The notes beneath the pieces are model-generated. The model was not told the DNA's origin. It did not search any database and was given only the letters and a program-made list of their open reading frames with translations. The position numbers and the translations under genes are program-made. From Pseudomonadota bacterium (GTDB lineage Bacteria > Desulfobacterota > Syntrophorhabdia > Syntrophorhabdales > Syntrophorhabdaceae): DNA of 64,000 nucleotides. How positions within the stretch are numbered: position 1 is the stretch's first letter; each line of letters opens with the position of its first letter. This document shows positions 1 to 64,000 of the stretch, piece after piece. The stretch is taken from NCBI GenBank assembly GCA_026388275.1, contig JAPLKB010000065.1, positions 1 through 64,000 on the forward strand, read 5' to 3'.

Positions 1-83
1 TGGCCGTTATTGCTGCAATGAGAAAATTGCTTCTTATCGCACATGCTGTATATAAGGGTAAAGTACCATATCGTGATGTATGA
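1..83 (+). pseudogene. C-terminal tail of an IS110-family-like transposase (cut by the window edge)
   Basis: The reading frame from base 3 to the TGA at 81-83 encodes a 26-residue tail containing AVIAAMRKLLLIAHAVYK. This resembles the extreme C-terminus of IS110/IS1111 transposases, where a conserved MRKLL stretch precedes the stop. The rest of the gene lies left of the window, so it is unknown whether the element is intact. The element's right end should lie just downstream, perhaps near 84-140, but no terminal repeat can be defined from one end. The assignment rests on a short motif. Confidence 0.6.
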
Positions 84-346
84 TAAAAAAACTAAAAAAG
101 GAGAGTTTTGGGCTTGACATTAATGACAGTATCTGACCCCACTGACACATAAATTTATTGACCAATAAAGGTGCATTCACCATGTAGGAAAATTGCTACA
201 AAAGTTGTTTTCCGTTTGTTAAATTATGTGTAGTTATGATTTGTACGTGTTATAAATAACCATACCAGTAATGATACAACAGACACATTTCTATTAATAA
301 TCCCTGCCTTTGAAGGAACAGCAAAGCCGCTTGCACATATTAATCC
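84..346. other. Intergenic stretch between IS tail and parB-like gene
   Basis: This A+T-rich region probably holds the right end of the IS110-like element, followed by the 3' flank of the minus-strand parB-like gene. No open frame with a ribosome-binding site and no strong hairpin terminator was seen. Confidence 0.4.
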
Positions 347-1294
347 TCACACTTGAGGGACAGGTTTATTCACCGGTTTTATTGGCACAGTCTCCGGGGC
401 AGTCTCAATCTGCTGTTCTATCGAAGCAAGGAAAGTCTTTAGTCCTTCAGCAAGCGTTTGAAGATCATTTTTTGTGTACATCCCGGTCTTTTTCTCAAAA
501 TATGTCTTTGCGGCCTCTATATTTGCAACCTTTATTTTCATTGGTATGGGTTTCTGGTCTGTTGATTCCGGTTTTCTTCTTTTGTATGCAGTAAGCATTT
601 TTTCTAATTTAACATTGGTTACAGGCGTCTCCATTATTTCATCAAATATGGTAAAAAAGTCAGGACTTCCAAGGTTAGCGGCAAAGATATATCCCTGGGA
701 AACAGAGAGTTTTCCGGAAGAAATTACGTCCTGAATTTTAGGAACCAGTTTTAAGAGGGATATCATGTTAAGCAGCGTCCGTATTGACTTTCCTAAGATT
801 TTAATTATGACGGCAACTGTTGCCGTCATAGTCTCCGATACCTTTTCCGGTTTCAGGTTGTAATTCATTATTTCATTTATCACCCCATCCAAATTATAAT
901 TTTTATCCGGATGTCTCGCCTGAATCAATGCCAATATGCCCTGTGCCTGATCGATTGGATTTAAGTCTTCTCTCTGAAGGTTTTCCGTCAATTGCAATAC
1001 AAGGATTTCATCTTTTTGTGTGACTGCATTGACATTTCTTACAGGGATAGTTTCAAACCCCAGCTTCTGAGCTGCAAGATAGCGTCTTTCTCCAAAGATG
1101 AGGAGGTACATATTATCACCCTTTGGCGTAACAAGTACAGGTTCTAACACACCCTTTTCTTTGATGGATGACATGAGAGCTTTAAAGGATTCACTTTCTG
1201 TGTCAATCTTTGATCTTATCTGTTCTTCCACAATAATGCTTCCCAAAGGAAGATACATAAATTCCGGACTTTCCACTGTTTTCTTTGTTGCCAT
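347..1294 (-). CDS. ParB/RepB/Spo0J-like nuclease-fold protein, orphan copy 1
   Basis: The 315-residue protein has the ParB N-terminal domain. It contains the GERRYLAAQKLG box near residues 68-79 and the LQLTENLQREDLNPIDQAQG box near residues 100-119, followed by a region expected to be the helix-turn-helix and a variable C-terminus. ParB proteins bind DNA and, as now known, hydrolyse CTP. No parA lies beside it and no canonical parS site was noticed, so a role in chromosome segregation is not supported. It could be a local transcription factor for the adjacent exopolysaccharide region. The ATG has a GGGGG ribosome-binding site 5 bases upstream. A related but clearly different ParB gene lies at 45741-46535, at the other side of the polysaccharide genes. 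Confidence 0.85.
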   Translation of the reverse strand: MATKKTVESPEFMYLPLGSIIVEEQIRSKIDTESESFKALMSSIKEKGVLEPVLVTPKGDNMYLLIFGERRYLAAQKLGFETIPVRNVNAVTQKDEILVLQLTENLQREDLNPIDQAQGILALIQARHPDKNYNLDGVINEIMNYNLKPEKVSETMTATVAVIIKILGKSIRTLLNMISLLKLVPKIQDVISSGKLSVSQGYIFAANLGSPDFFTIFDEIMETPVTNVKLEKMLTAYKRRKPESTDQKPIPMKIKVANIEAAKTYFEKKTGMYTKNDLQTLAEGLKTFLASIEQQIETAPETVPIKPVNKPVPQV

Positions 1295-1829
1295 AATTAC
1301 CCCCTTTTTTGAAATTCAGTGAATAGTCGTTAGGGAATAGTCATAACCTATCTACCGCCTTAACCGCTGTTCACTGTTCACTATTCACCATTCACTGATC
1401 TTAATGCCCTCCGAAAATAGGATTGCCATTAAAATAGATATTTATGATTTAACTTAAGATGACTTGACAAAAGATGTGTTTACAAAGATGTGCTTTAATT
1501 TATAAGCATGTATTCTAATTGATACACTATTTCAAATATTATTTTCAAGAATATTTTTACAAAAAAACACAAAATATTTGCAAATTTTTATCCGGCCTTT
1601 CTACGTGAACTTCATGGTCTTTGTGATGAATTCTTTTATGGTTGTTCGAGTATACCGAGAACGGTTGGCATAAAGCGGTTAGCCATTAACATGAATATGG
1701 TGAAGAACACCTGAGCACATGAAAGAGTGCCTATATTTCGGATAGGTGTGCCAAATTGTCCCTTGTCAATGGCTGACTTCTCTCTTCTCACGTAGATCAA
1801 TGTTCAGTGGCAGCGTATGTCATCCCTCC
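1295..1829. other. Long intergenic region with one heptamer array
   Basis: This is 535 bases without a convincing gene. It carries a period-7 array at about 1366-1395 (listed separately) and an A+T-rich stretch around 1500-1600. Short frames on both strands lack ribosome-binding sites and recognisable products. Confidence 0.5.
1366..1395. repeat. Heptamer tandem array, TTCACTA-type word
   Basis: Four consecutive 7-base units of the form TGTTCAC, TGTTCAC, TATTCAC, CATTCAC lie in the spacer upstream of the parB-like gene. The word family is the same as the array inside fcl at 47628-47662. Confidence 0.8.
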
Positions 1830-2594
1830 CTATTGAATTTGTATGTTTTCTGCTTGTGCAGGTATTGTCAGATCGCTGAGCGTGCCAGTTATGGTATCGA
1901 ATATTCCTATTGATCTTTCATTGGATTTTCCCATACCTGTATAAAGAATCAGGATTGAATGACCATCTGAAGTAATGGTCATTTGAAACCTATATTTTTC
2001 TTGCCCGCCATTGAAATTATCAGGTAATTTCAGAACTCTACCATCAGGGAAACGGCGGTAATATCCGATATAATGCTCTTCGCCTGTAATGCCCAGAAAC
2101 CATATCGAACCATCCTTTGTGACCATAGGCCACCGGGAGCCTGTTCCAAAGTTGATAACTGGTACAGGCCACTTATCAATGCCCGAACCGTCAAGAGGGT
2201 ATTGGAGGATGATATTTTCGCCATACTTCTGCTTATATGCGTCTCTAAACTGTCTGGCTTCACCCCCACGTGGCAGCTTAAAAGGAGATTCACCGCCAAA
2301 AACAACACTCTTGCCATCGGGGGTAAAATAGGGGTCACTTTCACCATAAAACGAAGGGTTGGTTAATTGTGTCTCTTTCCCTGTCACAAGGTCTATCTTG
2401 TAGAGGTCAAAGTACGATGCCAGCGTTTTGCCCGACTTCCTCTGCTTGCCTTTGGAATAGACAAGAGTCTTTTCGTCGTAACTGATGGCTTGTCCTACTT
2501 TTACTCCCTTGCCGGTTGTAATCTGTCTGAATCCGGTTCCGTCCTGTTTGAGAGTAAAAGCAATCTGCTCCTCTGTGAACTTTGTTGTTTTCAT
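1830..2594 (-). CDS. TolB-like beta-propeller protein fused to the first codons of an IS3-type orfA
   Basis: Most of the 254 residues read as WD40/TolB-type propeller blades. Repeats such as LTNPSFYGESDPYFTPDGKS and a later TITSDGHSILI show the alternating strand and xDGxx turn pattern, and such proteins usually act in the periplasm. The first 16 residues, MKTTKFTEEQIAFTLK, do not look like a propeller or signal peptide. They closely match the N-terminus of IS3-family OrfA proteins. Upstream, bases about 2650-2673 on the minus strand (CCTGCCCCCAAAAAACTGTA) look like an IS3-type end, followed by an AAGGAGG ribosome-binding site. The original 5' end, presumably including an export signal, therefore seems to have been replaced by an IS fragment. 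It may be a non-functional chimera or a cytoplasmic relic. Confidence 0.6.
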   Translation of the reverse strand: MKTTKFTEEQIAFTLKQDGTGFRQITTGKGVKVGQAISYDEKTLVYSKGKQRKSGKTLASYFDLYKIDLVTGKETQLTNPSFYGESDPYFTPDGKSVVFGGESPFKLPRGGEARQFRDAYKQKYGENIILQYPLDGSGIDKWPVPVINFGTGSRWPMVTKDGSIWFLGITGEEHYIGYYRRFPDGRVLKLPDNFNGGQEKYRFQMTITSDGHSILILYTGMGKSNERSIGIFDTITGTLSDLTIPAQAENIQIQ

Positions 2595-2680
2595 GGTAAA
2601 ATCCTCCTTATCTGTTTTGCCAGAAAACTAACATTTTGTGTTGTACAGTTTTTTGGGGGCAGGTCCTTCGATTATCTAAA
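2595..2680 (-). mobile_element. Probable left-end remnant of an IS3-family element
   Basis: Read on the minus strand, this holds a CCTGCCCCCAAAAAACTGTA stretch like the termini of some IS3-group elements, then a strong AAGGAGG site. It runs into the orfA-like first 16 codons of the downstream gene. No second end or orfB was found in the window, so this is only a fragment. The IS assignment is by remembered similarity. Confidence 0.45.
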
Positions 2681-2847
2681 ATAAATTTAGTGTTATTGTG
2701 ATTATTGTTACTCCACAATATCAATATTCCTTGTGGAAGCAGGTTGTCCTGGTGCAAAGGTGGTGTGAAGGGCAAAAAATAAGCCATAGAAGGTATCAGA
2801 TCACAGTTTAAACAAAAAAACATTTTAAAAAGAAATTATACTTATAT

Positions 2848-3711
2848 CTAATTTCTTTTTAAAATGTTTTCAAGTTTTATGATATTTTTTTCTATGGCTT
2901 CGATGTATAAATTCTTGTATTGATTATTACTATTCGGGATGTATTGATATAAGGAATTCATTTTTTTAAATCGATCCAGAACAATATATTCGTAAAAATA
3001 TTTTGTGCTTTTTATCAGGTCTTCTTCGCTGCTGAATAATTTTACGCCTTCTTTACGCAGTTTATCATACCCTTCATATTTGTATGCTTCCTCGAATTCC
3101 TTGTATAAAACAGTTAATCTTTTTGTATAGTCAATTGCAGCCATTTGGCCCAGGAGATCTGCTGTACCCAATGCAAACCCTATTATTTTTTCTTCGGAAT
3201 TGCTGAAAACAATCTCGTCAATTTGGAATTTCATACCCGTACATCTAATAGCATTCGCAACACTGTTTATCTTAGATGAATCAAAACCTATATCAGAAAG
3301 ATAATGACTTGCAAAATTAATGCTTCTTTGAATATGTTGAAAAGTATACTTAGCCCCGGTCCCTTCAATATCATCAACCGTTTTAATATAACCAGTATCG
3401 TGCAACAATACGGCGATCAACCCAATATCCAAATAGGTTTTTGAGATTTCAGGTTTCCCTTCCTTAATATTCCAGCCCATTATCATGTCCAGGAAGGGAG
3501 GGACTGTTTGCATTGTATGTGTAATATCGTGGTAAACAGCATCACACCGCTGAAATCCCTCTATATTTCCGTTAAAAAGATTTACAATATCAGCAAAAGC
3601 CTTTGAAACTAAACCGATATCTGCATTATGATACATTTCAATGTATGCCTTCTTTATTTTGCTAAATACATCCATGAAAGCTGAATTATTTTTAAACATC
3701 AATTTTGGCAA
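2848..3711 (-). CDS. HD-domain metal-dependent phosphohydrolase-like protein
   Basis: The 287-residue soluble protein has an HD-domain pattern. A YHDITHTMQ histidine pair near residue 80 is followed by the LLHDTGY HD doublet near residue 127 and a later HIQRS histidine. HD proteins hydrolyse phosphate esters such as cyclic nucleotides or nucleotides; the substrate here is unknown. The start chosen is a TTG at 3709-3711, because a GGGAG site lies 6 bases upstream of it. The next ATG, four codons in, would be too far from this site. It lies just downstream of the capsule-type kinase gene on the same strand, but the 100-base gap leaves operon membership open. Confidence 0.75.
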   Translation of the reverse strand: MPKLMFKNNSAFMDVFSKIKKAYIEMYHNADIGLVSKAFADIVNLFNGNIEGFQRCDAVYHDITHTMQTVPPFLDMIMGWNIKEGKPEISKTYLDIGLIAVLLHDTGYIKTVDDIEGTGAKYTFQHIQRSINFASHYLSDIGFDSSKINSVANAIRCTGMKFQIDEIVFSNSEEKIIGFALGTADLLGQMAAIDYTKRLTVLYKEFEEAYKYEGYDKLRKEGVKLFSSEEDLIKSTKYFYEYIVLDRFKKMNSLYQYIPNSNNQYKNLYIEAIEKNIIKLENILKRN

Positions 3712-3808
3712 TGCTTACTCCCATTGAAGTTTAATGTCCTATAAGAACCAGCCGGCTTTAACGAGGTTGTGGGCAAACTTAATAACTTAATTTACAAATG
3801 GTGCAGGC

Positions 3809-4660
3809 TTAACGTCTGCTTGGATAATACATAGAATAACCCAAACTTGACGGGCTTTTTACCCTGTTAAGTACTATTCCAAGCATCTTTTCCTTTGGAA
3901 TCAGTTCCACAGCCTTCTGGACATCATCGACAGAAGTTTTTTCAGCCTGAACAACTAAAAGTACATGATCCACAAGTGGAATGAAAGTAAGAGAATCTGC
4001 ACTTGCAAGGATCGGGGGGGCATCAAATAAAACATACCGGTCAGGGTAACGGTTTTTCATGTCCTCGACGAGCTCTTGCATCTTTAAAGAGCCTAAAAGC
4101 TCACTGCTCTCAAGAAATGGCCTGCCTCCGGAAATAATAGTAAGTTTTTCAATCCCTGGCCATAGGATAAGTTCCGACACCGGTGTATCGTTAAGGAGAT
4201 AATCGATAAGACCCTTTCCACTCTTTATGCCAAGACGATGGTGGACACTTTGCCGCCTCAGATCACAGTCAACAAGAAGCACCGTCTGTTTGTAGTCTTT
4301 AGCAAGAGCAAAGGCAAGATTTATCGCAGTTGTGCTTTTACCTTCTCCAGGCAATGCACTTGTAACCATAATAGTATTTCCTGTTCCGTGTTTTGTCATC
4401 TGAAGTATGTGTGTGCGCAATACCCTATAAGAATCCATTTCAGGTGTTTCACTCTGCATTGCAATGCACCTGTTTTCCATACAAAATTCAGTATCCAGTT
4501 CAATAGCACGAGATTTTGTATATGTATGGGAAACCCAGCCTGCCTTCTGTTTTTCATCATCACTTACATATGTTTCATGTAGCATTGATATGGCTGGTTC
4601 ATCATTACGAGACATCTTTTTCTTAATCTTTTGTAAAAAATCGTTTACCATTTCTTTCAT
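3809..4660 (-). CDS. Exopolysaccharide-locus tyrosine autokinase (CpsD/CapB/Wzc-C type)
   Basis: This is a BY-kinase cytoplasmic domain of about 283 residues. It shows Walker A (SALPGEGKST, about residues 101-110), Walker A' (VLLVDCDLRR, about 127-136) and Walker B (YVLFDAPP). The C-terminal tail has clustered tyrosines (YSMYY), the usual autophosphorylation site. It pairs with the membrane chain-length protein encoded just upstream, and its phosphorylation cycle controls polymer length and export. It resembles the PEP-CTERM-associated kinases. The ATG at 4660 is preferred over one at 4714, which would overlap the upstream gene; a GAGAGGG site precedes 4660 and it starts 16 bases after the upstream stop. 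Confidence 0.9.
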   Translation of the reverse strand: MKEMVNDFLQKIKKKMSRNDEPAISMLHETYVSDDEKQKAGWVSHTYTKSRAIELDTEFCMENRCIAMQSETPEMDSYRVLRTHILQMTKHGTGNTIMVTSALPGEGKSTTAINLAFALAKDYKQTVLLVDCDLRRQSVHHRLGIKSGKGLIDYLLNDTPVSELILWPGIEKLTIISGGRPFLESSELLGSLKMQELVEDMKNRYPDRYVLFDAPPILASADSLTFIPLVDHVLLVVQAEKTSVDDVQKAVELIPKEKMLGIVLNRVKSPSSLGYSMYYPSRR

Positions 4661-4676
4661 CTCATTGCCCTCTCTT

Positions 4677-6266
4677 TTACAGCTTTCTTGATAATCTGGC
4701 CCAGAAAACATCAAGATCCATTATAAAAAAATGGAAAATCAATACAGCAATAATGACAGAAGCCGTTACACTGATAATGATAATTTTTTTTCTTCGTTTT
4801 TGCTGTAATATATCCGATTTAGTAATAATTTCAGGAATACTTGCCAGTACAGGTATTGGAATAATTCCACTTAATTCCCTTTCACTTCCCACTGAGTGAT
4901 CCATATATTCTTTCATAGATATTGTACCCACACCTGACCCGATTCCAAGAAACACGCCTATTAATATAATGACCGGAATTTTTGGTTTAATAGGTTTTTC
5001 AGGCAACCGCGGAGGGTCAATTATGGTAAATTTTTCACCCATCTGTTCCTTTTCAAGCCCCTGAGCAACTTTTGCCTCCATTGTTTTCTTTATGAGATCA
5101 TCATATTTTATTTGGATATTATTCCGTTCAACCATCAAGCCCTTGCTTGTTTCCTCCACCTTTGCAGTTGACTCAACGCGGTGTTGATAATCATCTTTTT
5201 TCCTCTGAAGTTCCTCGATTTGCCTTTTGGCAGAATCAATTTCAGAGACAGTGCCTGCCAATTGTGATGCAAGGGTTACATAAGCCGGATTGTCTGCCTG
5301 ATCCATGTCTACGAGGGATGGCATCCTTTGCGTTGTTCCACTATTGTCTTTTATTGCATTTTTTTGCCTTTCTTCAATTTTGGCAATTGTTGCTTTAATT
5401 TTTATTACATCTGGATGTTTGTCTGAGGCACGGCTCGTAAGATCTGCGAGTCTTGCTCTTAGTTCTCTAAGCAGATTTTTATCCTGAGTTGATGCATCGC
5501 TTGGAATGCTTGCAAGCTGGGTCTGGAGATAGCCTTCTTTTTCTCGTAATGTTTTCAATTGATCCTTAAGCTGGTCAATCTCGCGGTCTATCCTATCCAA
5601 AGTTTGCAGATTAATTCCGAGAAGCTCCGGTAATGTATTTGTGTGCTTTTCTTTGAATGATGCGATGTCGGCATCATGTTTCGTCAACTGTTCCTGGAGA
5701 ACATCTGCCTCATCTCCAAGAAATTTTGATGCACCTGCTGTCTGTTTTTCTCTTGTCTTTAAATTTTCCTCTAAATAGAAAGAGCTGATGACATTTGCCA
5801 CCATTAAAACCTGCTCAGGGATTTTACCGTCATATGAAACTGTAAATGCGATAGTAGCAGACGTGGGCCTCCCTGTTCTTCGGTCTACCACCTCAGCGCT
5901 TATTGGCTTTAATATAATATCCTTACGCATCTGATCAACAACTTCCTCAATTGTCCACTTCTTCTTCTCTTCAGGATAAAGATTAAAACGGTTTATTATT
6001 TCAAGTAATTTTGTGGAACTCATTACCCTCTGATTTATGGTCTGGAGTCTTTGCTCTGCGTAACTCGTTACAGTGGCCATAACCAATTCGCGAGGTATCT
6101 CCTGTTCTTCGATTAGAATTGTTGCTTCAGATCTGTATATGGGTGGTAAAACAACGGCGACAATTACAGAAATAATAGAACAGGCAAGCAACGGAATAAT
6201 TAAACTCCACTTCCGTTTCTTAACAATTTTGACGTAATCACCGACATCCATTGAAATATTATTCAT
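4677..6266 (-). CDS. Polysaccharide chain-length determinant (Wzz/GumC type, exosortase-locus form)
   Basis: The 529-residue inner-membrane protein has a short cytoplasmic N-terminus and a first membrane helix at about residues 18-40. A long coiled-coil periplasmic region holds many charged heptads and repeated LREL/LQTQL segments. There are two hydrophobic stretches near the C-terminus, PVIILIGVFLGIGSG and KKIIIISVTASVIIAVLIF. The PPRLPEKPIKP motif before the last helices is the proline-rich signature of Wzz proteins. It should act with the kinase encoded immediately downstream. The start has an AAGAGGAG ribosome-binding site. Its size and the presence of a separate kinase match the chain-length family found in PEP-CTERM loci. 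Confidence 0.9.
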   Translation of the reverse strand: MNNISMDVGDYVKIVKKRKWSLIIPLLACSIISVIVAVVLPPIYRSEATILIEEQEIPRELVMATVTSYAEQRLQTINQRVMSSTKLLEIINRFNLYPEEKKKWTIEEVVDQMRKDIILKPISAEVVDRRTGRPTSATIAFTVSYDGKIPEQVLMVANVISSFYLEENLKTREKQTAGASKFLGDEADVLQEQLTKHDADIASFKEKHTNTLPELLGINLQTLDRIDREIDQLKDQLKTLREKEGYLQTQLASIPSDASTQDKNLLRELRARLADLTSRASDKHPDVIKIKATIAKIEERQKNAIKDNSGTTQRMPSLVDMDQADNPAYVTLASQLAGTVSEIDSAKRQIEELQRKKDDYQHRVESTAKVEETSKGLMVERNNIQIKYDDLIKKTMEAKVAQGLEKEQMGEKFTIIDPPRLPEKPIKPKIPVIILIGVFLGIGSGVGTISMKEYMDHSVGSERELSGIIPIPVLASIPEIITKSDILQQKRRKKIIIISVTASVIIAVLIFHFFIMDLDVFWARLSRKL

Positions 6267-6298
6267 ATGTGCTCCTCTTGTTGAAACTGCTTGATTTA

Positions 6299-7531
6299 TT
6301 ATTCAAATAATTTATGTTGTGCATATAATCGAATCATAAAAATATTTCTATCAGCATCCATTCTGTACATATTGTTATATACTTTTGTATAAGTATAAGA
6401 AGATTCTATGGAAATATCCTTTGAAAATTCATAACGCAACGAAGAAGAGATGTTGAATGTCTCTGTATCAGTCTGTTGCGTTGCAGATAATTCATTATCA
6501 CTTGACTTATTCTTGAAGTATGATGCGTTAAAACCTCCAGAGAGTTCGTACGTAAATCGTTTTGTTGCCGATATGGAAAAGCTTGTACGTTCTACAGTGC
6601 CTATTTGTCCTGAAGCAGTTTGAAGGTCTCGCATCAATGAAAAAGTTGCACTTGTTTTTTCACCCTTATAGTTCAGCGAAATAGTACCGGTTCCGGCTGT
6701 CCCATAAGTATTTATTTCTTCTGTCCATGTAACAATAAAAGGGAATACAACTTTGCCCATTAGTACATTATATTGAGAATGAGTATAGCGCATACCCCCA
6801 TCAATTGAGATACTCCATAGTTTATTAAGCTGACTGCTTATGCCAATTGTCCCCATGTAACTATCAACAGACATACCGGTGGAAATATAATGAGAAAAAC
6901 CGAAGTTTGCCTGGCTCTTTGTTTCACGGAAAAAAGCGCTTAAATCATGGATGAACCCTAAATTAAGTGAATTGGTCTCCGTATCAGTATATTTTGCCGA
7001 ATCCCAACTGTCTTTTGAGTAATTATATGTTAGATTTGCTGATGTTTTCTCTGAAATAGTATAATTTCCGGAAAAACCATAATTTTGTCTGTTACGTGTA
7101 GCAGTACTCATGATAAGACCTGTTGTCAGAACGTCACGGTCAGGACTGGAATCCCTTATATATCCTCCTTGTCCGCCAACACTTATTCTGGGAGTAAGTG
7201 CATATTGAAGATTGCCGCGGTATGTCTGATCTATAGCATTCAGTTCGGTATTACTGGCATAATATCTCTGATCTATTTTACCAAGAAAACTCGTTTCAAT
7301 CCTTTCAGTTTTTCTGGCTATCTCAATTTGCGGGGTTATGGTACTTATCAAATCATGTTCTGAACGCTGTGTACTATATGAAAAAAATATATTATCATTA
7401 TATTCCTGTTTTAATGCAAGCGAAGGAACAAGCCTGAGTTCACCAGCAGATGCTGATCCTGATAAAATAAAAAACAATAAAAGTATTGTTACAGATGCAT
7501 AATATCGTACAACTATGTTATTTTTCGCCAT
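6299..7531 (-). CDS. Exosortase-locus outer-membrane beta-barrel protein
   Basis: This is a secreted protein of about 410 residues. A signal peptide with hydrophobic core ASVTILLLFFILSG and cleavage after SASA is followed by a run of alternating amphipathic strands rich in Tyr, Ser, Thr and Asn (for example TYNYSKDSWDSAKYTDTETN) and a C-terminal strand ending near LYAQHKLFE. The pattern fits a large outer-membrane barrel. The family found beside PEP-CTERM polysaccharide genes (TIGR03016-like) has this size and position. It may form or help an export channel; the exact role is unknown. The ATG at 7531 is preferred over an upstream TTG, because the former directly precedes the signal peptide and follows the wza-like stop by 19 bases. 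Confidence 0.75.
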   Translation of the reverse strand: MAKNNIVVRYYASVTILLLFFILSGSASAGELRLVPSLALKQEYNDNIFFSYSTQRSEHDLISTITPQIEIARKTERIETSFLGKIDQRYYASNTELNAIDQTYRGNLQYALTPRISVGGQGGYIRDSSPDRDVLTTGLIMSTATRNRQNYGFSGNYTISEKTSANLTYNYSKDSWDSAKYTDTETNSLNLGFIHDLSAFFRETKSQANFGFSHYISTGMSVDSYMGTIGISSQLNKLWSISIDGGMRYTHSQYNVLMGKVVFPFIVTWTEEINTYGTAGTGTISLNYKGEKTSATFSLMRDLQTASGQIGTVERTSFSISATKRFTYELSGGFNASYFKNKSSDNELSATQQTDTETFNISSSLRYEFSKDISIESSYTYTKVYNNMYRMDADRNIFMIRLYAQHKLFE

Positions 7532-7550
7532 CACAGCATTTTTGAATATG

Positions 7551-8384
7551 TTAAGGAACAACAATTACATCACCATTTTTTATTTGTATGTTCTGTTCAA
7601 GTTTATTCCCATCCGCGACATCATCATATCTGAATTTGAAGATATGTGTTTTATCACCATCGGTACGAAAAATTTTTATCTTGTTACTCTTAGCAAAAGG
7701 GTTCAAACCTCCGGCAATAGACAATGCCTGCAAAACGTTAACATAGGCATTAACCGGAAAGCGCCCCGGATTATTAACCCGGCCTATCACATAAATAAGC
7801 ATGCTGTTTGCCTGTTTTACCTCGATTGAGACTACTGGTTCAGGAACATAAGGCGAAATCTTTTCCGTCATCTCCTGTTTCAACTGATCAATTGTCTTCC
7901 CGGCGGCAATTATCTGACCTATCAAAGGAAATGATATTTTACCATCAGGCAGGACAATCAATGTTTTAGTCAGGGCGTCATCTCTCCATGCAGAGATTTC
8001 CAATAGGTCTCCAGCGCCTATAATATATGATATACCTGTTTTAGCTGGTTCGGCCGCTGTTTTATCTGATACAGCCGTTGTTTTGATGTCCTCAACAACA
8101 GTTTCTTTCTCGTCTTCCAAAGCTTCTTGCTTTTCCTCAACATCCTTATTTGATGAAACATCAACTTCCTGTTTTGTATCCCCGGTATCAGCAGGGTTTA
8201 TGATAACCGCTGTATTCGCCTTTTGAGATGCTATGTTTTCATGATTCCCTGATGTCTCAATGATGGTCTGAGTATCTGTGGTTTTAGGCGTGTTGATAAC
8301 AATTGCCTTTTGTGATGTACTACACGATGATATAAAAAACAATGCAAGCAATGATAAAATGAACGTATACCTTCCATGTTGCAT
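7551..8384 (-). CDS. Polysaccharide export lipoprotein (Wza/PrsD-like, exosortase-locus type)
   Basis: The protein has 277 residues. The N-terminal lipoprotein signal has the lipobox FISSC near residue 21. A Ser/Thr/Glu/Lys-rich, highly acidic linker covers about residues 25-115. The polysaccharide export domain follows, beginning at ISYIIGAGDLLEIS and including FPLIGQIIAAGKT, and then a SLBB-like segment with YVIGRVNNPGRFPV and ALSIAGGLNPFA. It forms the outer-membrane export pore or its periplasmic part. It is shorter than E. coli Wza. The long acidic linker is unusual but may simply be a spacer. The start has an AAGGAGG site, and the gene is followed by the barrel gene with almost no gap. 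Confidence 0.9.
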   Translation of the reverse strand: MQHGRYTFILSLLALFFISSCSTSQKAIVINTPKTTDTQTIIETSGNHENIASQKANTAVIINPADTGDTKQEVDVSSNKDVEEKQEALEDEKETVVEDIKTTAVSDKTAAEPAKTGISYIIGAGDLLEISAWRDDALTKTLIVLPDGKISFPLIGQIIAAGKTIDQLKQEMTEKISPYVPEPVVSIEVKQANSMLIYVIGRVNNPGRFPVNAYVNVLQALSIAGGLNPFAKSNKIKIFRTDGDKTHIFKFRYDDVADGNKLEQNIQIKNGDVIVVP

Positions 8385-8487
8385 TATTGTAACCTCCTTA
8401 TTGTTAACGTAGAATTTTAATATATGAATAATACATTAGACTGTCAATATAGAAAAGAAGAAAACGTAAGCAATTAAATTCATTAAC

Positions 8488-8605
8488 TTCGTCATACCGG
8501 TTTTCACCGGTATGACGAACTTGCGACTTCATGCCGGATAAAGTCCAGCATGAAGTCCGATACCCTGCTTCGGGGTGACCACATTCCCTCGCCCCTTGAG
8601 GGAGA
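8488..8605. repeat. Cluster of extragenic palindromes (REP-like stem-loops)
   Basis: There are three or four stem-loops in a row. The first has a perfect 12-bp stem, 8490-8501 with 8506-8517, around a TTTC loop. The second pairs 8525-8537 with 8545-8557 with one mismatch and a 7-base loop. Shorter GC-rich stems follow at about 8563-8605. They lie between the TPR gene and the wza-like gene, so they could limit read-through or protect an mRNA end. No poly-U tract follows, so simple terminator function is doubtful. Confidence 0.6.
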
Positions 8606-8652
8606 GGGCAGAGCCTGCCCCGTACTTGATACGGGGGGGATAATCATGAAAG

Positions 8653-11064
8653 TTACAGTTTTCCTAATATCTTACGTGCCTCTTCTTTCCCCTGAAAATC
8701 TTCTTTGGCATTCACAGCTTTATTTAGTTTTTCTTTTGCTTCGTCAGGTTTCTTAAGTTTGTACATGACCATGCCCATGTGGTAATTAATTGTGGGATTG
8801 TCGGGATTTTTGGAGATTGCCTTGCCTATTATTTCAGCCGCTTTGTTGACATCGCCCTTCATATAATAAACCCATCCTATAGTATCAAGGATTGCCGGAT
8901 CATCAGGGTGTTGTTTGTTTGCATTCTCTACCAATGTAAGGGCTTTATCTAAATCCTTCTTACTCTTGCCGTGTTCACTGAGTAAGAATGCCAGGTCGTT
9001 TGCAGCAGGCCAGAGATTAGGTCTTTTTTCAAGCACTTTTTCATAAATTTCAATAGCTTTCTTATAATCCCTGGATTGCACAAATAACTGACCCAATACC
9101 ATATAAGCCGTAATATTGTTTGGATTAGCCTTTAATGATTCTTCAAATTTCTTTATTGCTGTTTCGGATTTCCCTTGAGCAAGATAAACCCGTGCGAGAT
9201 TGTTATAAGGTGCAGACCAGACGGGTTGATATTCTATTGCCTTTTGGAAAGATTCTTCAGCTTTTTTATAATCCTTCTGTGTGCTGTATATCTGACCCAG
9301 GAGATTATAGGAAAAGGCATCGCCTGGGTTAACTTTTATCCTGTCCTGACAAAGAGATATGGCAACATTATGTTTTTTCTGTTCCACATAAGCTTGTATA
9401 AGCCATGAAAAGAGGGTAGGGGAGTTTGGATCCAGTCGATTTGCCTGTTCAAGTTCCGAGATTGCTGTATCCCATCTGCCCTGGCTTATATAGAGTTCGC
9501 TTAACTTGACATAGCCGAGCAGTGCCTTGTTATTTCTGCGTTTTATATCCTGGAAAACATTCTCTGCTTTTTTAAATTCCTTCATAGCACGGTAAAGGTC
9601 TCCAAGGTCTGCTTTGATTTCGAGATCGTCTGCGAAATTCTGCGTAAGCTTTATTAAATGTGCCTCAGCGTTTTTATAATCCTTTTGCATTATATAGATT
9701 TTCCCTAAAGCCCTTTGCACATCTCTCGATTTTGGATCTATGCGGAGTGCGTTTTGAAGAGTATCTATTGAAAGATTCCATTCTTTATTAGATGCGTGTG
9801 CGTCTGCAAGACGAATATAGCCCGATATAAATTGTGGTTTTTCAGTAACGACCGTTCTGAATTCCGGTATTGCCTTAACTCCATCACCCTGCTGAAGCAG
9901 AATACTTCCTTTTGTAAAATGTGCCTCCACATTCTTCGGGCTGTCTTTTATTATCTCATCAACGTATTTATTTGCTTCACCAATCTCATTCTTTGTCAGA
10001 TATATTGTTGCAAGGGCGTTTTTTGTTTTTATGATGTCCGGATTTTTTGAATCCTTTTCAAGTTTAAGACATTCCTTTAATGTTGTTAAGGCTTTATCAA
10101 GCATATTGAAATTCACATATAATTCGCTTAAGGCAAAACGCAATTTGAAGCTCTTCTGGTTATATGTTAACCCTTCAATGAGTTTTTTTTCAGCGTCTTC
10201 AAATTTCTTTTTTACGATATAGAAGCTTGCCATTTGTAACCAGGAATCTTCATTTTTCTTATCAGCTGATACAAGTTTGTTAAGTATCTCCAGGGCTTTT
10301 TCTTCGTGTTTCGAGTTCCAGTATAGATCTGCCAACATTAGTTTATGACGGCCATTATTAGGCTCGATTTCTATTACTTTTTCTGCCATTTTTATTGCAT
10401 CCTCAAGACGTTTATTTTTAACATAAATATCTATTAATCCAATATAAAGCATTGTTGCTTTTGGATTAGCCTCTATGCCGCTTTTCAGAGACTTTTCAGC
10501 GCTGTTAAAATCCTGTGTTGCAATATCTGTAGAAGCAAGCATGAGGAAGACATCTGGTTTTTTAATGCCATCTTTTATAAGCCCTTCGATGAACTGCTTT
10601 GCGCCCGACATATCTTTTTTGGAAAGCATTACTGCAGCCTTAAGAAGCAAGGCATCCTCATTCTTTCCATCCTCCTTGAGTACAATATCCACTTTTTCCA
10701 TAGCTTTATCAGGCTGTCCAACTGCAACGAAAAGTTTACCTAACTGCGTCTGGGCTTTAATATGGTGGGCATCGAGTTCGACCGTCTTCATAAAACCACC
10801 GAAGGCGCCTTTTAAATTACCTTTCTTAAGCGAGACCATCCCGAGCATATAATAGGCTTCGGCAAATTTTGTGTCGATCTGGATTGCGTTTTTGAATTCA
10901 AGACCTGCCTTGGTATAATCACCTTTTTCATATAAAGCCTTACCTTTATTTAAAAACTTCATCTTCTTCTGTTCCGGACCCCCGCATCCGGCAATCATAA
11001 TCGGTATCAGAAAAAATAAAAAGATTATTGTAAATTGCTTTTTAAGTGAATACAGTCTTATCAT
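8653..11064 (-). CDS. Giant TPR lipoprotein of the exosortase locus (PrsT-like)
   Basis: This is a lipoprotein of about 803 residues with lipobox IMIAGCGG near residue 26. More than twenty 34-residue tetratricopeptide repeats follow, with recurring motifs such as EAYYMLGMVSLKKG, PYNNLARVYLAQGK and ILDTIGWVYYMKGD. The family (PEP-CTERM TPR lipoprotein) occurs in nearly all exosortase polysaccharide loci and probably acts as a periplasmic scaffold during assembly or sorting. The ATG at 11064 has an AGGAGG site at ideal spacing. An ATG six codons earlier would place the ribosome-binding site inside the gene, so it is rejected. Confidence 0.9.
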   Translation of the reverse strand: MIRLYSLKKQFTIIFLFFLIPIMIAGCGGPEQKKMKFLNKGKALYEKGDYTKAGLEFKNAIQIDTKFAEAYYMLGMVSLKKGNLKGAFGGFMKTVELDAHHIKAQTQLGKLFVAVGQPDKAMEKVDIVLKEDGKNEDALLLKAAVMLSKKDMSGAKQFIEGLIKDGIKKPDVFLMLASTDIATQDFNSAEKSLKSGIEANPKATMLYIGLIDIYVKNKRLEDAIKMAEKVIEIEPNNGRHKLMLADLYWNSKHEEKALEILNKLVSADKKNEDSWLQMASFYIVKKKFEDAEKKLIEGLTYNQKSFKLRFALSELYVNFNMLDKALTTLKECLKLEKDSKNPDIIKTKNALATIYLTKNEIGEANKYVDEIIKDSPKNVEAHFTKGSILLQQGDGVKAIPEFRTVVTEKPQFISGYIRLADAHASNKEWNLSIDTLQNALRIDPKSRDVQRALGKIYIMQKDYKNAEAHLIKLTQNFADDLEIKADLGDLYRAMKEFKKAENVFQDIKRRNNKALLGYVKLSELYISQGRWDTAISELEQANRLDPNSPTLFSWLIQAYVEQKKHNVAISLCQDRIKVNPGDAFSYNLLGQIYSTQKDYKKAEESFQKAIEYQPVWSAPYNNLARVYLAQGKSETAIKKFEESLKANPNNITAYMVLGQLFVQSRDYKKAIEIYEKVLEKRPNLWPAANDLAFLLSEHGKSKKDLDKALTLVENANKQHPDDPAILDTIGWVYYMKGDVNKAAEIIGKAISKNPDNPTINYHMGMVMYKLKKPDEAKEKLNKAVNAKEDFQGKEEARKILGKL

Positions 11065-11090
11065 TGAATACCTCCTCAACATTTTTGTTC

Positions 11091-11486
11091 TTAATAAAAT
11101 TTCAAAGGAATGAACTTTGACATAGCAATAAAATCATTATCATTATGAAGCAGCATCAATTCATGTTCCAGCACTGTCTGAGCAATAAGGCAATCGATCG
11201 TGCTTTTGACAGTAACCCCGTTTCTACGGCAAGTCATATAAATCCGTGCAGCTTGTGAAAACGAATCAATAGGGTGTTTAAGATGATAGATTTTTTGAGT
11301 AGACAGATAATCATAGAGCAGAATAAATTCTTTTTCAGATGAAGCTCCTTGCAGTATTTCTTGGAATATATAAGGATTTATACCAAATGGTATCCCCTGT
11401 TTTAGTATTGTCTCCAGTTTCATACTGCTGTTGTTTTTGATGCCTTTAAAGAAATCAATGAGAACAGATGTATCAATAAGAATCAT
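11091..11486 (-). CDS. PIN-domain ribonuclease toxin (VapC-like)
   Basis: The 131-residue PIN domain starts with MILIDTSVLIDFF, where Asp5 is the first catalytic acid. It has a mid-protein glutamate (FQEILQG) and the C-terminal acidic cluster in STIDCLIAQ and LLHNDNDF. VapC toxins are Mg-dependent RNases, usually cutting initiator tRNA or rRNA. The start overlaps the stop of the antitoxin gene by four bases, the normal coupling for vapBC. Confidence 0.88.
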   Translation of the reverse strand: MILIDTSVLIDFFKGIKNNSSMKLETILKQGIPFGINPYIFQEILQGASSEKEFILLYDYLSTQKIYHLKHPIDSFSQAARIYMTCRRNGVTVKSTIDCLIAQTVLEHELMLLHNDNDFIAMSKFIPLKFY

Positions 11487-11683
11487 TTCCCTTCACGCAT
11501 TGACTTATAATCATAATCCTGGATAAAGGTTATTTTGCCTGCGATATCAAGCAGGTTAAGGTGCTTACGATTTTCTACAAATTCCAAAAGCGCTTTATTT
11601 ATAAGATCTTTTTTTGTTTTAATTTTACTGATTCGCAAAGCTTCATCAACGAGATCATCATCAAGAATAATATTTGTTCTCAT
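11483..11683 (-). CDS. VapB-like antitoxin (ribbon-helix-helix type)
   Basis: The 66-residue protein MRTNIILDDDLVDEALRISK... has a short strand followed by two helices typical of the VapB family. The C-terminal tail (LLDIAGKITFIQDYDYKSM) is the expected toxin-wrapping segment. The ATG at 11683 has an AGGAGG site 6 bases upstream. A longer frame starting at 11734 has no such support. It sits inside the exopolysaccharide gene row, which suggests later insertion or locus stabilisation. Confidence 0.85.
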   Translation of the reverse strand: MRTNIILDDDLVDEALRISKIKTKKDLINKALLEFVENRKHLNLLDIAGKITFIQDYDYKSMREGK

Positions 11684-11698
11684 AATACACCTCCTAAT

Positions 11699-11714
11699 GT
11701 GTATTACTATACAC
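11699..11714. promoter_or_regulatory. Palindromic operator candidate upstream of vapB-like gene
   Basis: GTGTAT-TACT-ATACAC is a perfect 6-bp inverted repeat 15 bases before the antitoxin start codon. Toxin-antitoxin complexes commonly bind such palindromes to repress their own operon. Function is inferred from position. Confidence 0.5.
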
Positions 11715-11767
11715 TCACATAAACTGTCTGTCAAGATTCAGTATTATGTTGTTGTTATTCGTGCTTT

Positions 11768-13411
11768 TCACATTATCCCTCTTACCACTACGACCATCAA
11801 AGCGACAATTGTGGCAAGAGTTATCCTGCCGAGTTCTCCTCTTAATTCTCCGATTAGCACCTCATAACTGAAATAAAGGGCTATGGTTTTTGCAGCAACT
11901 GCGCCCAATTCTTTATATTGAAGATAGGTTCCAGCCAGATAGGGAGCAATAAGAGCAACAAGAAGTATTAAAAAATCCATGGTAGTTGCTTTAAATCCTT
12001 TTCTTCGCTTTGTAAATCGCAGAGTCATAACAACAAAAAAGATAATTGCAAAAAAAGAAAGATTATATGGTATCGAATAAATGCCCATGTCTGACACACG
12101 TTCGTCAGTATAAGTCAAAAAAACTATTATAGGAATAAAACCATAGAGCGAAAACGTTAATACTCCTCTTAACCAGTTTCTTTTAAAAAACCAGGCGGCA
12201 ACAATCAATACAATAAAGCTGATAGATATAATAGGAAAGAATTTAGGTATTTTCATGGGGAAAAAACAGGTACAAATTAGAAGTATAGGGATACCTATTT
12301 CAATACATTTGAATGGTATCTTAATTAACAAACCTTTTTCCTTTATGATGTCGGCAAAACGTCCTTTAATCGCATGATCAATAATATCAATGTGTCTGAT
12401 TCTCCATGCTTTTTTGTCTGATATAAAAAAGAAACCCAGCACAAGTCCTGAGAGGATCAGATAACCGCCTAACAATACCCATTCATAGTGATATCTTAAA
12501 ACAAATGCAGAAGTCACAAATAAAGTATGAATAACATATATGATAAAAACAGATTCATTATGATAAAACCCAAGACGCATGAGACGGTGATGGAAATGGT
12601 TTTTGTCCGGCTTAAAAGGAGATCTGCCATTGGCTATACGCTCCCCCATAACAGTCAAGGTATCAAGTACAGGAAAACCAAGAATGATAAGAGGTAATAC
12701 GGGACTCAGTGCCGTGTCTTCCTGAGTAATACTTAATAACATGACAATAAGAGAAAAACCGAGAAACTGGCTGCCTGTATCTCCCATGAAAAGTGTAGCA
12801 GGATGGGTATTGAACCTCAGAAAACCAAAAACAGCCCCGATAAGGGATATTGCGAGAAATGAGATAATTGTATTTTCCTGAATATAAGCAAGGTACCCTA
12901 TACAGCAAAGGCTGATGAGGCTTATCCCGCCTGCCAAACCATCAAGTCCGTCTGCAAGATTAATCGCATTTGTTACCCCTACTATAACAAAAACCGTTAA
13001 AGGGACGGAAATCCAGACCGGAAGCGCGTATCCTTCGGGAAGCATTGCGCCCAGGTCATCAATCTTAATATCACCATAAAAAACTATTATAAAAGATGCT
13101 AAAAGCTGTGCCCCGAATTTAACCCTGTAGTCCAATTGTTTCAGGTCGTCTATTAATCCAAATGCTACAATAATGGCAATCCCTATAGCATAAGCTTTAA
13201 AAAAAGGACTTGAATCTGCCCATAGGAAAGCTGTTGCAAAAGTTCCTATGACCATGGCTATTCCACCTATCCTTGGTATGGGATGACTGTGGACCTTCCT
13301 CTCGTCAGGCATGTCCAGGGCATGAAACCTCTCAGCAACCCGGATGAGAATTGGTATAATAGGGATAGTTACAAATAATGAAAGTAGAAAAGTAGATGAT
13401 AGATAAATCAA
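11768..13411 (-). CDS. WecA/MraY-type undecaprenyl-phosphate sugar-1-phosphate transferase with C-terminal membrane extension
   Basis: The protein has 547 residues. The first 330 are a polytopic glycosyl-1-phosphate transferase with the family motifs DERKVHSHPIPRIGG (about 37-51), DDLKQ (about 107), NAINLADGLDGLAGG, FMGDTGS and HFHHRL. It should start the repeat unit by placing a HexNAc-1-phosphate on undecaprenyl phosphate at the inner membrane. WecA proteins are normally about 340-370 residues. The remaining 200 or so residues here form at least five further hydrophobic segments with no recognised domain. The start is TTG at 13409-13411 with an AAGGA site 7 bases upstream. It follows the second toxin-antitoxin pair and precedes the vapBC-like pair in transcription order. 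Confidence 0.88.
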   Translation of the reverse strand: MIYLSSTFLLSLFVTIPIIPILIRVAERFHALDMPDERKVHSHPIPRIGGIAMVIGTFATAFLWADSSPFFKAYAIGIAIIVAFGLIDDLKQLDYRVKFGAQLLASFIIVFYGDIKIDDLGAMLPEGYALPVWISVPLTVFVIVGVTNAINLADGLDGLAGGISLISLCCIGYLAYIQENTIISFLAISLIGAVFGFLRFNTHPATLFMGDTGSQFLGFSLIVMLLSITQEDTALSPVLPLIILGFPVLDTLTVMGERIANGRSPFKPDKNHFHHRLMRLGFYHNESVFIIYVIHTLFVTSAFVLRYHYEWVLLGGYLILSGLVLGFFFISDKKAWRIRHIDIIDHAIKGRFADIIKEKGLLIKIPFKCIEIGIPILLICTCFFPMKIPKFFPIISISFIVLIVAAWFFKRNWLRGVLTFSLYGFIPIIVFLTYTDERVSDMGIYSIPYNLSFFAIIFFVVMTLRFTKRRKGFKATTMDFLILLVALIAPYLAGTYLQYKELGAVAAKTIALYFSYEVLIGELRGELGRITLATIVALMVVVVRGIM

Positions 13412-13501
13412 TGTTGTATCCTTGATTTTGAATTTTTAATAAAATGAAAGTACAGATAAATAATTCAGTAAATCAATTTTGAATTGTTGCTGGTAGATTT
13501 A

Positions 13502-13912
13502 TTATTTTTTCAGCCAATTTTCTATCTTCAAACCAGGTACTCGCTGAAATTCGGATGTATTATCAGTCACAACTGTGGCATTGAGAAACAACGCATGGGA
13601 AGCAATGAGGAGGTCCATTGCACCTATAGGGGCTCCCTTTTCTTTAAGTGTTGCACGAATCCTTCCATAGATTGGGCAGGCTCCATATGGCCAATCCAGA
13701 ACCGAAACATAATTCAGGAAATCCCTCAGTGCAGCTTCATTTATTTTTTTCTTCTGCGAAAGGGCAATACCATACCAAAGTTCGGCAGCAACAATACTGG
13801 ATATTCCCACTTCATCCGTCGAAAGATCCTGTAATCTTGATTGCATAGCACCAGGTTTTTCCTTGATAAGGGTGATACATGCATTGGTGTCCAGCATGTA
13901 CCGAATTACCAC
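13502..13912 (-). CDS. PIN-domain toxin (VapC type), second pair
   Basis: The 136-residue PIN protein starts YMLDTNACITLIKEKP, typical of the VapC subgroup of enteric plasmids. Asp8 is the first catalytic acid. AAELWYG carries the central glutamate and APIGAMDLLIASHA carries the third acid, with DNTSEF near the end. It is a predicted endoribonuclease. It overlaps the upstream antitoxin gene by 7 bases. Confidence 0.9.
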   Translation of the reverse strand: MVIRYMLDTNACITLIKEKPGAMQSRLQDLSTDEVGISSIVAAELWYGIALSQKKKINEAALRDFLNYVSVLDWPYGACPIYGRIRATLKEKGAPIGAMDLLIASHALFLNATVVTDNTSEFQRVPGLKIENWLKK

Positions 13913-14133
13913 AGGAATCTCTCCTCCGGAAACGGATCCTCGATCTGCTCAGGAAAATCACCAGAGAATTTCTCTCCATGATCAAAATAGTCCTTCCAGG
14001 TTTTCTTCAAAGGGATTAAGATTAAATTCCCATCCTTTTGAAATATTCCCACCTCTTTTACGTCAAGTTGAAACTCCCTGGGAAGCCGGACAGCCTGAGA
14101 ATTACCTGATTTAAACACTTTTGCTGTTTTCAT
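13906..14133 (-). CDS. AbrB/MazE-fold VapB antitoxin, second pair
   Basis: The 75-residue protein has the SpoVT/AbrB swapped-hairpin signature KVFKSGNSQAVRLPREFQL and an acidic, proline-rich tail (EDPFPEERFLW) that would bind the PIN toxin. It is a different antitoxin family from the ribbon-helix-helix partner at 11483-11683, so the two pairs arrived independently. It is followed directly by its toxin gene. Confidence 0.9.
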   Translation of the reverse strand: MKTAKVFKSGNSQAVRLPREFQLDVKEVGIFQKDGNLILIPLKKTWKDYFDHGEKFSGDFPEQIEDPFPEERFLW

Positions 14134-14150
14134 GGTTTAAACACCCCTTA

Positions 14151-14177
14151 TTGTTGATACAATAAGTATATACAACA
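14151..14177. promoter_or_regulatory. Inverted-repeat operator candidate for second vapBC pair
   Basis: An imperfect inverted repeat TTGTTGATA ... TATACAACAA spans the region just upstream of the antitoxin start at 14133. Autoregulatory binding by the antitoxin is the likely role, inferred from position and symmetry. Confidence 0.45.
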
Positions 14178-14236
14178 AAACAGTAGGCGTCAATCTCATT
14201 CTGTTAACCTCGTGCCTTCATTGCATCCTGCGGTAA

Positions 14237-14288
14237 AACTCAACATTTATTATTTATCATTAAAAATTCAATATTAACATTGCTTTTT
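14237..14288. repeat. Degenerate heptamer array, ATTAAAC-type, ending in ATTGCTTTT
   Basis: This A+T-rich spacer contains ATT-spaced units with a period of about 7 (CAACATT, ATTAAAA, ATTCAAT, ATTAAC) and ends in ATTGCTTTT, the same terminus seen at 17302, 17420 and, in reverse, 46552. It lies just past the stop of the exosortase gene. Confidence 0.6.
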
Positions 14289-14293
14289 ATATA

Positions 14294-15937
14294 TTATTCC
14301 GGAATATAATTTTTTAATATAGGTACAATCTCCTTTGTAAAATCCTGTAGTCTTTTATCCGCGTCTTGTGGGTTTTCATTGCTGTAAACCGGTGTAATGA
14401 GTCTGACAAGCGCTCCATCAGTCCTTTGTTTTGTCAGGGCATCCCAGAAGGAATAAAATTTTACCTGATAAAGGTTTGTAAGAACCCTACCTCTTTGTGC
14501 AAACCAGTAATAGGACAATTGTTTATCGCCAGCTTTTTCCATAAAAGCACGATTCACTTTTATTAAACTGCCATCTTTAAGCTTAATATTGATGGGATCG
14601 GCCTCATTGAATTGCCATCCACTCCCCGGTAGACACGATTCCGGCGAATGGGTAGCCTCCCCTTTTCTCTGGCTTTCATAGTAGGCTGTATAAAAGTTTA
14701 TACTCTTACCCTGGTTATTTTTATAGTCAACAATAGTGTAGTCGGAAAAATTTAGCACTTCTACAAACTGTTGTTCCATTATTTGCTTTGTGCCGTTCCA
14801 TTCCCCTATTTTAAGCGATAATTGCGAGAGGGGTTTTTTAATAGGTATTTTCTCTCTAAATTCTATAGTCCTTGAAGCAACAAGCGTTATACCAAGAAGG
14901 ACTAAGGCAACTATAAAAACAGGTTGTAGCAATGCCGCCTTCATTGAAACAGTCGCTGTGCCGGTCTGTTTCACCGCCTCGCTCTTCCCTGTAGCTTCTT
15001 TCTCACTTTCCCCTATTGTCCCTCGTCCCTCGTCCCTCGTCCTTCCTGTATCTTTTGTGTTTCCAAATTCAAGCCGTGGCGGTAATTTTCTTAAAATCCA
15101 CATTTCTGCTAAAAGTATCGGTATGGTAAACATAAATACAAGCCACCCGGAAAAATCGTGAAAAAAACCTTCGGCCACTTGAGCACCCCACACGCTGTAT
15201 AAAACGCCGGTGCCGGCAATGCGAAAACTGTTCATCAAAATCGCAATAGGGATAGATGAAAGAAAAAGAGCTGTTCTTTTCCAGATGTGAGCCCTAAACC
15301 AAAAGGCGAGTAAAAGACTGAGTACCATAAGTGGCATTACAAAACGCAGACCGCTGCATGCCTCAACAACCTGTAATTGGGTAAACCCAAGGTCAATAAT
15401 ATTCCCCTCCCTATATGCCGACATACCATACGCTTGAAGTATTAAAACTCCCAATTTTGTTGCGATCAGTTTTAATGCAAAAGTTATTCGCACATTTATA
15501 ATATTAGGGAAGGGGAACATAGTAAGCATTACAAAAAAAGCAAACCACAAAACTTTAATCTTGTTCCAGCCGAAGTGTACCCATACAAGGCCAACTACAA
15601 CCAGCCAGAGAGATAAATACATCGTATAATATTCTCCGCCAAGCTCTCCTAACCAAAAAAGTAAAATTCCTGCCATAAGCAGGATAAAACCTTTTTTATC
15701 AACAACAGATGGTGTACCAATAAGAGCCTGTCTATAATCCCAGATAAGATACAGAACAATAAATGGGATTAGTAAACAATGTGAATAGTCTTCTCTATCC
15801 CAATCATGAAAAACAAGCTGATTTAATGCAGAATAAAAAGTAATAACTATAAGAAAAGCATAAATGCCTGCTTTAATCCAACTTACAGGCTTGATATTCA
15901 TAAGCTTACTATCTTCTAAGATATTAAATTTCCTCAT
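14294..15937 (-). CDS. Exosortase fused to an EpsI-like domain (XrtA/XrtD type)
   Basis: The protein has 547 residues. The N-terminal 290 are a polytopic exosortase with the catalytic triad pattern: Cys194 in VVEACSGLR, Arg239 in MNSFRIAGTG and His260 in GFFHDFSGW. It is a membrane transpeptidase that processes proteins with C-terminal PEP-CTERM or VPLPA-CTERM sorting tags. The C-terminal half (about 340-547) is an EpsI-like periplasmic domain with SLKIGEWNG and HSPESCLPGSGW. The linker (about 296-325) is charged and includes TRDEGRGT, encoded by a period-7 DNA repeat (15018-15045). No protein with a C-terminal sorting tag was recognised in this window, so substrates are encoded elsewhere. 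Whether this is the XrtA or XrtD subtype cannot be settled by eye. Confidence 0.9.
   Translation of the reverse strand: MRKFNILEDSKLMNIKPVSWIKAGIYAFLIVITFYSALNQLVFHDWDREDYSHCLLIPFIVLYLIWDYRQALIGTPSVVDKKGFILLMAGILLFWLGELGGEYYTMYLSLWLVVVGLVWVHFGWNKIKVLWFAFFVMLTMFPFPNIINVRITFALKLIATKLGVLILQAYGMSAYREGNIIDLGFTQLQVVEACSGLRFVMPLMVLSLLLAFWFRAHIWKRTALFLSSIPIAILMNSFRIAGTGVLYSVWGAQVAEGFFHDFSGWLVFMFTIPILLAEMWILRKLPPRLEFGNTKDTGRTRDEGRGTIGESEKEATGKSEAVKQTGTATVSMKAALLQPVFIVALVLLGITLVASRTIEFREKIPIKKPLSQLSLKIGEWNGTKQIMEQQFVEVLNFSDYTIVDYKNNQGKSINFYTAYYESQRKGEATHSPESCLPGSGWQFNEADPINIKLKDGSLIKVNRAFMEKAGDKQLSYYWFAQRGRVLTNLYQVKFYSFWDALTKQRTDGALVRLITPVYSNENPQDADKRLQDFTKEIVPILKNYIPE
15018..15045. repeat. In-frame heptamer array inside exosortase gene, GTCCCTC word
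   Basis: Three exact GTCCCTC units and a fourth with one mismatch (GTCCTTC) run head to tail. On the coding strand they give part of GRTRDEGRGTIG, in the linker between the exosortase and EpsI domains. Confidence 0.85.
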
Positions 15938-15992
15938 ATTATATCTGATTATCCTCCCTTATTCAGTATTAAGCACCAAAATAAACCAATTA

Positions 15993-16158
15993 TGAATGTT
16001 TAATGTTTAATTTTCAATAATTTTAAAGATTTACAATCAGTGTTTCTTAAATTGTCAACGCTAGTCTTGCCCTGCATTTTTTCCATATTAAACATTCAAC
16101 ATTAAACATATAAAATTGTCCCTATTAAGCATTTAACATTAAAAATTCAAAATTGCCT
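15993..16158. repeat. Three heptamer arrays in the exosortase-wecB spacer, one running into the wecB end
   Basis: ATT-spaced 7-base units occur at about 15993-16016 (reverse orientation), 16086-16116 and 16124-16158. The last reads ATTAAGC, ATTTAAC, ATTAAAA, ATTCAAA, ATTGCCT and contains the stop and final codons of wecB, so the protein's last residues AILNF are set by the repeat. Confidence 0.7.
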
Positions 16159-17224
16159 GCCATATTCTTTCCGACGCCTTACCATCCCAGAGTTCTGGCA
16201 CTGTTGCATTCTTTGCCTTTTCAATACTCTTATAGTAAGCATTAAAAATATCTGTTGTTTTAGTCCCTGCAAGAACATTACTCCCTATTTTTATCGTAAT
16301 AGGACGTTCTGTATTTTCCCTTATTGTGACACAAGGTTTTTTTAAAGCTGTTGTCTCTTCCTGCAAACCACCGCTGTCCGTCAAAACAACCTCTGAGTCC
16401 TTCCAAAGAAAAAGAGATTCCTTAAATGATAGCGGCGGCAGCATAATTATACTATCAGAAAGCTTTATATCCAATTGGCCAATCATTTTTTTTGTTCTCG
16501 GATGTACAGGAAAGAATATTGGCCTGTCTTTAGCTATTTTATTGAGTGCAGTTACTATGCCTTGAAAAACGTCGTGATTGTCAACATTTGACGGTCTGTG
16601 GAGCGTTAAAAAAGCAAATTGACTGTACCTTTTTTTCAATGGATAGGTTGAAAAATGCTGTTCCGATTTGTTTTTGAATTCATCAAGCTGATATAATAGA
16701 TTGTCAATCATTACATTGCCAACATTATATATGGTGTTCGGTTCTTTCCCTTCCCGGAGAAGATTTTGTGCACCACTTTCTTCAGTAACAAAAAAATAAT
16801 CTGTAATACTGTCTGTTACCATCCGGTTAATCTCTTCCGGCATAGCAAGATCAAAGCTCCGCAAACCTGCTTCTATATGGGCAACCTTAATCCACAGCTT
16901 CTTTGCCACGATGCTGCAAGCCAGCGTAGAGTTTACATCACCTACTACCATTACCAGATCAGGTTTTTCCTCCTCACACACCTTTTCGAAGGCAGTCATG
17001 ATTTTCGCTGTTTGCACCGCATGGCTGCCCGATCCTGCCTCAAGATGGTAAGAAGGCACCGGAATTTCGAGTTCATCAAAAAAAGCCTGCGACATCTCAT
17101 GATCATAATGCTGCCCAGTGTGCACTATCTTGCACTCTACCTCTGGGTGCTTTAGCGATGCTCTGTAAATTGGAGCAATTTTCATAAAATTAGGTCGTGC
17201 CCCTGCAATAAGAAAAACTTTCAT
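16139..17224 (-). CDS. wecB: UDP-N-acetylglucosamine 2-epimerase, non-hydrolysing (copy 1)
   Basis: The 361-residue cytoplasmic epimerase starts MKVFLIAGARPNFMK. It has HTGQHYD, GDVNSTLA, HIEAGLRSFD, PEEINR, LTLHRPSNVD and the nucleotide-binding DSGGLQEE motif. It interconverts UDP-GlcNAc and UDP-ManNAc. With the UDP-sugar dehydrogenase at 44271-45593 it could give UDP-ManNAcA. A second epimerase of the same superfamily lies at 40384-41538. The C-terminal residues overlap a heptamer array, and a copy of the gene's first codons lies just upstream at about 17314-17346. Confidence 0.92.
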   Translation of the reverse strand: MKVFLIAGARPNFMKIAPIYRASLKHPEVECKIVHTGQHYDHEMSQAFFDELEIPVPSYHLEAGSGSHAVQTAKIMTAFEKVCEEEKPDLVMVVGDVNSTLACSIVAKKLWIKVAHIEAGLRSFDLAMPEEINRMVTDSITDYFFVTEESGAQNLLREGKEPNTIYNVGNVMIDNLLYQLDEFKNKSEQHFSTYPLKKRYSQFAFLTLHRPSNVDNHDVFQGIVTALNKIAKDRPIFFPVHPRTKKMIGQLDIKLSDSIIMLPPLSFKESLFLWKDSEVVLTDSGGLQEETTALKKPCVTIRENTERPITIKIGSNVLAGTKTTDIFNAYYKSIEKAKNATVPELWDGKASERIWQAILNF

Positions 17225-17424
17225 ATTCTCACTTCCTTTATTTTCATCTGAGTGAAGTAATTAGTTTCTAATTAAGCATTAAACATTCAAAACTCAACAT
17301 TGCTTTACCCGTGCGTGCTCCAGCTATAAGAAAAACTTTCATATTCCTTTACCCCTGTATTCATGCATTAAATCAGTTAGTTATTTAATTAAGCATTAAA
17401 CATTCAAAACTCAACATTGCTTTT
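17196..17424. repeat. Tandem duplication of about 118 bp including the wecB start
   Basis: Bases 17196-17228 (wecB codons 1-11 on the minus strand) recur at 17314-17346 with few changes. The tail TAATTAAGCATTAAACATTC at 17269 recurs at 17386, an offset of 117-118. The middle has diverged. The extra copy encodes MKVFLIAGART before running out, so it is a remnant of a wecB 5' end. Both copies end in the same heptamer element finishing ATTGCTTT. Confidence 0.8.
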
Positions 17425-18671
17425 TAGCTGTGCCCTCCGTCAGCGGTATGATCTCCGTGAACACCCAGTAATGTATTCAGATATTTTTCAGCGAGTAATT
17501 CACGATTGTAATTCCTTTTTACATACGTCTTTCCGTTTTCACCCAACGTCCTTAAAAGCTCACGGTCATGAAAGAGTTTGACCACTGTATTGGCTAATTC
17601 TTCGTGGTTTTCAGGCTCAATATAGATGCCACATTGCCCGTCTTCAACGATCTGTCTGCTTTCCCCGTCAACGCCGATGATGATGGGTCTTCCCATCGCC
17701 ATTGCTTCAAACATTTTGGAAGGAATGACAGTTTTAAAGAGGTCATCTTTTTTTAACAGAATCATTGACACGTCCGAAGCGGCCAAAAAACCGGGCATCT
17801 TGTCCTTTGGTTGCTGCGGGAGCATGAGTACGTTACTTAATCCCATCCTCTCCTTTTCTTTCAATAAGGTTTCCCGTTCCGCACCATCGCCGACGAGGAG
17901 AAAGAGGATTCCTTTTTTATCTTCCAAGACTTTCCCTGCCTTCAATACTGTCCTCAATGCATGAGCCATTCCGTGGGTCCCTATATAGGAAACCACGAAT
18001 GTATCGTCAAGACCGTATTCTTTGGATATTGCATTGTGCCGGGGCAGCGGTGTATACATTTCCAGATCCGCCCCGTTGGTAACAATTGATATGTACTTCT
18101 CGGATACACTTTTTTTCATGATATGGCTCTTGAATGCATGTGTCAGAGAAATGATGTGGTCAGCATGAAGGTAGAAGAACCTCTCAAGACCTTCAAGAAG
18201 GTTTATGACTTGCCGCTGCTTGATGGCACCTACTGTCACGATCGATTCGGGCCACAGGTCTCGTATTTCGAGAACCCATTTGCAGCGTTTGATACGGGAA
18301 ACAAAATACCCCGCCATGCCGCAAAAGAACTGGGGGGAAGTGGAAACCACGATATCGACTTCTTTCACCAATGGGGAAAGAAGTGTGGCCGAAATCATAT
18401 AAGACACGTAGTTTGCTGTCCGCTTCAGGAAACCTTCATTAGGGCTCAGGTACGTCCCTACTCTCAAGACTCTGATTCCCTGAACTTCTTCCCACTGATA
18501 CAAACGATTCTTGTAGCCTGTATAAACAACACCTTTCGGGTGATTTGGAACACAGGTAAGGACGGTGACTCGATGGCCAGCCTTTACCCATCGCCTTGCA
18601 TTTTCAAAAGTCCTGGAAGCAGGGGCATTCACTTCAGGAGGAAAATAGTGTGTAAGAAAAAGAATATGCAT
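17424..18671 (-). CDS. Glycosyltransferase family 4 (WcaI/WbuB-like)
   Basis: This GT-B transferase has about 415 residues. The N-terminal domain starts MHILFLTHYFPPEVNAPAS and includes LEIRDLWPESIV. The C-terminal nucleotide-sugar domain has VSYIGTHGMAHAL, FLLVGDGAE and the family-4 EX7E region around IPSKMFEAMAMGRPI. It probably adds a HexNAc or deoxy-sugar residue to the lipid-linked repeat unit on the cytoplasmic side; donor and acceptor are not deducible. The ATG at 18671 follows a GAGAGG site and begins 7 bases after the upstream stop. A longer frame from 18707 would overlap the upstream gene. Confidence 0.88.
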   Translation of the reverse strand: MHILFLTHYFPPEVNAPASRTFENARRWVKAGHRVTVLTCVPNHPKGVVYTGYKNRLYQWEEVQGIRVLRVGTYLSPNEGFLKRTANYVSYMISATLLSPLVKEVDIVVSTSPQFFCGMAGYFVSRIKRCKWVLEIRDLWPESIVTVGAIKQRQVINLLEGLERFFYLHADHIISLTHAFKSHIMKKSVSEKYISIVTNGADLEMYTPLPRHNAISKEYGLDDTFVVSYIGTHGMAHALRTVLKAGKVLEDKKGILFLLVGDGAERETLLKEKERMGLSNVLMLPQQPKDKMPGFLAASDVSMILLKKDDLFKTVIPSKMFEAMAMGRPIIIGVDGESRQIVEDGQCGIYIEPENHEELANTVVKLFHDRELLRTLGENGKTYVKRNYNRELLAEKYLNTLLGVHGDHTADGGHS

Positions 18672-18678
18672 GAAAAAT

Positions 18679-20343
18679 CTACCTCTCTGTCTCGATAACC
18701 AATTCATTCTTGAAGGGTAAACTTGCCTTATTGAAGAAGACGGTCACCACCGGGCATGCTCTTTTAATTCCAAATTCAGGGCAATACCAGCCGCTAGAAA
18801 TCTGCCATTGGCTACCATTGGATAGTGAGATATTGGCCACCACCTTCTCGTCGTCCATTAGGGTAATCCCGGTACCCTTAGACAACACATTTAAATCCGG
18901 GTTGATGTGAAGTCTGAGTTCAAAATCATGACTGCCTTTCCCCTCAACCCGGTCTTCAATGACCAAAGTCTTTTCTGACCACGTAATATTCCGGTAGTGT
19001 ATAGGCTTACCAACAAGCCGACGATATCCATCGTGAGCGCCCTTAAAACTCAGAACACCCCCCGTTTCTTCTTTTAATTCAGCGTAAAGTGGATGGGCCC
19101 GTCGGGCACAGCGATGAGCTCCCCAAACTTCCGACTGATTTATCCCGTCTATTGTGAGCGTGTTATGGCCTGCATTCCCTCGATTGTATTGCCGTATTTC
19201 TCCGTCCTCGTATTGACAGCAGCCTGAATCAACAATTATACGTTTGCCCCTTAAAGAAAGTTCAAAGCTCAGGTTGTCACAGTGCGAATGACCGGGCTGA
19301 TAATTAGGACTAACGTCGCCGCAGTCAACGATTAATTTATCGCCTTCTCGGGGAGACATAATAAAATATCCGGTATCGGGGAAAGATTGAATGGTCATTC
19401 TCTCATCCGGTAATACCTCTGCGGTTAGACGTTCATAGTAATCCTGCAACTCCTTCGGCACTGCTTCTATACCAAAAGCTGCGTCATTAAACAGGGCAAT
19501 CTGTCCGTCAGGATGGGTAAGATTCAGCAAAAATGATAACATCCTGGTCGTAACTGGTTTTAGATATTCAGATAACCCCGCAACACGCCTGTCGTTGTGT
19601 CCCGCGCACAGGTTCATCAAATCCATACAATCTTCAAGGATCATGGAGTGGTACATTGGGCTCCGCTCGAAATGCCCTCCATCGGACATAATTTGTTCGT
19701 CAAGTTCTTCCCTGATGATTGCCAACCCTTTTTCCAGCCACTGCTGGGCATCCTTCCCGGTGAAGAAGAGTCCGGCAAAGATCAAGGCCTTGCCGTTCTT
19801 AAAGTAGTGATTGCCCAACAGGTGATACTCAAGGTTCTTTTTCAACCAGAGTGTTTGCTGATATAAGCTTTTCAGCCACCTTTCCTCAAGTTTTCCTTTA
19901 GTCTCAGACGAGAGAAAAAACTTGATCCAGTTAACGATACGCAGAGAAATAGGAAAGGGTTCCCATGCATCAAATGTTCCCTGTGGATTTTTCTTAATCC
20001 AGTCGTTTATGAGAAATACCTTATTTTCCCAGCAACGCCCCACTTCATGCAAATAGTCAAAATAGTGCAAGTTGTAACGCCAGAGTTTTCCAACTTCCAT
20101 AGGTGACCAGTCGAACTGATTTAAATCAAAGGTTTGAGTTACATTCAGAAAGGTGAAAGTGTTTTTGTCTCCCTGCATCAGTCGGCGTATCGGCTGGTTC
20201 AGGATAACACTTTCTTCTATGGCAACTCTTTCTGTAATCGGTGATACTTTTGTTTTGTGCCCTAACAGGCGGATTATTTGATACGCAATCTGCCGAAGCT
20301 TCAGATGGAAAACGGTACGGCCATAGCATAAAAGATCGGGCAC
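18679..20343 (-). CDS. Heparinase II/III-family protein (polysaccharide lyase-like)
   Basis: This is a 554-residue protein. The N-terminal part is an alpha-helical toroid with WRYNLHYFDYLH, AWEPFPISLRIVNW, LGNHYFKNGKAL and GGHFERSPMYH. The C-terminal beta-sandwich has GHSHCDNLSFEL, VDSGCCQYEDG and AGHNTLTIDG. Such proteins are common in capsule and O-antigen clusters beside a bi-domain oxidoreductase and may trim or modify uronic-acid-containing polymers. No signal peptide is evident at the start chosen (a GTG two bases past the upstream stop TAA), so its compartment is unclear. Confidence 0.85.
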   Translation of the reverse strand: MPDLLCYGRTVFHLKLRQIAYQIIRLLGHKTKVSPITERVAIEESVILNQPIRRLMQGDKNTFTFLNVTQTFDLNQFDWSPMEVGKLWRYNLHYFDYLHEVGRCWENKVFLINDWIKKNPQGTFDAWEPFPISLRIVNWIKFFLSSETKGKLEERWLKSLYQQTLWLKKNLEYHLLGNHYFKNGKALIFAGLFFTGKDAQQWLEKGLAIIREELDEQIMSDGGHFERSPMYHSMILEDCMDLMNLCAGHNDRRVAGLSEYLKPVTTRMLSFLLNLTHPDGQIALFNDAAFGIEAVPKELQDYYERLTAEVLPDERMTIQSFPDTGYFIMSPREGDKLIVDCGDVSPNYQPGHSHCDNLSFELSLRGKRIIVDSGCCQYEDGEIRQYNRGNAGHNTLTIDGINQSEVWGAHRCARRAHPLYAELKEETGGVLSFKGAHDGYRRLVGKPIHYRNITWSEKTLVIEDRVEGKGSHDFELRLHINPDLNVLSKGTGITLMDDEKVVANISLSNGSQWQISSGWYCPEFGIKRACPVVTVFFNKASLPFKNELVIETER

Positions 20344-20345
20344 TG

Positions 20346-22502
20346 TTAATGTTCCATCATCTTGACAATATCAAAACTTGCCTTGGTTACCTCAACTAAT
20401 TCCTCAAGGGTTATCGGCGAAGAAATACCCGCTGCAACAGCATTTACAAAAGCGGCCGCACAGGCCACCTGCCCTTTGTCCTGTCGCCAAAGATTCATCT
20501 TTCTGAAGCCGGGCCAACCAAAACCATGTAGCTTGCGAAAATTGTCCAATTGGAGTATACGGCCTGCACAGAAGACTTCCAGCCGTTCCTTAGGGAAGGA
20601 CTTGTGACCATTCGCCAGGTAATGAACCGTTCCGAAAGAACCGTCGGCAAAGGTGAGAGTGAAGGTAACCTTGTCGTCCCGGACGACAATACCGGGAGCA
20701 TTTCCCATCATCAGAGCTTGTACGCCGACGATCGGCGCTCCGGCCAGGTACCGGAGGAGGTCGATGAAATGGCACCCTTCACCAATGATCCTGCCGCCCC
20801 CCACTTTCCGGTCTTGGGTCCAGTGTTCCGGCGGAATCGACCCAGCATTGATGGTCATGACAAAAGATTTTGGCTCACGGACGCCCTGCAGTAAATCCTT
20901 AATCTTCAACACTTGCGGAGCAAAGCGGCGGTTGAAGCCAACCATCAACAACGGCAGTTTTGAGTTTTGAGTTTTGAGTTTTGAGTAAACTGCTATAATC
21001 TCATTGAGTTCAGATTCAGTGAGACAGAGCGGTTTTTCCACGAAGACATGCTTCCCGGCCTTCAATGCCTCACAGACAAAACGGGCATGGGAGTCGTGCC
21101 GTGTCGTGATGATCACTGTGTTAATGTCCGATGACTCGATAATCGATCCGGTGTCAGTAGTGGTCTCCTCAAAGCCGTATTTTTTCCCTGCGTGGACGCC
21201 GCTCACGCCTGCGTTTGATGCCACACTCTTGAGTCGCGCCTGGGTCTTAGTAAAAGCTGGGATCAGAACGCCAGTCGCATAATTACCTGATCCAATAAAG
21301 CCCACAACCGGCGCGCCCGGTGCGGCATATGCATTTGTCTCCCAGGTAGCCAGACTAATTGTCCGTTTCGTAAGCTCATTTTCAGGATACTCGGAAACTG
21401 ACGGATAGGAAAGGACAATACCGAGGGCCTTCCCACCCTCGACAAGTTTGTAGGCTTCCTCTGCCTGGGCAAGAGGAAAACGATTTGAAACGAGAGGTTC
21501 AACATTGATGCGCCGTTCATCAAGCATATCAATAACTGCCTCGAAGTTGTGCTGCTCAGTCCAACGGACAAATCCGAAGGGATAGTCCTGCCCACCTTCT
21601 TCATAGAGCGGATCATACCGTCCTGGACCATAAGAACATGAAACCTGGAATGATAGTTCTTTTTCATAAAAATCGGCACGAGAAAGTTCAAGGCCGATAA
21701 CCCCGACCAGCACGATTCTGCCGCGTTTGCGGCACATGAGCGCTGCCTGATGGACCGGTTCACTGCTCTTAGTTGATGCGGTAATAATTACAGCATCTAT
21801 ACCTTGTCCTCGTGAAAATACCTGTGCAACAGCAACCGGGTCCTCGCCGCGAGAGAGGTTAACTGTCTCGGCACCGAACGAACGGGCAAGGTCAACCCTC
21901 TTTTCGTCGAAATCAATGCCGAGTACACGACAACCGTTGGCACGGAAAAGTTGCACCGTGACCAGACCAATAAGCCCAAGGCCGGTAACAACAATCGTTT
22001 CACCCAGAGTTGGCCGAACAAGGCGAATACCCTGTAGTGCGATAGAACCGATAACCGTAAAGGTGGCAGCCTCGTCACTTACCTCACCAGGTATTCTGGC
22101 ACAGAGGTTCTTAGGTACACAAACCACCTCGGCGTGTTTGCCGTTTGACGCTACCCGATCACCGATTGAAAAACCGTCAACCCCACTACCCACAGCAATG
22201 ACCGTCCCCACATTACAGTAGCCCATGGGAAGAGGCTGATCGAGCTTGCCCCTGACAGCCTCGAAAGTCGGCATAAGACCGTCGGTCTTCACCTTGTCAA
22301 GAACCATTTTCACCTTGTCGGGCTGCTGCCGGGCCTTGTCAATCAGGTTCGCTTTACCGAAATCGACCAGCATCTTTTCGGTACCAGTAGAAACAAGGGA
22401 CACGGAAGTGCGGATAAGAAGATGGCCGGGTTTTACCGATGGGCATGGGACATCTTCAAGAATTGTCTGACCGTTGTTGAGATTTTGCAGTATCTGTTTC
22501 AT
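20346..22502 (-). CDS. Bi-domain oxidoreductase (zinc alcohol dehydrogenase-like plus Gfo/Idh/MocA)
   Basis: The protein has 718 residues. Residues 1 to about 365 are a medium-chain dehydrogenase domain with a Rossmann motif TGLGLIGLVTVQLF. Residues about 390-718 are a Gfo/Idh/MocA domain with GFIGSGNYATG, HVFVEKPLCLT and VGGGRIIGEGCHFIDLLR. The two-domain arrangement is well known in polysaccharide clusters, usually next to a heparinase-like gene as here. It presumably oxidises or reduces a sugar intermediate, but the substrate is unknown. Around residues 506-516 the segment SKLKTQNSKL is encoded by a 7-base tandem repeat in a loop before the conserved MVGFNRRF. The AGGAGG ribosome-binding site is at ideal spacing. 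Confidence 0.88.
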   Translation of the reverse strand: MKQILQNLNNGQTILEDVPCPSVKPGHLLIRTSVSLVSTGTEKMLVDFGKANLIDKARQQPDKVKMVLDKVKTDGLMPTFEAVRGKLDQPLPMGYCNVGTVIAVGSGVDGFSIGDRVASNGKHAEVVCVPKNLCARIPGEVSDEAATFTVIGSIALQGIRLVRPTLGETIVVTGLGLIGLVTVQLFRANGCRVLGIDFDEKRVDLARSFGAETVNLSRGEDPVAVAQVFSRGQGIDAVIITASTKSSEPVHQAALMCRKRGRIVLVGVIGLELSRADFYEKELSFQVSCSYGPGRYDPLYEEGGQDYPFGFVRWTEQHNFEAVIDMLDERRINVEPLVSNRFPLAQAEEAYKLVEGGKALGIVLSYPSVSEYPENELTKRTISLATWETNAYAAPGAPVVGFIGSGNYATGVLIPAFTKTQARLKSVASNAGVSGVHAGKKYGFEETTTDTGSIIESSDINTVIITTRHDSHARFVCEALKAGKHVFVEKPLCLTESELNEIIAVYSKLKTQNSKLPLLMVGFNRRFAPQVLKIKDLLQGVREPKSFVMTINAGSIPPEHWTQDRKVGGGRIIGEGCHFIDLLRYLAGAPIVGVQALMMGNAPGIVVRDDKVTFTLTFADGSFGTVHYLANGHKSFPKERLEVFCAGRILQLDNFRKLHGFGWPGFRKMNLWRQDKGQVACAAAFVNAVAAGISSPITLEELVEVTKASFDIVKMMEH
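20956..20986. repeat. In-frame heptamer array in bi-domain oxidoreductase gene, AGTTTTG word
   Basis: Four perfect AGTTTTG units plus a partial fifth. The coding strand reads CAAAACT repeated, giving KLKTQNSKL. It lies in a loop of the Gfo/Idh half, where the sequence between the preceding helix and MVGFNRRF is usually short. Confidence 0.9.
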
Positions 22503-22663
22503 TGTAAGCCTCCTGTTTCTGAACCAACTATTCTGCTAACAGGTCACTCAGTCAGTATTTGGAAAAATCCTCACTGGAGCAGTGCCATAACCCAGGCATT
22601 CTTTGGGACCGGGCGGAATTTGAATTAGAGCCTTCTGGGTGCTGTCCAGAGCTCCACCATTTT

Positions 22664-24034
22664 TTAAATAGAATTCGACATATGTGGATTCTTTCCGTGA
22701 TAGCCTTCTCTGCCAGAATGAATAGTGTTTTCTCCATCCCTGTCGGTAACATCGACTTCCTGCACGACATGTTGTACACTGACATGCAACAGCCCTGCGA
22801 ACAAATACAGAAACCTGGCTCCGTCAAGGTCCCAGTGCGTAAGAGCTGGAACACTCATTGACAGGACAACTGCACTAACGGTTCCAACAAGCAGTCGATC
22901 ATTGCTATTCCGTGACGCCCTGGCACCCCTCAGCATTGTGCGGAAACACAGAACGAAGAACACCACTATGGCCGCGGCCCCAAAAAGCCCACCCTCATAT
23001 AGGGCTTCCAATACAATATTATGAGGCCACATAGGGGAGTCCTTCATTAAGAAATTGACTGCATAACTGCCGGGACCGTGCCCCAATAGGAGCATCTGGT
23101 CCCATGCTTTCGTCAGGCAGAAATGCCAAGCCAGAGAACGAGTTCCTGCCAAATCGCCGGTTTCGAACTTATCTGCAAATTTAAACCATCGTGCTTGATC
23201 AACCGGACCAACCTGAGGCAAAAGCATAAAAGCAAGCACTAAAGCCCCCAAGGCAAGCACTGAAAGAAGAACCATCTTCCCGATCTTCTTGCTCCCCGAG
23301 AAGAGCGAAAGGATGGGGAGAACCGCGAGAAGACCGACGAGATTTGCCCGGGAACCGGTGGCCAGTACCGCAATCAATCCAAACGGTAAAGCAAGGAGGA
23401 ACGAAGAGTACTTGAGCCACCTTGAAGCAGCTCCGGTAAGTACCATCCCGGCCAACGCGATCATCCCCGCGACAACGAGGGTAGCGGGCGTATTTGGGTC
23501 AGAGCCAAAAAAAGTGCTGCGTCCGTACAATCTTCCGTAGCGCATTACTGATTGACTGCCTTGTGGAGCCACAATGAGAACTGCTGCAACCACGGCGCCT
23601 ACAAAAATCAACACCTTAAGCACCTTTCTTCCATCTTCGACAGAGTGAACAAAAAATGCAGGCAATAGAAGGTAAGGAATGCCGATCCCTCCTAAACGGA
23701 CCATCTTCTGAAGGCCGTAATTAGGGGCGCTGGTCCACAAAAGACCTACCATAAACACCAATTCTACCGCGACAAGGCACAACAACATTTTGAAGGGAAA
23801 ATGCAGTCTCGGTTTCTCTGGCGTTCGCTTGTAAGCCCACAATCCAACGGCGCCCGCCAATATGTTCGCGAGAACTGTCAGGTCAAAGGATTTGAGAATT
23901 GATGCGCTGGTCGTTGCAGCCATTTTTATCAGCGGTACCATAAGGAGCAGGGCAAAAACTGACCACGGGTAAACGGCAAGAATACAAACGGCGGCCATGG
24001 CCATTGCTACAACTGCCGCTACAACTATTTCCAT
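22664..24034 (-). CDS. O-antigen ligase / Wzy-like polymerase family protein
   Basis: The 456-residue polytopic membrane protein has roughly ten or more hydrophobic segments. A large periplasmic loop before the last helices carries AGTRSLAWHF, LLGHGPGSYA and WPHNIVLEALYEGG, the GxGxG and H-N elements of the WaaL/Wzy superfamily. It should polymerise or ligate lipid-linked repeat units at the periplasmic face. The last 40 or so residues are hydrophilic. A weak AAGGA site precedes the ATG. The 160 bases after the stop (22503-22663) show no feature. Confidence 0.8.
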   Translation of the reverse strand: MEIVVAAVVAMAMAAVCILAVYPWSVFALLLMVPLIKMAATTSASILKSFDLTVLANILAGAVGLWAYKRTPEKPRLHFPFKMLLCLVAVELVFMVGLLWTSAPNYGLQKMVRLGGIGIPYLLLPAFFVHSVEDGRKVLKVLIFVGAVVAAVLIVAPQGSQSVMRYGRLYGRSTFFGSDPNTPATLVVAGMIALAGMVLTGAASRWLKYSSFLLALPFGLIAVLATGSRANLVGLLAVLPILSLFSGSKKIGKMVLLSVLALGALVLAFMLLPQVGPVDQARWFKFADKFETGDLAGTRSLAWHFCLTKAWDQMLLLGHGPGSYAVNFLMKDSPMWPHNIVLEALYEGGLFGAAAIVVFFVLCFRTMLRGARASRNSNDRLLVGTVSAVVLSMSVPALTHWDLDGARFLYLFAGLLHVSVQHVVQEVDVTDRDGENTIHSGREGYHGKNPHMSNSI

Positions 24035-24102
24035 GGTGTCACACCATCCTTTTTTTGGGCACGTACCTTTTCGGCTGAATCAAATCGTTCATTAAGTGTC
24101 TT

Positions 24103-24164
24103 TCGATGAGAGCAAATTGATGATGGCTTCACAATGTCTGCCATCATCAATTTGCTCTCATCGA
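24103..24164. repeat. Perfect 25-bp inverted repeat with 12-base loop
   Basis: Bases 24103-24127 are the exact reverse complement of 24140-24164. The right arm contains the last codon and stop of the glycosyltransferase gene (24158-24160). The loop is 24128-24139. No U-run follows on the minus strand, so it is not a standard intrinsic terminator. It may still stop RNA polymerase or protect the 3' end, or may be the scar of a palindrome-forming replication event. Confidence 0.85.
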
Positions 24165-25459
24165 TGGTTTTTCCTGTATGCCCTGACAAGCTTCTCAACT
24201 TCCTTGAGTTCAGCGGAAATTCGTTCCTCCCAAGTCCAGATGTTCTTTCTGGCAAACTCTAATGCTCCGCGGGCAAGCTTTTGCCGCCTTTCATCGTCGG
24301 CAAGAAGTTCTCCCAAGATGACTCCCAAACGGCATAGGTCCTTCTCTTCAAGCAGCATCCCTGTCACACCGTCTCGCATGACTTGTGATGTGCCGCCGAC
24401 GTTGTATGCTATCACGCAGGTGCCACTGTGCAACGCTTCCATGATCTGGTTGCCCAGATTTGTCAGGTCCTGTACTGTCAAGAACAAATCGGCTGCGTTG
24501 TGCAGTTCAAGAACCTTATTGTGTGGAACGAAGCCAAGAAATTTGACGTGATCCGAAACGCCCAATAGTCTGGCCTGGCGCTCAAGGTCTTCGCGCAAAT
24601 TCCCATCCCCGGCAACTACCAAATACGTTTCCGGTACTTGTTTCAATATCTCTGGCAAAGCATCAATTGAACGATCCACTCGCTTCCAGAAATCCAACCT
24701 TACTGCTTGGAAAATCATTTTGTCGGTAGATTTAAGTCCGATGGATTCCTTTATTGACCCTACGTCCAAATTGGGCTTATAAATGTCCGGGGCCGTACCA
24801 TCTAACCAAAAGCGAAAACGTTCCTCCGGGAATTTCAATTTCTTAATAGCCTTATCCCCTTCAGTCCCGTCGTTACTTATAATCAGCAAGTCCATAGGGA
24901 TTTTCAACGCCAGTTTCGACAAGATTATAGGTAACCGCTTGTACCAGGGAACGTTGAACAGATAGTGGCTTGACCAAGTTCCCCAATAGTGAACAAGGTG
25001 TGGAACCCTATACCTATGAGAAAGCAAATAACCCGCAAGAATGAAAGTCCGCCGATACGAGTATATGACATCTGGGGGGGATGTACGGGCGGCCTTGATC
25101 ACCGCTTTGAGTGCTTTTGAGGTTTGAACAATTAACCCAATTTTAAAATACGTGCGAATCGGCCTACTATGACGACCCACGCGAAGCCCAGGAGTCAGCC
25201 AATCCGCCACATACCTTCGATAAATATGTATACCTTCAACCATGAAATCCTTGTCGGAACTAAAGTCGCCCGTTGCCACCACATGCACCTCGTGGCCTTT
25301 CTGCACAAGATGCTTCCAGTAAAGTGGCACTAAAGGGACCCCTGCAATACTATCCCAATCCTCCGTCTCAAACATTGTGTGAAGACCGTCCCAGTCACCA
25401 ACTAAAAAGTAAAATGTCAAATGTTTCGTATCCACTGGGCTGATTCCATTCTCCTGCAT
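24158..25459 (-). CDS. Glycosyltransferase family 4
   Basis: This GT-B enzyme has 433 residues. It shows GDWDGLHTMFETEDWD early, a WKHLVQKGHEVHVVATGD strand-turn, a nucleotide-binding half with QAVRLDFWKRVDR, YLVVAGDGNLREDLE and VKFLGFVPHNKV, and an EX7E-like stretch at NQIMEALHSGTCVIAYNVGG. It is predicted to act on the repeat unit in the cytoplasm. The GGGAGG site precedes the ATG at normal distance. Its stop codon lies inside the arm of the 25-bp inverted repeat. Confidence 0.85.
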   Translation of the reverse strand: MQENGISPVDTKHLTFYFLVGDWDGLHTMFETEDWDSIAGVPLVPLYWKHLVQKGHEVHVVATGDFSSDKDFMVEGIHIYRRYVADWLTPGLRVGRHSRPIRTYFKIGLIVQTSKALKAVIKAARTSPPDVIYSYRRTFILAGYLLSHRYRVPHLVHYWGTWSSHYLFNVPWYKRLPIILSKLALKIPMDLLIISNDGTEGDKAIKKLKFPEERFRFWLDGTAPDIYKPNLDVGSIKESIGLKSTDKMIFQAVRLDFWKRVDRSIDALPEILKQVPETYLVVAGDGNLREDLERQARLLGVSDHVKFLGFVPHNKVLELHNAADLFLTVQDLTNLGNQIMEALHSGTCVIAYNVGGTSQVMRDGVTGMLLEEKDLCRLGVILGELLADDERRQKLARGALEFARKNIWTWEERISAELKEVEKLVRAYRKNHR

Positions 25460-25529
25460 AAACGCCTCCCTGCATATTTACTTTTATAGGACAATACAAT
25501 AAACTAATCTTCGGTATCTCACCTAGTCC

Positions 25530-25677
25530 GAGCCAAGTCCTGATCGTGTTCGTACCGTAAGCATTCGCAACCAAGTGCTCAGGTCAAGGCAAATACCTTA
25601 AGGTAGTTGGTGTCACGGAAAAAAACTATTTGGCAGCTCGCCAGGGTACGTTCTCCAAACCATTTAACGTTACTTAG
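25530..25677 (-). pseudogene. Decayed fragment resembling the C-terminus of the secreted protein gene at 27530-28699
   Basis: Translated on the minus strand this gives KWFGERTLASCQIVFF..., then a stop, then a short unrelated-looking tail. It aligns in order with KWFGDRPERFAPWHAAKVVIFF near the end of the protein encoded at 27530-28699. The DNA also matches patchily, including a GGAAAAAAA-CTA/ATAA stretch. There is no start codon and no ribosome-binding site. It may be the relic of a second copy flanking the asparagine-synthase-like gene. The similarity is modest. Confidence 0.4.
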
Positions 25678-25723
25678 AGTTTTCATTGGCCGCTCCGGTC
25701 GAGCAACTTGCTGGTTAAGTTCT

Positions 25724-27517
25724 TCAGTTCAAGGAGATCCGATAACGTTCTGCAACGATACTCAGTGGAATCAATTTGTGTAAGAGTGATGACCTATCAG
25801 ATGCTGTGCTAAAATGTGCCTCCAACACTCGGGAAACCCATTTCTGGGAAAGAATTCCCAACTCCACCAAAAAAAATAGTCGCTCTTTAACAAAATCCTC
25901 CCGTTCTACACCAAAAACACTTAGATGGGAAGGCAACAGCAATTCTGGACGGGCTTTGTTCTTAAGTTGTTCCCGGACGTAGCTCGGAAGATTGGTGTAC
26001 AGCCGGGCCTTCAGATCATTAAAAAACCACCCTTGTTTAGCCTCATCGAGATAAGTTATACCGAAGCCGTTACGCATCCCAGCAAGCTCTGGAAAATGCT
26101 TGTTGAATGACAGCCTATAGACATCAAGTGAAGGATGTCTCATTTCTGGTGGCAAACGAAGCATAAAATCCATAAAGTCGATATCCGCTAGTGGGAACCG
26201 GACATCCACGATACCTCTTCCAGCACCTAGCACGGTTGCGATACGCCTCCTCTGGCGTTGCGTAAAATTGTGCCAAATCAATTTGTTGAGCAGGATGGAT
26301 GTATTAGTTTTATCGAACAACCTGAAGAAATTCCTTTTCGGGGCATTCTGGATATCAAGCGGCATGCGGTGCCCCATGGCCTGCTTGATTTCAAATTCCG
26401 GCAGGAACTGAAGATTCTCCTTGGCAAACATTGATTCTTTTGCACCCCGTTGGGTTAATGGCCAGGGTTTCTTTTTGCCACGGAAGGCATCGCCAAACGC
26501 ACCAAAAAACACCACGTCACAGCATTCTGCCAGCTTTGCCGTTGCCACGATGTATTCACCGGTACAGATGCTACCGTCATTAAGGTCTATCCACTTGTTC
26601 TCGTTTGCCACAGCGTCAGCAAAGTCGTAAAAGCAATGTTGGTAAGGAATTCCCAGATGATTACAAATAGCCCGCGCGCAGCTGATGTCAGGATGGTCCT
26701 CTAACCCGGTCGAGGCGCCCAATTCACAGCGGTTGCCCAATCGTGCGATCAACTGGCGCGAGTCCAAACCTCCGCTGATCGTCATTCCTACATGCCTTCC
26801 ATCTTCTGCAAAGCGAATAACAGCTTGATCAATCAGGTGTTTGATGTCGTCGGCGACTTGGTCGGCTTGAGAAAGCAAAGGGTCTGGTTCCATGCGTGGC
26901 TGCCAGTATGTAGTTTCCCCTGTCAAACCCTTTTTCCACTGGATGGCTTGGCCATTTCGTAAAGCATGGATGTTTTGAACATAGGTCCGATTATCTAGGG
27001 GGTAGCCTAGTACCATGTATTCTGTTAGAGCTTCCGGATCAAAATAGTTGGGTCTGTTACTGTGTTGCAGAAGCCCGAGGAACGAAGTTGACCACTCAAA
27101 AGTGCCTGCGGATATTGAGTAATAAATAGGGATCGTAACCAAGCGATCGGCTACCAACAGAATAGAATCGCCTGACCGATTCACGGCCACCGCCGCCCAG
27201 TTGCCATTAAGCTTTGAGAATATCGATATTCCCTGTTCCTCATACTGTGTCGCCAGTGAATCTGCAAAAACGTTTCGCGAATCGGTGAGACTTTGCCTAT
27301 TTTGGCCAACAATGAAACCCGTATAGATCAATACAGTATTGCCGCTCAATGAGTTACCAATTTGAGGGGGAGTTCCACGAAAATGGAATTCTCGAATGAA
27401 ACCGTTGCTAAAGCGAACATCCGAATACTCCAACTTCGTTACTTCGAGATTTGGAAGTATAGGGATCTGAATATCTGAATCAGACCCAACCCCAACTTTT
27501 CCATAAAACCCAGCCAT
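25724..27517 (-). CDS. Asparagine-synthase-like amidotransferase lacking the N-terminal cysteine
   Basis: The protein has 597 residues. The N-terminal Ntn-type glutaminase-like domain (about 1-190) starts MAGFYG, where active AsnB proteins carry Cys2, so glutamine hydrolysis is probably lost. The C-terminal synthetase domain has the ATP pyrophosphatase loop SGGLDSRQL (about 245-253) and GAFGDAFRGKKK. Such proteins occur in capsule and exopolysaccharide loci and may amidate a uronic acid or a peptide. Donor and acceptor are unknown. A strong AAGGAGG site precedes the ATG. The secreted protein gene lies immediately upstream, 12 bases away, so the two are probably co-transcribed. Confidence 0.82.
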   Translation of the reverse strand: MAGFYGKVGVGSDSDIQIPILPNLEVTKLEYSDVRFSNGFIREFHFRGTPPQIGNSLSGNTVLIYTGFIVGQNRQSLTDSRNVFADSLATQYEEQGISIFSKLNGNWAAVAVNRSGDSILLVADRLVTIPIYYSISAGTFEWSTSFLGLLQHSNRPNYFDPEALTEYMVLGYPLDNRTYVQNIHALRNGQAIQWKKGLTGETTYWQPRMEPDPLLSQADQVADDIKHLIDQAVIRFAEDGRHVGMTISGGLDSRQLIARLGNRCELGASTGLEDHPDISCARAICNHLGIPYQHCFYDFADAVANENKWIDLNDGSICTGEYIVATAKLAECCDVVFFGAFGDAFRGKKKPWPLTQRGAKESMFAKENLQFLPEFEIKQAMGHRMPLDIQNAPKRNFFRLFDKTNTSILLNKLIWHNFTQRQRRRIATVLGAGRGIVDVRFPLADIDFMDFMLRLPPEMRHPSLDVYRLSFNKHFPELAGMRNGFGITYLDEAKQGWFFNDLKARLYTNLPSYVREQLKNKARPELLLPSHLSVFGVEREDFVKERLFFLVELGILSQKWVSRVLEAHFSTASDRSSLLHKLIPLSIVAERYRISLN

Positions 27518-27529
27518 ATAAGACCTCCT

Positions 27530-28699
27530 TTATTTTGGCAAAGTCGTTAAACCGTTCGCGCCTCGAACATACGCGACAAAGTGCTTCGGCCAGGACGGAA
27601 ACTTTTGATAGAATGGTGCCGGAAAAAAAATAACCACCTTCGCAGCATGCCACGGTGCGAATCGCTCGGGCCGGTCCCCGAACCATTTGTTGTTGATTTC
27701 AGCCCCTATCTGCCAGGAATAAACCAAATCATAATCCCAATCACCATCGGACCATCTATGGAATGAATCTGTTTGACGGCGCATACCAGATCCGAGAGCA
27801 ATCCAGGGTGTAACTTCACTGACACCGTGTATGGCCGCGCTGTTTACTGTACGGCGGAAAGCCTCCCGTGTATCAGCAAGTTCGATGATCCTGTAAAGGG
27901 ACAATGAAAATGCGTCACCGGGTTCTTCAAGTGTGTACCACTGAGCCTGCATCCAACCGGTAGAACTAGAAGAGGGCATCCAGCCGCCCCGCTCGTATTG
28001 TTCCACCCGGGCCGATGGAAAAATAGATTTGGCTATATCATAGATAATTCTGTGTTTTTGGGTGATTGCGGCATTCCATTGTGCGTCATTCTGTCGAACA
28101 TGGAACCGTTCAGAATCAAGCAGTATTGCTGACAAAGTGACATTCCCACGGTGCAAGCTATTTGCCTGTTTCAGCGCATCCTTGACAAACTGCAATCTGC
28201 TCTGGAATAACTTCACCTCCGCTTCGTGGCTGGCACCGAAGTCTGTGGGTGGCAGATCTTTCCCAAATCGTCGGTGCCAGGGTGAGTAGTTAATCGCCAC
28301 CGTGCAAGGGATCGAGGGCTTAGTATCATTGATGGACTTGCAGACGCGAACCGCCGCTGCTATTTCACCTGGGTCTGCCGACTCAGCCCGCAGACTAATA
28401 GCGTGTGTTAACCGAGCGAATTCTTTAAGGAGGTCATCCGTCGAATTAGAAAGCAACTCCGTGGGGAGCGGCCAGGAATAATGTACCTTAGGTAATGGTC
28501 TAAGTTCTCGCAACCATTCTACAATTTTATCTCTGGAAGGTTGCGGAGGAGCCGATGGGTTGTCTGCATATACCGGCTGAAAGCAAAGAAGAAGACTTGT
28601 CATTACCGCAACTAATAATGCAGAAACGGCAGCCTGTGTGGCCACGAGACGCCACATAAACTTAAGTGGACTTTGAGTGGTCATCTTCTCCATAGTCAT
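27530..28699 (-). CDS. Secreted protein of unknown function, possibly TIM-barrel glycosidase-like
   Basis: The 389-residue protein has a signal peptide (hydrophobic core AAVSALLVAVMTSLLLCF, cleavage near VYA-DNP). The mature part is rich in Trp and Tyr, and strand-like segments such as SIPCTVAINYSPWHRRF, TLSAILLDSERFHV and VSEVTPWIALGSG suggest a barrel. The LLDSERF segment resembles an active-site strand of some glycoside hydrolases, but no family is recognised. It is likely periplasmic and partnered with the asparagine-synthase-like gene 12 bases downstream. The AAGGAGG site supports the start. The 233 bases upstream (28700-28932) hold no gene. Confidence 0.7.
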   Translation of the reverse strand: MTMEKMTTQSPLKFMWRLVATQAAVSALLVAVMTSLLLCFQPVYADNPSAPPQPSRDKIVEWLRELRPLPKVHYSWPLPTELLSNSTDDLLKEFARLTHAISLRAESADPGEIAAAVRVCKSINDTKPSIPCTVAINYSPWHRRFGKDLPPTDFGASHEAEVKLFQSRLQFVKDALKQANSLHRGNVTLSAILLDSERFHVRQNDAQWNAAITQKHRIIYDIAKSIFPSARVEQYERGGWMPSSSSTGWMQAQWYTLEEPGDAFSLSLYRIIELADTREAFRRTVNSAAIHGVSEVTPWIALGSGMRRQTDSFHRWSDGDWDYDLVYSWQIGAEINNKWFGDRPERFAPWHAAKVVIFFPAPFYQKFPSWPKHFVAYVRGANGLTTLPK

Positions 28700-28932
28700 A
28701 ATATGTTCCTCCTTGTGGCCATTGCTGAGGGGTTTAATAATAGGGTATATTTCCTATTAACCACTAAACGGGGATGCCTGCAAGTTACCTTCTCTGAGAA
28801 GTGCATCTCCAAATTTACAGTAGCACGAGATGAAGCCCGCCTGTCGCTAAATCCATTGAGAGATCGTGCCATAGTTTCATAAACCAAACTCGTTAACAAA
28901 GGGATTAGACTCCAAGAATGATTCTTCTGAGC

Positions 28933-30351
28933 TTAAGACAATGGGTCTGCCGCTGAGACGGTACCAGTTTCTCCGACCTCATTCACGATGGAGATGTACT
29001 TACCCGAACCAGTGCGCTCAATGTCGTTAACGTACTCTACATTTATAGCGATCTGATTGCCTATTTTCCGGCGAAACTGGGAGATAACGTTCTTCTCGTC
29101 CTCGCGAGAATATCCAAGATCTCGAACTATTCGGACGACGATTTGACCCCGTTGGCGCTGCACCACCTGCATCAACTTAATGTGCGCGCACTTCTTCGCT
29201 ATGACAGATATGTTTGTTACTCGGCTCCCGTCAGGCAACTCAAAATAGCGCCCTGTCCTGCCATGAATGCGTCGGATGATCTGGCCGGGATATCCCGCAT
29301 AGCAGCGGTCTTTAGGGTCATAGACGACGAGATCGCCGGTCCTGTAGCGGATCAATGGCCATGCAGTGTCATGCATGTTGGTTCCAACTATTTCCGCGAG
29401 TATTGCACCATCTTCTTGACCCACCGGCAGAAACTCCAGAATAGAGTAATCCATGTCGTAATGCAGGTGCCCACAATCGTACATGGTAATCGAACCGACA
29501 AATTCGTTTTGGCCATATCGGTTACGGATTGTAGAACCAAAGACGGCGCGTATCGTATCCTCGTATTGGGGTTGAAGTTCCTCCGAACTGGTGAATATGT
29601 AGGCAGGAGGAAGTCGGAGGGACAGCGATCGATCTTGCATAAAACATGCTACTGTATATATGGCGCTCGGATAGCCCAAATAAAAATGGCTATAACGTCT
29701 GTTAAGCGATCTAAAGTAATGCGGCAGGTTGTGCTCGTTCATATGAAAAATGCTGAACATTCGCTGGCGGTTCGCCCAGTTGTCGACCCAAAAGGGCGGT
29801 TCGTTTTGTCCCGGAGGGATGAGCTCAAGACCCGTGAAAGATGAATAGGGTTCCCGAACTGTGTCTTTGGTAAAGAAACGCGCGCGAAGAAATGCCCATT
29901 CCATCTGCTCGATATAGGCTGGTCGTGGAACTAAAAGAGGGGTACCTGTAGAACCGCTTGTCGCATACCAGTTCAGATGCTTTTCCAACCATGAGCGACT
30001 AATCAGGTCTTTTCCGGCAGAGACTACATCCGACTTCTGCAGCAGCGGGAGTTTCGATAAGTCCTCCACAGAATCAATATCCCTTGGTGACAATCCTAGT
30101 TTGCTAAAAAGGCGCTGATAGTATGGCACCTCAGACACGGCCTTGTATATTTGTTCTCGCAGACGGTCATTCTGAAGGGCTCGAAGCCGTTCTTCAGACC
30201 AATAATGCGCCTCTTCGAAAAAACGGAGCCAGCGCAAGAACTCTCCGCTGAAGCGACGTCTGTTCTTTGTCCATCCGGCGATACTTGCTACGGTACTACG
30301 AACAAGTGAAGGTGAATGGTCGTAGATGGTCCGGGTCAGACGGTTATCCAT
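28933..30351 (-). CDS. CapK/phenylacetate-CoA-ligase-like adenylate-forming protein
   Basis: The 472-residue protein belongs to the ANL superfamily. It has the P-loop-like YATSGSTGTPLLVP (about 130-143), RNRYGQNEFVGS and the hinge-region PLIRYRTGDLVVYDP. CapK-like members are frequent in capsule loci. Their substrate is usually unknown, but they are thought to activate a carboxylic acid for transfer to a sugar or peptide. A GGGAG site lies about 10 bases before the ATG. The next gene upstream ends 7 bases away, suggesting co-transcription. Confidence 0.85.
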   Translation of the reverse strand: MDNRLTRTIYDHSPSLVRSTVASIAGWTKNRRRFSGEFLRWLRFFEEAHYWSEERLRALQNDRLREQIYKAVSEVPYYQRLFSKLGLSPRDIDSVEDLSKLPLLQKSDVVSAGKDLISRSWLEKHLNWYATSGSTGTPLLVPRPAYIEQMEWAFLRARFFTKDTVREPYSSFTGLELIPPGQNEPPFWVDNWANRQRMFSIFHMNEHNLPHYFRSLNRRYSHFYLGYPSAIYTVACFMQDRSLSLRLPPAYIFTSSEELQPQYEDTIRAVFGSTIRNRYGQNEFVGSITMYDCGHLHYDMDYSILEFLPVGQEDGAILAEIVGTNMHDTAWPLIRYRTGDLVVYDPKDRCYAGYPGQIIRRIHGRTGRYFELPDGSRVTNISVIAKKCAHIKLMQVVQRQRGQIVVRIVRDLGYSREDEKNVISQFRRKIGNQIAINVEYVNDIERTGSGKYISIVNEVGETGTVSAADPLS

Positions 30352-30358
30352 TATATGA

Positions 30359-31510
30359 TCACTCCCTGCCGCGCAGCGGAAAGTCTAAGAGTCTCCAATA
30401 GAATTTCCTCAATTTTTCTTGCTCTATTTCCCCATTCCAGTGTTCTTCCATTGCTACTCGCGCTAACTTACCCATTTTCTCCGCACGTTCTCGGTCAACA
30501 AGCAATGCTCTGACAGCAGCTGCGAGAGAAGCCGTGTCCCCAGGGGCATAGAGAATACTTGTTTCATCAGTCAAGAAGAGCCTCTGCGGTGGAAGATCGG
30601 AAGCTATTGTAGGCATTCCACTTGCCATGTACTCGAAGGCTTTACAGGCAATATTGCGGTGGAACTTCGGATAGTCGAGGAGCGGAACTATTCCGAGACG
30701 AGCCTGCGCTAAGACTGCCGGAATGCTCGAATGAGGAAGGAGTCCGGTGCAATTCACATACTGCTCCAAGCCATAGCTCCGGATCCGCTCAGAGATAGCG
30801 CCTGCCATCTCTCCTTCAGGCTGGCCAATCAGGATTAGCCGGACGGGCATCCCTTCGAGTCGAAGCAGATTGAGCGCATCCAGCACGGTATGAGTACCGG
30901 AACGAAGGGAACTCATGGAACCTAACACGGCGACGTCATACTCCCGTTCGGCTAAACCTGGATAATCTGTAGGAAACTGTTCCAGTAGAGCAGAATTGAA
31001 GCAGACAAGTTTCCGTTCGGGAGGCACAATGTCGAAGAGGTCGTAAACTCCGGGGTCAGCCGTGATAACACCATCGAAATGACGGCCAGCGGCTGATTCG
31101 AACGCCCGGACCGTCCGGAATATGCCGCGACGACCCCATGCCGGAAGGGTCTTGTGGCGTTCATAAAGTGCCGAGGCCATGTCTTCACGACAGTCGTAAA
31201 CGACACGACACCGACCCCAGGCCTTCAGTGCAAACCCGAGAGGGAGTTGTTCGAGAGAGCATAACTGAACCACGTCCGGCTCCAGGGCAACAATGCGTCT
31301 GTAGAGATTGAGGCCGCCGCTTCGCCGTGCGAGCCAGCGTTCTCTTTCCGAAAGCGATATCCATGTAAAAGCCCGCTCAGCCTGTCCGCACGGAGCCCCG
31401 GATGCATAAAGTACCTCGTGCCCCCCCTCCACAAGCGCAGGGCCCTGGATATCGTAAGGTCGAAAGTCACGCCATAGAGTACGAGTAAGTAGAAGAAGAA
31501 TTCGGGCCAT
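30359..31510 (-). CDS. Glycosyltransferase family 4 (short form)
   Basis: The 383-residue GT-B enzyme starts MARILLLLTRTLWRDFRPYD, with VVYDCREDMASA, VAVLGSMSSLRSG, VRLILIGQPEGE, VNCTGLLPHSSIP and the EX7E region CKAFEYMASGMPTIASDLPP. G+C is clearly higher than in the flanking core genes. The donor sugar is not deducible. No good ribosome-binding site is visible upstream of the ATG, although the start matches the usual first beta strand. Confidence 0.85.
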   Translation of the reverse strand: MARILLLLTRTLWRDFRPYDIQGPALVEGGHEVLYASGAPCGQAERAFTWISLSERERWLARRSGGLNLYRRIVALEPDVVQLCSLEQLPLGFALKAWGRCRVVYDCREDMASALYERHKTLPAWGRRGIFRTVRAFESAAGRHFDGVITADPGVYDLFDIVPPERKLVCFNSALLEQFPTDYPGLAEREYDVAVLGSMSSLRSGTHTVLDALNLLRLEGMPVRLILIGQPEGEMAGAISERIRSYGLEQYVNCTGLLPHSSIPAVLAQARLGIVPLLDYPKFHRNIACKAFEYMASGMPTIASDLPPQRLFLTDETSILYAPGDTASLAAAVRALLVDRERAEKMGKLARVAMEEHWNGEIEQEKLRKFYWRLLDFPLRGRE

Positions 31511-31540
31511 GTCAAAGATTACCGATTTGGTCTAAAAACA

Positions 31541-32425
31541 TCAAAGGGATCGGAAAGATATAAGCTCTATTCCGGATTCATCTATGAAGGATGCAACCTC
31601 CGTGTCCAGACATATGGGCGTATCCTCAGCCCAAGTCTTCAAATGCCAATCAGATGGCTGGTCCTCTGGGCCATGATCACCCGGATGCAGGAGAATCTCG
31701 GAGCATCCTGATGGTATGGCGGCAATGCAAGCGAGCAATTGCTCTTTGGGGGAGGAGCCGGAAGGCAGGCCCATGCTTCGTGTTGCTTTCCATTGCGGGG
31801 TTAATATCCCTGCTTGTCTTAGTCTGAGGTGTCCCCAGTGGAGCAATACCAGGACAGGCGCGCGCTTCAAATTGTGCTGCAGCCAAGGTATCACGGCACT
31901 ATAGAGCGTTGTATCCCCGCGCATTCGGTGGCGACTCAAGGGTGTGCGGGCGCGCTTAATGAGTTGTTCCTTCATCGCTTCTACCATGGCGCGTCGCACA
32001 ACGGGAAGTTTGTGGATCCCGTGGTGGCTGTCACAATGTGTAGGGACGACACCAAGGTCCAGGCAACGCTCGATCTGCGCTGCCAGTTCACGGCGCACCT
32101 CTTCAAAGTACTGACCTCCTCGCCAGAGACGGGCACTCTGGAGGGCGTTGCCTGGGAAATTACCGTGCTCATCCAAGAGGTCTGGGATTGCATCATGCGG
32201 GCATATGGGTGGACCTTCAGTCAGGTTTAGGTGGACACCGACACTGAGCTCGGGCACCTCAGAAGCTCGTTTGGCGGCATATTGAGCCGCAGGCATATTG
32301 ACCATTAGAGTTGTGCTGGTCACAATGCCTTGAAGATGGCACTGAACAATAGTATCTGTGAGCTTACGCCCCCAACCGAAGTCATCGGCATTGATGATCA
32401 GACGTTTAGTTCGAATTTGAATCAT
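31541..32425 (-). CDS. YdjC/ChbG-family carbohydrate deacetylase
   Basis: The 294-residue protein starts KRLIINADDFGWGRKL, where the ADDFG motif provides metal and catalytic residues. GVHLNLTEGPP and PTHCDSHHGIHKLP complete the divalent-metal site. Family members deacetylate N-acetylated oligosaccharides (ChbG) or hopanoid and lipid intermediates (HpnK). In this locus it may deacetylate a HexNAc of the polymer or its precursor. It is cytoplasmic by sequence, with no signal peptide. A GAGGT site precedes the ATG. Confidence 0.88.
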   Translation of the reverse strand: MIQIRTKRLIINADDFGWGRKLTDTIVQCHLQGIVTSTTLMVNMPAAQYAAKRASEVPELSVGVHLNLTEGPPICPHDAIPDLLDEHGNFPGNALQSARLWRGGQYFEEVRRELAAQIERCLDLGVVPTHCDSHHGIHKLPVVRRAMVEAMKEQLIKRARTPLSRHRMRGDTTLYSAVIPWLQHNLKRAPVLVLLHWGHLRLRQAGILTPQWKATRSMGLPSGSSPKEQLLACIAAIPSGCSEILLHPGDHGPEDQPSDWHLKTWAEDTPICLDTEVASFIDESGIELISFRSL

Positions 32426-32536
32426 TTTGACCTCAAAGGGTATGGAATTGCGGCTCCAAAGGCGCGGCGGCTCATCATCTCATATCGGACCAGGGTAACG
32501 AAAGATGCGTTGACGCTGTGGTTGGTCAATACCGCC

Positions 32537-33661
32537 CTACGCCAAAAGATAGCGAATGCACCTTCTCGCTATCTTCGCAGGTTGAATCAGAGTCCACACA
32601 AGCCAAGAAAATAGAAAATTTAGCGAACCAAAATAGTAAAGCCAACTCAACAAACCGAATCTCAGTTTCTCTTTTCGAACAAGATCAAGAGCTTCCTTGG
32701 CTATGTCAAGCCTACAATGCTGGGATGCAAGAAACGATAGTGATGTTGCATACTGATTAATAAGGATAGTTCGGATCTTGTTTCTATCAACGCCACCGTA
32801 CTTGTTTGCGTAGTGCAGATCCAATTCTAAAGCATTCCTCATAAACTTGAGGCTCTTCTCGGGTGATTTGGAGAGACAAGCGGACTCAGGCAAGGAATTG
32901 CGTGTTGCCAGAGGCTCATCTATATAAGAGAATTTTGAACGATGAGCAAACTCGGCAAAAATTTGAGTATCGGTCATAAGCCACTTGTCACTGAACTCAT
33001 ATTGACATTCTTTGCGTATTTCCATAAGAATCGATGTACGGACCATTACGGTACATGTAACAACAGGATACTTGAAAGTTATAATGTTGTGCAATAAGAC
33101 TGCCCCTTGGCGTGGCAGATTGACTATAGGACGGTTCTTGTAAAAGGTACTTATTGTCTTTTTTTTCTCTACAAGGTGCCAAGCCGCATCGCTGTGGACT
33201 AATCCAACATCGGGATGCGACTCAAGACATTCCACCTGCTTCTTCAGCTTCAGTGGGTTATGCCAGTAATCGTCACCTTCGCAATATGCGATATACTTTC
33301 CTCGGCAAGCATCATATACGTGCCTTAAATTCTTATGCATCCCCACGTTACTTTCAGACGTGAGAACGCGGATTATATTAGGATGTTTCTTTTGATATTC
33401 AAGTACTATTTCACGGGTGCGATCAGTAGAACAGTCCTCACCTATGATCAACTCAAACGGGAAGCCCGTTTTCTGCATCAAAACGCCTTCTATTGCCTTG
33501 GCGATGTAAGGCTCGTGATTATAAGTGATCATGTGAACGCTTACTAAGGGGGTCTGGGTTAAGACGGCTTGATCACTGATTTCCAAACAAGGAACATTTT
33601 CGCTTGGTGTATCCAAAATATTTTCTCCATGCATTGTTTTAAAAGGATCCGCTTTTGACAC
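32537..33661 (-). CDS. Glycosyltransferase family 2
   Basis: The 374-residue GT-A enzyme has VSVHMITYNHEPYIAKAIEG (about 40-59), ELIIGEDCSTDRT and the DXD-containing YIAYCEGDDYWHN. It uses a nucleotide sugar and divalent metal. The C-terminal part has a hydrophobic segment (SWLYYFGSLNFLFSWLVW) that may lie on the membrane. The start chosen is a GTG directly after the flippase stop codon. An ATG nine codons later is equally possible, and neither has a clear ribosome-binding site. Confidence 0.85.
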   Translation of the reverse strand: MSKADPFKTMHGENILDTPSENVPCLEISDQAVLTQTPLVSVHMITYNHEPYIAKAIEGVLMQKTGFPFELIIGEDCSTDRTREIVLEYQKKHPNIIRVLTSESNVGMHKNLRHVYDACRGKYIAYCEGDDYWHNPLKLKKQVECLESHPDVGLVHSDAAWHLVEKKKTISTFYKNRPIVNLPRQGAVLLHNIITFKYPVVTCTVMVRTSILMEIRKECQYEFSDKWLMTDTQIFAEFAHRSKFSYIDEPLATRNSLPESACLSKSPEKSLKFMRNALELDLHYANKYGGVDRNKIRTILINQYATSLSFLASQHCRLDIAKEALDLVRKEKLRFGLLSWLYYFGSLNFLFSWLVWTLIQPAKIARRCIRYLLA

Positions 33662-35122
33662 TTAATGAATACAACAAATCTGTGTTAGTTTGGGCTTAAT
33701 CATCTCCAAAGATTCCATAAACGAGGGGAGCTTCGTAAGTCGGCAAAGCACGACATACAAAACAATGCCGGTTACAATTTGCGCAATTAACAGAAAAGGT
33801 TGTTGAGAAATTGAGAGAAAGGTAATCACATGAATACCTCCAGCCATGAGCACCGAAAGAATTAAGCTATGCAAAAGATCGCGAAGCTGTTCCACTATCG
33901 GATAGTCCAAGAACTTTCCCGTGTAATAGCTGTTTAGAAAGTAACAAATAATGGAACCAACGATTTGCCCAGAGATCATGACCGAAATACCCCAGTGAAA
34001 AGTGAGAACAATCAAGGCTACACCGAGCATCTTCTTTAGGATCTCAAGTCGAAAGAAAAGATCGGATCGCCCTTGAGCAACCAATACGCTTAGATTTATC
34101 GCGTGAAGAGGATATAGCAGTCCTACCATGCAAAGGAGCTGGAGATAGGGAACGCAGGGCAACCATTTCTCTGTAAGAAGAACAAGCACCAAAGGTCTTG
34201 CAACTGTGGCCAAGCCGATCATCAAGGGAAAATTGACCATTGCTAAAATGGTCAGCGATTTATGAACACCGACTTTCAGCCGGGGCTTATCCCCTTGAAT
34301 GGAAGAAAACACTGGGTAGGCCACACGGGAAACAGAAGCCGAGATGTTATCTACTGGCAATTGCTGCATTTGGTTTGCGCGTGAATAAAATCCCAAGTCT
34401 GCTGCCGAGAACATCTTACCAATAATAATTGAAAACAGATTGTTGTAAATTCTATCCAGTAGTGCTGAAAAAAGGAGTCTGGAACCAAATGGAAACATCG
34501 TTCGCAGTGAGTTGAAACTGAATAGCAATGCAGGACGCCAGTTAACAAAAAGCCACAACAAAGCTGTACGTACGAGGTTAACCGCAATCGATTGAGCGAC
34601 GAGACTCCACACGCCATATCCCATATATGCCATGATCACGCCGATACTGCCAGACACCACTGTTGCAACCAGATTGAACTTCATTTGGGGCTTGAAATTA
34701 ATATGTTTCGTGAGTATGGCTCCCTGTACCACCCCAAACGAATTGATGATGAGGTTCAGTGCAAGAACCCGTGTTAAAACAAGCAGATTGGGCATATTGT
34801 AGAAAGAAGCGATCCAAGGTGCAGCGAGCCACAATAATCCAACCACCAAGAAACTCACAATGATATTGAAATAAAAAACTGTGCATTCATCAAGATGGTT
34901 TACATCCTGCTTCTGAATTAAGGCCGAACCAAAGCCACTATCGATAAAACATTGCGCAACCGCCATAAATATTGACAGCATGGCAATCTGCCCGTATTGT
35001 TCAGGTACCAGCAAGCGGGCCAAAATTATGTAGATGACAAACTGGATACCCTGCTGTCCGATTCGCTCGCACAAACTCCAGAAAAAGCCGTGTGCTACAA
35101 CATGTTTGAGATTATGAGTCAT
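33662..35122 (-). CDS. Polysaccharide flippase of the MOP superfamily (WzxC-like)
   Basis: This polytopic protein of about 486 residues has 12-14 hydrophobic segments. The N-terminus reads VAHGFFWSLCERIGQQGIQFV, then LARLLVPEQYGQIAML, SGFGSALIQKQ and DLGFYSRANQMQQLP, all typical of WzxC/TuaB-type translocases. It moves the lipid-linked repeat unit across the inner membrane. The ATG at 35122 (MTHNLKHV...) is preferred over a TTG at 35152, because family members start at this point. Confidence 0.88.
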   Translation of the reverse strand: MTHNLKHVVAHGFFWSLCERIGQQGIQFVIYIILARLLVPEQYGQIAMLSIFMAVAQCFIDSGFGSALIQKQDVNHLDECTVFYFNIIVSFLVVGLLWLAAPWIASFYNMPNLLVLTRVLALNLIINSFGVVQGAILTKHINFKPQMKFNLVATVVSGSIGVIMAYMGYGVWSLVAQSIAVNLVRTALLWLFVNWRPALLFSFNSLRTMFPFGSRLLFSALLDRIYNNLFSIIIGKMFSAADLGFYSRANQMQQLPVDNISASVSRVAYPVFSSIQGDKPRLKVGVHKSLTILAMVNFPLMIGLATVARPLVLVLLTEKWLPCVPYLQLLCMVGLLYPLHAINLSVLVAQGRSDLFFRLEILKKMLGVALIVLTFHWGISVMISGQIVGSIICYFLNSYYTGKFLDYPIVEQLRDLLHSLILSVLMAGGIHVITFLSISQQPFLLIAQIVTGIVLYVVLCRLTKLPSFMESLEMIKPKLTQICCIH

Positions 35123-35203
35123 GAGCCTCTTGCAAAAAATACTTGCTTCCAATAAGTCTGTACAGCCATTATGCTAACCGCAGATATCTGGTGAAGTCAC
35201 TTT

Positions 35204-36478
35204 TCAAAATAAACATTCAACAGCATCGGGCGCAAATGCTGGTATTCCCAGAACATCCTTTACTTCTTTTCTTTCCGCAAACGAATCGTCTATCAAAATT
35301 GCTCTTGCACTTTTTATAAAATGTGATTTCGGTAGGCCATCTTTTATATTGACGATAAAATCAAAAACATTATTTAACCTAAACTTTTTGAGAGTTTCCC
35401 CAAGATGACTTACATGCCGTGTCAAAAGGATAACTTTAATATTGTTATTAATGCACTTATAAATAAAGCTAATCAAATTCGTATTCACTTTGTCGGAAAT
35501 AACAAGACAATCGTCAAGGTCGATATAGACCTCATCAAATGTAAAATCTAACTCATAACAATTATCCAACGCCCGATCCAATTCAATCTTAATATTATTG
35601 GAGAGAAGCTTAACCTCTTCATCGAACGCATCGAAAATACTCAAAAGAGCAAAGTTGATCCCCAGATTTCTATATAAAGCTGAAGAGCCCCCCAATCTGG
35701 CAGCGACCTCTAATAGAACAAGTTCGCCGTCTCCTCTTTCCTTAACCTGAAAAAACCAAGCCCCTCTAAAGCTAAGATATTTATTTATCTTTTCTGCGAG
35801 AATCTCAAAGGGTCTTTTATCGGGGACAAGCGAAATTGTATTAACACTGATGCCATTCATTATTCTTCTTCGCTCTCTCGGCCCGGCAAATAGAAGCTTT
35901 CCCTTTCGATCCGTAAAACAATCTACAGTAAATTCCTTACCCGGGAGATATTCAAGAATCATGCAGTTTGGGTACTCCTCCATGTGGCATCTTGCCTGCT
36001 CGGCATTAATGATTTTCCTTGCACCGCGTGTGCCATAACCTATTTCTGGTTTTATGAATACCGGATAAGTATCGATCTCTTCGATTGATTTGTACACCTT
36101 TGGTGTTAAGATGGCGTGTCTTAAACGCTCATAGGTCTTCGCCTTTGAAGAACATGTACGCACTGTTTCAAGAGGGGACGAAATTAGCTCACACCTCAGA
36201 GACTCTCGGTTCTCTGTTAGTATTGTGATCACGCTATCCATAGACGGATACATTGCATCTATCTTCTGCCCTTCAACTAAGTGACGTATGAAGGGGATAT
36301 AAGTTGGATCAGTTATAAAAGGAATGTCTCCCATATAGTTCTCATAGACAAATTTTCCATGATCCTCGACGCTACTGCCCCCTATCAATTTGACGTGCCT
36401 CGAATATCTAAGTGAGCGATGTATCTCTAGCCCAATCTCCGATCCACAAGGAAAAACCAAAATAGTCTTCTTATCCAT
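35204..36478 (-). CDS. ATP-grasp ligase fused to a HAD-type phosphatase domain
   Basis: The protein has 424 residues. Residues 1 to about 300 are an ATP-grasp (carbamoyl-phosphate-synthase-like) fold with PVFIKPEIGYGTRGA, MILEYLPGKEFTVDCF and VLLEVAARLGGSS. Residues about 315-424 are a HAD domain with EVYIDLDDCLVISDK (motif I DxDxx), LLTRHVSHL and AILIDDSFAERKE (motif IV). ATP-grasp enzymes in surface-sugar loci join amino acids or other carboxylates to an amine or carboxylate. The HAD part would be a phosphatase. The two are usually encoded separately. The gene overlaps a small upstream frame by 8 bases. Confidence 0.82.
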   Translation of the reverse strand: MDKKTILVFPCGSEIGLEIHRSLRYSRHVKLIGGSSVEDHGKFVYENYMGDIPFITDPTYIPFIRHLVEGQKIDAMYPSMDSVITILTENRESLRCELISSPLETVRTCSSKAKTYERLRHAILTPKVYKSIEEIDTYPVFIKPEIGYGTRGARKIINAEQARCHMEEYPNCMILEYLPGKEFTVDCFTDRKGKLLFAGPRERRRIMNGISVNTISLVPDKRPFEILAEKINKYLSFRGAWFFQVKERGDGELVLLEVAARLGGSSALYRNLGINFALLSIFDAFDEEVKLLSNNIKIELDRALDNCYELDFTFDEVYIDLDDCLVISDKVNTNLISFIYKCINNNIKVILLTRHVSHLGETLKKFRLNNVFDFIVNIKDGLPKSHFIKSARAILIDDSFAERKEVKDVLGIPAFAPDAVECLF

Positions 36479-36692
36479 GCGACTCCGCGGCCTCCTTTAC
36501 CATGAAACATATTATATCAATGACTTCCGACTCTATGTCGGGGCATACTGGCAAACAATAATGCTTCTCCACCAACTTTCTCGGTGCCAAACGTTTTCCC
36601 AAGCTGTGTGGGCTTACATCCGCTGTAGACGAGAGCTTGGCCAATTGTACATTTAGAATAAACATTGCGCGTTTTTGAGATTTCTCACCCAT
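36471..36692 (-). pseudogene. Small frame resembling a DegT aminotransferase C-terminus
   Basis: The 73-residue frame ends KHYCLPVCPDIESEVIDII, like the CLPLYFKLNFDVIETVIAVI ending of the DegT aminotransferase encoded just upstream and like the LP(I/L)YP ending of the family. The first 40 residues match nothing I recognise, and the catalytic region is absent. It overlaps the ATP-grasp gene by 8 bases, as an intact operon gene would. It may be the surviving 3' end of a second aminotransferase gene, or a small real protein. Confidence 0.4.
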
Positions 36693-36729
36693 TCGCGCTT
36701 TGCGCTTGCTGATTGCGCTGACAGCAGAA

Positions 36730-37818
36730 TCAAAAACCCTGTATGACTGCGATAACTGTCTCGATAACGTCGAAGTTTAGCTTAAAATAGAGTGGCAGAC
36801 ATAATATTCTTCTGGACACGTTCTCAGATATGGGCATCGGATCGTAAGGCACGATTCTTTGATATGTATTGACCGACGGATAGAAATACCTTCGAGGGAA
36901 AATGTTCTTCATATTAAGGGCTCTTTCTACTTCGAGGAGTCTCTCCTCTGAATCAAAAACCACCGGCAAATAACTGTAATTCACGGCTTCTTCGTTTATA
37001 TTCTGAAAAGTAAGAAACCCAATGTCTTTAAGCCTTTCCTTATAAAAGAGATACTTCTCTTTTCGGTCAGCTAATACTTGGTCGTAGTACCTTAAATTGG
37101 CGAGCCCTAATGCTGCATGTATTTCAGTCATTTTCCCATTGCAACCATCTTCGACGACATCTTTGGAATTATCATGCCCAAAGAAACGAATCCTCCTAAG
37201 TTTTTCATACAATTCATTGTCGTTCGTGATACAAGCTCCGCCCTCGCCTGTATTGAGGAGTTTCGTAGCATGAAAAGACGTGGCAGAAATATCGCCGTAT
37301 TCGAGCAAGCTCCTCCCTTTATATATGGTGCCAACAGCATGTGCCGCATCATATATCACTCTCAGATTGTACTTCTTAGCTATGGCTTCAATTTCGTCTA
37401 CGTTACATGCATTTCCAAAAACATGAACCGGCATTATTGCGCTGGTTTGAGGAGTGAGTTTTTCTTCAATTTTGGCAGGATCAATATTTAGAGTTCTGGC
37501 ATCAATATCGGCAAATATAGGTGTACAATTCTCCCATATGATAGCGCTTATCGTTGCCACCCATGTAAAGGGAGTAGTGATTATTTCACCTTTTAGACCC
37601 AATGCTTTTATGGCAAGCTGTATGGCAATAGTGCCATTTGTCACGGCTACTATTTGTTTGATATTGAGTACTTTTAATAATTCCTTTTCAAGTTGCTGCA
37701 CCAAAGGTCCGTTGTGTGTCAGCACCCCTCGTTTCCATACGCCTTTCAGGAGTTCCATGTAATCCTCTAATGGGGCCAATGAAGGCTGTGTAACATAAAT
37801 TGGTTTATTGTTTTTCAT
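36730..37818 (-). CDS. DegT/DnrJ/EryC1/StrS-family sugar aminotransferase (VioA-like)
   Basis: This is a PLP enzyme of about 362 residues. VTNGTIAIQLAIKAL holds the phosphate-binding region, IYDAAHAVG carries the Asp that pairs with the pyridine nitrogen, and SFHATKLLNTGEGG carries the catalytic Lys. The N-terminus IYVTQPSLAPLEDYMEL resembles VioA-type 4-aminotransferases of dTDP-4-keto sugars. With the dehydratase and ketoreductase genes upstream it is predicted to act on a dTDP-4-keto-2,6-dideoxyhexose. The ATG at 37818 has a GAGGA site, and the frame from 37872 lacks one. It overlaps the upstream ketoreductase gene by 14 bases. Confidence 0.87.
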   Translation of the reverse strand: MKNNKPIYVTQPSLAPLEDYMELLKGVWKRGVLTHNGPLVQQLEKELLKVLNIKQIVAVTNGTIAIQLAIKALGLKGEIITTPFTWVATISAIIWENCTPIFADIDARTLNIDPAKIEEKLTPQTSAIMPVHVFGNACNVDEIEAIAKKYNLRVIYDAAHAVGTIYKGRSLLEYGDISATSFHATKLLNTGEGGACITNDNELYEKLRRIRFFGHDNSKDVVEDGCNGKMTEIHAALGLANLRYYDQVLADRKEKYLFYKERLKDIGFLTFQNINEEAVNYSYLPVVFDSEERLLEVERALNMKNIFPRRYFYPSVNTYQRIVPYDPMPISENVSRRILCLPLYFKLNFDVIETVIAVIQGF

Positions 37819-38797
37819 TCGCTTTTCCTCGTAATTCTTCAATAAGTCTACCTTGATTGATATTTTGAACATACTCCATTTCTATTCCCGTGCCGTTTAT
37901 AATGATCTGGTGAAAATACCTTAGCATATTTTCAAAATGATTATCTGGCTCAACTTCAATGGTCTCTTTTCCTGAAAGTGTTTCAAGTATTATTTCAGGA
38001 GCATAACCTGGTGGTGCAGTAAATATCCTGTTAGTATAAATTTTGCCTTTGCTGCCCCATAAATCCAGGTTGCATTGATAAAAGTTATCAAATCCAAAAG
38101 CAATTTCGGCGAAATTTACCCCGTTGTTTTGTTTAAGATATGCCCCTCCCCAAATATCCACTTCTCTTTCAGGATCGAAGGTAAGGCTTGCTGCCTCGAC
38201 AGCCAAGTCATCGCCCAGGAAATATTGCGCAATCTTGATCAAATAAGCGCCTGCATCCAGAAGGGCACCGCCACCCAATTCCTTTTGGTATCGGATGTTT
38301 TCAACATCAGGGAAGGGTGGAAACCCAAAAGAACTTTTGAGACATCTCAATTCACCGATTATCCCATCGCAAATGATTTGCTTTATGATAGCTAACTGAC
38401 GGTGAAATCTGAACTGAAAGTTTTCAACCAATGCAAGTTTTTTTCGTTTCGCAAGTATATTCAGGTGAATTATCTCTTCATGGGTACAAGCCAACGACTT
38501 TTCAACCAATACATGTAAGTTATGACCAAGAGCTTTCTCAATCCACTCTCTATGCATGGAATTTGGCAGGGGTATATAGACAGCATCTATCTGATCTGAT
38601 TTTAGTAATGAGTCATAACTAAAATAAGCTTGCGTATCAAACTTAGCAGCAAATCTTTGTGCCTTTGCTCCATTTCGGCTGGCTATTCCAGTTAGCGTGT
38701 ACTGATCTGCTAAACTCTTAATGGCGGGTATTACAAATTTATCCGCTATGCTGGCACAGCCTATAACGCCTATGTTCGTAGGTTTGGTCGTAATCAT
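37805..38797 (-). CDS. Gfo/Idh/MocA-family oxidoreductase, probable NDP-sugar 3-ketoreductase
   Basis: The 330-residue protein has an N-terminal Rossmann fold, IGVIGCASIADKFVIPAIKS, the sugar-binding LVEKSLACT element (EKP in most relatives) and GGGALLDAGAYLI. In antibiotic deoxysugar pathways a member of this family reduces the 3-keto group formed by the 2,3-dehydratase. Here it is encoded directly after such a dehydratase, with a 4-base ATGA overlap that signals translational coupling. The C-3 stereochemistry cannot be predicted. Confidence 0.85.
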   Translation of the reverse strand: MITTKPTNIGVIGCASIADKFVIPAIKSLADQYTLTGIASRNGAKAQRFAAKFDTQAYFSYDSLLKSDQIDAVYIPLPNSMHREWIEKALGHNLHVLVEKSLACTHEEIIHLNILAKRKKLALVENFQFRFHRQLAIIKQIICDGIIGELRCLKSSFGFPPFPDVENIRYQKELGGGALLDAGAYLIKIAQYFLGDDLAVEAASLTFDPEREVDIWGGAYLKQNNGVNFAEIAFGFDNFYQCNLDLWGSKGKIYTNRIFTAPPGYAPEIILETLSGKETIEVEPDNHFENMLRYFHQIIINGTGIEMEYVQNINQGRLIEELRGKANEKQ

Positions 38798-40233
38798 ATA
38801 AAAGAAACCGCTGCGATCAAACTGCGTGCCTGAATATTCAGATAGTTATTGAATTTTAAGAAGGTATATAATTGATGTAACGTCATCCATATATAGTGTT
38901 GTGGGAGATCTATCGGCACTTCATCATCAGCTATTACAATCATATTACGGTTCTGCTCATGGAAAAACCGGCCTCCTTCTTCGGACTGCAACGTATCAAA
39001 CACAACCTGCCCTGGTTTGGCTTTCAACACGTAGTCAAGGAATGGCAATGCACCTTCTTTTGTTTGACGGTAGTTTCCTGTCAGACACTGAACTGTTGGT
39101 GCAAATTCGACAATATCATGGTTGCCGCATTCTAATTTAGCCTGAATCGCAAAGTGCAACAATCCATTAATCTCCTTAACAACAAATGCACAGAGACCTT
39201 CCTGAGCTGGCTCAATCAATGGTTGGTTCCATTTGGCTACTTCACGGTTGCCGATCTCTATATCAACAGCAATGACTTTGAAGTATTTGCATGCTTCATG
39301 ATAAATCATATCTTCAGCAAATATCCAATGTCGTAATTGATCAAGAGGGATATTGGTCACCTCCAGATCATAAACGCTTTTTAGTTTTGTCAAGAAAGAA
39401 ATAATCTCGTCAATATTATGCAAAGCCCCGTTTGCAGTCAGTGCCGATTTTAAAAAGAGTCTTCCAAAGGAATTTGTGCTTCGATCACTCCCCAAAAAGC
39501 TATAAAAGTCAACAACCTCTTCATCAAAAGAACCAAAGGGGATACCCGATATGACTGTACGGGTATCCATATTCACCAAGTTATCATATTGCATCAGTTC
39601 CTTGATTTGCGCAAGGGTAAGCCATACGAAATTATCATAAACAGGTATATCTTCACCTACACTAATAATAATATTTCTGTTTCTCTTTTTCAGGAAGCGG
39701 GCCCCCTGTTCTGATTGTATCTGATCAAGTAGAATTTCCCATGGTTTTGCGTGTTGAAAATATTCAAGATACAAAGGTTTTTTTCCTGTATGGACCTGAG
39801 TATAATTACTTCTTGTAGCCTGCAACGATGGTGATAGTTGGACATGGTTTACGTTCCCCGGTTCAATTTTAGCCTGCATAAGGAAATGCAATACTCCGTC
39901 AAATTCTTTAGTAATAATACCAAGATAGCCAATTTCAGGTTGATTGATAATTGGCTGATCCCATTCGGGTACCATACCCCAATTTGTCTTTATGCGAATT
40001 CCGTCTATGGCAAAAAATTTGCCGGTTTTGTGTTGTATATTTCCTTTTTGCAAATTGATACTCCACTGATCCAATTGATCAAATCGTATTTTCTCTATGG
40101 ATACTCTTACTCTTTCATTTTGTTCTACAAGCCAGTCAATAATTTGAGAGGAAGCTTTGAATTGACCTTCCCTGACAAAAGCGCTCTTTAGAAAACGATA
40201 CATTGTCGGGAATATTTCCGAATGAGTTTTCAT
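38794..40233 (-). CDS. NDP-hexose 2,3-dehydratase (TylX3/OleV/SpnO-like)
   Basis: The 479-residue protein is built of two homologous halves. Each half has a W-x-QP-I/L turn, an HF(L/A)(M/I)QAK(I/L)E strand (LHFLMQAKIEPGN near 130, LHFAIQAKLECGN near 375) and a paired GNYRQT/SNYTQV element. This duplication is the hallmark of the NDP-4-keto-6-deoxyhexose 2,3-dehydratase family, which removes the C-2 hydroxyl to start 2,6-dideoxysugar formation. The family is best known from actinomycete antibiotics. Its presence with RmlA and RmlB implies a 2-deoxysugar in the polymer. Confidence 0.88.
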   Translation of the reverse strand: MKTHSEIFPTMYRFLKSAFVREGQFKASSQIIDWLVEQNERVRVSIEKIRFDQLDQWSINLQKGNIQHKTGKFFAIDGIRIKTNWGMVPEWDQPIINQPEIGYLGIITKEFDGVLHFLMQAKIEPGNVNHVQLSPSLQATRSNYTQVHTGKKPLYLEYFQHAKPWEILLDQIQSEQGARFLKKRNRNIIISVGEDIPVYDNFVWLTLAQIKELMQYDNLVNMDTRTVISGIPFGSFDEEVVDFYSFLGSDRSTNSFGRLFLKSALTANGALHNIDEIISFLTKLKSVYDLEVTNIPLDQLRHWIFAEDMIYHEACKYFKVIAVDIEIGNREVAKWNQPLIEPAQEGLCAFVVKEINGLLHFAIQAKLECGNHDIVEFAPTVQCLTGNYRQTKEGALPFLDYVLKAKPGQVVFDTLQSEEGGRFFHEQNRNMIVIADDEVPIDLPQHYIWMTLHQLYTFLKFNNYLNIQARSLIAAVSFI

Positions 40234-40383
40234 TTTTTTAACTTTCTATTTTGATGAACTGAAATTCTCTTTGAGACAAAGGCAACCAGATAATTTTAAA
40301 AGACTTGCATAATGGAAGAGAAACAACTGTGAATAATGGGCTGCAATTCCCACTTCCTCACCCTCACTGACACTTATTGCCCT

Positions 40384-41538
40384 TCACCAACTTGATATAT
40401 CGGATGGTGTGCTTAAAATATCTGCAATCCTATTGGCAGCTTGCCCATCACCGTAAGGATTACGTGCCATACTCATGCGACGGTAGGCCGTCTCGTCATT
40501 AAGTAAGAGCGAAACCTCGCTGATGATCTTTCCCCTGTCAGTGCCTACCAATTTCACACTGCCAGTATCAACTGCTTCAGGACGTTCCGTGGTCTCTCGC
40601 ATGACAAGGACCGGTTTACCCAGCGATGGAGCCTCTTCTTGTATACCTCCTGAATCGGTGAGGATTAAGGTCGCTCGAAGCATCATAGCGACAAAAGGTA
40701 AATAGGGTAATGGCTCAATAAGGTGAATATTCTTGTGTTTGGCAGATCTAAGGATTCGATTAACAGGCTCACGCACATTTGGGTTTAGATGGACTGGGTA
40801 GACGAAGTTTACTTCCGGAAAGCGAAGAGCCAATTCTATGATGGCTAAGCAGATTGCTTCAAAAGCTACTCCGAAGTTTTCGCGGCGGTGCCCGGTGATA
40901 AGAACGAGTGGGGTTTTATTCGATTCTACCATCATTCCTGGATCGATGCCTGGAATATGCGGAGGAAAGATCTTCACCCTCTCTGCTGCCATAAGGAGGG
41001 CATCAATGACTGTGTTACCAGTTACAAAAACAATTTCTTGAGAAATGCCTTCACTGATGAGGTTTTGACGACTTGCTTCGGTCGGGGCAAAATGGAGAGC
41101 GGCAAGATGTGAAGTGAGGACGCGATTTGCTTCTTCAGGCCACGGAGAATACAGATTATGTGTTCGAAGCCCTGCCTCAACGTGCCCTACCGGAATCCTA
41201 TTATAAAATGAAGCAAGGGTCCCGCAAAACACGGTCGTTGTGTCCCCCTGAACAAGAACCATATCCGCTTTGTCATCTTCCAAATAGTCAGTGAGGGTTC
41301 TTATAGCCCGGGCTGTAAAGTCACCAAGCGTCTGACGCTCTTTCATAAGATTCAGGTCGGTATCTGGGACTATTCCAAATACCTCCAGGACTTGATCGAG
41401 CATCTCGCGGTGCTGAGCGGTAACACACACCCTGGTATCCAGTTCAGGATGTTCTTTCAGAGCTAGAATAACTGGCGCTAATTTAATAGCTTCAGGTCTT
41501 GTACCAAGTATGACTGTTATCTTCTTTCTTTGCTTCAT
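40384..41538 (-). CDS. wecB: UDP-N-acetylglucosamine 2-epimerase, non-hydrolysing (copy 2)
   Basis: This epimerase has about 384 residues: KITVILGTRPEAIKLAPVI, TAQHREMLD, VQGDTTTVF, HVEAGLRTH, PEEANRVL, ITGHRRENFG and DSGGIQEEAPSLGKPVLV. It is closer to the canonical WecB/MnaA sequence than the copy at 16139-17224 and makes UDP-ManNAc. The ATG at 41538, with AGGGAA upstream, is preferred. The longer frame from 41622 has no family match in its first 28 residues and overlaps a small secreted-protein frame. The spacer 40234-40383 holds nothing clear. Confidence 0.92.
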   Translation of the reverse strand: MKQRKKITVILGTRPEAIKLAPVILALKEHPELDTRVCVTAQHREMLDQVLEVFGIVPDTDLNLMKERQTLGDFTARAIRTLTDYLEDDKADMVLVQGDTTTVFCGTLASFYNRIPVGHVEAGLRTHNLYSPWPEEANRVLTSHLAALHFAPTEASRQNLISEGISQEIVFVTGNTVIDALLMAAERVKIFPPHIPGIDPGMMVESNKTPLVLITGHRRENFGVAFEAICLAIIELALRFPEVNFVYPVHLNPNVREPVNRILRSAKHKNIHLIEPLPYLPFVAMMLRATLILTDSGGIQEEAPSLGKPVLVMRETTERPEAVDTGSVKLVGTDRGKIISEVSLLLNDETAYRRMSMARNPYGDGQAANRIADILSTPSDISSW

Positions 41539-41570
41539 TGATTTGATTCCCTTCGATCGGTCTATGGTTT

Positions 41571-41873
41571 TCAGAATCCCTCCAAATTGTACATCAACTT
41601 TGGTGTCCACGAAAACAAGCATACATTCAGTTCTCCGGGCTTCAGTTTTGGGACCGGAACAGGCATGTAGGCATAGTTCAAAGAGCCTATCTGTGTTCCA
41701 GCCATTTTCAGACCCTTATTCTTGAATTCTGTTATTTCGATTCCACCTTCGGGTTTTCACTGAATTGTGGCTGGTATTGTGTGTGCGTTATAGACAAACC
41801 CTTGCAGAAAAATAGTGAAAACAAACAAAAAAACCACTAGTGTAATTGATATGTTAAGAGTTCGCGTTTTCAT
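41571..41873 (-). pseudogene. Small secreted-protein frame interrupted by one in-frame TGA
   Basis: The ATG at 41873 has an AGAGGCAATGGT leader and opens a 38-codon frame with a clear signal-peptide core (LVVFLFVFTIFLQGFVY). A single TGA at 41757-41759 is followed, in the same frame, by 61 more sense codons (KPEGGIEITEFKNKG ... YNLEGF) up to a TGA at 41571-41573. The downstream part reads like a compact periplasmic protein. It lies inside the rmlB-rmlA-wecB gene row. The TGA may be a nonsense mutation, a sequencing error or, less likely, a selenocysteine codon; no convincing SECIS hairpin is seen. The product is not recognised. Confidence 0.45.
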
Positions 41874-41911
41874 ACCATTGCCTCTTGATTATTTCAACAC
41901 CAATACTCATG

Positions 41912-42787
41912 TTAGCCCTTATTTATTTTAATCAAGTTTATGAGGTATTGACCGTATCCGTTATTGGCCATTGGCTGCACCAATTTCCAAACCTGCTCGG
42001 CATCAATATACCCCATTCGATAAGCTACTTCTTCAAGACAAGCAACTTTAAGCCCCTGCCTGTTTTCGATGGCCTCTATAAAGGTTGATGCCTGGATCAA
42101 TGATTCGTGGGTTCCCGTATCTAGCCATGCAATGCCCCTTCCCAGGGTCTCGACATTCAATTCGTTCCATCCAAGATATGTACGGTTTACATCAGTAATT
42201 TCAAGTTCACCGCGTGTCGATGGCTTCAAATTGGCGGCAATGTCCACCACCCGGTTGTCATAAAAATAGAGGCCTGTCACAGCCCAATTGGATTTCGGGA
42301 CCTTGGGCTTTTCCTCCAAGCAGTCCGCCTTTCTATCTTTCGTGAAACTAACAACGCCGTAACGTTCTGGATCTTTTACCCAATAAGCAAAGACTGTAGC
42401 GCCAGATTCAGCGGCCATAACTCTTTTCAAAATTTCCACCAGACCTTGACCGTAAAAGATGTTATCGCCAAGTATCAAGCAACAGCGATCATTCTTGATG
42501 AAATTATGCCCGATAATGAAGGCCTGGGCTAGTCCTTCGGGTTTTGGTTGCTCTGCATAGGTAAATCGGATACCCCACTGAACGCCGTTGTCCAGTAATT
42601 TTTCGTAGATTGGTAAGTCCGTTGGTGTTGATATGATCAGGATTTCCCTGATGCCTGCAAGCATAAGGACGGATAAAGGATAATAGATCATCGGCTTGTC
42701 ATATATCGGCAGAAGCTGCTTGCTTACTACCTTTGTGATGGGATGTAATCTGGTTCCGGAACCACCTGCGAGAATTATTCCCTTCAT
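41912..42787 (-). CDS. rmlA: Glucose-1-phosphate thymidylyltransferase
   Basis: The 291-residue enzyme starts [18 protein letters not shown], with [27 protein letters not shown], the acceptor-site [10 protein letters not shown] and [10 protein letters not shown]. All are classic RmlA/RfbA motifs. It makes dTDP-glucose from dTTP and glucose-1-phosphate. The rmlB gene lies just upstream, while rmlC and rmlD are not in the window. This fits diversion of the 4-keto intermediate to the dideoxy-amino sugar path rather than rhamnose. A GAGGAAG site precedes the ATG. Confidence 0.97.
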
Positions 42788-42848
42788 ATCTTCCTCGATT
42801 CAATCTTCCTTATTTATTTTCGTGGCTTATGTGAGTTTCAATCTGAAC

Positions 42849-43907
42849 TCATGACATGTATTGTTCTTTTATCCAAGCCTGGTATGCTCCGCTTCTTACA
42901 TCATTTATCCAAGTTTGGTTTTCCAAGTACCAAGTGATTGTTTTTCTAAGTCCTGTAGCAAAAGATTCCTGCGGTTTCCAAGTGAATGTTTCACGCATTT
43001 TGGAGAAATCTATGGCGTACCGTCTGTCATGGCCTGGGCGATCCTTGACGAAAGTAATCAGATTCTTTCTGGGCTGTTTGTTAGAAGGTGGAATTACTTC
43101 ATCCAAAATGTTGCAAATCATCTCCACAATGACAATATTTTCTATTTCCGAATTACCACCAATATTGTATGTTTCACCATAATTCCCAGAATTTATGATC
43201 TTCCATATGGCATCGCAATGATCCCGCACATAAAGCCAGTCCCGAACATTTTTCCCATCGCCATATATAGGCAGAGGCCTTGCCTCAAGGGCATTCATTA
43301 TACTCAAAGGAATCAGTTTTTCCGGAAACTGGTAAGGTCCATAATTATTCGAGCAGTTTGAAATGGTTGTAGGAAGACCATATGTCTCATGGTAAGCACG
43401 TACCAGATGATCTGATGATGCCTTGGATGCGGAATAAGGGCTGTTTGGTCTGTATGGGGTTTCTTCTGTGAAAAATCCGGTTGGGCCAAGACTGCCGTAA
43501 ACCTCATCTGTACTGATATGATGGAAGTGGATAAAATCACTGCTTGCTGCTCTGGCGCACTCCAGAAGGTTAAAAGTCCCTACGATGTTGGTAAATATGA
43601 AGTTGTCCGGCCGTTTGATGGATCGGTCAACGTGTGATTCAGCGGCAAAATGGCAAACAGCATCTACGTTATAACGATTAAATATATCTTGTATCTTTTC
43701 TGAATCACATATATCTGCTTTTTCAAATAGATAACGATTCGGATGCATTTGTTCAATATCTCGAAGGCTCAAAGGATTTCCTGCATAGGTCAGACTATCT
43801 ACATTGATGATTCTACCTTTAAAATCAATTTCTTCAACGAGATAACGAATAAAATTGCTGCCGATAAAACCACAACCACCTGTTACCATTAAGTTAGTAA
43901 ACTTCAT
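42849..43907 (-). CDS. rmlB: dTDP-glucose 4,6-dehydratase
   Basis: This is a 352-residue SDR enzyme. GGCGFIGSNFIRYLV is the NAD loop. STDEVYGSLG, the YSASKASSDHLVRA catalytic Tyr/Lys motif, NNYGPYQFPEKLIP and RDWLYVRDHCDAI identify RmlB. It converts dTDP-glucose to dTDP-4-keto-6-deoxyglucose, the branch-point substrate for the 2,3-dehydratase encoded at 38794-40233. An AAGGAAG site precedes the ATG. Confidence 0.97.
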   Translation of the reverse strand: MKFTNLMVTGGCGFIGSNFIRYLVEEIDFKGRIINVDSLTYAGNPLSLRDIEQMHPNRYLFEKADICDSEKIQDIFNRYNVDAVCHFAAESHVDRSIKRPDNFIFTNIVGTFNLLECARAASSDFIHFHHISTDEVYGSLGPTGFFTEETPYRPNSPYSASKASSDHLVRAYHETYGLPTTISNCSNNYGPYQFPEKLIPLSIMNALEARPLPIYGDGKNVRDWLYVRDHCDAIWKIINSGNYGETYNIGGNSEIENIVIVEMICNILDEVIPPSNKQPRKNLITFVKDRPGHDRRYAIDFSKMRETFTWKPQESFATGLRKTITWYLENQTWINDVRSGAYQAWIKEQYMS

Positions 43908-44270
43908 CTAAAATTCTTCCTTTCTTAATTTTTTAATCTCAAGATTTTAAATTGTTCCGGTTGCAAAAAGTATTATCCATGATGATTTAATAGTTTGAGA
44001 TCGGATTAAGCCTTTGTATTTATTGGCTTAAGGTAGAATACACTTATTGCTGTAGAATGTTTAATATGGTATTGGGAACCATGAATAATATTCATCGGTT
44101 TATTCATCATTAAGCATTAACAATTAAACATTGATTTGGAGTTGCTCCTATCAAACCGGACACCCCTCTAATTTATCTAATGCTCTCCTGTGCTTCCTCG
44201 GTGATTTCATTTTACAAATCCCTGCATGAAGAGTCCTTTTGATATATAAAAAACAGCGTTTCTCATGTAA
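43908..44270. other. Intergenic region of about 360 bases with a heptamer array
   Basis: It contains an array at 44109-44136 (ATTAAGC, ATTAACA, ATTAAAC, ATTGATT). The remainder is A+T-rich and without a supported gene. A weak hairpin with a following T-run at the 3' end of the dehydrogenase gene, about 44246-44290 on the minus strand, could terminate transcription before rmlB. Confidence 0.45.
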
Positions 44271-44290
44271 TTATGCGTGAAAAATGCAGC
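44246..44290 (-). terminator. Possible intrinsic terminator after the UDP-sugar dehydrogenase gene
   Basis: On the minus strand CAGC...GCTG closes an interrupted stem (TTTTTCA with TGAGAAA) and is followed by TTTTTT. The stem includes the last codons of the gene. The pairing is imperfect, so support is weak. Confidence 0.35.
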
Positions 44291-45593
44291 TGTTTTTTGA
44301 TTTTACAATGTTGCGTGTATCCACTACCGGTATTCCAAATGACTTGAAATCAATTACACGGTACTCGTCATGGGGTGTGGCTATAAGAATAAGGTCATAA
44401 TCATCGCTGATAGGAACTGATTTTCTATTGGCAAACTGAGGAAATTCCCTGACATGTTTGATAACAGGCACATATGGATCATTAAAATCTACTTTTGCTC
44501 CAAGCTCTTCTAATTTCTCTATAAGATGATATGAAGGTGACTCTCTGTCATCATCCACATTGCCTTTGTAGGCAAGACCGAGAAGAAGAACTTTTGAACC
44601 TTTTACGGGTTTCCCAATATTATTGAGTACTTTTGTTACTTTGGAGACTACATAATCCGGCATGGCTGTATTTATCTCTCCGGCAAGTTCTATGAAACGG
44701 GTCGCGAAATCATATTGCCGCGCTTTCCATGTAAGATAAAAGGGGTCAATGGGTATACAATGGCCGCCGAGTCCCGGCCCGGGGTAAAATGCCTGGAAAC
44801 CAAAAGGCTTGGTTTTTGCTGCATCAATGACTTCCCATATATCAATATCCATTTTATCAAAGAGCATTTTCAGTTCGTTGACAAGTGCAATATTGACAGA
44901 CCGATATATATTTTCAAGGAGTTTTGTCGCCTCTGCAGCACGGGTCGAGGAGACAGGCACTGTCTTTAATATAATGGTGTCATAAAGAGCTTTTGCCACT
45001 TCAAGACATTTTTCTGTATAGCCACCTACCACTTTTGGGACAGTGCGAAGGCAGAAATCTTTGTTATTTGGGTCTTCTCTTTCCGGAGAGAATGCAAGGT
45101 GAAAATCTGTTCCTGCTTTGAGACCGGCCTTTTCAAGTATATCCTTCATATCGTCATCTGTTGTACCGGGGTAAGTAGTTGATTCAAGGATGATGCGCTG
45201 TCCTTTTTGAAGATATCCGGCAATGGCCCTGGTTGTGTTGAATACAAAGCTCATATCAGGTTCACGGTTTTTGTTAAGAGGGGTAGGAACACAGATAAGA
45301 ATACAATCCATTTTTTGAAGCAACGAGAAATCATTTGTTGCTTCAAAAAATTTTGAATGTTGAATGTTTGATGTTGAATTATTAAGAGATTTATCGAAAA
45401 GGGGAGAAACATCAATATGCTTGATATATCCTTTTCCTTCCCGGAGCATCCTTACTTTTTCAGTATCCACATCGAATCCTGTGACAGGGAACCCTGCCTT
45501 ACAGAATTCAATCACAAGAGGCAGGCCAACGTAACCGAGGCCGATAACGCCTATACGAGCTTGTTTGGTATTAATTTTCTCCAGTAGATCCAT
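44271..45593 (-). CDS. UDP-N-acetylhexosamine 6-dehydrogenase (WbpA/WecC family)
   Basis: The 440-residue nucleotide-sugar dehydrogenase has the NAD loop IGVIGLGYVGLPLVIEF (about 13-29), CVPTPLNKNREPD, ESTTYPGTTDD, FSPEREDPNN, the catalytic Cys in LGGHCIPIDPFYL and GLAYKGNVDDDRESPS. It oxidises C-6 of UDP-GlcNAc or UDP-ManNAc to the uronic acid. With two WecB genes present, UDP-ManNAcA is possible. Residues about 69-82 (LNNSTSNIQHSKF) come from a 7-base tandem DNA repeat inserted in a surface loop where relatives are shorter. An AAAAGGAG site precedes the ATG. Confidence 0.92.
   Translation of the reverse strand: MDLLEKINTKQARIGVIGLGYVGLPLVIEFCKAGFPVTGFDVDTEKVRMLREGKGYIKHIDVSPLFDKSLNNSTSNIQHSKFFEATNDFSLLQKMDCILICVPTPLNKNREPDMSFVFNTTRAIAGYLQKGQRIILESTTYPGTTDDDMKDILEKAGLKAGTDFHLAFSPEREDPNNKDFCLRTVPKVVGGYTEKCLEVAKALYDTIILKTVPVSSTRAAEATKLLENIYRSVNIALVNELKMLFDKMDIDIWEVIDAAKTKPFGFQAFYPGPGLGGHCIPIDPFYLTWKARQYDFATRFIELAGEINTAMPDYVVSKVTKVLNNIGKPVKGSKVLLLGLAYKGNVDDDRESPSYHLIEKLEELGAKVDFNDPYVPVIKHVREFPQFANRKSVPISDDYDLILIATPHDEYRVIDFKSFGIPVVDTRNIVKSKNSCIFHA
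45353..45380. repeat. In-frame heptamer array in the UDP-sugar dehydrogenase gene, TTGAATG word
   Basis: Units TTGAATG, TTGAATG, TTTGATG, TTGAATT run head to tail. The coding strand gives STSNIQHSK. It has the same word family as the intergenic arrays at 45613 and 46556. Confidence 0.85.
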
Positions 45594-45612
45594 AAAAACT
45601 CCTTTTCAATGC

Positions 45613-45647
45613 AATTTTTAATTTTTAATGTTTAATGTTGAATAACA
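45613..45647. repeat. Heptamer array upstream of the UDP-sugar dehydrogenase gene
   Basis: Five 7-base units (AATTTTT twice, AATGTTT, AATGTTG, AATAACA) lie 20 bases upstream of the start codon, just before its ribosome-binding site, so they fall in the 5' leader or promoter. Confidence 0.75.
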
Positions 45648-45740
45648 ACTATTAATAAGGCGATTTACTCAATATTTCATTTATATCAAAACTTCGTCGC
45701 GGCGAAATTGATAGTTAACTTAGCGTAATATCAACAGTAT

Positions 45741-46535
45741 TTACAGGCCTACCGTAGCGGTGGTCTCTTTGAGCTTTATTTCCACTGCATCCTTGATCGC
45801 GTTTGTTATGGTCTGAAGCTCCTGTCTGTCAGGCTCACTCCATTTGTTGAGACTAAGTTTGTTTATTTTTATTGTAATATTTTGCAGTGCCTCAAGCATT
45901 ATTTGCGCCTCAGGCTTCTTTTGCTTTTGCCTTTCCTCTTTGAGTTCTTCAGGGGAGAGGTTTTTGCGGCAATATTTCTGATACTGGCTTATCATGGAAC
46001 TTTCCTGTTTGCTTCGGGCAATTTCCACAAGGACCCTCTTTGGAACAGAGGGGTTATTACGGCATTCATCTCTGATCTGCTGAGGGAGGCGGTTGAGAGA
46101 TAATGTCTCGGATATGGTGGAAACGGCCTTACCAAGCATATTTGAAAGATCTTCCTGCTTATATGAGTGCTCCTTCATTATTCGGTCCATGGCCTCTGAT
46201 TCTTCAATAGGAGTTAAATCCTGCCTGAGGAGGTTTTCCACGAGCGCGATCTCTGCATAGTTGCCCTCAACAAAAATTGCAGGCAGTTCGGTGATACCAG
46301 CTTTCTGAGCGGCAAGACAGCGGCGTTCACCGGCAACAAGATAAAGGCTTTGATTACTGTCCTGGCGGAACAGGACGGGTTCCAGCACGCCATATTGCTT
46401 GACGGAAGCGGTAAGTTCATCAAGGGCCTGAGCATCCACATATTTTCGCGGCTGATCAGGATCGGAATTGAGAGATGCAATATGGATGGAGTACAACTTA
46501 CCTTTAACATAACCTGATTTACTTTTGGCTGTCAT
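45741..46535 (-). CDS. ParB/RepB-like protein, orphan copy 2
   Basis: The 264-residue protein has the ParB N-terminal boxes: LNSDPDQPRKYVD (near 22), VAGERRCLAAQKAG and LVENLLRQDLTPIEESEAM. A helix-turn-helix region follows, around YKQEDLSNMLGKAVSTISETLSL. The C-terminal part is charged (LKEERQKQKKPEAQ). No parA neighbour exists. Like copy 1 it has a G-rich ribosome-binding site (GGGGG-TTTT) and sits beside a heptamer array. A regulatory role in the polysaccharide region is possible but unproven. Confidence 0.87.
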   Translation of the reverse strand: MTAKSKSGYVKGKLYSIHIASLNSDPDQPRKYVDAQALDELTASVKQYGVLEPVLFRQDSNQSLYLVAGERRCLAAQKAGITELPAIFVEGNYAEIALVENLLRQDLTPIEESEAMDRIMKEHSYKQEDLSNMLGKAVSTISETLSLNRLPQQIRDECRNNPSVPKRVLVEIARSKQESSMISQYQKYCRKNLSPEELKEERQKQKKPEAQIMLEALQNITIKINKLSLNKWSEPDRQELQTITNAIKDAVEIKLKETTATVGL

Positions 46536-46555
46536 AAAACCCCCATATTAAAAGC

Positions 46556-46590
46556 AATGTTGAATGTTTAATGTTGAATGTTTAATGTTT
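46556..46590. repeat. Heptamer array upstream of ParB-like copy 2
   Basis: Five head-to-tail units (AATGTTG, AATGTTT, AATGTTG, AATGTTT, AATGTTT) follow AAAAGC. Read in reverse, the array therefore ends CAACATTGCTTTT, the same terminus as arrays at 14288, 17306 and 17424. Confidence 0.85.
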
Positions 46591-46798
46591 GTTCCCTGTG
46601 ACAAGGTGATTAATTTCATAAAATTTGTTGATTTTGTGATAGGCTACCGCCACAGCGATTTGTCTCGCAGGTCCAGGGTGTTGAAATGAATGAGTGTAGC
46701 AAGCAAATCCATGTTAGAAAAATAACTACATGTTCCTATATCTGTTTGAAATATTATCGGCAGCACCTAATTTACCTTAAGTCTTAGTCTGATGTAAA

Positions 46799-47230
46799 TT
46801 ACTCTTTTACTTTATAAATAGTGCTATGACTTTCGGTATCAGCACGATGGGCAGTAAGATCAGCAGCTACTCCATCAATCTTTTTTTCTACTCTGTTAAT
46901 TTCTTTTTTGAGAGATATTTCCAGTCCATCTATTTTAGCATCAAGTTTATCATGTACTCCGTCTATTTTTTTATCAAGTTTATCGTGCACTCCATCAATC
47001 TTTACATCGAGCTTGTTATATACACCATCAATCTTTACATCAAGTTCGTTATGTACTCCATCAATTTTTTTATTTAGGGTGTCTATTTTAAAATCTACAA
47101 ACTCAAACTTGTCGTTCATCTCTGCTCGCATTTGTTTTATCTCGTGATGTAGACCTGCATTACCCTCAAGCACCAGCTCAAACTTTTCTTTGATATCTTC
47201 CAAAAGTATTTCCAGATTATCTTTCTCCAT
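46799..47230 (-). CDS. Coiled-coil protein with tandem 11-residue repeats
   Basis: The 143-residue hydrophilic protein is predicted to be almost wholly helical. A KIDGVHDKLDA-type 11-residue unit recurs about five times (residues about 57-111), an 11-residue (hendecad) coiled-coil period rather than a heptad. The corresponding 33-bp DNA repeats are visible at about 46915-47070. The N-terminal part (EKFELVLEGNAGLHHEIKQM) occurs in many small bacterial coiled-coil proteins of unknown function. There is no signal peptide or membrane segment. The 263-base spacer upstream of it (46536-46798) shows only the heptamer array. Confidence 0.75.
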   Translation of the reverse strand: MEKDNLEILLEDIKEKFELVLEGNAGLHHEIKQMRAEMNDKFEFVDFKIDTLNKKIDGVHNELDVKIDGVYNKLDVKIDGVHDKLDKKIDGVHDKLDAKIDGLEISLKKEINRVEKKIDGVAADLTAHRADTESHSTIYKVKE

Positions 47231-47272
47231 TACTTACCCCCATAAAGAAATGTAACGACTAAAGATCATTGT

Positions 47273-48409
47273 TTATTCTTTAGCTCCGGCCTGACTGCTT
47301 GATGAGGTATACCATTCTATGGTTTTTCTCAAGCCTTCTCCGAAGCTTGTTTTTGTTCTGAAGTTGAATTCGTTGAATGCTCTCGTGGTATCAAGTATCC
47401 TTCTTGGTTGACCATCAGGTTTTGAAGTATTCCAGAGAACCTGACCTCTGAAATCCATAAGTTCAACAATGAGATCAACAAGGCTTCTGATGGAAATTTC
47501 AAAGCCTGCACCTATGTTGCAGGGTGCGCTGCTGTTGTATTTTTCTGTTGCCAGTATGATTGCTTCAGCGGCATCTTCAACATAGAAAAACTCCCTGGTT
47601 GCGTTGCCGGTACCCCAGATATCAACAATAGTGAATAGTGGATAGTGAATAGTGGATAGTGAATTGTTTGAGGCGGCTGGAACGGAAATACCATAGTGCT
47701 TGAGTACAGTAATAATTACATCTGGCGAAGAGTCTTTTTTGATTTCATAGATATGGCCATCAATATCAACCGGACCGTCTCCGTTCCAGATAAAATCTTT
47801 CCTGATTGAGTCATAAGAACCAGCAGAAAGGAGGTTGGCAAGGTAAAACTTGCGGATAAGTGCCGGAATCACATGAGATGATTTAAAGGTAAAGTTGTCA
47901 CCGGGGCCGTAAAGGTTGACCGGAAGCAGGAATATTGAGTTGAAACCATACTGCTGCCTGTATGCCTGAGACTGGACAAGCATCATTTTTTTGGCAAGGC
48001 CATAAGGGGCGTTTGTCTCTTCGGGATAACCGTTCCATATATCATCTTCTTTAAATGGTACAGGAGTGAATTTTGGATAGGCACATATGGTTCCAAGTGC
48101 AACAAATTTATCAATTTTATGGAGATATCCTTCGTGGAGAAGCTGTATTCCCATCATGGCGTTTTCATAGAAAAGCGATGCCGGATTTTCTTGATTAAAT
48201 CCTATGCCTCCTACTTTTGCTGCAAGATGAATGACAATATCAGGATTTGTTTCAATATACAGACGGCGCACATCGTTGATGTCAACCAGATTGTATTCGG
48301 GCAGATCAGCCACAATAATGTTTTTGTAGCCCTTCTCCTTCATTTGATGAATCAGGTGGGTTCCTAAGAAACCTTTGCCACCGGTTATCGTGATTTTTTT
48401 ATTAAACAG
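47273..48409 (-). CDS. fcl: GDP-L-fucose synthase
   Basis: This SDR epimerase/reductase makes GDP-L-fucose from the Gmd product. It has [11 protein letters not shown] (NAD loop), HLAAKVGGI, the YGLAKKMM catalytic Tyr/Lys motif and [17 protein letters not shown]. The common start at 48343 would cut off the NAD loop. The frame extends upstream to a CTG at 48407-48409 with an AGGAG site 8 bases before it, giving [11 protein letters not shown], so a CTG start is likely, or an upstream frameshift. It has the long insertion of Bacteroides-type Fcl proteins. Within it, residues about 250-261 ([11 protein letters not shown]) are encoded by a 7-base tandem repeat. Confidence 0.9.
47628..47662. repeat. 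In-frame heptamer array inside fcl, ATAGTGA/ATAGTGG words
   Basis: Five alternating units ATAGTGA and ATAGTGG run without interruption. On the coding strand they give TIHYPLFTI just before the conserved WGTG. It is the same word family as the array at 1366-1395. Confidence 0.9.
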
Positions 48410-48427
48410 TGTTGAATCTCCTATTTT

Positions 48428-48455
48428 GATGGAAGATGGACGATGGAAGATGGAC
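48428..48455. repeat. Heptamer array between four-helix-bundle gene and fcl, GATGGAA/GATGGAC words
   Basis: Four alternating exact units lie 29 bases beyond the stop of the four-helix-bundle gene and just before the fcl ribosome-binding site. Related words in opposite orientation flank the other side of that gene at about 48864-48925. Confidence 0.85.
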
Positions 48456-48484
48456 GAGATAATTCTATGGGCATTACAAATTTA

Positions 48485-48880
48485 TTATTTGCAAAAATTG
48501 TCAACTTTTTTCTCCATCACGTTAAGCATAGCAAAAATATGTTCATAGGCTTCGTCGAGCTTTCCGAACAATTCCCCATTTATATAGTTGCATTTGCAAG
48601 CAAATTCCAGCCATGTCTGTGTCTCTGATGCTTCTTGAGATGCATCGGTCAGTTTATTCAGAAAAACAGCTTTGTAACGTCTTTTGCGCCATCCTTCTGA
48701 TAAATTTGAACAGACTGATCTTGATGATCTTCGAATCTGGTCTGTTAAGGAATATGTCTCATCCTTAGGGAAACTTTTTGATATTTCAAATATTAGCATT
48801 GCAGTATCAAATGCCTTTTTATATACATCCAAATCTCTTACACTGTTTATTCTACTTGTAACTTTTTTGTCCATCGTCAT
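48485..48880 (-). CDS. Four-helix-bundle protein (S23/23S-IVS family, Avd-like fold)
   Basis: The 131-residue protein has the family pattern. A SVRDLDVYKKAFDTAMLIFE helix is followed by SFPKDETYSLTDQIRRSSRSV, SNLSEGWRKR, LTDASQEASETQTWLEFA and a final long helix (EAYEHIFAMLNVMEKK). Members of this family are encoded in 23S rRNA intervening sequences and as stand-alone genes. The accessory protein Avd of diversity-generating retroelements shares the fold and binds nucleic acid. No rRNA is present here. The gene splits gmd from fcl, which normally adjoin, and is bracketed by inverted 7-base repeats. Confidence 0.88.
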   Translation of the reverse strand: MTMDKKVTSRINSVRDLDVYKKAFDTAMLIFEISKSFPKDETYSLTDQIRRSSRSVCSNLSEGWRKRRYKAVFLNKLTDASQEASETQTWLEFACKCNYINGELFGKLDEAYEHIFAMLNVMEKKVDNFCK

Positions 48881-48925
48881 AGCCTGTGTTGGCAGGCGAT
48901 CTTCCCTCGCCTATCGTCTATCGTT
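48864..48925. repeat. Short heptamer words at the 5' side of the four-helix-bundle gene
   Basis: On the coding (minus) strand ACGATAG occurs twice in tandem, followed by GCGAGGG, and the gene's own start region contains ACGATGG. These are the inverse of the CCATCGT words on its 3' side (48428-48455). The array is short, so support is moderate. Confidence 0.5.
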
Positions 48926-48928
48926 TAC

Positions 48929-50071
48929 TTAATGTTCCCGTATCTGCTCATATACAGAAAAGTTATGGTTTGTATAACCAAAACCCTTACGCTTTGATGC
49001 TTCAAGACCTTCACGTGCAGAAGTTAGTCCTACCATTTGTACGTCGCAGTCTATCATGATTTTTACAAGTTCATCAAAGGTAACTCTGGGCTCCCAACCA
49101 AGCTTTTCTTTTGCCTTTGATATATCTGCCTGCAAGGCCTCTACTTCTGTAGGTCTGAAGTAACGTGGATCAACGCGGACAAGAATAGTTCCAGGGGTTA
49201 CATGTTCCCATGTGGATGATGCTACAATTCCAACCTCATCCTGGCCTTCTCCTTTCCAGTCAAGAATAATACCCATATAAGAAAAGGCTTTATCAACAAA
49301 CTCTCTTACAGAGTAACTTTTTCCTGTGCCTACAACATAATCATCAGGTTTTTCCTGCTGGAGCATAAGCCACATCATTTCAACGTATTCAGGGGCAAAT
49401 CCCCAATCCCGTTTTGAATTCATGTTCCCGAGATAAAGTGTCTTCTGATTGCCGGTAAGTATATTTGCTACAGCTCTTGTAATCTTGCGAGTTACAAAGG
49501 TTTCGCCTCTTCGTGGTGACTCGTGATTGAAAAGAATACCGTTACAGGCAAAGAGATTATATCCCTCTCGGTAATTTATGGTCATCCAGTATGAATATAT
49601 TTTTGCGGCTGCATAAGGGCTTCTCGGATAGAATGGACTTTTTTCATTTTGCGGAGGAGGTGTGCCGCCGAATAACTCTGATGAGGATGCCTGATAGTAT
49701 TTCGTAGTGATGCCACTTCTGCGGATGGCTTCAAGGAGTCTTGTTGTCCCCAGCGCAGTCGAATCTCCTGTATATTCTGGCATATCAAAACTTACGCGCA
49801 CGTGACTCTGAGCTGCAAGATGATACACTTCATCGGGCTGAATGTTGTAGATAATATGGCCGAGTTGACCACCGTCGGAAAGATCGCCGTAATGAAGGAA
49901 GAGTCGTGCACCTGGCTGATGGGGGTCAGCATAAATATGATCTATCCTGCCGGTATTGAAAGTGCTTGCTCTCCTTATAATACCATGAACTTCATAACCC
50001 TTGGAAAGAAGAAATTCTGCCAGATATGATCCATCCTGTCCGGTAATTCCTGTTATTAGTGCTTTTTTCAT
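48929..50071 (-). CDS. gmd: GDP-mannose 4,6-dehydratase
   Basis: This is a 380-residue SDR enzyme. [19 protein letters not shown] is the diagnostic GMD N-terminus. [17 protein letters not shown], the SSSELFGG serine motif, [10 protein letters not shown] with catalytic Tyr/Lys, [17 protein letters not shown] and [15 protein letters not shown] complete the match. It forms GDP-4-keto-6-deoxymannose, which Fcl (47273-48409) converts to GDP-L-fucose. An AAGGG site precedes the ATG. The four-helix-bundle gene lies between the two pathway genes. Confidence 0.96.
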
Positions 50072-50138
50072 ATTGGACCCTTATATATATTGATTTTAAA
50101 TAAATAAAAGCAGTTTTTAACGTTTAGTAAATAACAAT

Positions 50139-50180
50139 ATCCCGGACCATTTACGTGTATATGTTCAAACAGTCCGGGAT
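50139..50180. repeat. Inverted repeat between galE and gmd
   Basis: ATCCCGGAC (50139-50147) pairs exactly with GTCCGGGAT (50172-50180) around a 24-base loop. On the minus strand it follows galE and is succeeded by ATTGTTATTT, so it might act as a weak terminator or RNA-stabilising structure ahead of gmd. Confidence 0.5.
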
Positions 50181-50237
50181 GATATTTTCAGTTGAACTCA
50201 AGGCTCAGAAAAATTGCCTAATTAAACTTGTCAGATG

Positions 50238-51215
<978 letters not shown>

Positions 51216-51395
51216 TTATTATATGGACTAACCTGCGGCATACGGGCAGGGTGTTAAAGTTAAAAACAAAAAGTTTTTTGCATCAAGATAACGAGAATTT
51301 TCAATAGAAATTAAAACGATGATTCAGCGTTGTTGCATCAAGCTACCTTGTAAAAAACAATCTCCAAAATTCCTTCTTCATGCTCTAAATGTTAT

Positions 51396-52046
51396 TTACG
51401 GGGGTGTCAAACCGTTTTGAATAGCAAATCTTACAAGTCCGGGTAGATCATTAATATTCAGCTTTTCCATTATTCGATAACGATATGTGTTAACAGTTCT
51501 TATAGATATACACAAAATAGCGGCAATATCTGCGCTTGTTTTTCCTTCTACTACGAGTTGCAGCACTTCTTTTTCACGTATGCTGAGATCAAAGAGCGGG
51601 CTATTTTGTGTCATGGAGTTTGCCTTATTAATATAATCTTCCACAAGCTTTTCGGATATCCTTTTTGACAGATATCTATGCCCGCTGTTGACAGCACATA
51701 TTGCGTTCATAACATCCCTGCTGACATATTCAGCCAATATGCAGCCAGCGACACCGACACGCAATAAACTTATGACCTCTTCATTGGTTGTTTGCATAGC
51801 TATAATGATGATTTGAATCGTAGGACAATTCTTTCGAATCGCCCTAATGGTTTCTATCCCGCTTCTGAACTGTCCACTGATATTTAAAATAACAACATCA
51901 GGACAATGTTCTGCCAATTGCTGCAATATATCATTCCCGTGTGTAGAATTGCCTACCACAATTAAACCTTCTTTGCTTTCCAAAAGGATCTTCATGCCAT
52001 CACGAATGATTGTACAGTCATCTATAAGGTAGACTTTGATGTCCAT
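51396..52046 (-). CDS. NarL/LuxR-type regulator with a degenerate receiver domain
   Basis: The protein has 216 residues. The receiver (1-120) keeps the acidic pair Asp9-Asp10, but the phospho-acceptor position is Asn55 (CPDVVILNISGQ instead of LLDISMP). The conserved Ser/Thr is Ala84 and the conserved Lys is Ala105. It is therefore unlikely to be switched by phosphorylation. The LuxR helix-turn-helix (about 150-210) is intact: LSIREKEVLQLVVEGKTSADIA and SIRTVNTYRYRIMEKLNI. Its C-terminus is nearly the same as that of the regulator at 52225-52902, suggesting duplication and shared DNA targets. The 188-base spacer to galE has no gene. Confidence 0.88.
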   Translation of the reverse strand: MDIKVYLIDDCTIIRDGMKILLESKEGLIVVGNSTHGNDILQQLAEHCPDVVILNISGQFRSGIETIRAIRKNCPTIQIIIIAMQTTNEEVISLLRVGVAGCILAEYVSRDVMNAICAVNSGHRYLSKRISEKLVEDYINKANSMTQNSPLFDLSIREKEVLQLVVEGKTSADIAAILCISIRTVNTYRYRIMEKLNINDLPGLVRFAIQNGLTPP

Positions 52047-52224
52047 TTTAATCCATATTTATTTGGTTTGATAGGCTACCGCCGTTACAGCTTCTTGAAC
52101 TGTTCTTCAAAACAATAATTTTTTTCTCCACGTAATACATTGTTTAACGGACTACAAAGTATTGCATAATTATAATAATATGTATGTAGGATTTATTATA
52201 CATTTTTTGTAGGATTTCCAAATT

Positions 52225-52902
52225 TTAAGATTTTACTTCATTAAGAGGGGCTAACCCGTTCTGTATAGCGAATTTAACTAGGCCTGGTATATCAAATATC
52301 TCCAGTTTTTCCATCATTCGATATCTATATGTGTTTATTGTTTTTGGAGAAAGATGTAGAGCCTCCCCGATTTCAATACTTGACTTACCCTCAACAATAA
52401 GCTGCAAAACCTCCCATTCACGTTGACTTAGAACGGACAGTGAATTTTTATCTTCGTCGTTATTATCCTGTTGCGAAACATAACTATCGATGATCTGATC
52501 TGATATTGCGTCACTAAAAAAACGTCCCCCTTCATGAACAATGCGGATAGCCTCTATAACATCCTGACCAGCAGATTCTTTCAATACATAACCTTTTGCG
52601 CCGGCTTTAACCGCTCGGAAAAGTTTATCAAGACCGGTATGCATTGACAGTATTATAACATGTGTATTATGACAGGTTTCGGTGATGTTTTGTGTCGCTT
52701 CTATTCCATTAAGCTCCGGCATTGTAATATCGAGTAGAGCAATATGAGGCTGTATCTTTTTTATCTGGCGTATTGCATCACGTCCGTTCGATGACATACC
52801 GACTACCTTAATGTCAGGCTGTGCCTCCAGCAAAAGCTTAAGGCCGTCTCTTACGATTGCATGATCATCCGCAATAAATACATTTATTTCTTTCATTGTC
52901 AT
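52225..52902 (-). CDS. NarL/LuxR-family response regulator
   Basis: The 225-residue protein has an intact receiver. It shows the acidic pair Asp12-Asp13, phospho-acceptor Asp58 in HIALLDITMPELNG, Ser86 in VIILSMH and Lys108 in GYVLKESAG. The LuxR-type helix-turn-helix reads LSQREWEVLQLIVEGKSSIEIG and LSPKTINTYRYRMMEKLEI. The gene overlaps the histidine kinase stop by ATGA, so the two form a two-component pair. Targets are unknown but may include the polysaccharide operons downstream. Confidence 0.93.
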   Translation of the reverse strand: MTMKEINVFIADDHAIVRDGLKLLLEAQPDIKVVGMSSNGRDAIRQIKKIQPHIALLDITMPELNGIEATQNITETCHNTHVIILSMHTGLDKLFRAVKAGAKGYVLKESAGQDVIEAIRIVHEGGRFFSDAISDQIIDSYVSQQDNNDEDKNSLSVLSQREWEVLQLIVEGKSSIEIGEALHLSPKTINTYRYRMMEKLEIFDIPGLVKFAIQNGLAPLNEVKS

Positions 52903-54605
52903 CGTATCTCTACAATAATATTTGTTCCTTTTCCAGGATTGGATGCAATGCTACATAATCCATTCATAATCTTTGCCCTTTCAATCATACCGGAAATGCC
53001 AAAATGCCCTTGTTTTGCTTTATCTGTAAGCAATAAAGGGTCAAAGCCTACTCCATTATCAGCAACAGAGATTCGTATTTTATCTTTATCTTTAGTTATT
53101 TCAACCTTTGCAAGCGTTGCTTTAGAATATTTGGCTATATTTGATAATGCCTCCTGAACGATGCGGAATAGTTCAAGTTCCTCAGACGGAGGTATACGTG
53201 GCAGATCATCATCAAATATTATTTCTACCGGTATATTTGTCCATGCAGTAAATCTCTCTATGTATTGTTTGACCATTTCAAGAAGACTGGAGTTGTCGGA
53301 CGATGTTCTTAAAGTGCTAACTATCTCCCGAATAAGTTGGCTGGTTTGTTTTACTAAATCGATGGTTTCATCTATGCGACGTTCAACATTTTGATCCCCG
53401 GAAAGACCATGTTGATTCTTTAACATATTAAGATTGATGCCAAGAGCCGTAAGATTTGAGCCGATTTGGTCATGCAATTCACGGGCAAGCTTATTTCTCT
53501 CCGTTTCTTTTGCCTCTTTCAATTGTATGCTCATACCTTTTATTTTTTCTCTATAGCGCTCAATATCCTTATTAAGCTGTGTGTTATAAATGGCAGCACT
53601 CATTTGTTTACAGATGGAGATTAAAATCCTGTAATCTGATTTATCTAATTTCTGGCTTGAAGGTATAGTAATGTTCATAACCCCCAAAGTCTTATCTTTA
53701 GATATTAGTGGTATACAAATATCCTTATGTGAAAATTTGTATTGCGCTTTCTTAGTATGTCGTTCATCGTCCTCGCTATTATTTGAGATGATTATACGAC
53801 CAAGGCCGGCAGCAAGACCGCATAGACATTCGCCTATTTTTACAGGCTTATCACTGCAACCCCTTTTTATATTTGCACCACGATAATCAGTCAAAACAAG
53901 ATCATCGGAATCTTTATCAAGCAAGAATATATTAGCCACATAGTTCGGTTTATAAAACTTCAATTTTGTTATCTCGTTAAGCGCATTACGAAAAACATCA
54001 TCCAGGTCTTCTGATTTATTGATTATATTTGATATTCTTCTAAGTGATGTTAATGCCTTAAGTTGCCGGTCAGTTTCTTGCTGCATTTTGAAGCTCATTA
54101 CTATTTTATTGCCCATATGAGCCGCAATGATTTTTAAAGTATTCCTGCTATGATAAGGGATCATGTCTTTTGTGTGGGAAGCAACACATAAACATCCCAA
54201 AACACCATTACGATTAGTCCGTATTGGAATCATTGACAATGTATTTATTTTTTCCTTTTCACATTCTTCTTTCAGGTAAAAATTTTTATGTTTTGATAAT
54301 GAAATGAATAACGGCCTTCCTTTCATGATAGAACGCCATAACGTTGAATCAGGCTGGAAAGACCTTATTTTTTTAATCATTTCATTTGATATTCCGGAAC
54401 AATAAGATAATTTAAGACAATTGTTATCGTCAATATTGAAAATTGCGCCACAATCCATATCGGCTGCCATCATAGCCGCATCAACAGACAATGAGCTTAC
54501 CTGCTCCAATGTAGTTGTAACTGACAACTTGCATACAAGTTCAAATAAAACATGTTGTTGTATGTGGGCAGGTTCCGTAACTACTATATCTACATTTTCA
54601 TGCAT
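52899..54605 (-). CDS. NarX/DegS-type histidine kinase with two GAF domains
   Basis: This soluble 568-residue kinase has two GAF-like regions (about 20-165 and 185-340). A HisKA_3 dimerisation domain holds the phospho-accepting His in LARELHDQIGSNLTALGINL (about 378-397). The HATPase domain has VQEALSNIAKYSKA and VADNGVGFD, and it ends with GHFGISGMIERAKIM. No membrane segment is evident, so it senses a cytoplasmic signal, perhaps through the GAF domains. It is translationally coupled to the intact response regulator. Confidence 0.92.
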   Translation of the reverse strand: MHENVDIVVTEPAHIQQHVLFELVCKLSVTTTLEQVSSLSVDAAMMAADMDCGAIFNIDDNNCLKLSYCSGISNEMIKKIRSFQPDSTLWRSIMKGRPLFISLSKHKNFYLKEECEKEKINTLSMIPIRTNRNGVLGCLCVASHTKDMIPYHSRNTLKIIAAHMGNKIVMSFKMQQETDRQLKALTSLRRISNIINKSEDLDDVFRNALNEITKLKFYKPNYVANIFLLDKDSDDLVLTDYRGANIKRGCSDKPVKIGECLCGLAAGLGRIIISNNSEDDERHTKKAQYKFSHKDICIPLISKDKTLGVMNITIPSSQKLDKSDYRILISICKQMSAAIYNTQLNKDIERYREKIKGMSIQLKEAKETERNKLARELHDQIGSNLTALGINLNMLKNQHGLSGDQNVERRIDETIDLVKQTSQLIREIVSTLRTSSDNSSLLEMVKQYIERFTAWTNIPVEIIFDDDLPRIPPSEELELFRIVQEALSNIAKYSKATLAKVEITKDKDKIRISVADNGVGFDPLLLTDKAKQGHFGISGMIERAKIMNGLCSIASNPGKGTNIIVEIR

Positions 54606-54971
54606 TGTCCCAAGTTCCCGATCCTTATACCCTCCAATTTGGGTGCATGAGAATCCAAGTCAAAGTTTTCTCACCACAAAAACCCCTTTTGTAGACCTTT
54701 TACATTGTAATAATAAGTAGCACAATATATATTTTATTGGAATATTTATCGTATAAATTAATATTAATTTATTATGATAATAATCTGATATTAAATATCA
54801 TATTATAAGTATAAGACTTTATTATTCAAGCAGAAAAATAAGAAAAAAGCTTAATCTTTTTTGTTCATTTTTAGTTATTTTTTGTTTCATATCTATGCTA
54901 ACAAACGATTTTCGACACACTCTGGAACATGTCAATGAAAATGAGACACTTTTTCAAAAAATTTAATTCCA
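54606..54971. other. A+T-rich intergenic region between spermidine genes and regulator genes
   Basis: This is 366 bases without a supported gene. It has very high A+T with several short self-complementary stretches, for example TGATATTAAATATCA near 54790. It probably contains the promoter of the kinase-regulator operon (minus strand) and the 3' end of the decarboxylase operon. No specific site can be assigned. Confidence 0.45.
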
Positions 54972-56312
54972 TCATGATTGTCTGATGCGATAGTCTTTAT
55001 ATCCAAACTTTTTCAACACCTCTATCTTCCCTCTGTCCCTTGTTACTGCAATATCCGGAAGATTAATGCCGTTAAAAGTAGTGTTTTTTACAATGCTATA
55101 AAGCGCCATGTCGGTAAAAATAAGCTTATCTCCTCTTTTTAAGGGCTTATCAAAAGAATAATCGCCCATAACATCCCCGGCAAGGCAACTTGGCCCCGCG
55201 ATTCTGTATGTATATTTCTTTTCATTTGGCAGTGCCGATTTTATTATGTGCGGCCTGTACGGCATTAGCAACACATCAGGCATATGAGCCTCTGCCGATG
55301 CGTCTATTATAGCTATTTCCACTCCGTTTTTTACAATATCCAGGACAGAGGAGACCAAGACCCCTGTATTTAAAACACTGGCTTCCCCTGGTTCGAGATA
55401 TACCTGCACTCCGTATTTTTTCTTGAAGGTATTTATGAGCTTGATGAGACGCTCCAGGTTGTAATCATCACGGGTTATATGATGGCCGCCTCCGAAATTA
55501 ATCCATTTCAATCCCTTGATGTATGTTCCATAAAGTTTTTCAAAAGATTTCAGCACTCTTTCCAGCACGTCTGAATTTTGCTCGCACAAGGCATGGAAGT
55601 GAAGCCCCCTTACCATGTTTGAATACTTCAGGAATTCTTTACTGAATGTATCATGGACTATTCCCAGTCTTGAAAAAGGCGCACAGGGATTATACATATC
55701 ATTTGTGATCTCAGCATATCCCGGATTAACCCGCAGGCCTATTTCCACGTTTCTTTTTTGGGCTAATTCTCCATACTTTTCAAGTTGATAAAATGAATTG
55801 AATATTATGCAGTGGGAATACTTGAGTACCTGCTTGATCTCTCGTTCCTTGTATGCTGCTCCGAAGGTATGTACCTCTTTCCTGAATTCTTCGTAACCGA
55901 GCCTTGCTTCATTAAGACCACTGGCGCATGTTCCGTCCATGTATCTGCTCATCATGGGAAAAGTAGCGAAGGTTGCATATGATTTAAGGGCATGAAATAT
56001 CTTGCAACCTGTGCGGTCCTTTACATATCTCAATATTCGCATGTTTTCTTCCACGAGGGTTTCATCTATGAGATAAACAGGTGTTGCTATTGCACCTGCC
56101 GCAATTTCAAGAAATCTTTTTTCTGTTTCTGTAAAAATTCTTTTCTTGGAGTCCTTAATCAGATGTGTCAGAGACCTGATTCCGTCAGCGCTCAGCATTT
56201 CAAGCACTTTCTTTCTCATATCATCGGATAAAGCGTTATACAGGCTTGCAGCGGATTTGTCTTTTGCTATGATTACCAGTATTATTTCTTGAATATTCAT
56301 ATTAACAGCCAT
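54972..56312 (-). CDS. nspC: Carboxynorspermidine/carboxyspermidine decarboxylase with N-terminal extension
   Basis: This PLP alanine-racemase-fold decarboxylase spans about residues 70-446 of a 446-residue product. TPVYLIDETLVEENMRIL begins the enzyme. HALKSYATF carries the PLP lysine. GLRVNPGYAE, INFGGGHHIT and the YLEPGEAS motif follow. GPSCLAGDVMGDY holds the active-site Cys/Asp pair. It converts carboxyspermidine (or carboxynorspermidine) to spermidine (or norspermidine). Family members are about 370-400 residues long. The extra 70-residue helical N-terminus here is unexplained. The ATG at 56312 follows the upstream stop closely, while a frame from 56375 would overlap that gene by 50 bases. 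Confidence 0.88.
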   Translation of the reverse strand: MAVNMNIQEIILVIIAKDKSAASLYNALSDDMRKKVLEMLSADGIRSLTHLIKDSKKRIFTETEKRFLEIAAGAIATPVYLIDETLVEENMRILRYVKDRTGCKIFHALKSYATFATFPMMSRYMDGTCASGLNEARLGYEEFRKEVHTFGAAYKEREIKQVLKYSHCIIFNSFYQLEKYGELAQKRNVEIGLRVNPGYAEITNDMYNPCAPFSRLGIVHDTFSKEFLKYSNMVRGLHFHALCEQNSDVLERVLKSFEKLYGTYIKGLKWINFGGGHHITRDDYNLERLIKLINTFKKKYGVQVYLEPGEASVLNTGVLVSSVLDIVKNGVEIAIIDASAEAHMPDVLLMPYRPHIIKSALPNEKKYTYRIAGPSCLAGDVMGDYSFDKPLKRGDKLIFTDMALYSIVKNTTFNGINLPDIAVTRDRGKIEVLKKFGYKDYRIRQS

Positions 56313-56322
56313 AGAATAAGTT

Positions 56323-57561
56323 TCACACCTTGTCGGGAAGCACAGCGTGTTCAACCACCTGCCAGGGAAGACCATATTTATTTAATGCTTCCATGAACGG
56401 GTCAGGATCGAGCTGCTCAATATTGTATACTCCAACCCCTTGCCATATTCCTTTGAGCATCATCATTGCCCCGATCATTGCAGGAACGCCTGTCGTATAA
56501 GCAATTGCTTGTGTCCCTGTCTCCTTAAATGCCTCTTCATGGTCACAGATGTTATAGATATATCTTGTAACAGTCTCCCCGTTTTTTATACCTGTCATGA
56601 TATTTCCTATGACAGTTTTTCCTGTGTATTTTGTTCCAAGGGAAGCAGGTTCAGGAAGCAGGACTTTGAGAAATTTTATTGGAACAATTTTTTGCCCCTC
56701 GTACTCAACTTCATCTATGCGCGTCAGTCCTATGTTCTTAAGAACCCTTAAATGGTTCAGGTAGTTATCTGAAAAGGTCATCCAGAACCTGGCACGTTTC
56801 AATCCTTTAACATTCAAAACCAGCGATTCAAGTTCTTCGTGATATAGAAGGTAGCTTTCCTTTGATCCTACTATCGGGTAATCAAAACTGAAATGTATGC
56901 AACCTTCCTCGATAACGGCAGGCGTCTCAATCCATTTCTCCTTTTCCCAGTGTCGCACTGTCTGTGTCACTTCCCGAATATTAATCTCAGGATTGAAGTT
57001 TGTGGCAAAGACATGGCCGTGGGTTCCGGCATTACAGTCGAGTATATCAAGATAGTTGATCTCGTCGAAGAGATGTTTTTGAGCATAGGCAGCAAAAACG
57101 TTAGTTACTCCCGGGTCGAATCCAGACCCAAGAACGGCCATTATGCCTCTCTTCTTAAACTCTTCCCGGTATGCCCATTGCCAACTGTATTCAAAATGAG
57201 CTTCATCCTGTGGTTCATAATTGGCCGTGTCTATATACCTTACCCCTGTTTCCAGGCAGGCGTCCATAATATGAAGATCTTGATAGGGAAGGGCAAGGTT
57301 AAGAACAATGTCAGGTTGAAATCTATGTATAAGTGCTACAAGGTCCGGTACATTGTCGGCATCTACCTGTGCTGTCCGAATGTCTCTACCGTATCTTTTT
57401 TTGATATCGTCTCTTATAGCTTCGCACTTTGAGAGTGTTCTACTTGCAAGCAATATTTCTTTGAATATTTCAGGAATCTGTGCGCATTTGTGAACTGCAA
57501 CGGTTCCGACACCTCCGGCGCCGATTATCAGTATTCTTCCATGATTTTTTGTATTATTCAT
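56323..57561 (-). CDS. Carboxynorspermidine/carboxyspermidine synthase (saccharopine dehydrogenase family)
   Basis: The 412-residue NAD(P)-dependent enzyme has ILIIGAGGVGTVAVHKCAQ (Rossmann loop), DIVLNLALPYQDL, YIDTANYEPQDEAHFEYS and LGSGFDPGVTNVFAAYA. These match carboxynorspermidine synthase, which condenses a diamine with aspartate semialdehyde. With putrescine from the agmatinase encoded upstream, the product would be carboxyspermidine. The decarboxylase gene follows after 10 bases. An AGGAG site precedes the ATG. The 232-base gap before the next gene upstream holds no recognised regulator. Confidence 0.9.
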   Translation of the reverse strand: MNNTKNHGRILIIGAGGVGTVAVHKCAQIPEIFKEILLASRTLSKCEAIRDDIKKRYGRDIRTAQVDADNVPDLVALIHRFQPDIVLNLALPYQDLHIMDACLETGVRYIDTANYEPQDEAHFEYSWQWAYREEFKKRGIMAVLGSGFDPGVTNVFAAYAQKHLFDEINYLDILDCNAGTHGHVFATNFNPEINIREVTQTVRHWEKEKWIETPAVIEEGCIHFSFDYPIVGSKESYLLYHEELESLVLNVKGLKRARFWMTFSDNYLNHLRVLKNIGLTRIDEVEYEGQKIVPIKFLKVLLPEPASLGTKYTGKTVIGNIMTGIKNGETVTRYIYNICDHEEAFKETGTQAIAYTTGVPAMIGAMMMLKGIWQGVGVYNIEQLDPDPFMEALNKYGLPWQVVEHAVLPDKV

Positions 57562-57793
57562 TAATACTCTCCTGAGTAGTAAATTTCATGTGCTTTATTT
57601 TTATATTATTTTTACTTTAATATCAACTTCCAAGGCATTAAATCGGACATGAACATTGCTGGAATTTCCCAGGTTTTTTAAATGCAACCGTATGCTGTGT
57701 CGCTCCCTGTTCCACTGTGCTGATTTGCTCTTTTAAAGGGGATGACCCAGGGACATAACATAATTTTTGAATTTGAACCGGTATCTATTATGA

Positions 57794-58657
57794 CTAATGT
57801 GGTTTGTTCACATAAATATAGCTTAAAAGCGTGTAAATCAATTTGGCTGCAAGAAAATCAGGAGCTTTACAGCTTGACGGGCAGAGTTCAACAACATCGA
57901 ACCCGACGATCTGTTTTGATTTCGAGACGTCAAAAAGTAGTTTCATAACCTGATACCAGCCTAAACCACCTGGTTCCGGGGTCCCTGTTGACGGCATGAT
58001 ACCAGGGTCAAAGACATCAAGATCAATGGTGATATATACATTATCAGTCAGCAAAGAAATCACATTGCTCACCCATTTGTCAGAATCGTAAATATTATGT
58101 GCAAAAAACATCCGCTTATTGTCAATACCGGGACGTTCCGAGATATCCATGCTGCGTATTCCCACCGAAACAATGTTCCTTGCAAATTCTCGAACACGTG
58201 CGATAATGCATGCATGATTGTAAGGAGTCCCCTCATAGGAGTCACGGGAGTCGGTATGGGCGTCAAGATGCAGTATGCTCAGATCCTTATAGTGTCTGGC
58301 ATGGGATTTGATGACACCGATAGAAACAGAGTGTTCGCCCCCAAGAGTTACTACAAGCTTATTCTCTTTAAGGTACTTAGAAACTGCCGAATCAGATTTT
58401 TTTATCAAAGCAGAAGAAGAGGCCGAGCGGATCGGTTTGGCAGTATAAATTCCCTTCCTGAAAACTTCGCTGTCTGTTTCTATATCATATAATTCGAGAT
58501 ATACGGATGCCTCAATAATCGCTGAAGGGCCTTTGTCTGTACCTTTAAGCCACGTGCTTGTTTTATCAAAAGGAATCGGTAGTATGACGATGGATGCTCG
58601 CTCATAATCATTACCATTGTTGGGTAACCCGCAAAAACTGAAGGGAGGTTTCGGCAT
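57794..58657 (-). CDS. speB: Agmatinase
   Basis: The 287-residue ureohydrolase shows the binuclear manganese motifs: TLGGEHSVSIG, the HLDAHTDSRDSYEGTPYNHA cluster and ITIDLDVFDPGIMPSTGTPEPGG. It cleaves agmatine to putrescine and urea. The start codon lies one base after the stop of the arginine decarboxylase gene, indicating translational coupling, so the two steps are made together. Confidence 0.94.
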   Translation of the reverse strand: MPKPPFSFCGLPNNGNDYERASIVILPIPFDKTSTWLKGTDKGPSAIIEASVYLELYDIETDSEVFRKGIYTAKPIRSASSSALIKKSDSAVSKYLKENKLVVTLGGEHSVSIGVIKSHARHYKDLSILHLDAHTDSRDSYEGTPYNHACIIARVREFARNIVSVGIRSMDISERPGIDNKRMFFAHNIYDSDKWVSNVISLLTDNVYITIDLDVFDPGIMPSTGTPEPGGLGWYQVMKLLFDVSKSKQIVGFDVVELCPSSCKAPDFLAAKLIYTLLSYIYVNKPH

Positions 58658-58658
58658 T

Positions 58659-59225
58659 TCAATCTATAATAAAAACTGCTGTCGCTAATACCGTGGTCCA
58701 GAGACCGTCTTTGTTCCCTTCAGCAGACTGGCAGATATTTTTAGTTTTGAATATGTGGCCGCTTGCTGTATAAGACTGCTTCCGCTCATCCCATGCCTGG
58801 TTTGGATCAAAGGGTATGCCCAGTGTTGTTGCAAGCATTGTGGCTGCAAGGTCTTCCGCGTATTCACCGGAGACAATTGCCTTTTCACCGAAGGCATGGT
58901 GCTCGGAAAGATAACCGTACTGGGAGTAATCCGTTGGCCTTGCAATGCCGATTGCTGCAGAGATAAGACGGTTCGGTTCACATGTCTCGTTTCGGGACAT
59001 TACGCAATAAGTAATTTCACCGGGATTGAGAAGCTTCAGGCCGGGAGCCTTTGAAATAATCCTGCACTCAGGCGGGAATATACTTGATACATACACAAGA
59101 TTGCACTTCTCAATGCCTGCGTTTCTTAAGGCAACCTCGAAGGATGAAAGTTTGTCTTTATGAACGCCCACCCCTTTTGTCAAGAAAACCTTTTTTGGGA
59201 TCATTTTTGTTTTTTTTCTATCCAT
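58659..59225 (-). CDS. Pyruvoyl-dependent arginine decarboxylase (copy A, longer)
   Basis: The precursor has about 188 residues. [11 protein letters not shown] contains the Ser-Ser self-cleavage site that yields the pyruvoyl group, [13 protein letters not shown] follows, and EHHAFGEKA holds likely active-site residues. It makes agmatine from arginine. Pyruvoyl arginine decarboxylases are found in archaea, chlamydiae and some deltaproteobacteria. It has the longer C-terminal form. The ATG at 59225 is preferred to a GTG four codons upstream, which lies inside the previous gene. It is a tandem paralogue of the next gene. Confidence 0.92.
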
Positions 59226-59227
59226 AG

Positions 59228-59701
59228 CTAATCCCACAAAACTACACCGGCGAAGACAGCACCGACAGTAACAACTTTATATGAAGCTGAAACAGCCATT
59301 ACTTCTTTTATTTCCCTGTTCCTCATCTCCATGCCCTTTTTGACCATTTTCTTGACCTGTTCCAGCACGATATTTTCTTCTGCTCTTGCCGAATATTCCA
59401 TGATCAGACCGGCTTGATTCGCATCTTTTGGTATGCCAATTGCCACAGCGGAAGAAATGGTTTCTTCCGGAACATCACTGTTAATAGAGGCATAGGCAAC
59501 AGGCACAAGGGCTCCCTGAGGTAATGGAACGGGGGGTGGTTTAATCTCTTCGCAGTTAGGAGGCAGAATACTGCTCATTTTAACCAGGTTGGTGTCTCCA
59601 ACGCCTGAGGCCAGAAGAGCGCCGTCAAATGCATTTAATAATGAGAATCCTTCAGATGAACCACTGACAAGAAAAAACTTCGTGGGTGTTTTAATAATCA
59701 T
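59228..59701 (-). CDS. Pyruvoyl-dependent arginine decarboxylase (copy B, archaeal-length)
   Basis: The precursor has about 157 residues and is close in size to the Methanocaldococcus enzyme. [13 protein letters not shown] holds the Ser-Ser cleavage site, [10 protein letters not shown] follows, and [10 protein letters not shown] is the C-terminal active-site region. Both copies keep the cleavage serine, so both may self-process. They differ by about two-thirds of residues by eye, so this is an old duplication and they might form hetero-oligomers. The start at 59701 has a GGGAGG site. Confidence 0.92.
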
Positions 59702-59721
59702 TCTACCACCTCCCAAACTTT

Positions 59722-59880
59722 TTAATACCCAGCGCGTTTGTGGGTGATTTCTTTGCCTAAGAAATCCATGTGTTCTGTACTGTCCAAAACACTATATCCA
59801 TTGCCGTAAAATCCTGTAAAAAATGCCTTCCAGATTTTTTTTACTATACCTTCCCTAATATCTTTTGCCCGCAAGGACAC
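59722..59880 (-). CDS. Small open frame of 52 codons between regulator and decarboxylase genes
   Basis: A GTG overlapping the regulator's TAG stop (TAGTG) opens a frame ending at TAA 59722-59724. The product includes KKIWKAFFTGFYGNGYSV and STEHMDFLGKEITHKR, which reads like real protein rather than random sequence. It lies 20 bases before the arginine decarboxylase start. No strong ribosome-binding site precedes the GTG, and an internal AGGGAAGG is not followed by a standard start codon. It might be a leader peptide sensing polyamines or a small subunit; no homologue is known to me. Confidence 0.42.
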   Translation of the reverse strand: MSLRAKDIREGIVKKIWKAFFTGFYGNGYSVLDSTEHMDFLGKEITHKRAGY

Positions 59881-60431
59881 TAAAAATTAGGTGGTGAAGA
59901 TACCCACAGAACATATGCCCTGTTATTTCGTCTATTTGCAATATAGTGTTTCCTTGTTGCCTTAAAATAAAAGCATTCGCCTTTCTTTAATTTGTAGGGT
60001 TTTCCGCCAAGTACAAGCTCGATGCTGCCTGACAGTACAAAACCAAATTCTTCACCTTCGTGAGGCTCTTCTTCAGGTGTTTTTTCACCTACATCAAGAT
60101 CAAGCAGCGCAGGGTCCATCATTCTGTTCTGAGCCGCAGGAACGAGTATCTGAAAATTCTTTACATAATCCCATTCCAACTCAACCCTGTCTTTTAATTT
60201 AAAGACAATTTTTTCATCTATCGTTCCATCAAAAAAAGCAGACGGTTTTTCATCAAGCGCATCAAGGATGCCTATCAGACTCTCCACGGACAGCGATGTA
60301 AGATTCCTCTCAACCTGGGAGATGAATCCTTTGGTAAGACCTGCCCTTGTAGCAAGCTCCTCCTGTGTGAGGGACTTAGCCTGCCTTAGCATCTTAATCC
60401 TTTCAGCTATCCTCGATCCGTCAATATTCAT
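59880..60431 (-). CDS. XRE-family regulator with C-terminal cupin domain (PuuR-like)
   Basis: The 183-residue protein has an N-terminal helix-turn-helix, RIAERIKMLRQAKSLTQEEL and ATRAGLTKGFISQVERNLTS. A C-terminal cupin barrel holds PHEGEEFGFVLSGSIEL, LKKGECFYFKA and RKHYIANRRN. Regulators of this architecture sense small metabolites, and PuuR senses putrescine. It lies directly upstream of the polyamine genes and divergent from a ThDP enzyme gene, so control of both is likely. Two matching inverted repeats lie in the divergent spacer. Confidence 0.92.
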   Translation of the reverse strand: MNIDGSRIAERIKMLRQAKSLTQEELATRAGLTKGFISQVERNLTSLSVESLIGILDALDEKPSAFFDGTIDEKIVFKLKDRVELEWDYVKNFQILVPAAQNRMMDPALLDLDVGEKTPEEEPHEGEEFGFVLSGSIELVLGGKPYKLKKGECFYFKATRKHYIANRRNNRAYVLWVSSPPNF

Positions 60432-60455
60432 AATAACAGTATAAGCTTACAAGAA

Positions 60456-60471
60456 GTTTACAGTATTAAAC
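60456..60471. promoter_or_regulatory. Operator candidate 1 in divergent spacer
   Basis: GTTTA-N6-TAAAC inverted repeat (spacer CAGTAT), 25 bases upstream of the XRE-cupin start codon. It matches operator candidate 2 at 60518-60533 and is likely bound by the adjacent regulator. Confidence 0.6.
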
Positions 60472-60517
60472 AAAATTATCTGTTTTATTGTCAAGTAAAT
60501 TTTTATTTAACTTTAAG

Positions 60518-60533
60518 GTTTAGTATGTTAAAC
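60518..60533. promoter_or_regulatory. Operator candidate 2 in divergent spacer
   Basis: GTTTA-N6-TAAAC inverted repeat (spacer GTATGT), 19 bases upstream of the ThDP-enzyme start codon and overlapping the expected promoter region. The half-sites are identical to candidate 1, 62 bases away. Confidence 0.6.
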
Positions 60534-60551
60534 TCACAAAAAAGGTGATAA

Positions 60552-62159
60552 ATGCTTGGAAAACAGGCAGTTATAGAGTTTCTTAAGAAGAATAATATCG
60601 ATAATATCTTCCATTTACCTGGAATTCATACACTTCCGCTAAACGAAGAGCTAACTAAGCATAATATCAATGTTTTTATCGGCAGGCATGAAGCAAATAT
60701 CGTATTTATGGCTGACGGATATGCAAGAACATCGGGCAATGTCGGGGTAATTATTGTGACGCCGGGGCCGGGACTGGGGAACACGGTTTCGGGATGTATG
60801 GAGGCCTATGGTGATGATATACCGCTCTTGATAATATATATCGATACTAAAAGAAAAGATGCAGGCAAGGGAGTGCTTCATGAACTTGCTGAACCGGAAA
60901 ACATATTCATACATTTTACAAAAAAAACTTTTATCATATCAAATCCGGGTGAGATAATTGTAACCCTTGACAATGCATATAAAAATGCTTCTTCGGGAAG
61001 AAAGGGTCCCGTTGTTGTTTCTCTGCCTTATGATTTACTGGAAAAAGAGATATCTTCGTGGCCGGTAATCGGAGATCATGGGTCAGAGAACGGCAGTGAG
61101 TCAAAAACAAAAGGGGAGATTGATTTTGATTTAAACAGGCTTGAAGAAGTGCTCCATGGAAAGAAAAGACCTGTTATAATTGGTGGTAAATCACTGATGT
61201 TTCAAGAGGCAAGAATACTCCTCGATGAAATGTGCACAGAAGCATCCATACCATTTTTTACAAGTACAGGTGGTAAAGGTATAGTCAGGGAAGACAGTCT
61301 GTATGCCTTCGGGAATATTATACAGAAAGGCCTTGTACGGGACATGATAGCATCTTCCGATATTGTTATAGCTATCGGGACACGACTTCGTGATGCTGAT
61401 GCAAAACGGAGAGGAGTAAAAATAAGAGAGCTTATCCATATCGATATTGACGATCGATGGATCAACAAAAATTACCCTGCAAAATTAAAAATTACTGGTG
61501 ATATAGGACAGGGATTAAGGGCTCTCTATCAAATCATTAAAGGGATGAAATTTGAATGGAACCTTCCTGACATGAAAAGGGCAAAAAAGAAAGAATATGA
61601 AGCAATAAAAAAGACATCGCCGGGGATTCCTTTAATAGAGCTTATCAGACAGGTTATCCCTGAGGACACAACAACTGTTTGCGATCTTAATTATCCCTCT
61701 TACTGGGCGGAATATTTCTTCCCTGTGTACCAGCAAAGAAGCTTTCTCATGCCAAGGGGCATTTCTCCTATTTTTTACTGTCTGCCTGCGAGCATTGGAG
61801 CAAGAATAGGAAGACCACAAAGACCATGTCTGTGTCTGGCGGGCGACGGCAGTCTGCTTCCGACAATAGCGGAGCTGGCAACGATTAAAAAATATAATAT
61901 CCCTGTAGTGCTTTTTGTCCAGAATAATAACAGTTTTGGCATACTCGAAGATATTATGGCAGAACGTTATGGGACATCAGGCTCTATGGAACTGAAAAAT
62001 CCGGATTTTGTTAAAATTGCAGGTGCTTTCGATATAAGAGCAAAAAGGGTTAAAACTCTTGAAGGGCTACGGAAGGCATTCACTAAGGATATTGCCTGGG
62101 ATAAACCCTTCCTCATAGAGTTCAAATCCCCTGTCTTTCCGCCTCCCTGGGATGTATGA
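60552..62159 (+). CDS. Thiamine-diphosphate-dependent enzyme (acetolactate synthase/decarboxylase family)
   Basis: The protein has 535 residues. The N-terminal PYR domain has FHLPGIHTLPLNEEL and the activating glutamate in GRHEANIVFMADGYAR. A central domain follows (RPVIIGGKSLMFQEA). The C-terminal PP domain has AGDGSLLPTIAEL...NNNSFG, the ThDP/Mg motif. It could be an acetolactate synthase, benzoylformate decarboxylase or related lyase. Its sequence is not typical enough of IlvB to name it, and no IlvN subunit gene adjoins. An AAGGTGAT site precedes the ATG. It is divergent from the polyamine regulator, so co-regulation with arginine or polyamine metabolism is suggested. Confidence 0.85.
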   Translation: MLGKQAVIEFLKKNNIDNIFHLPGIHTLPLNEELTKHNINVFIGRHEANIVFMADGYARTSGNVGVIIVTPGPGLGNTVSGCMEAYGDDIPLLIIYIDTKRKDAGKGVLHELAEPENIFIHFTKKTFIISNPGEIIVTLDNAYKNASSGRKGPVVVSLPYDLLEKEISSWPVIGDHGSENGSESKTKGEIDFDLNRLEEVLHGKKRPVIIGGKSLMFQEARILLDEMCTEASIPFFTSTGGKGIVREDSLYAFGNIIQKGLVRDMIASSDIVIAIGTRLRDADAKRRGVKIRELIHIDIDDRWINKNYPAKLKITGDIGQGLRALYQIIKGMKFEWNLPDMKRAKKKEYEAIKKTSPGIPLIELIRQVIPEDTTTVCDLNYPSYWAEYFFPVYQQRSFLMPRGISPIFYCLPASIGARIGRPQRPCLCLAGDGSLLPTIAELATIKKYNIPVVLFVQNNNSFGILEDIMAERYGTSGSMELKNPDFVKIAGAFDIRAKRVKTLEGLRKAFTKDIAWDKPFLIEFKSPVFPPPWDV

Positions 62160-62201
62160 AAATAGTTCAGAATTGATATTATATAAAAAAATAATTGTAT
62201 A

Positions 62202-63305
62202 TTAAATCTTTATTATAGTATAAGCCCTTTTGCCGAGGCCCAGCTTTTCAGCATGGTCAAGCTGTATATTCCAGTCTATTGTCGGGAACAGGGCTCTCCA
62301 CTTATCTTCACCTTTTTTAAGTTGTTTTTTAATTACAGTATTAGGAATAGATTCCTCGTTGTTGACAAGATCGCAGGAAGCAGTGTCAATGGCTACCGGG
62401 TCTTTGGACGCGAGGATGCCGATATCCCGTACTATCGGGGCATCATTATTCGGGTAACAATCACATGCCGGGCTTATCTGCAAAAGGAAATTCAGGAAAA
62501 AAGATGTTTTTTCTTTTCCTGTTAATGCGCCCCTTGCGTGTTCCACCATCTTTTTCTGGAAAAGATCTTGGGGTTCGTCCCATTGAATTATAATTGCCTG
62601 GGATGGACAGACCATTAAACATTCGCCGCATCCGATACATTTATCTTTATCAATTGATGCTTTTTTCAATGTAACAGAAATTGCGTCAGCTGGGCAGTAT
62701 TCAAGGCAAAGCTTGCAACCTTTACATGTTTTAATATTAATTGTTGGGGCTACCGAGCTGTGCTGAATCAGCTTTCCCTCTTTTGTTGCACAACCCATAC
62801 CTAAGTTCTTAAGTGCACCTCCAAAACCTGAAAGTTCATGTGCCTTAAAATGTGTTACTGCAATAATGCAGTCTGCTTCTACGATTCCTTTTGCAATGCT
62901 GACTTCTTTGAGAATTTCGCCATTGATAGGAACTTTAATTCCACTTTTTCCTCGAAGTCCATCTGCAATTATAATCGGACATCCTGTACATGAATAGTCA
63001 AAACCGTTTTCAATTGCAGTAATAATGTGCAATACAGCATCACTCCTGGAGCCGGTGTAAAGTGTATTCGTATCGGTAAGAAAGGGTTTTGCTCCAGTCA
63101 GTTTTACTCTTTCGGCTATGGCTCTAAGAAATACAGGTCTTAAGAAAGCTGTGTTGCCTTTTTCACCAAAATGTACTTTTATTGCCACATTACTATTTTT
63201 TTTGACAGAATTATCAATCTTTAATCTGTTAAGTAAATCCTCAATTTTATTTAAAATATTCCGTTTTGGGTTTGTTCTTAAATCTGTGAAATATACCTTC
63301 GACAC
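62202..63305 (-). CDS. DUF362-family protein with two 4Fe-4S clusters
   Basis: The protein has about 367 residues. The DUF362 domain is in two parts, with VAIKVHFGEKGNTAFLRP and THFKAHELSGFGGALKNLGMG. A ferredoxin insert holds CKGCKLCLEYCP and CIGCGECLMVCP (two CxxCxxCxxxCP motifs). A DPVAIDTASCDLV segment follows. Such proteins are common in strict anaerobes; their function is unknown, and they may transfer electrons. The GTG at 63303-63305 is the best start, because AAAGGAG lies 5 bases upstream. An ATG at 63329 would put that site inside the gene. Confidence 0.88.
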   Translation of the reverse strand: MSKVYFTDLRTNPKRNILNKIEDLLNRLKIDNSVKKNSNVAIKVHFGEKGNTAFLRPVFLRAIAERVKLTGAKPFLTDTNTLYTGSRSDAVLHIITAIENGFDYSCTGCPIIIADGLRGKSGIKVPINGEILKEVSIAKGIVEADCIIAVTHFKAHELSGFGGALKNLGMGCATKEGKLIQHSSVAPTINIKTCKGCKLCLEYCPADAISVTLKKASIDKDKCIGCGECLMVCPSQAIIIQWDEPQDLFQKKMVEHARGALTGKEKTSFFLNFLLQISPACDCYPNNDAPIVRDIGILASKDPVAIDTASCDLVNNEESIPNTVIKKQLKKGEDKWRALFPTIDWNIQLDHAEKLGLGKRAYTIIKI

Positions 63306-63386
63306 AATATCTCCTTTTTTATTTAACATATTGAGAAAATTATGTTAGAAATAATCGGTTTTGTCAACTAAAAGGAGGCGTACTGG

Positions 63387-64000
63387 ATGTTAAACTTTTC
63401 TGATAAACACACCATGATAAGAATGATCGCAGAAAAAATAGCCAAAGAAAAGATTGCCCCAAGGGCAAAAGAGATAGATGCAACAGGTGCGTTTCCGTGG
63501 GACCTTGTGGATATATACAAAAAACACGGTTTTTTATATCTTATGCTGCCGGAGCGCTTTGGAGGCGTTGACGGGGATATTACATCTCTTTGTGTTGTTA
63601 TTGAAGAACTTGCAAAGGTTTCAGGCGCGTCATCATTAATACCGCTTGCCCATTGCGTCGGATTGATGCCTATAATGGTGGCGGCAAATGAAGAACAAAA
63701 AGAATATATATACAGTAAATTGACGGAACCCGATAAGCTTCATCTTGTGGCCTTTGCATTGACCGAGCCGGAAGGAGGCTCGGATGCATCGCATATGAGA
63801 ACGTTTGCAAAGAAGGACGGTAACTACTACTACCTGAACGGGAAAAAGTCAATGATAACAAATGGTGCCAATGCTCAGTTTTTTAGCGTGATTGCAGCTA
63901 CCAATCAGGGTTTGAGGACAAAGGGGATTTCAGCATTTTGTGTAGAGAAGGATTATCCTGGAGTCATCATTGGAAAAAGTGAAGATAAAATGGGTATGAG
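63387..64000 (+). CDS. Acyl-CoA dehydrogenase, 5' part (cut by window edge)
   Basis: The ATG at 63387 with an AAAGGAGG site opens a frame that runs beyond the window (204 codons seen). The product has the N-terminal helical domain (PWDLVDIYKKHGFLYLMLPE), LHLVAFALTEPEGGSDASHM with the FAD/substrate signature, and YYLNGKKSMITNGANA. It is an FAD enzyme of beta-oxidation-like pathways using an acyl-CoA substrate. Specificity cannot be told without the C-terminal half with the catalytic Glu. It is divergent from the DUF362 gene. Confidence 0.93.
   Translation, partial: MLNFSDKHTMIRMIAEKIAKEKIAPRAKEIDATGAFPWDLVDIYKKHGFLYLMLPERFGGVDGDITSLCVVIEELAKVSGASSLIPLAHCVGLMPIMVAANEEQKEYIYSKLTEPDKLHLVAFALTEPEGGSDASHMRTFAKKDGNYYYLNGKKSMITNGANAQFFSVIAATNQGLRTKGISAFCVEKDYPGVIIGKSEDKMGM

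Follow-up and report, generated by a model that had tools for sequence, protein, structure and literature searches.

What is a small four-helix-bundle gene doing between gmd and fcl, and why do short repeated words stand on either side of it in inverted sense? The arrangement occurs in a 64,000-nucleotide stretch of DNA (herein the window; contig JAPLKB010000065.1) from a bacterium of the family Syntrophorhabdaceae, in which a first-pass annotation, made from the letters alone, had proposed that gene and repeats form a small mobile unit.

The S23 gene and its flanks in the gmd–fcl operon

The 131-residue S23/Avd-like gene placed at this junction by the annotation is borne out by the open reading frames (ORFs) and by a PF05635 match of 113 bits (cut-off 33.8; hmmscan), which makes its product a member of that family. 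The AlphaFold2 model of the protein (pLDDT 93.8) resembles the solved S23 structures 2GSC and 2RLD, entries with five chains in each, at TM scores normalized by target of 0.81 to 0.93. The next matches are Avd alone (4DWL) and Avd in complex with the reverse transcriptase of a diversity-generating retroelement (DGR; 8UB7, 8UBE), at 0.77 to 0.90 and ∼10% identity; the proposal of a fold common to Avd thus holds. No catalytic domain was seen in S23.

The three genes run on the minus strand in the order gmd, S23, fcl (Table 1), the true start of fcl lying slightly upstream of its ORF start at 48343. The 5′ array begins directly after the gmd stop codon, and an ACGATGG word overlaps the S23 start codon. 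The 3′ array (GATGGAAGATGGACGATGGAAGATGGACGA on the plus strand) reads TCCATCT/TCCATCG on the coding strand and comprises two 14-bp periods, that is, four heptamers. As annotated, heptamer words are found on both sides in inverted sense. The best inverted match across the flanks, GATAGACGATAGGCGAGGGAAGAT/ATCTTCCATCGTCCATCTTCCATC, has a score of 23, which is reached by 3% of 1,368 controls of the same geometry from the window and its own genome (p ∼0.03), and the inverted relation of this copy, taken alone, is marginal. The window copy is a decayed example of the unit described in the following sections.

Table 1. Positions of the features at and around the S23 locus, numbered from the first letter of the window
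Feature	Position	Strand	Evidence
S23/IVP (four-helix-bundle) gene, 131 aa, PF05635	48485..48880	-	hmmscan, AlphaFold2 model
gmd, operon neighbor upstream of S23	48929..50071	-	ORF, homologous junctions in relatives
fcl, operon neighbor downstream of S23	47273..48343	-	ORF, tblastn, protein alignment
3′ array, C-rich on coding strand	48428..48457	-	TRF score 60, inverted match to 5′ side
5′ array, coding strand ACGATAGACGATAGGCGAGGGAAGAT	about 48899-48928	-	sequence, inverted match score 23
Short palindrome GCCTGTGTTGGCAGGC, between 5′ array and S23 start codon	48882..48897		sequence
AATAGTGAATAGTGG array inside fcl, in frame, 13 residues coded on - strand	47627..47664	+	TRF
Gene-less inverted pair of heptamer arrays	15995..16154		inverted-arm detector, TRF

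Seven period-7 arrays occur in the window, where first-order Markov shuffles predict 0.02, and no arrays of periods 4 to 6 or 8 to 13 were found there at a stricter threshold. The word family of the array inside fcl also flanks other S23 genes of the same genome (L001, L002, L003, L006), and copies of it are dispersed in relatives. A known RNA family at the locus was ruled out, with no Rfam match in window positions 44000 to 52000, and a phage origin was set aside after no match was found among 50,697 phage records.

Several other repeats were observed in the window. An in-frame heptamer array lies in a UDP-sugar dehydrogenase ORF (45349 to 45379; SNIQHSKF), and a ParB-like gene (45741 to 46535) is bracketed by AATGTTT arrays (45613 to 45643 and 46556 to 46590); ParB paralogs stand directly downstream of four S23 units in the same genome (L001, L002, L003, L006). 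A coiled-coil ORF (46799 to 47230) contains a 33-bp tandem repeat of 4.4 copies (46925 to 47069), which codes for an 11-residue repeat like DKKIDGVHDKL.

Inverted word arrays around S23 genes across phyla

Eighty loci with close S23 relatives were collected from public genomes, selected by protein similarity only. Within 200 bp of these 80 genes the density of arrays per 10 kb is 5.8 for period 7, 11.2 for period 8, and 2.2 for period 9, and further out it is 0.2 to 0.9, 0.2 to 0.7, and 0 to 0.7, respectively; for periods 5, 6, 10, and 11 it is near zero. Arrays of short-period inverted words are thus enriched beside S23 genes across phyla, as the annotation had asked. Its emphasis on period 7 was too narrow: that period is enriched, but period 8 is as common and period 9 also occurs.

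Inverted flanks were scored by comparing the 200 bp upstream of a gene with the reverse complement of the 200 bp downstream, a score of at least 28 counting as a pass. Among 73 S23 loci from many phyla 74% pass, compared with 0 of 395 offset controls from the same loci, 10% of partners swapped in from other loci, 3% of S23 flanks compared in direct sense, and 2.4% of 125 non-S23 genes from these loci. A second set, the S23 genes of relatives of the window genome (which also carry a more distant S23 subfamily), gives 68% of 50 against 1.5% of 136 controls. Finished cyanobacterial plasmids show inverted flanks in six of eight cases, which excludes assembly error as their cause. Clear inverted flanks are missing from roughly one quarter to one third of S23 genes.

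The arrays have a polarity on the coding strand, with G prevailing in the 5′ array and C in the 3′ array: upstream of S23 the GC skew is positive in 71 of 73 loci, and downstream it is negative in 64 of 73. Units such as (GGTGACAA)n-gene-(TTGTCACC)n and GAGCGTG...CACGCTC exemplify this anatomy. Several S23 genes may be found in one genome, with a word and period specific to each gene. Palindromes of the GCTTAGCGAAGC type were observed within arrays beside S23 genes of unrelated phyla (L038, L040, L043, L023), and on cyanobacterial plasmids of three different hosts an S23 gene stands directly before a tyrosine recombinase gene (L330, L331, L336).

Direction is similarly constrained; 88 units have two neighbors of one common orientation, and 84 of these units share it. 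The RNA duplex calculated for own flank pairs is stronger than that of controls (median −105 kcal/mol against −79 to −82 kcal/mol), but in only 26% of loci is it stronger than the 5% tail of controls. This co-orientation, and the better pairing of a unit's own 5′ and 3′ flanks than of swapped ones, would suit a unit that is real but not self-moving, whose inverted arrays do no more than fold into an RNA stem, either insulating the S23 mRNA or allowing RNase III to excise it from the operon message, with spread by horizontal transfer and homologous recombination. The intervening sequence (IVS) of rRNA works in this way (PMC4990558), and a Chryseobacterium locus (see below) is mostly vertical, with losses. 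We nevertheless regard this explanation as unlikely; it leaves unaccounted for the tens to hundreds of dispersed gene-less arrays of the same words, the internally deleted copies, and the arrays in coding sequences.

Protein and word also vary together. Over 2,316 cross-phylum pairs, with phyla assigned from record titles, S23 protein similarity correlates with flank-word similarity (rho 0.24), a value reached in 0 of 500 permutations (p 0.002). Among the best word partners of the window unit are the S23 loci most closely related to it, which come from Planctomycetota, Desulfobacterota, Omnitrophota, and Neomarinimicrobiota. Such co-variation is expected from transfer as a unit or from recognition of the word by the S23 protein. 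It would also fit an S23 that regulates, for instance, translation or mRNA stability by binding its word, with the dispersed arrays as selected operator sites. Arrays do stand between stop codons and ribosome-binding sites, and MacGregor (2015) proposed a regulatory role for TAACTGA repeats and a repeat-binding protein as perhaps the mobile element (PMC4679880). Regulation of this kind is nonetheless highly improbable as the explanation, given how quickly site, word, and gene change from genus to genus, the presence in one genome of several S23 genes with a word and period each, and the internally deleted copies.

Dispersed arrays, variable junctions, and array turnover

Matches to AGTGAATAG, with overlapping matches within one array counted separately, number 87 in the window's own genome, 197 in G016, and 133 in G007; the reversed control gives none in the own genome and at most one in any of the three. 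At 9 of 20 inspected places (2 of the 20 picked because a pair was already suspected) there are inverted pairs with inner edges ∼55 to 185 bp apart and no intact S23. At L191 and L193 the S23 gene has an internal deletion, and at L200 a terminal remnant of it is left. Neighboring array pairs in G001 and G009 have the order seen at S23 genes (+/−) in six cases and the same sense in two; the −/+ order is never found. A second small palindrome, GTACGGTTTAATCCCGCTTTATGCGGGACATAG, was also seen nested in heptamer arrays and dispersed (L003, 1365 to 1450; L191, 620 to 660; L200; L202).

Across 25 genomes of the family the number of S23 genes correlates with the number of matches to two words (rho 0.81), a result favored by the origin of both words in S23-rich genomes; neither word has a match in the five S23-less family members. 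Sampling by period alone yields 13 period-7 arrays in 699 kb of S23-bearing genomes vs. 1 in 529 kb of S23-less genomes, and a stricter detector of paired inverted arms finds very few elements in these samples. The annotation had held that arrays in relatives devoid of any S23 gene would speak against it. The counterevidence of this kind is weak: the S23-less family members lack both words and the S23-less sample has its single period-7 array, but outside the family the S23-less G025 and G039 have a few arrays, two of them perfect ones in one genome.

The junctions themselves are variably filled. In the same family, five distinct S23 genes, each with a different inverted word, occupy gmd–fcl junctions (in the window, G005, G006, G007, and G017, the last with a shortened S23), always directly after the gmd stop and in the operon direction. 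G019 has a C-terminal remnant of S23 at this junction, and in G016 and G008 it is empty. These empty junctions support the annotation's premise that gmd and fcl normally adjoin, and the comparison of relatives that it suggested thus reveals both empty and differently filled sites. Empty sites that match occupied junctions are mostly without an array. In the colinear stretches G008:C8 and G017:C54 (∼75 to 94% identity), an S23 unit with CGTAAGG words stands in G017 at a site where G008 has no unit; G017 also has three gene-less inverted-array insertions of ∼120 to 190 bp that are absent from G008, and at one junction the two genomes hold different S23 genes with different words. No clean target-site duplication of the S23 unit was found in the G008/G017 pairs, at this level of identity, or at paralogous gene ends in G016. 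A different inverted-repeat insertion, CGCCCGTGTCGGG...CCCCGACACGGGCG, also absent from G008, lies at G017:C54:67359-67582.

Beyond the family, a Nostoc S23 gene is 99.7% identical between two genomes whose flanks are only 92 to 96% identical, and the other loci compared at this junction, a few of them truncated, have no S23 match in the DNA covered. In Chryseobacterium, a genus-wide study of empty sites shows a unit that is mostly vertical and repeatedly lost, with the left array staying behind. The idea that gene and repeats move together is supported by presence and absence, multi-copy dispersal, internally deleted copies, and protein-word co-variation across phyla, from which we infer active movement. 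The annotation's other idea, that the protein takes part in placing or maintaining the repeats, is conjectural.

Arrays also change in place. A Nostoc element of 87 to 222 bp with ends TACCAATT/AATTGGTA, a TGA target duplication, and clean empty sites in relatives (L337 to L366, e.g., L355) is an ordinary-looking MITE that bears a heptamer array at one end. At one site its array word varies by strain (AAGAATT, AAAAATT, CGCAATT, CAAAATT), the remainder being well conserved. The same loops of fcl and gmd likewise carry different in-frame arrays in different genera. Since the orthologous Nostoc array and these loop arrays differ, array words are rewritable in place; different words at one junction therefore need not mean separate insertions, but different S23 genes do. 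Nor are heptamer arrays limited to S23 units, because the Nostoc TGA element carries one. In G016 the loop of fcl that holds the window array contains a different peptide encoded by heptamers, NVEHRTLNVEHS, and one loop of gmd holds array-like insertions that differ between G008 and G017.

Arrays without S23 (the Nostoc element and those of G039), together with the change of word and copy number in place within that element, would be expected if arrays came first, via slippage and other small elements, and S23 genes merely inserted or persisted in repeat-rich spots. This order of events seems quite improbable in view of the inverted pairing and fixed polarity at S23 genes, the lack of any −/+ pair among those of the two genomes above, the mostly array-free empty sites, and the co-variation of protein and word across phyla.

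Known systems and the proposed explanation

In REP/RAYT systems a small gene stands between inverted copies of a repeat, further copies of which are scattered without it; protein and repeat vary together, and the REP sequences are thought to be moved in trans by the RAYT. S23 genes similarly lie between inverted copies of a word that is also dispersed gene-less and that co-varies with the protein, but S23 is a four-helix bundle rather than an HUH/Y1 protein; a Y1 transposase as obligate partner was rejected, the window's own genome having no PF01797 match. S23 has the fold of the Avd of DGRs, but only ∼10% identity to it, and a reverse transcriptase as obligate partner was rejected for G016 and G009, which are rich in S23 genes and arrays and have no RVT_1 match (PF00078 profile).

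In the 23S rRNA IVS an S23 ORF lies within a stem of complementary ends, which RNase III cuts; in Coxiella burnetii the terminal stem measures 28 bp and GACAGAT heptamers precede the ORF, and the authors who described it mention a proposal that such ORFs encode a mobility component (PMC4990558). The units described here share with this IVS a single S23 ORF, complementary ends that could form a stem (present family-wide, weak in the window copy), the transcribed direction, and a sporadic distribution. They differ in standing between protein genes (gmd and fcl in the window, not within a 23S rRNA gene), in ends made of tandem-word arrays, and in their many units and many gene-less copies per genome. 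We class them as a kind of IVS outside rRNA, with word-array ends. Like the STRR of cyanobacteria and the TAACTGA heptamers (PMC4679880), they involve dispersed 7-bp tandem words (as in the seven arrays of the window and the AGTGAATAG matches of its genome) that are intergenic and in some cases within reading frames; the STRR-like words GGCAGGG, TTATCAG, and TAACTGG were found beside S23 genes here. Unlike STRR, which the literature found ties to no gene, these words flank S23 genes in inverted pairs. Our literature search, with subscription papers and preprints outside its range, returned a single published link between S23 and heptamers, that of the Coxiella IVS paper, which does not generalize it.

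We think that the S23 unit is probably an IVS-like, operon-riding mobile element with inverted word-array ends, for which S23, with its Avd fold, acts as the trans factor. Its anatomy and distribution support this reading well; its mechanism may be pictured as follows. The unit, an S23 gene between inverted arrays of 7- to 9-bp words (G-rich 5′, C-rich 3′), would insert between co-transcribed genes, mostly along the direction of transcription, and S23 would be expressed by read-through from the operon. The two arrays could pair in RNA and form a stem closing the S23 gene, as in the 23S rRNA IVS. Together, IVS anatomy and Avd fold suggest that S23 is a word-recognizing nucleic-acid-binding bundle acting in trans: the protein, Avd-like and with relatives that crystallize with five chains, may bind the word of its own unit, as RNA or as single-stranded DNA, and, with host enzymes, promote the copying or insertion of whatever carries this word at its ends. 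Copies that lack the gene or have an internal deletion would then be moved in trans, as is thought for REP by RAYT. As neither RVT_1 nor a Y1 transposase is constantly present, catalysis would have to be host-derived.

More tentatively, S23 units might be a separate class of prokaryotic mobile element, one without a nuclease, recombinase, or reverse transcriptase of its own and with renewable inverted word-array ends recognized by S23, such that the rRNA IVS and the STRR/heptamer repeats would both be its products; we hold this to be possible rather than probable. The very widespread S23/IVP proteins and the heptamer repeats, which occur in cyanobacteria and in many uncultivated bacteria, are two long-standing orphans that appear to be one system. 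If they are, each S23 is expected to bind the word of its unit, and a word to spread only in the presence, current or recent, of the matching S23. In-frame repeat peptides of metabolic enzymes, TIHYPLFTI for example, would be explained as well.
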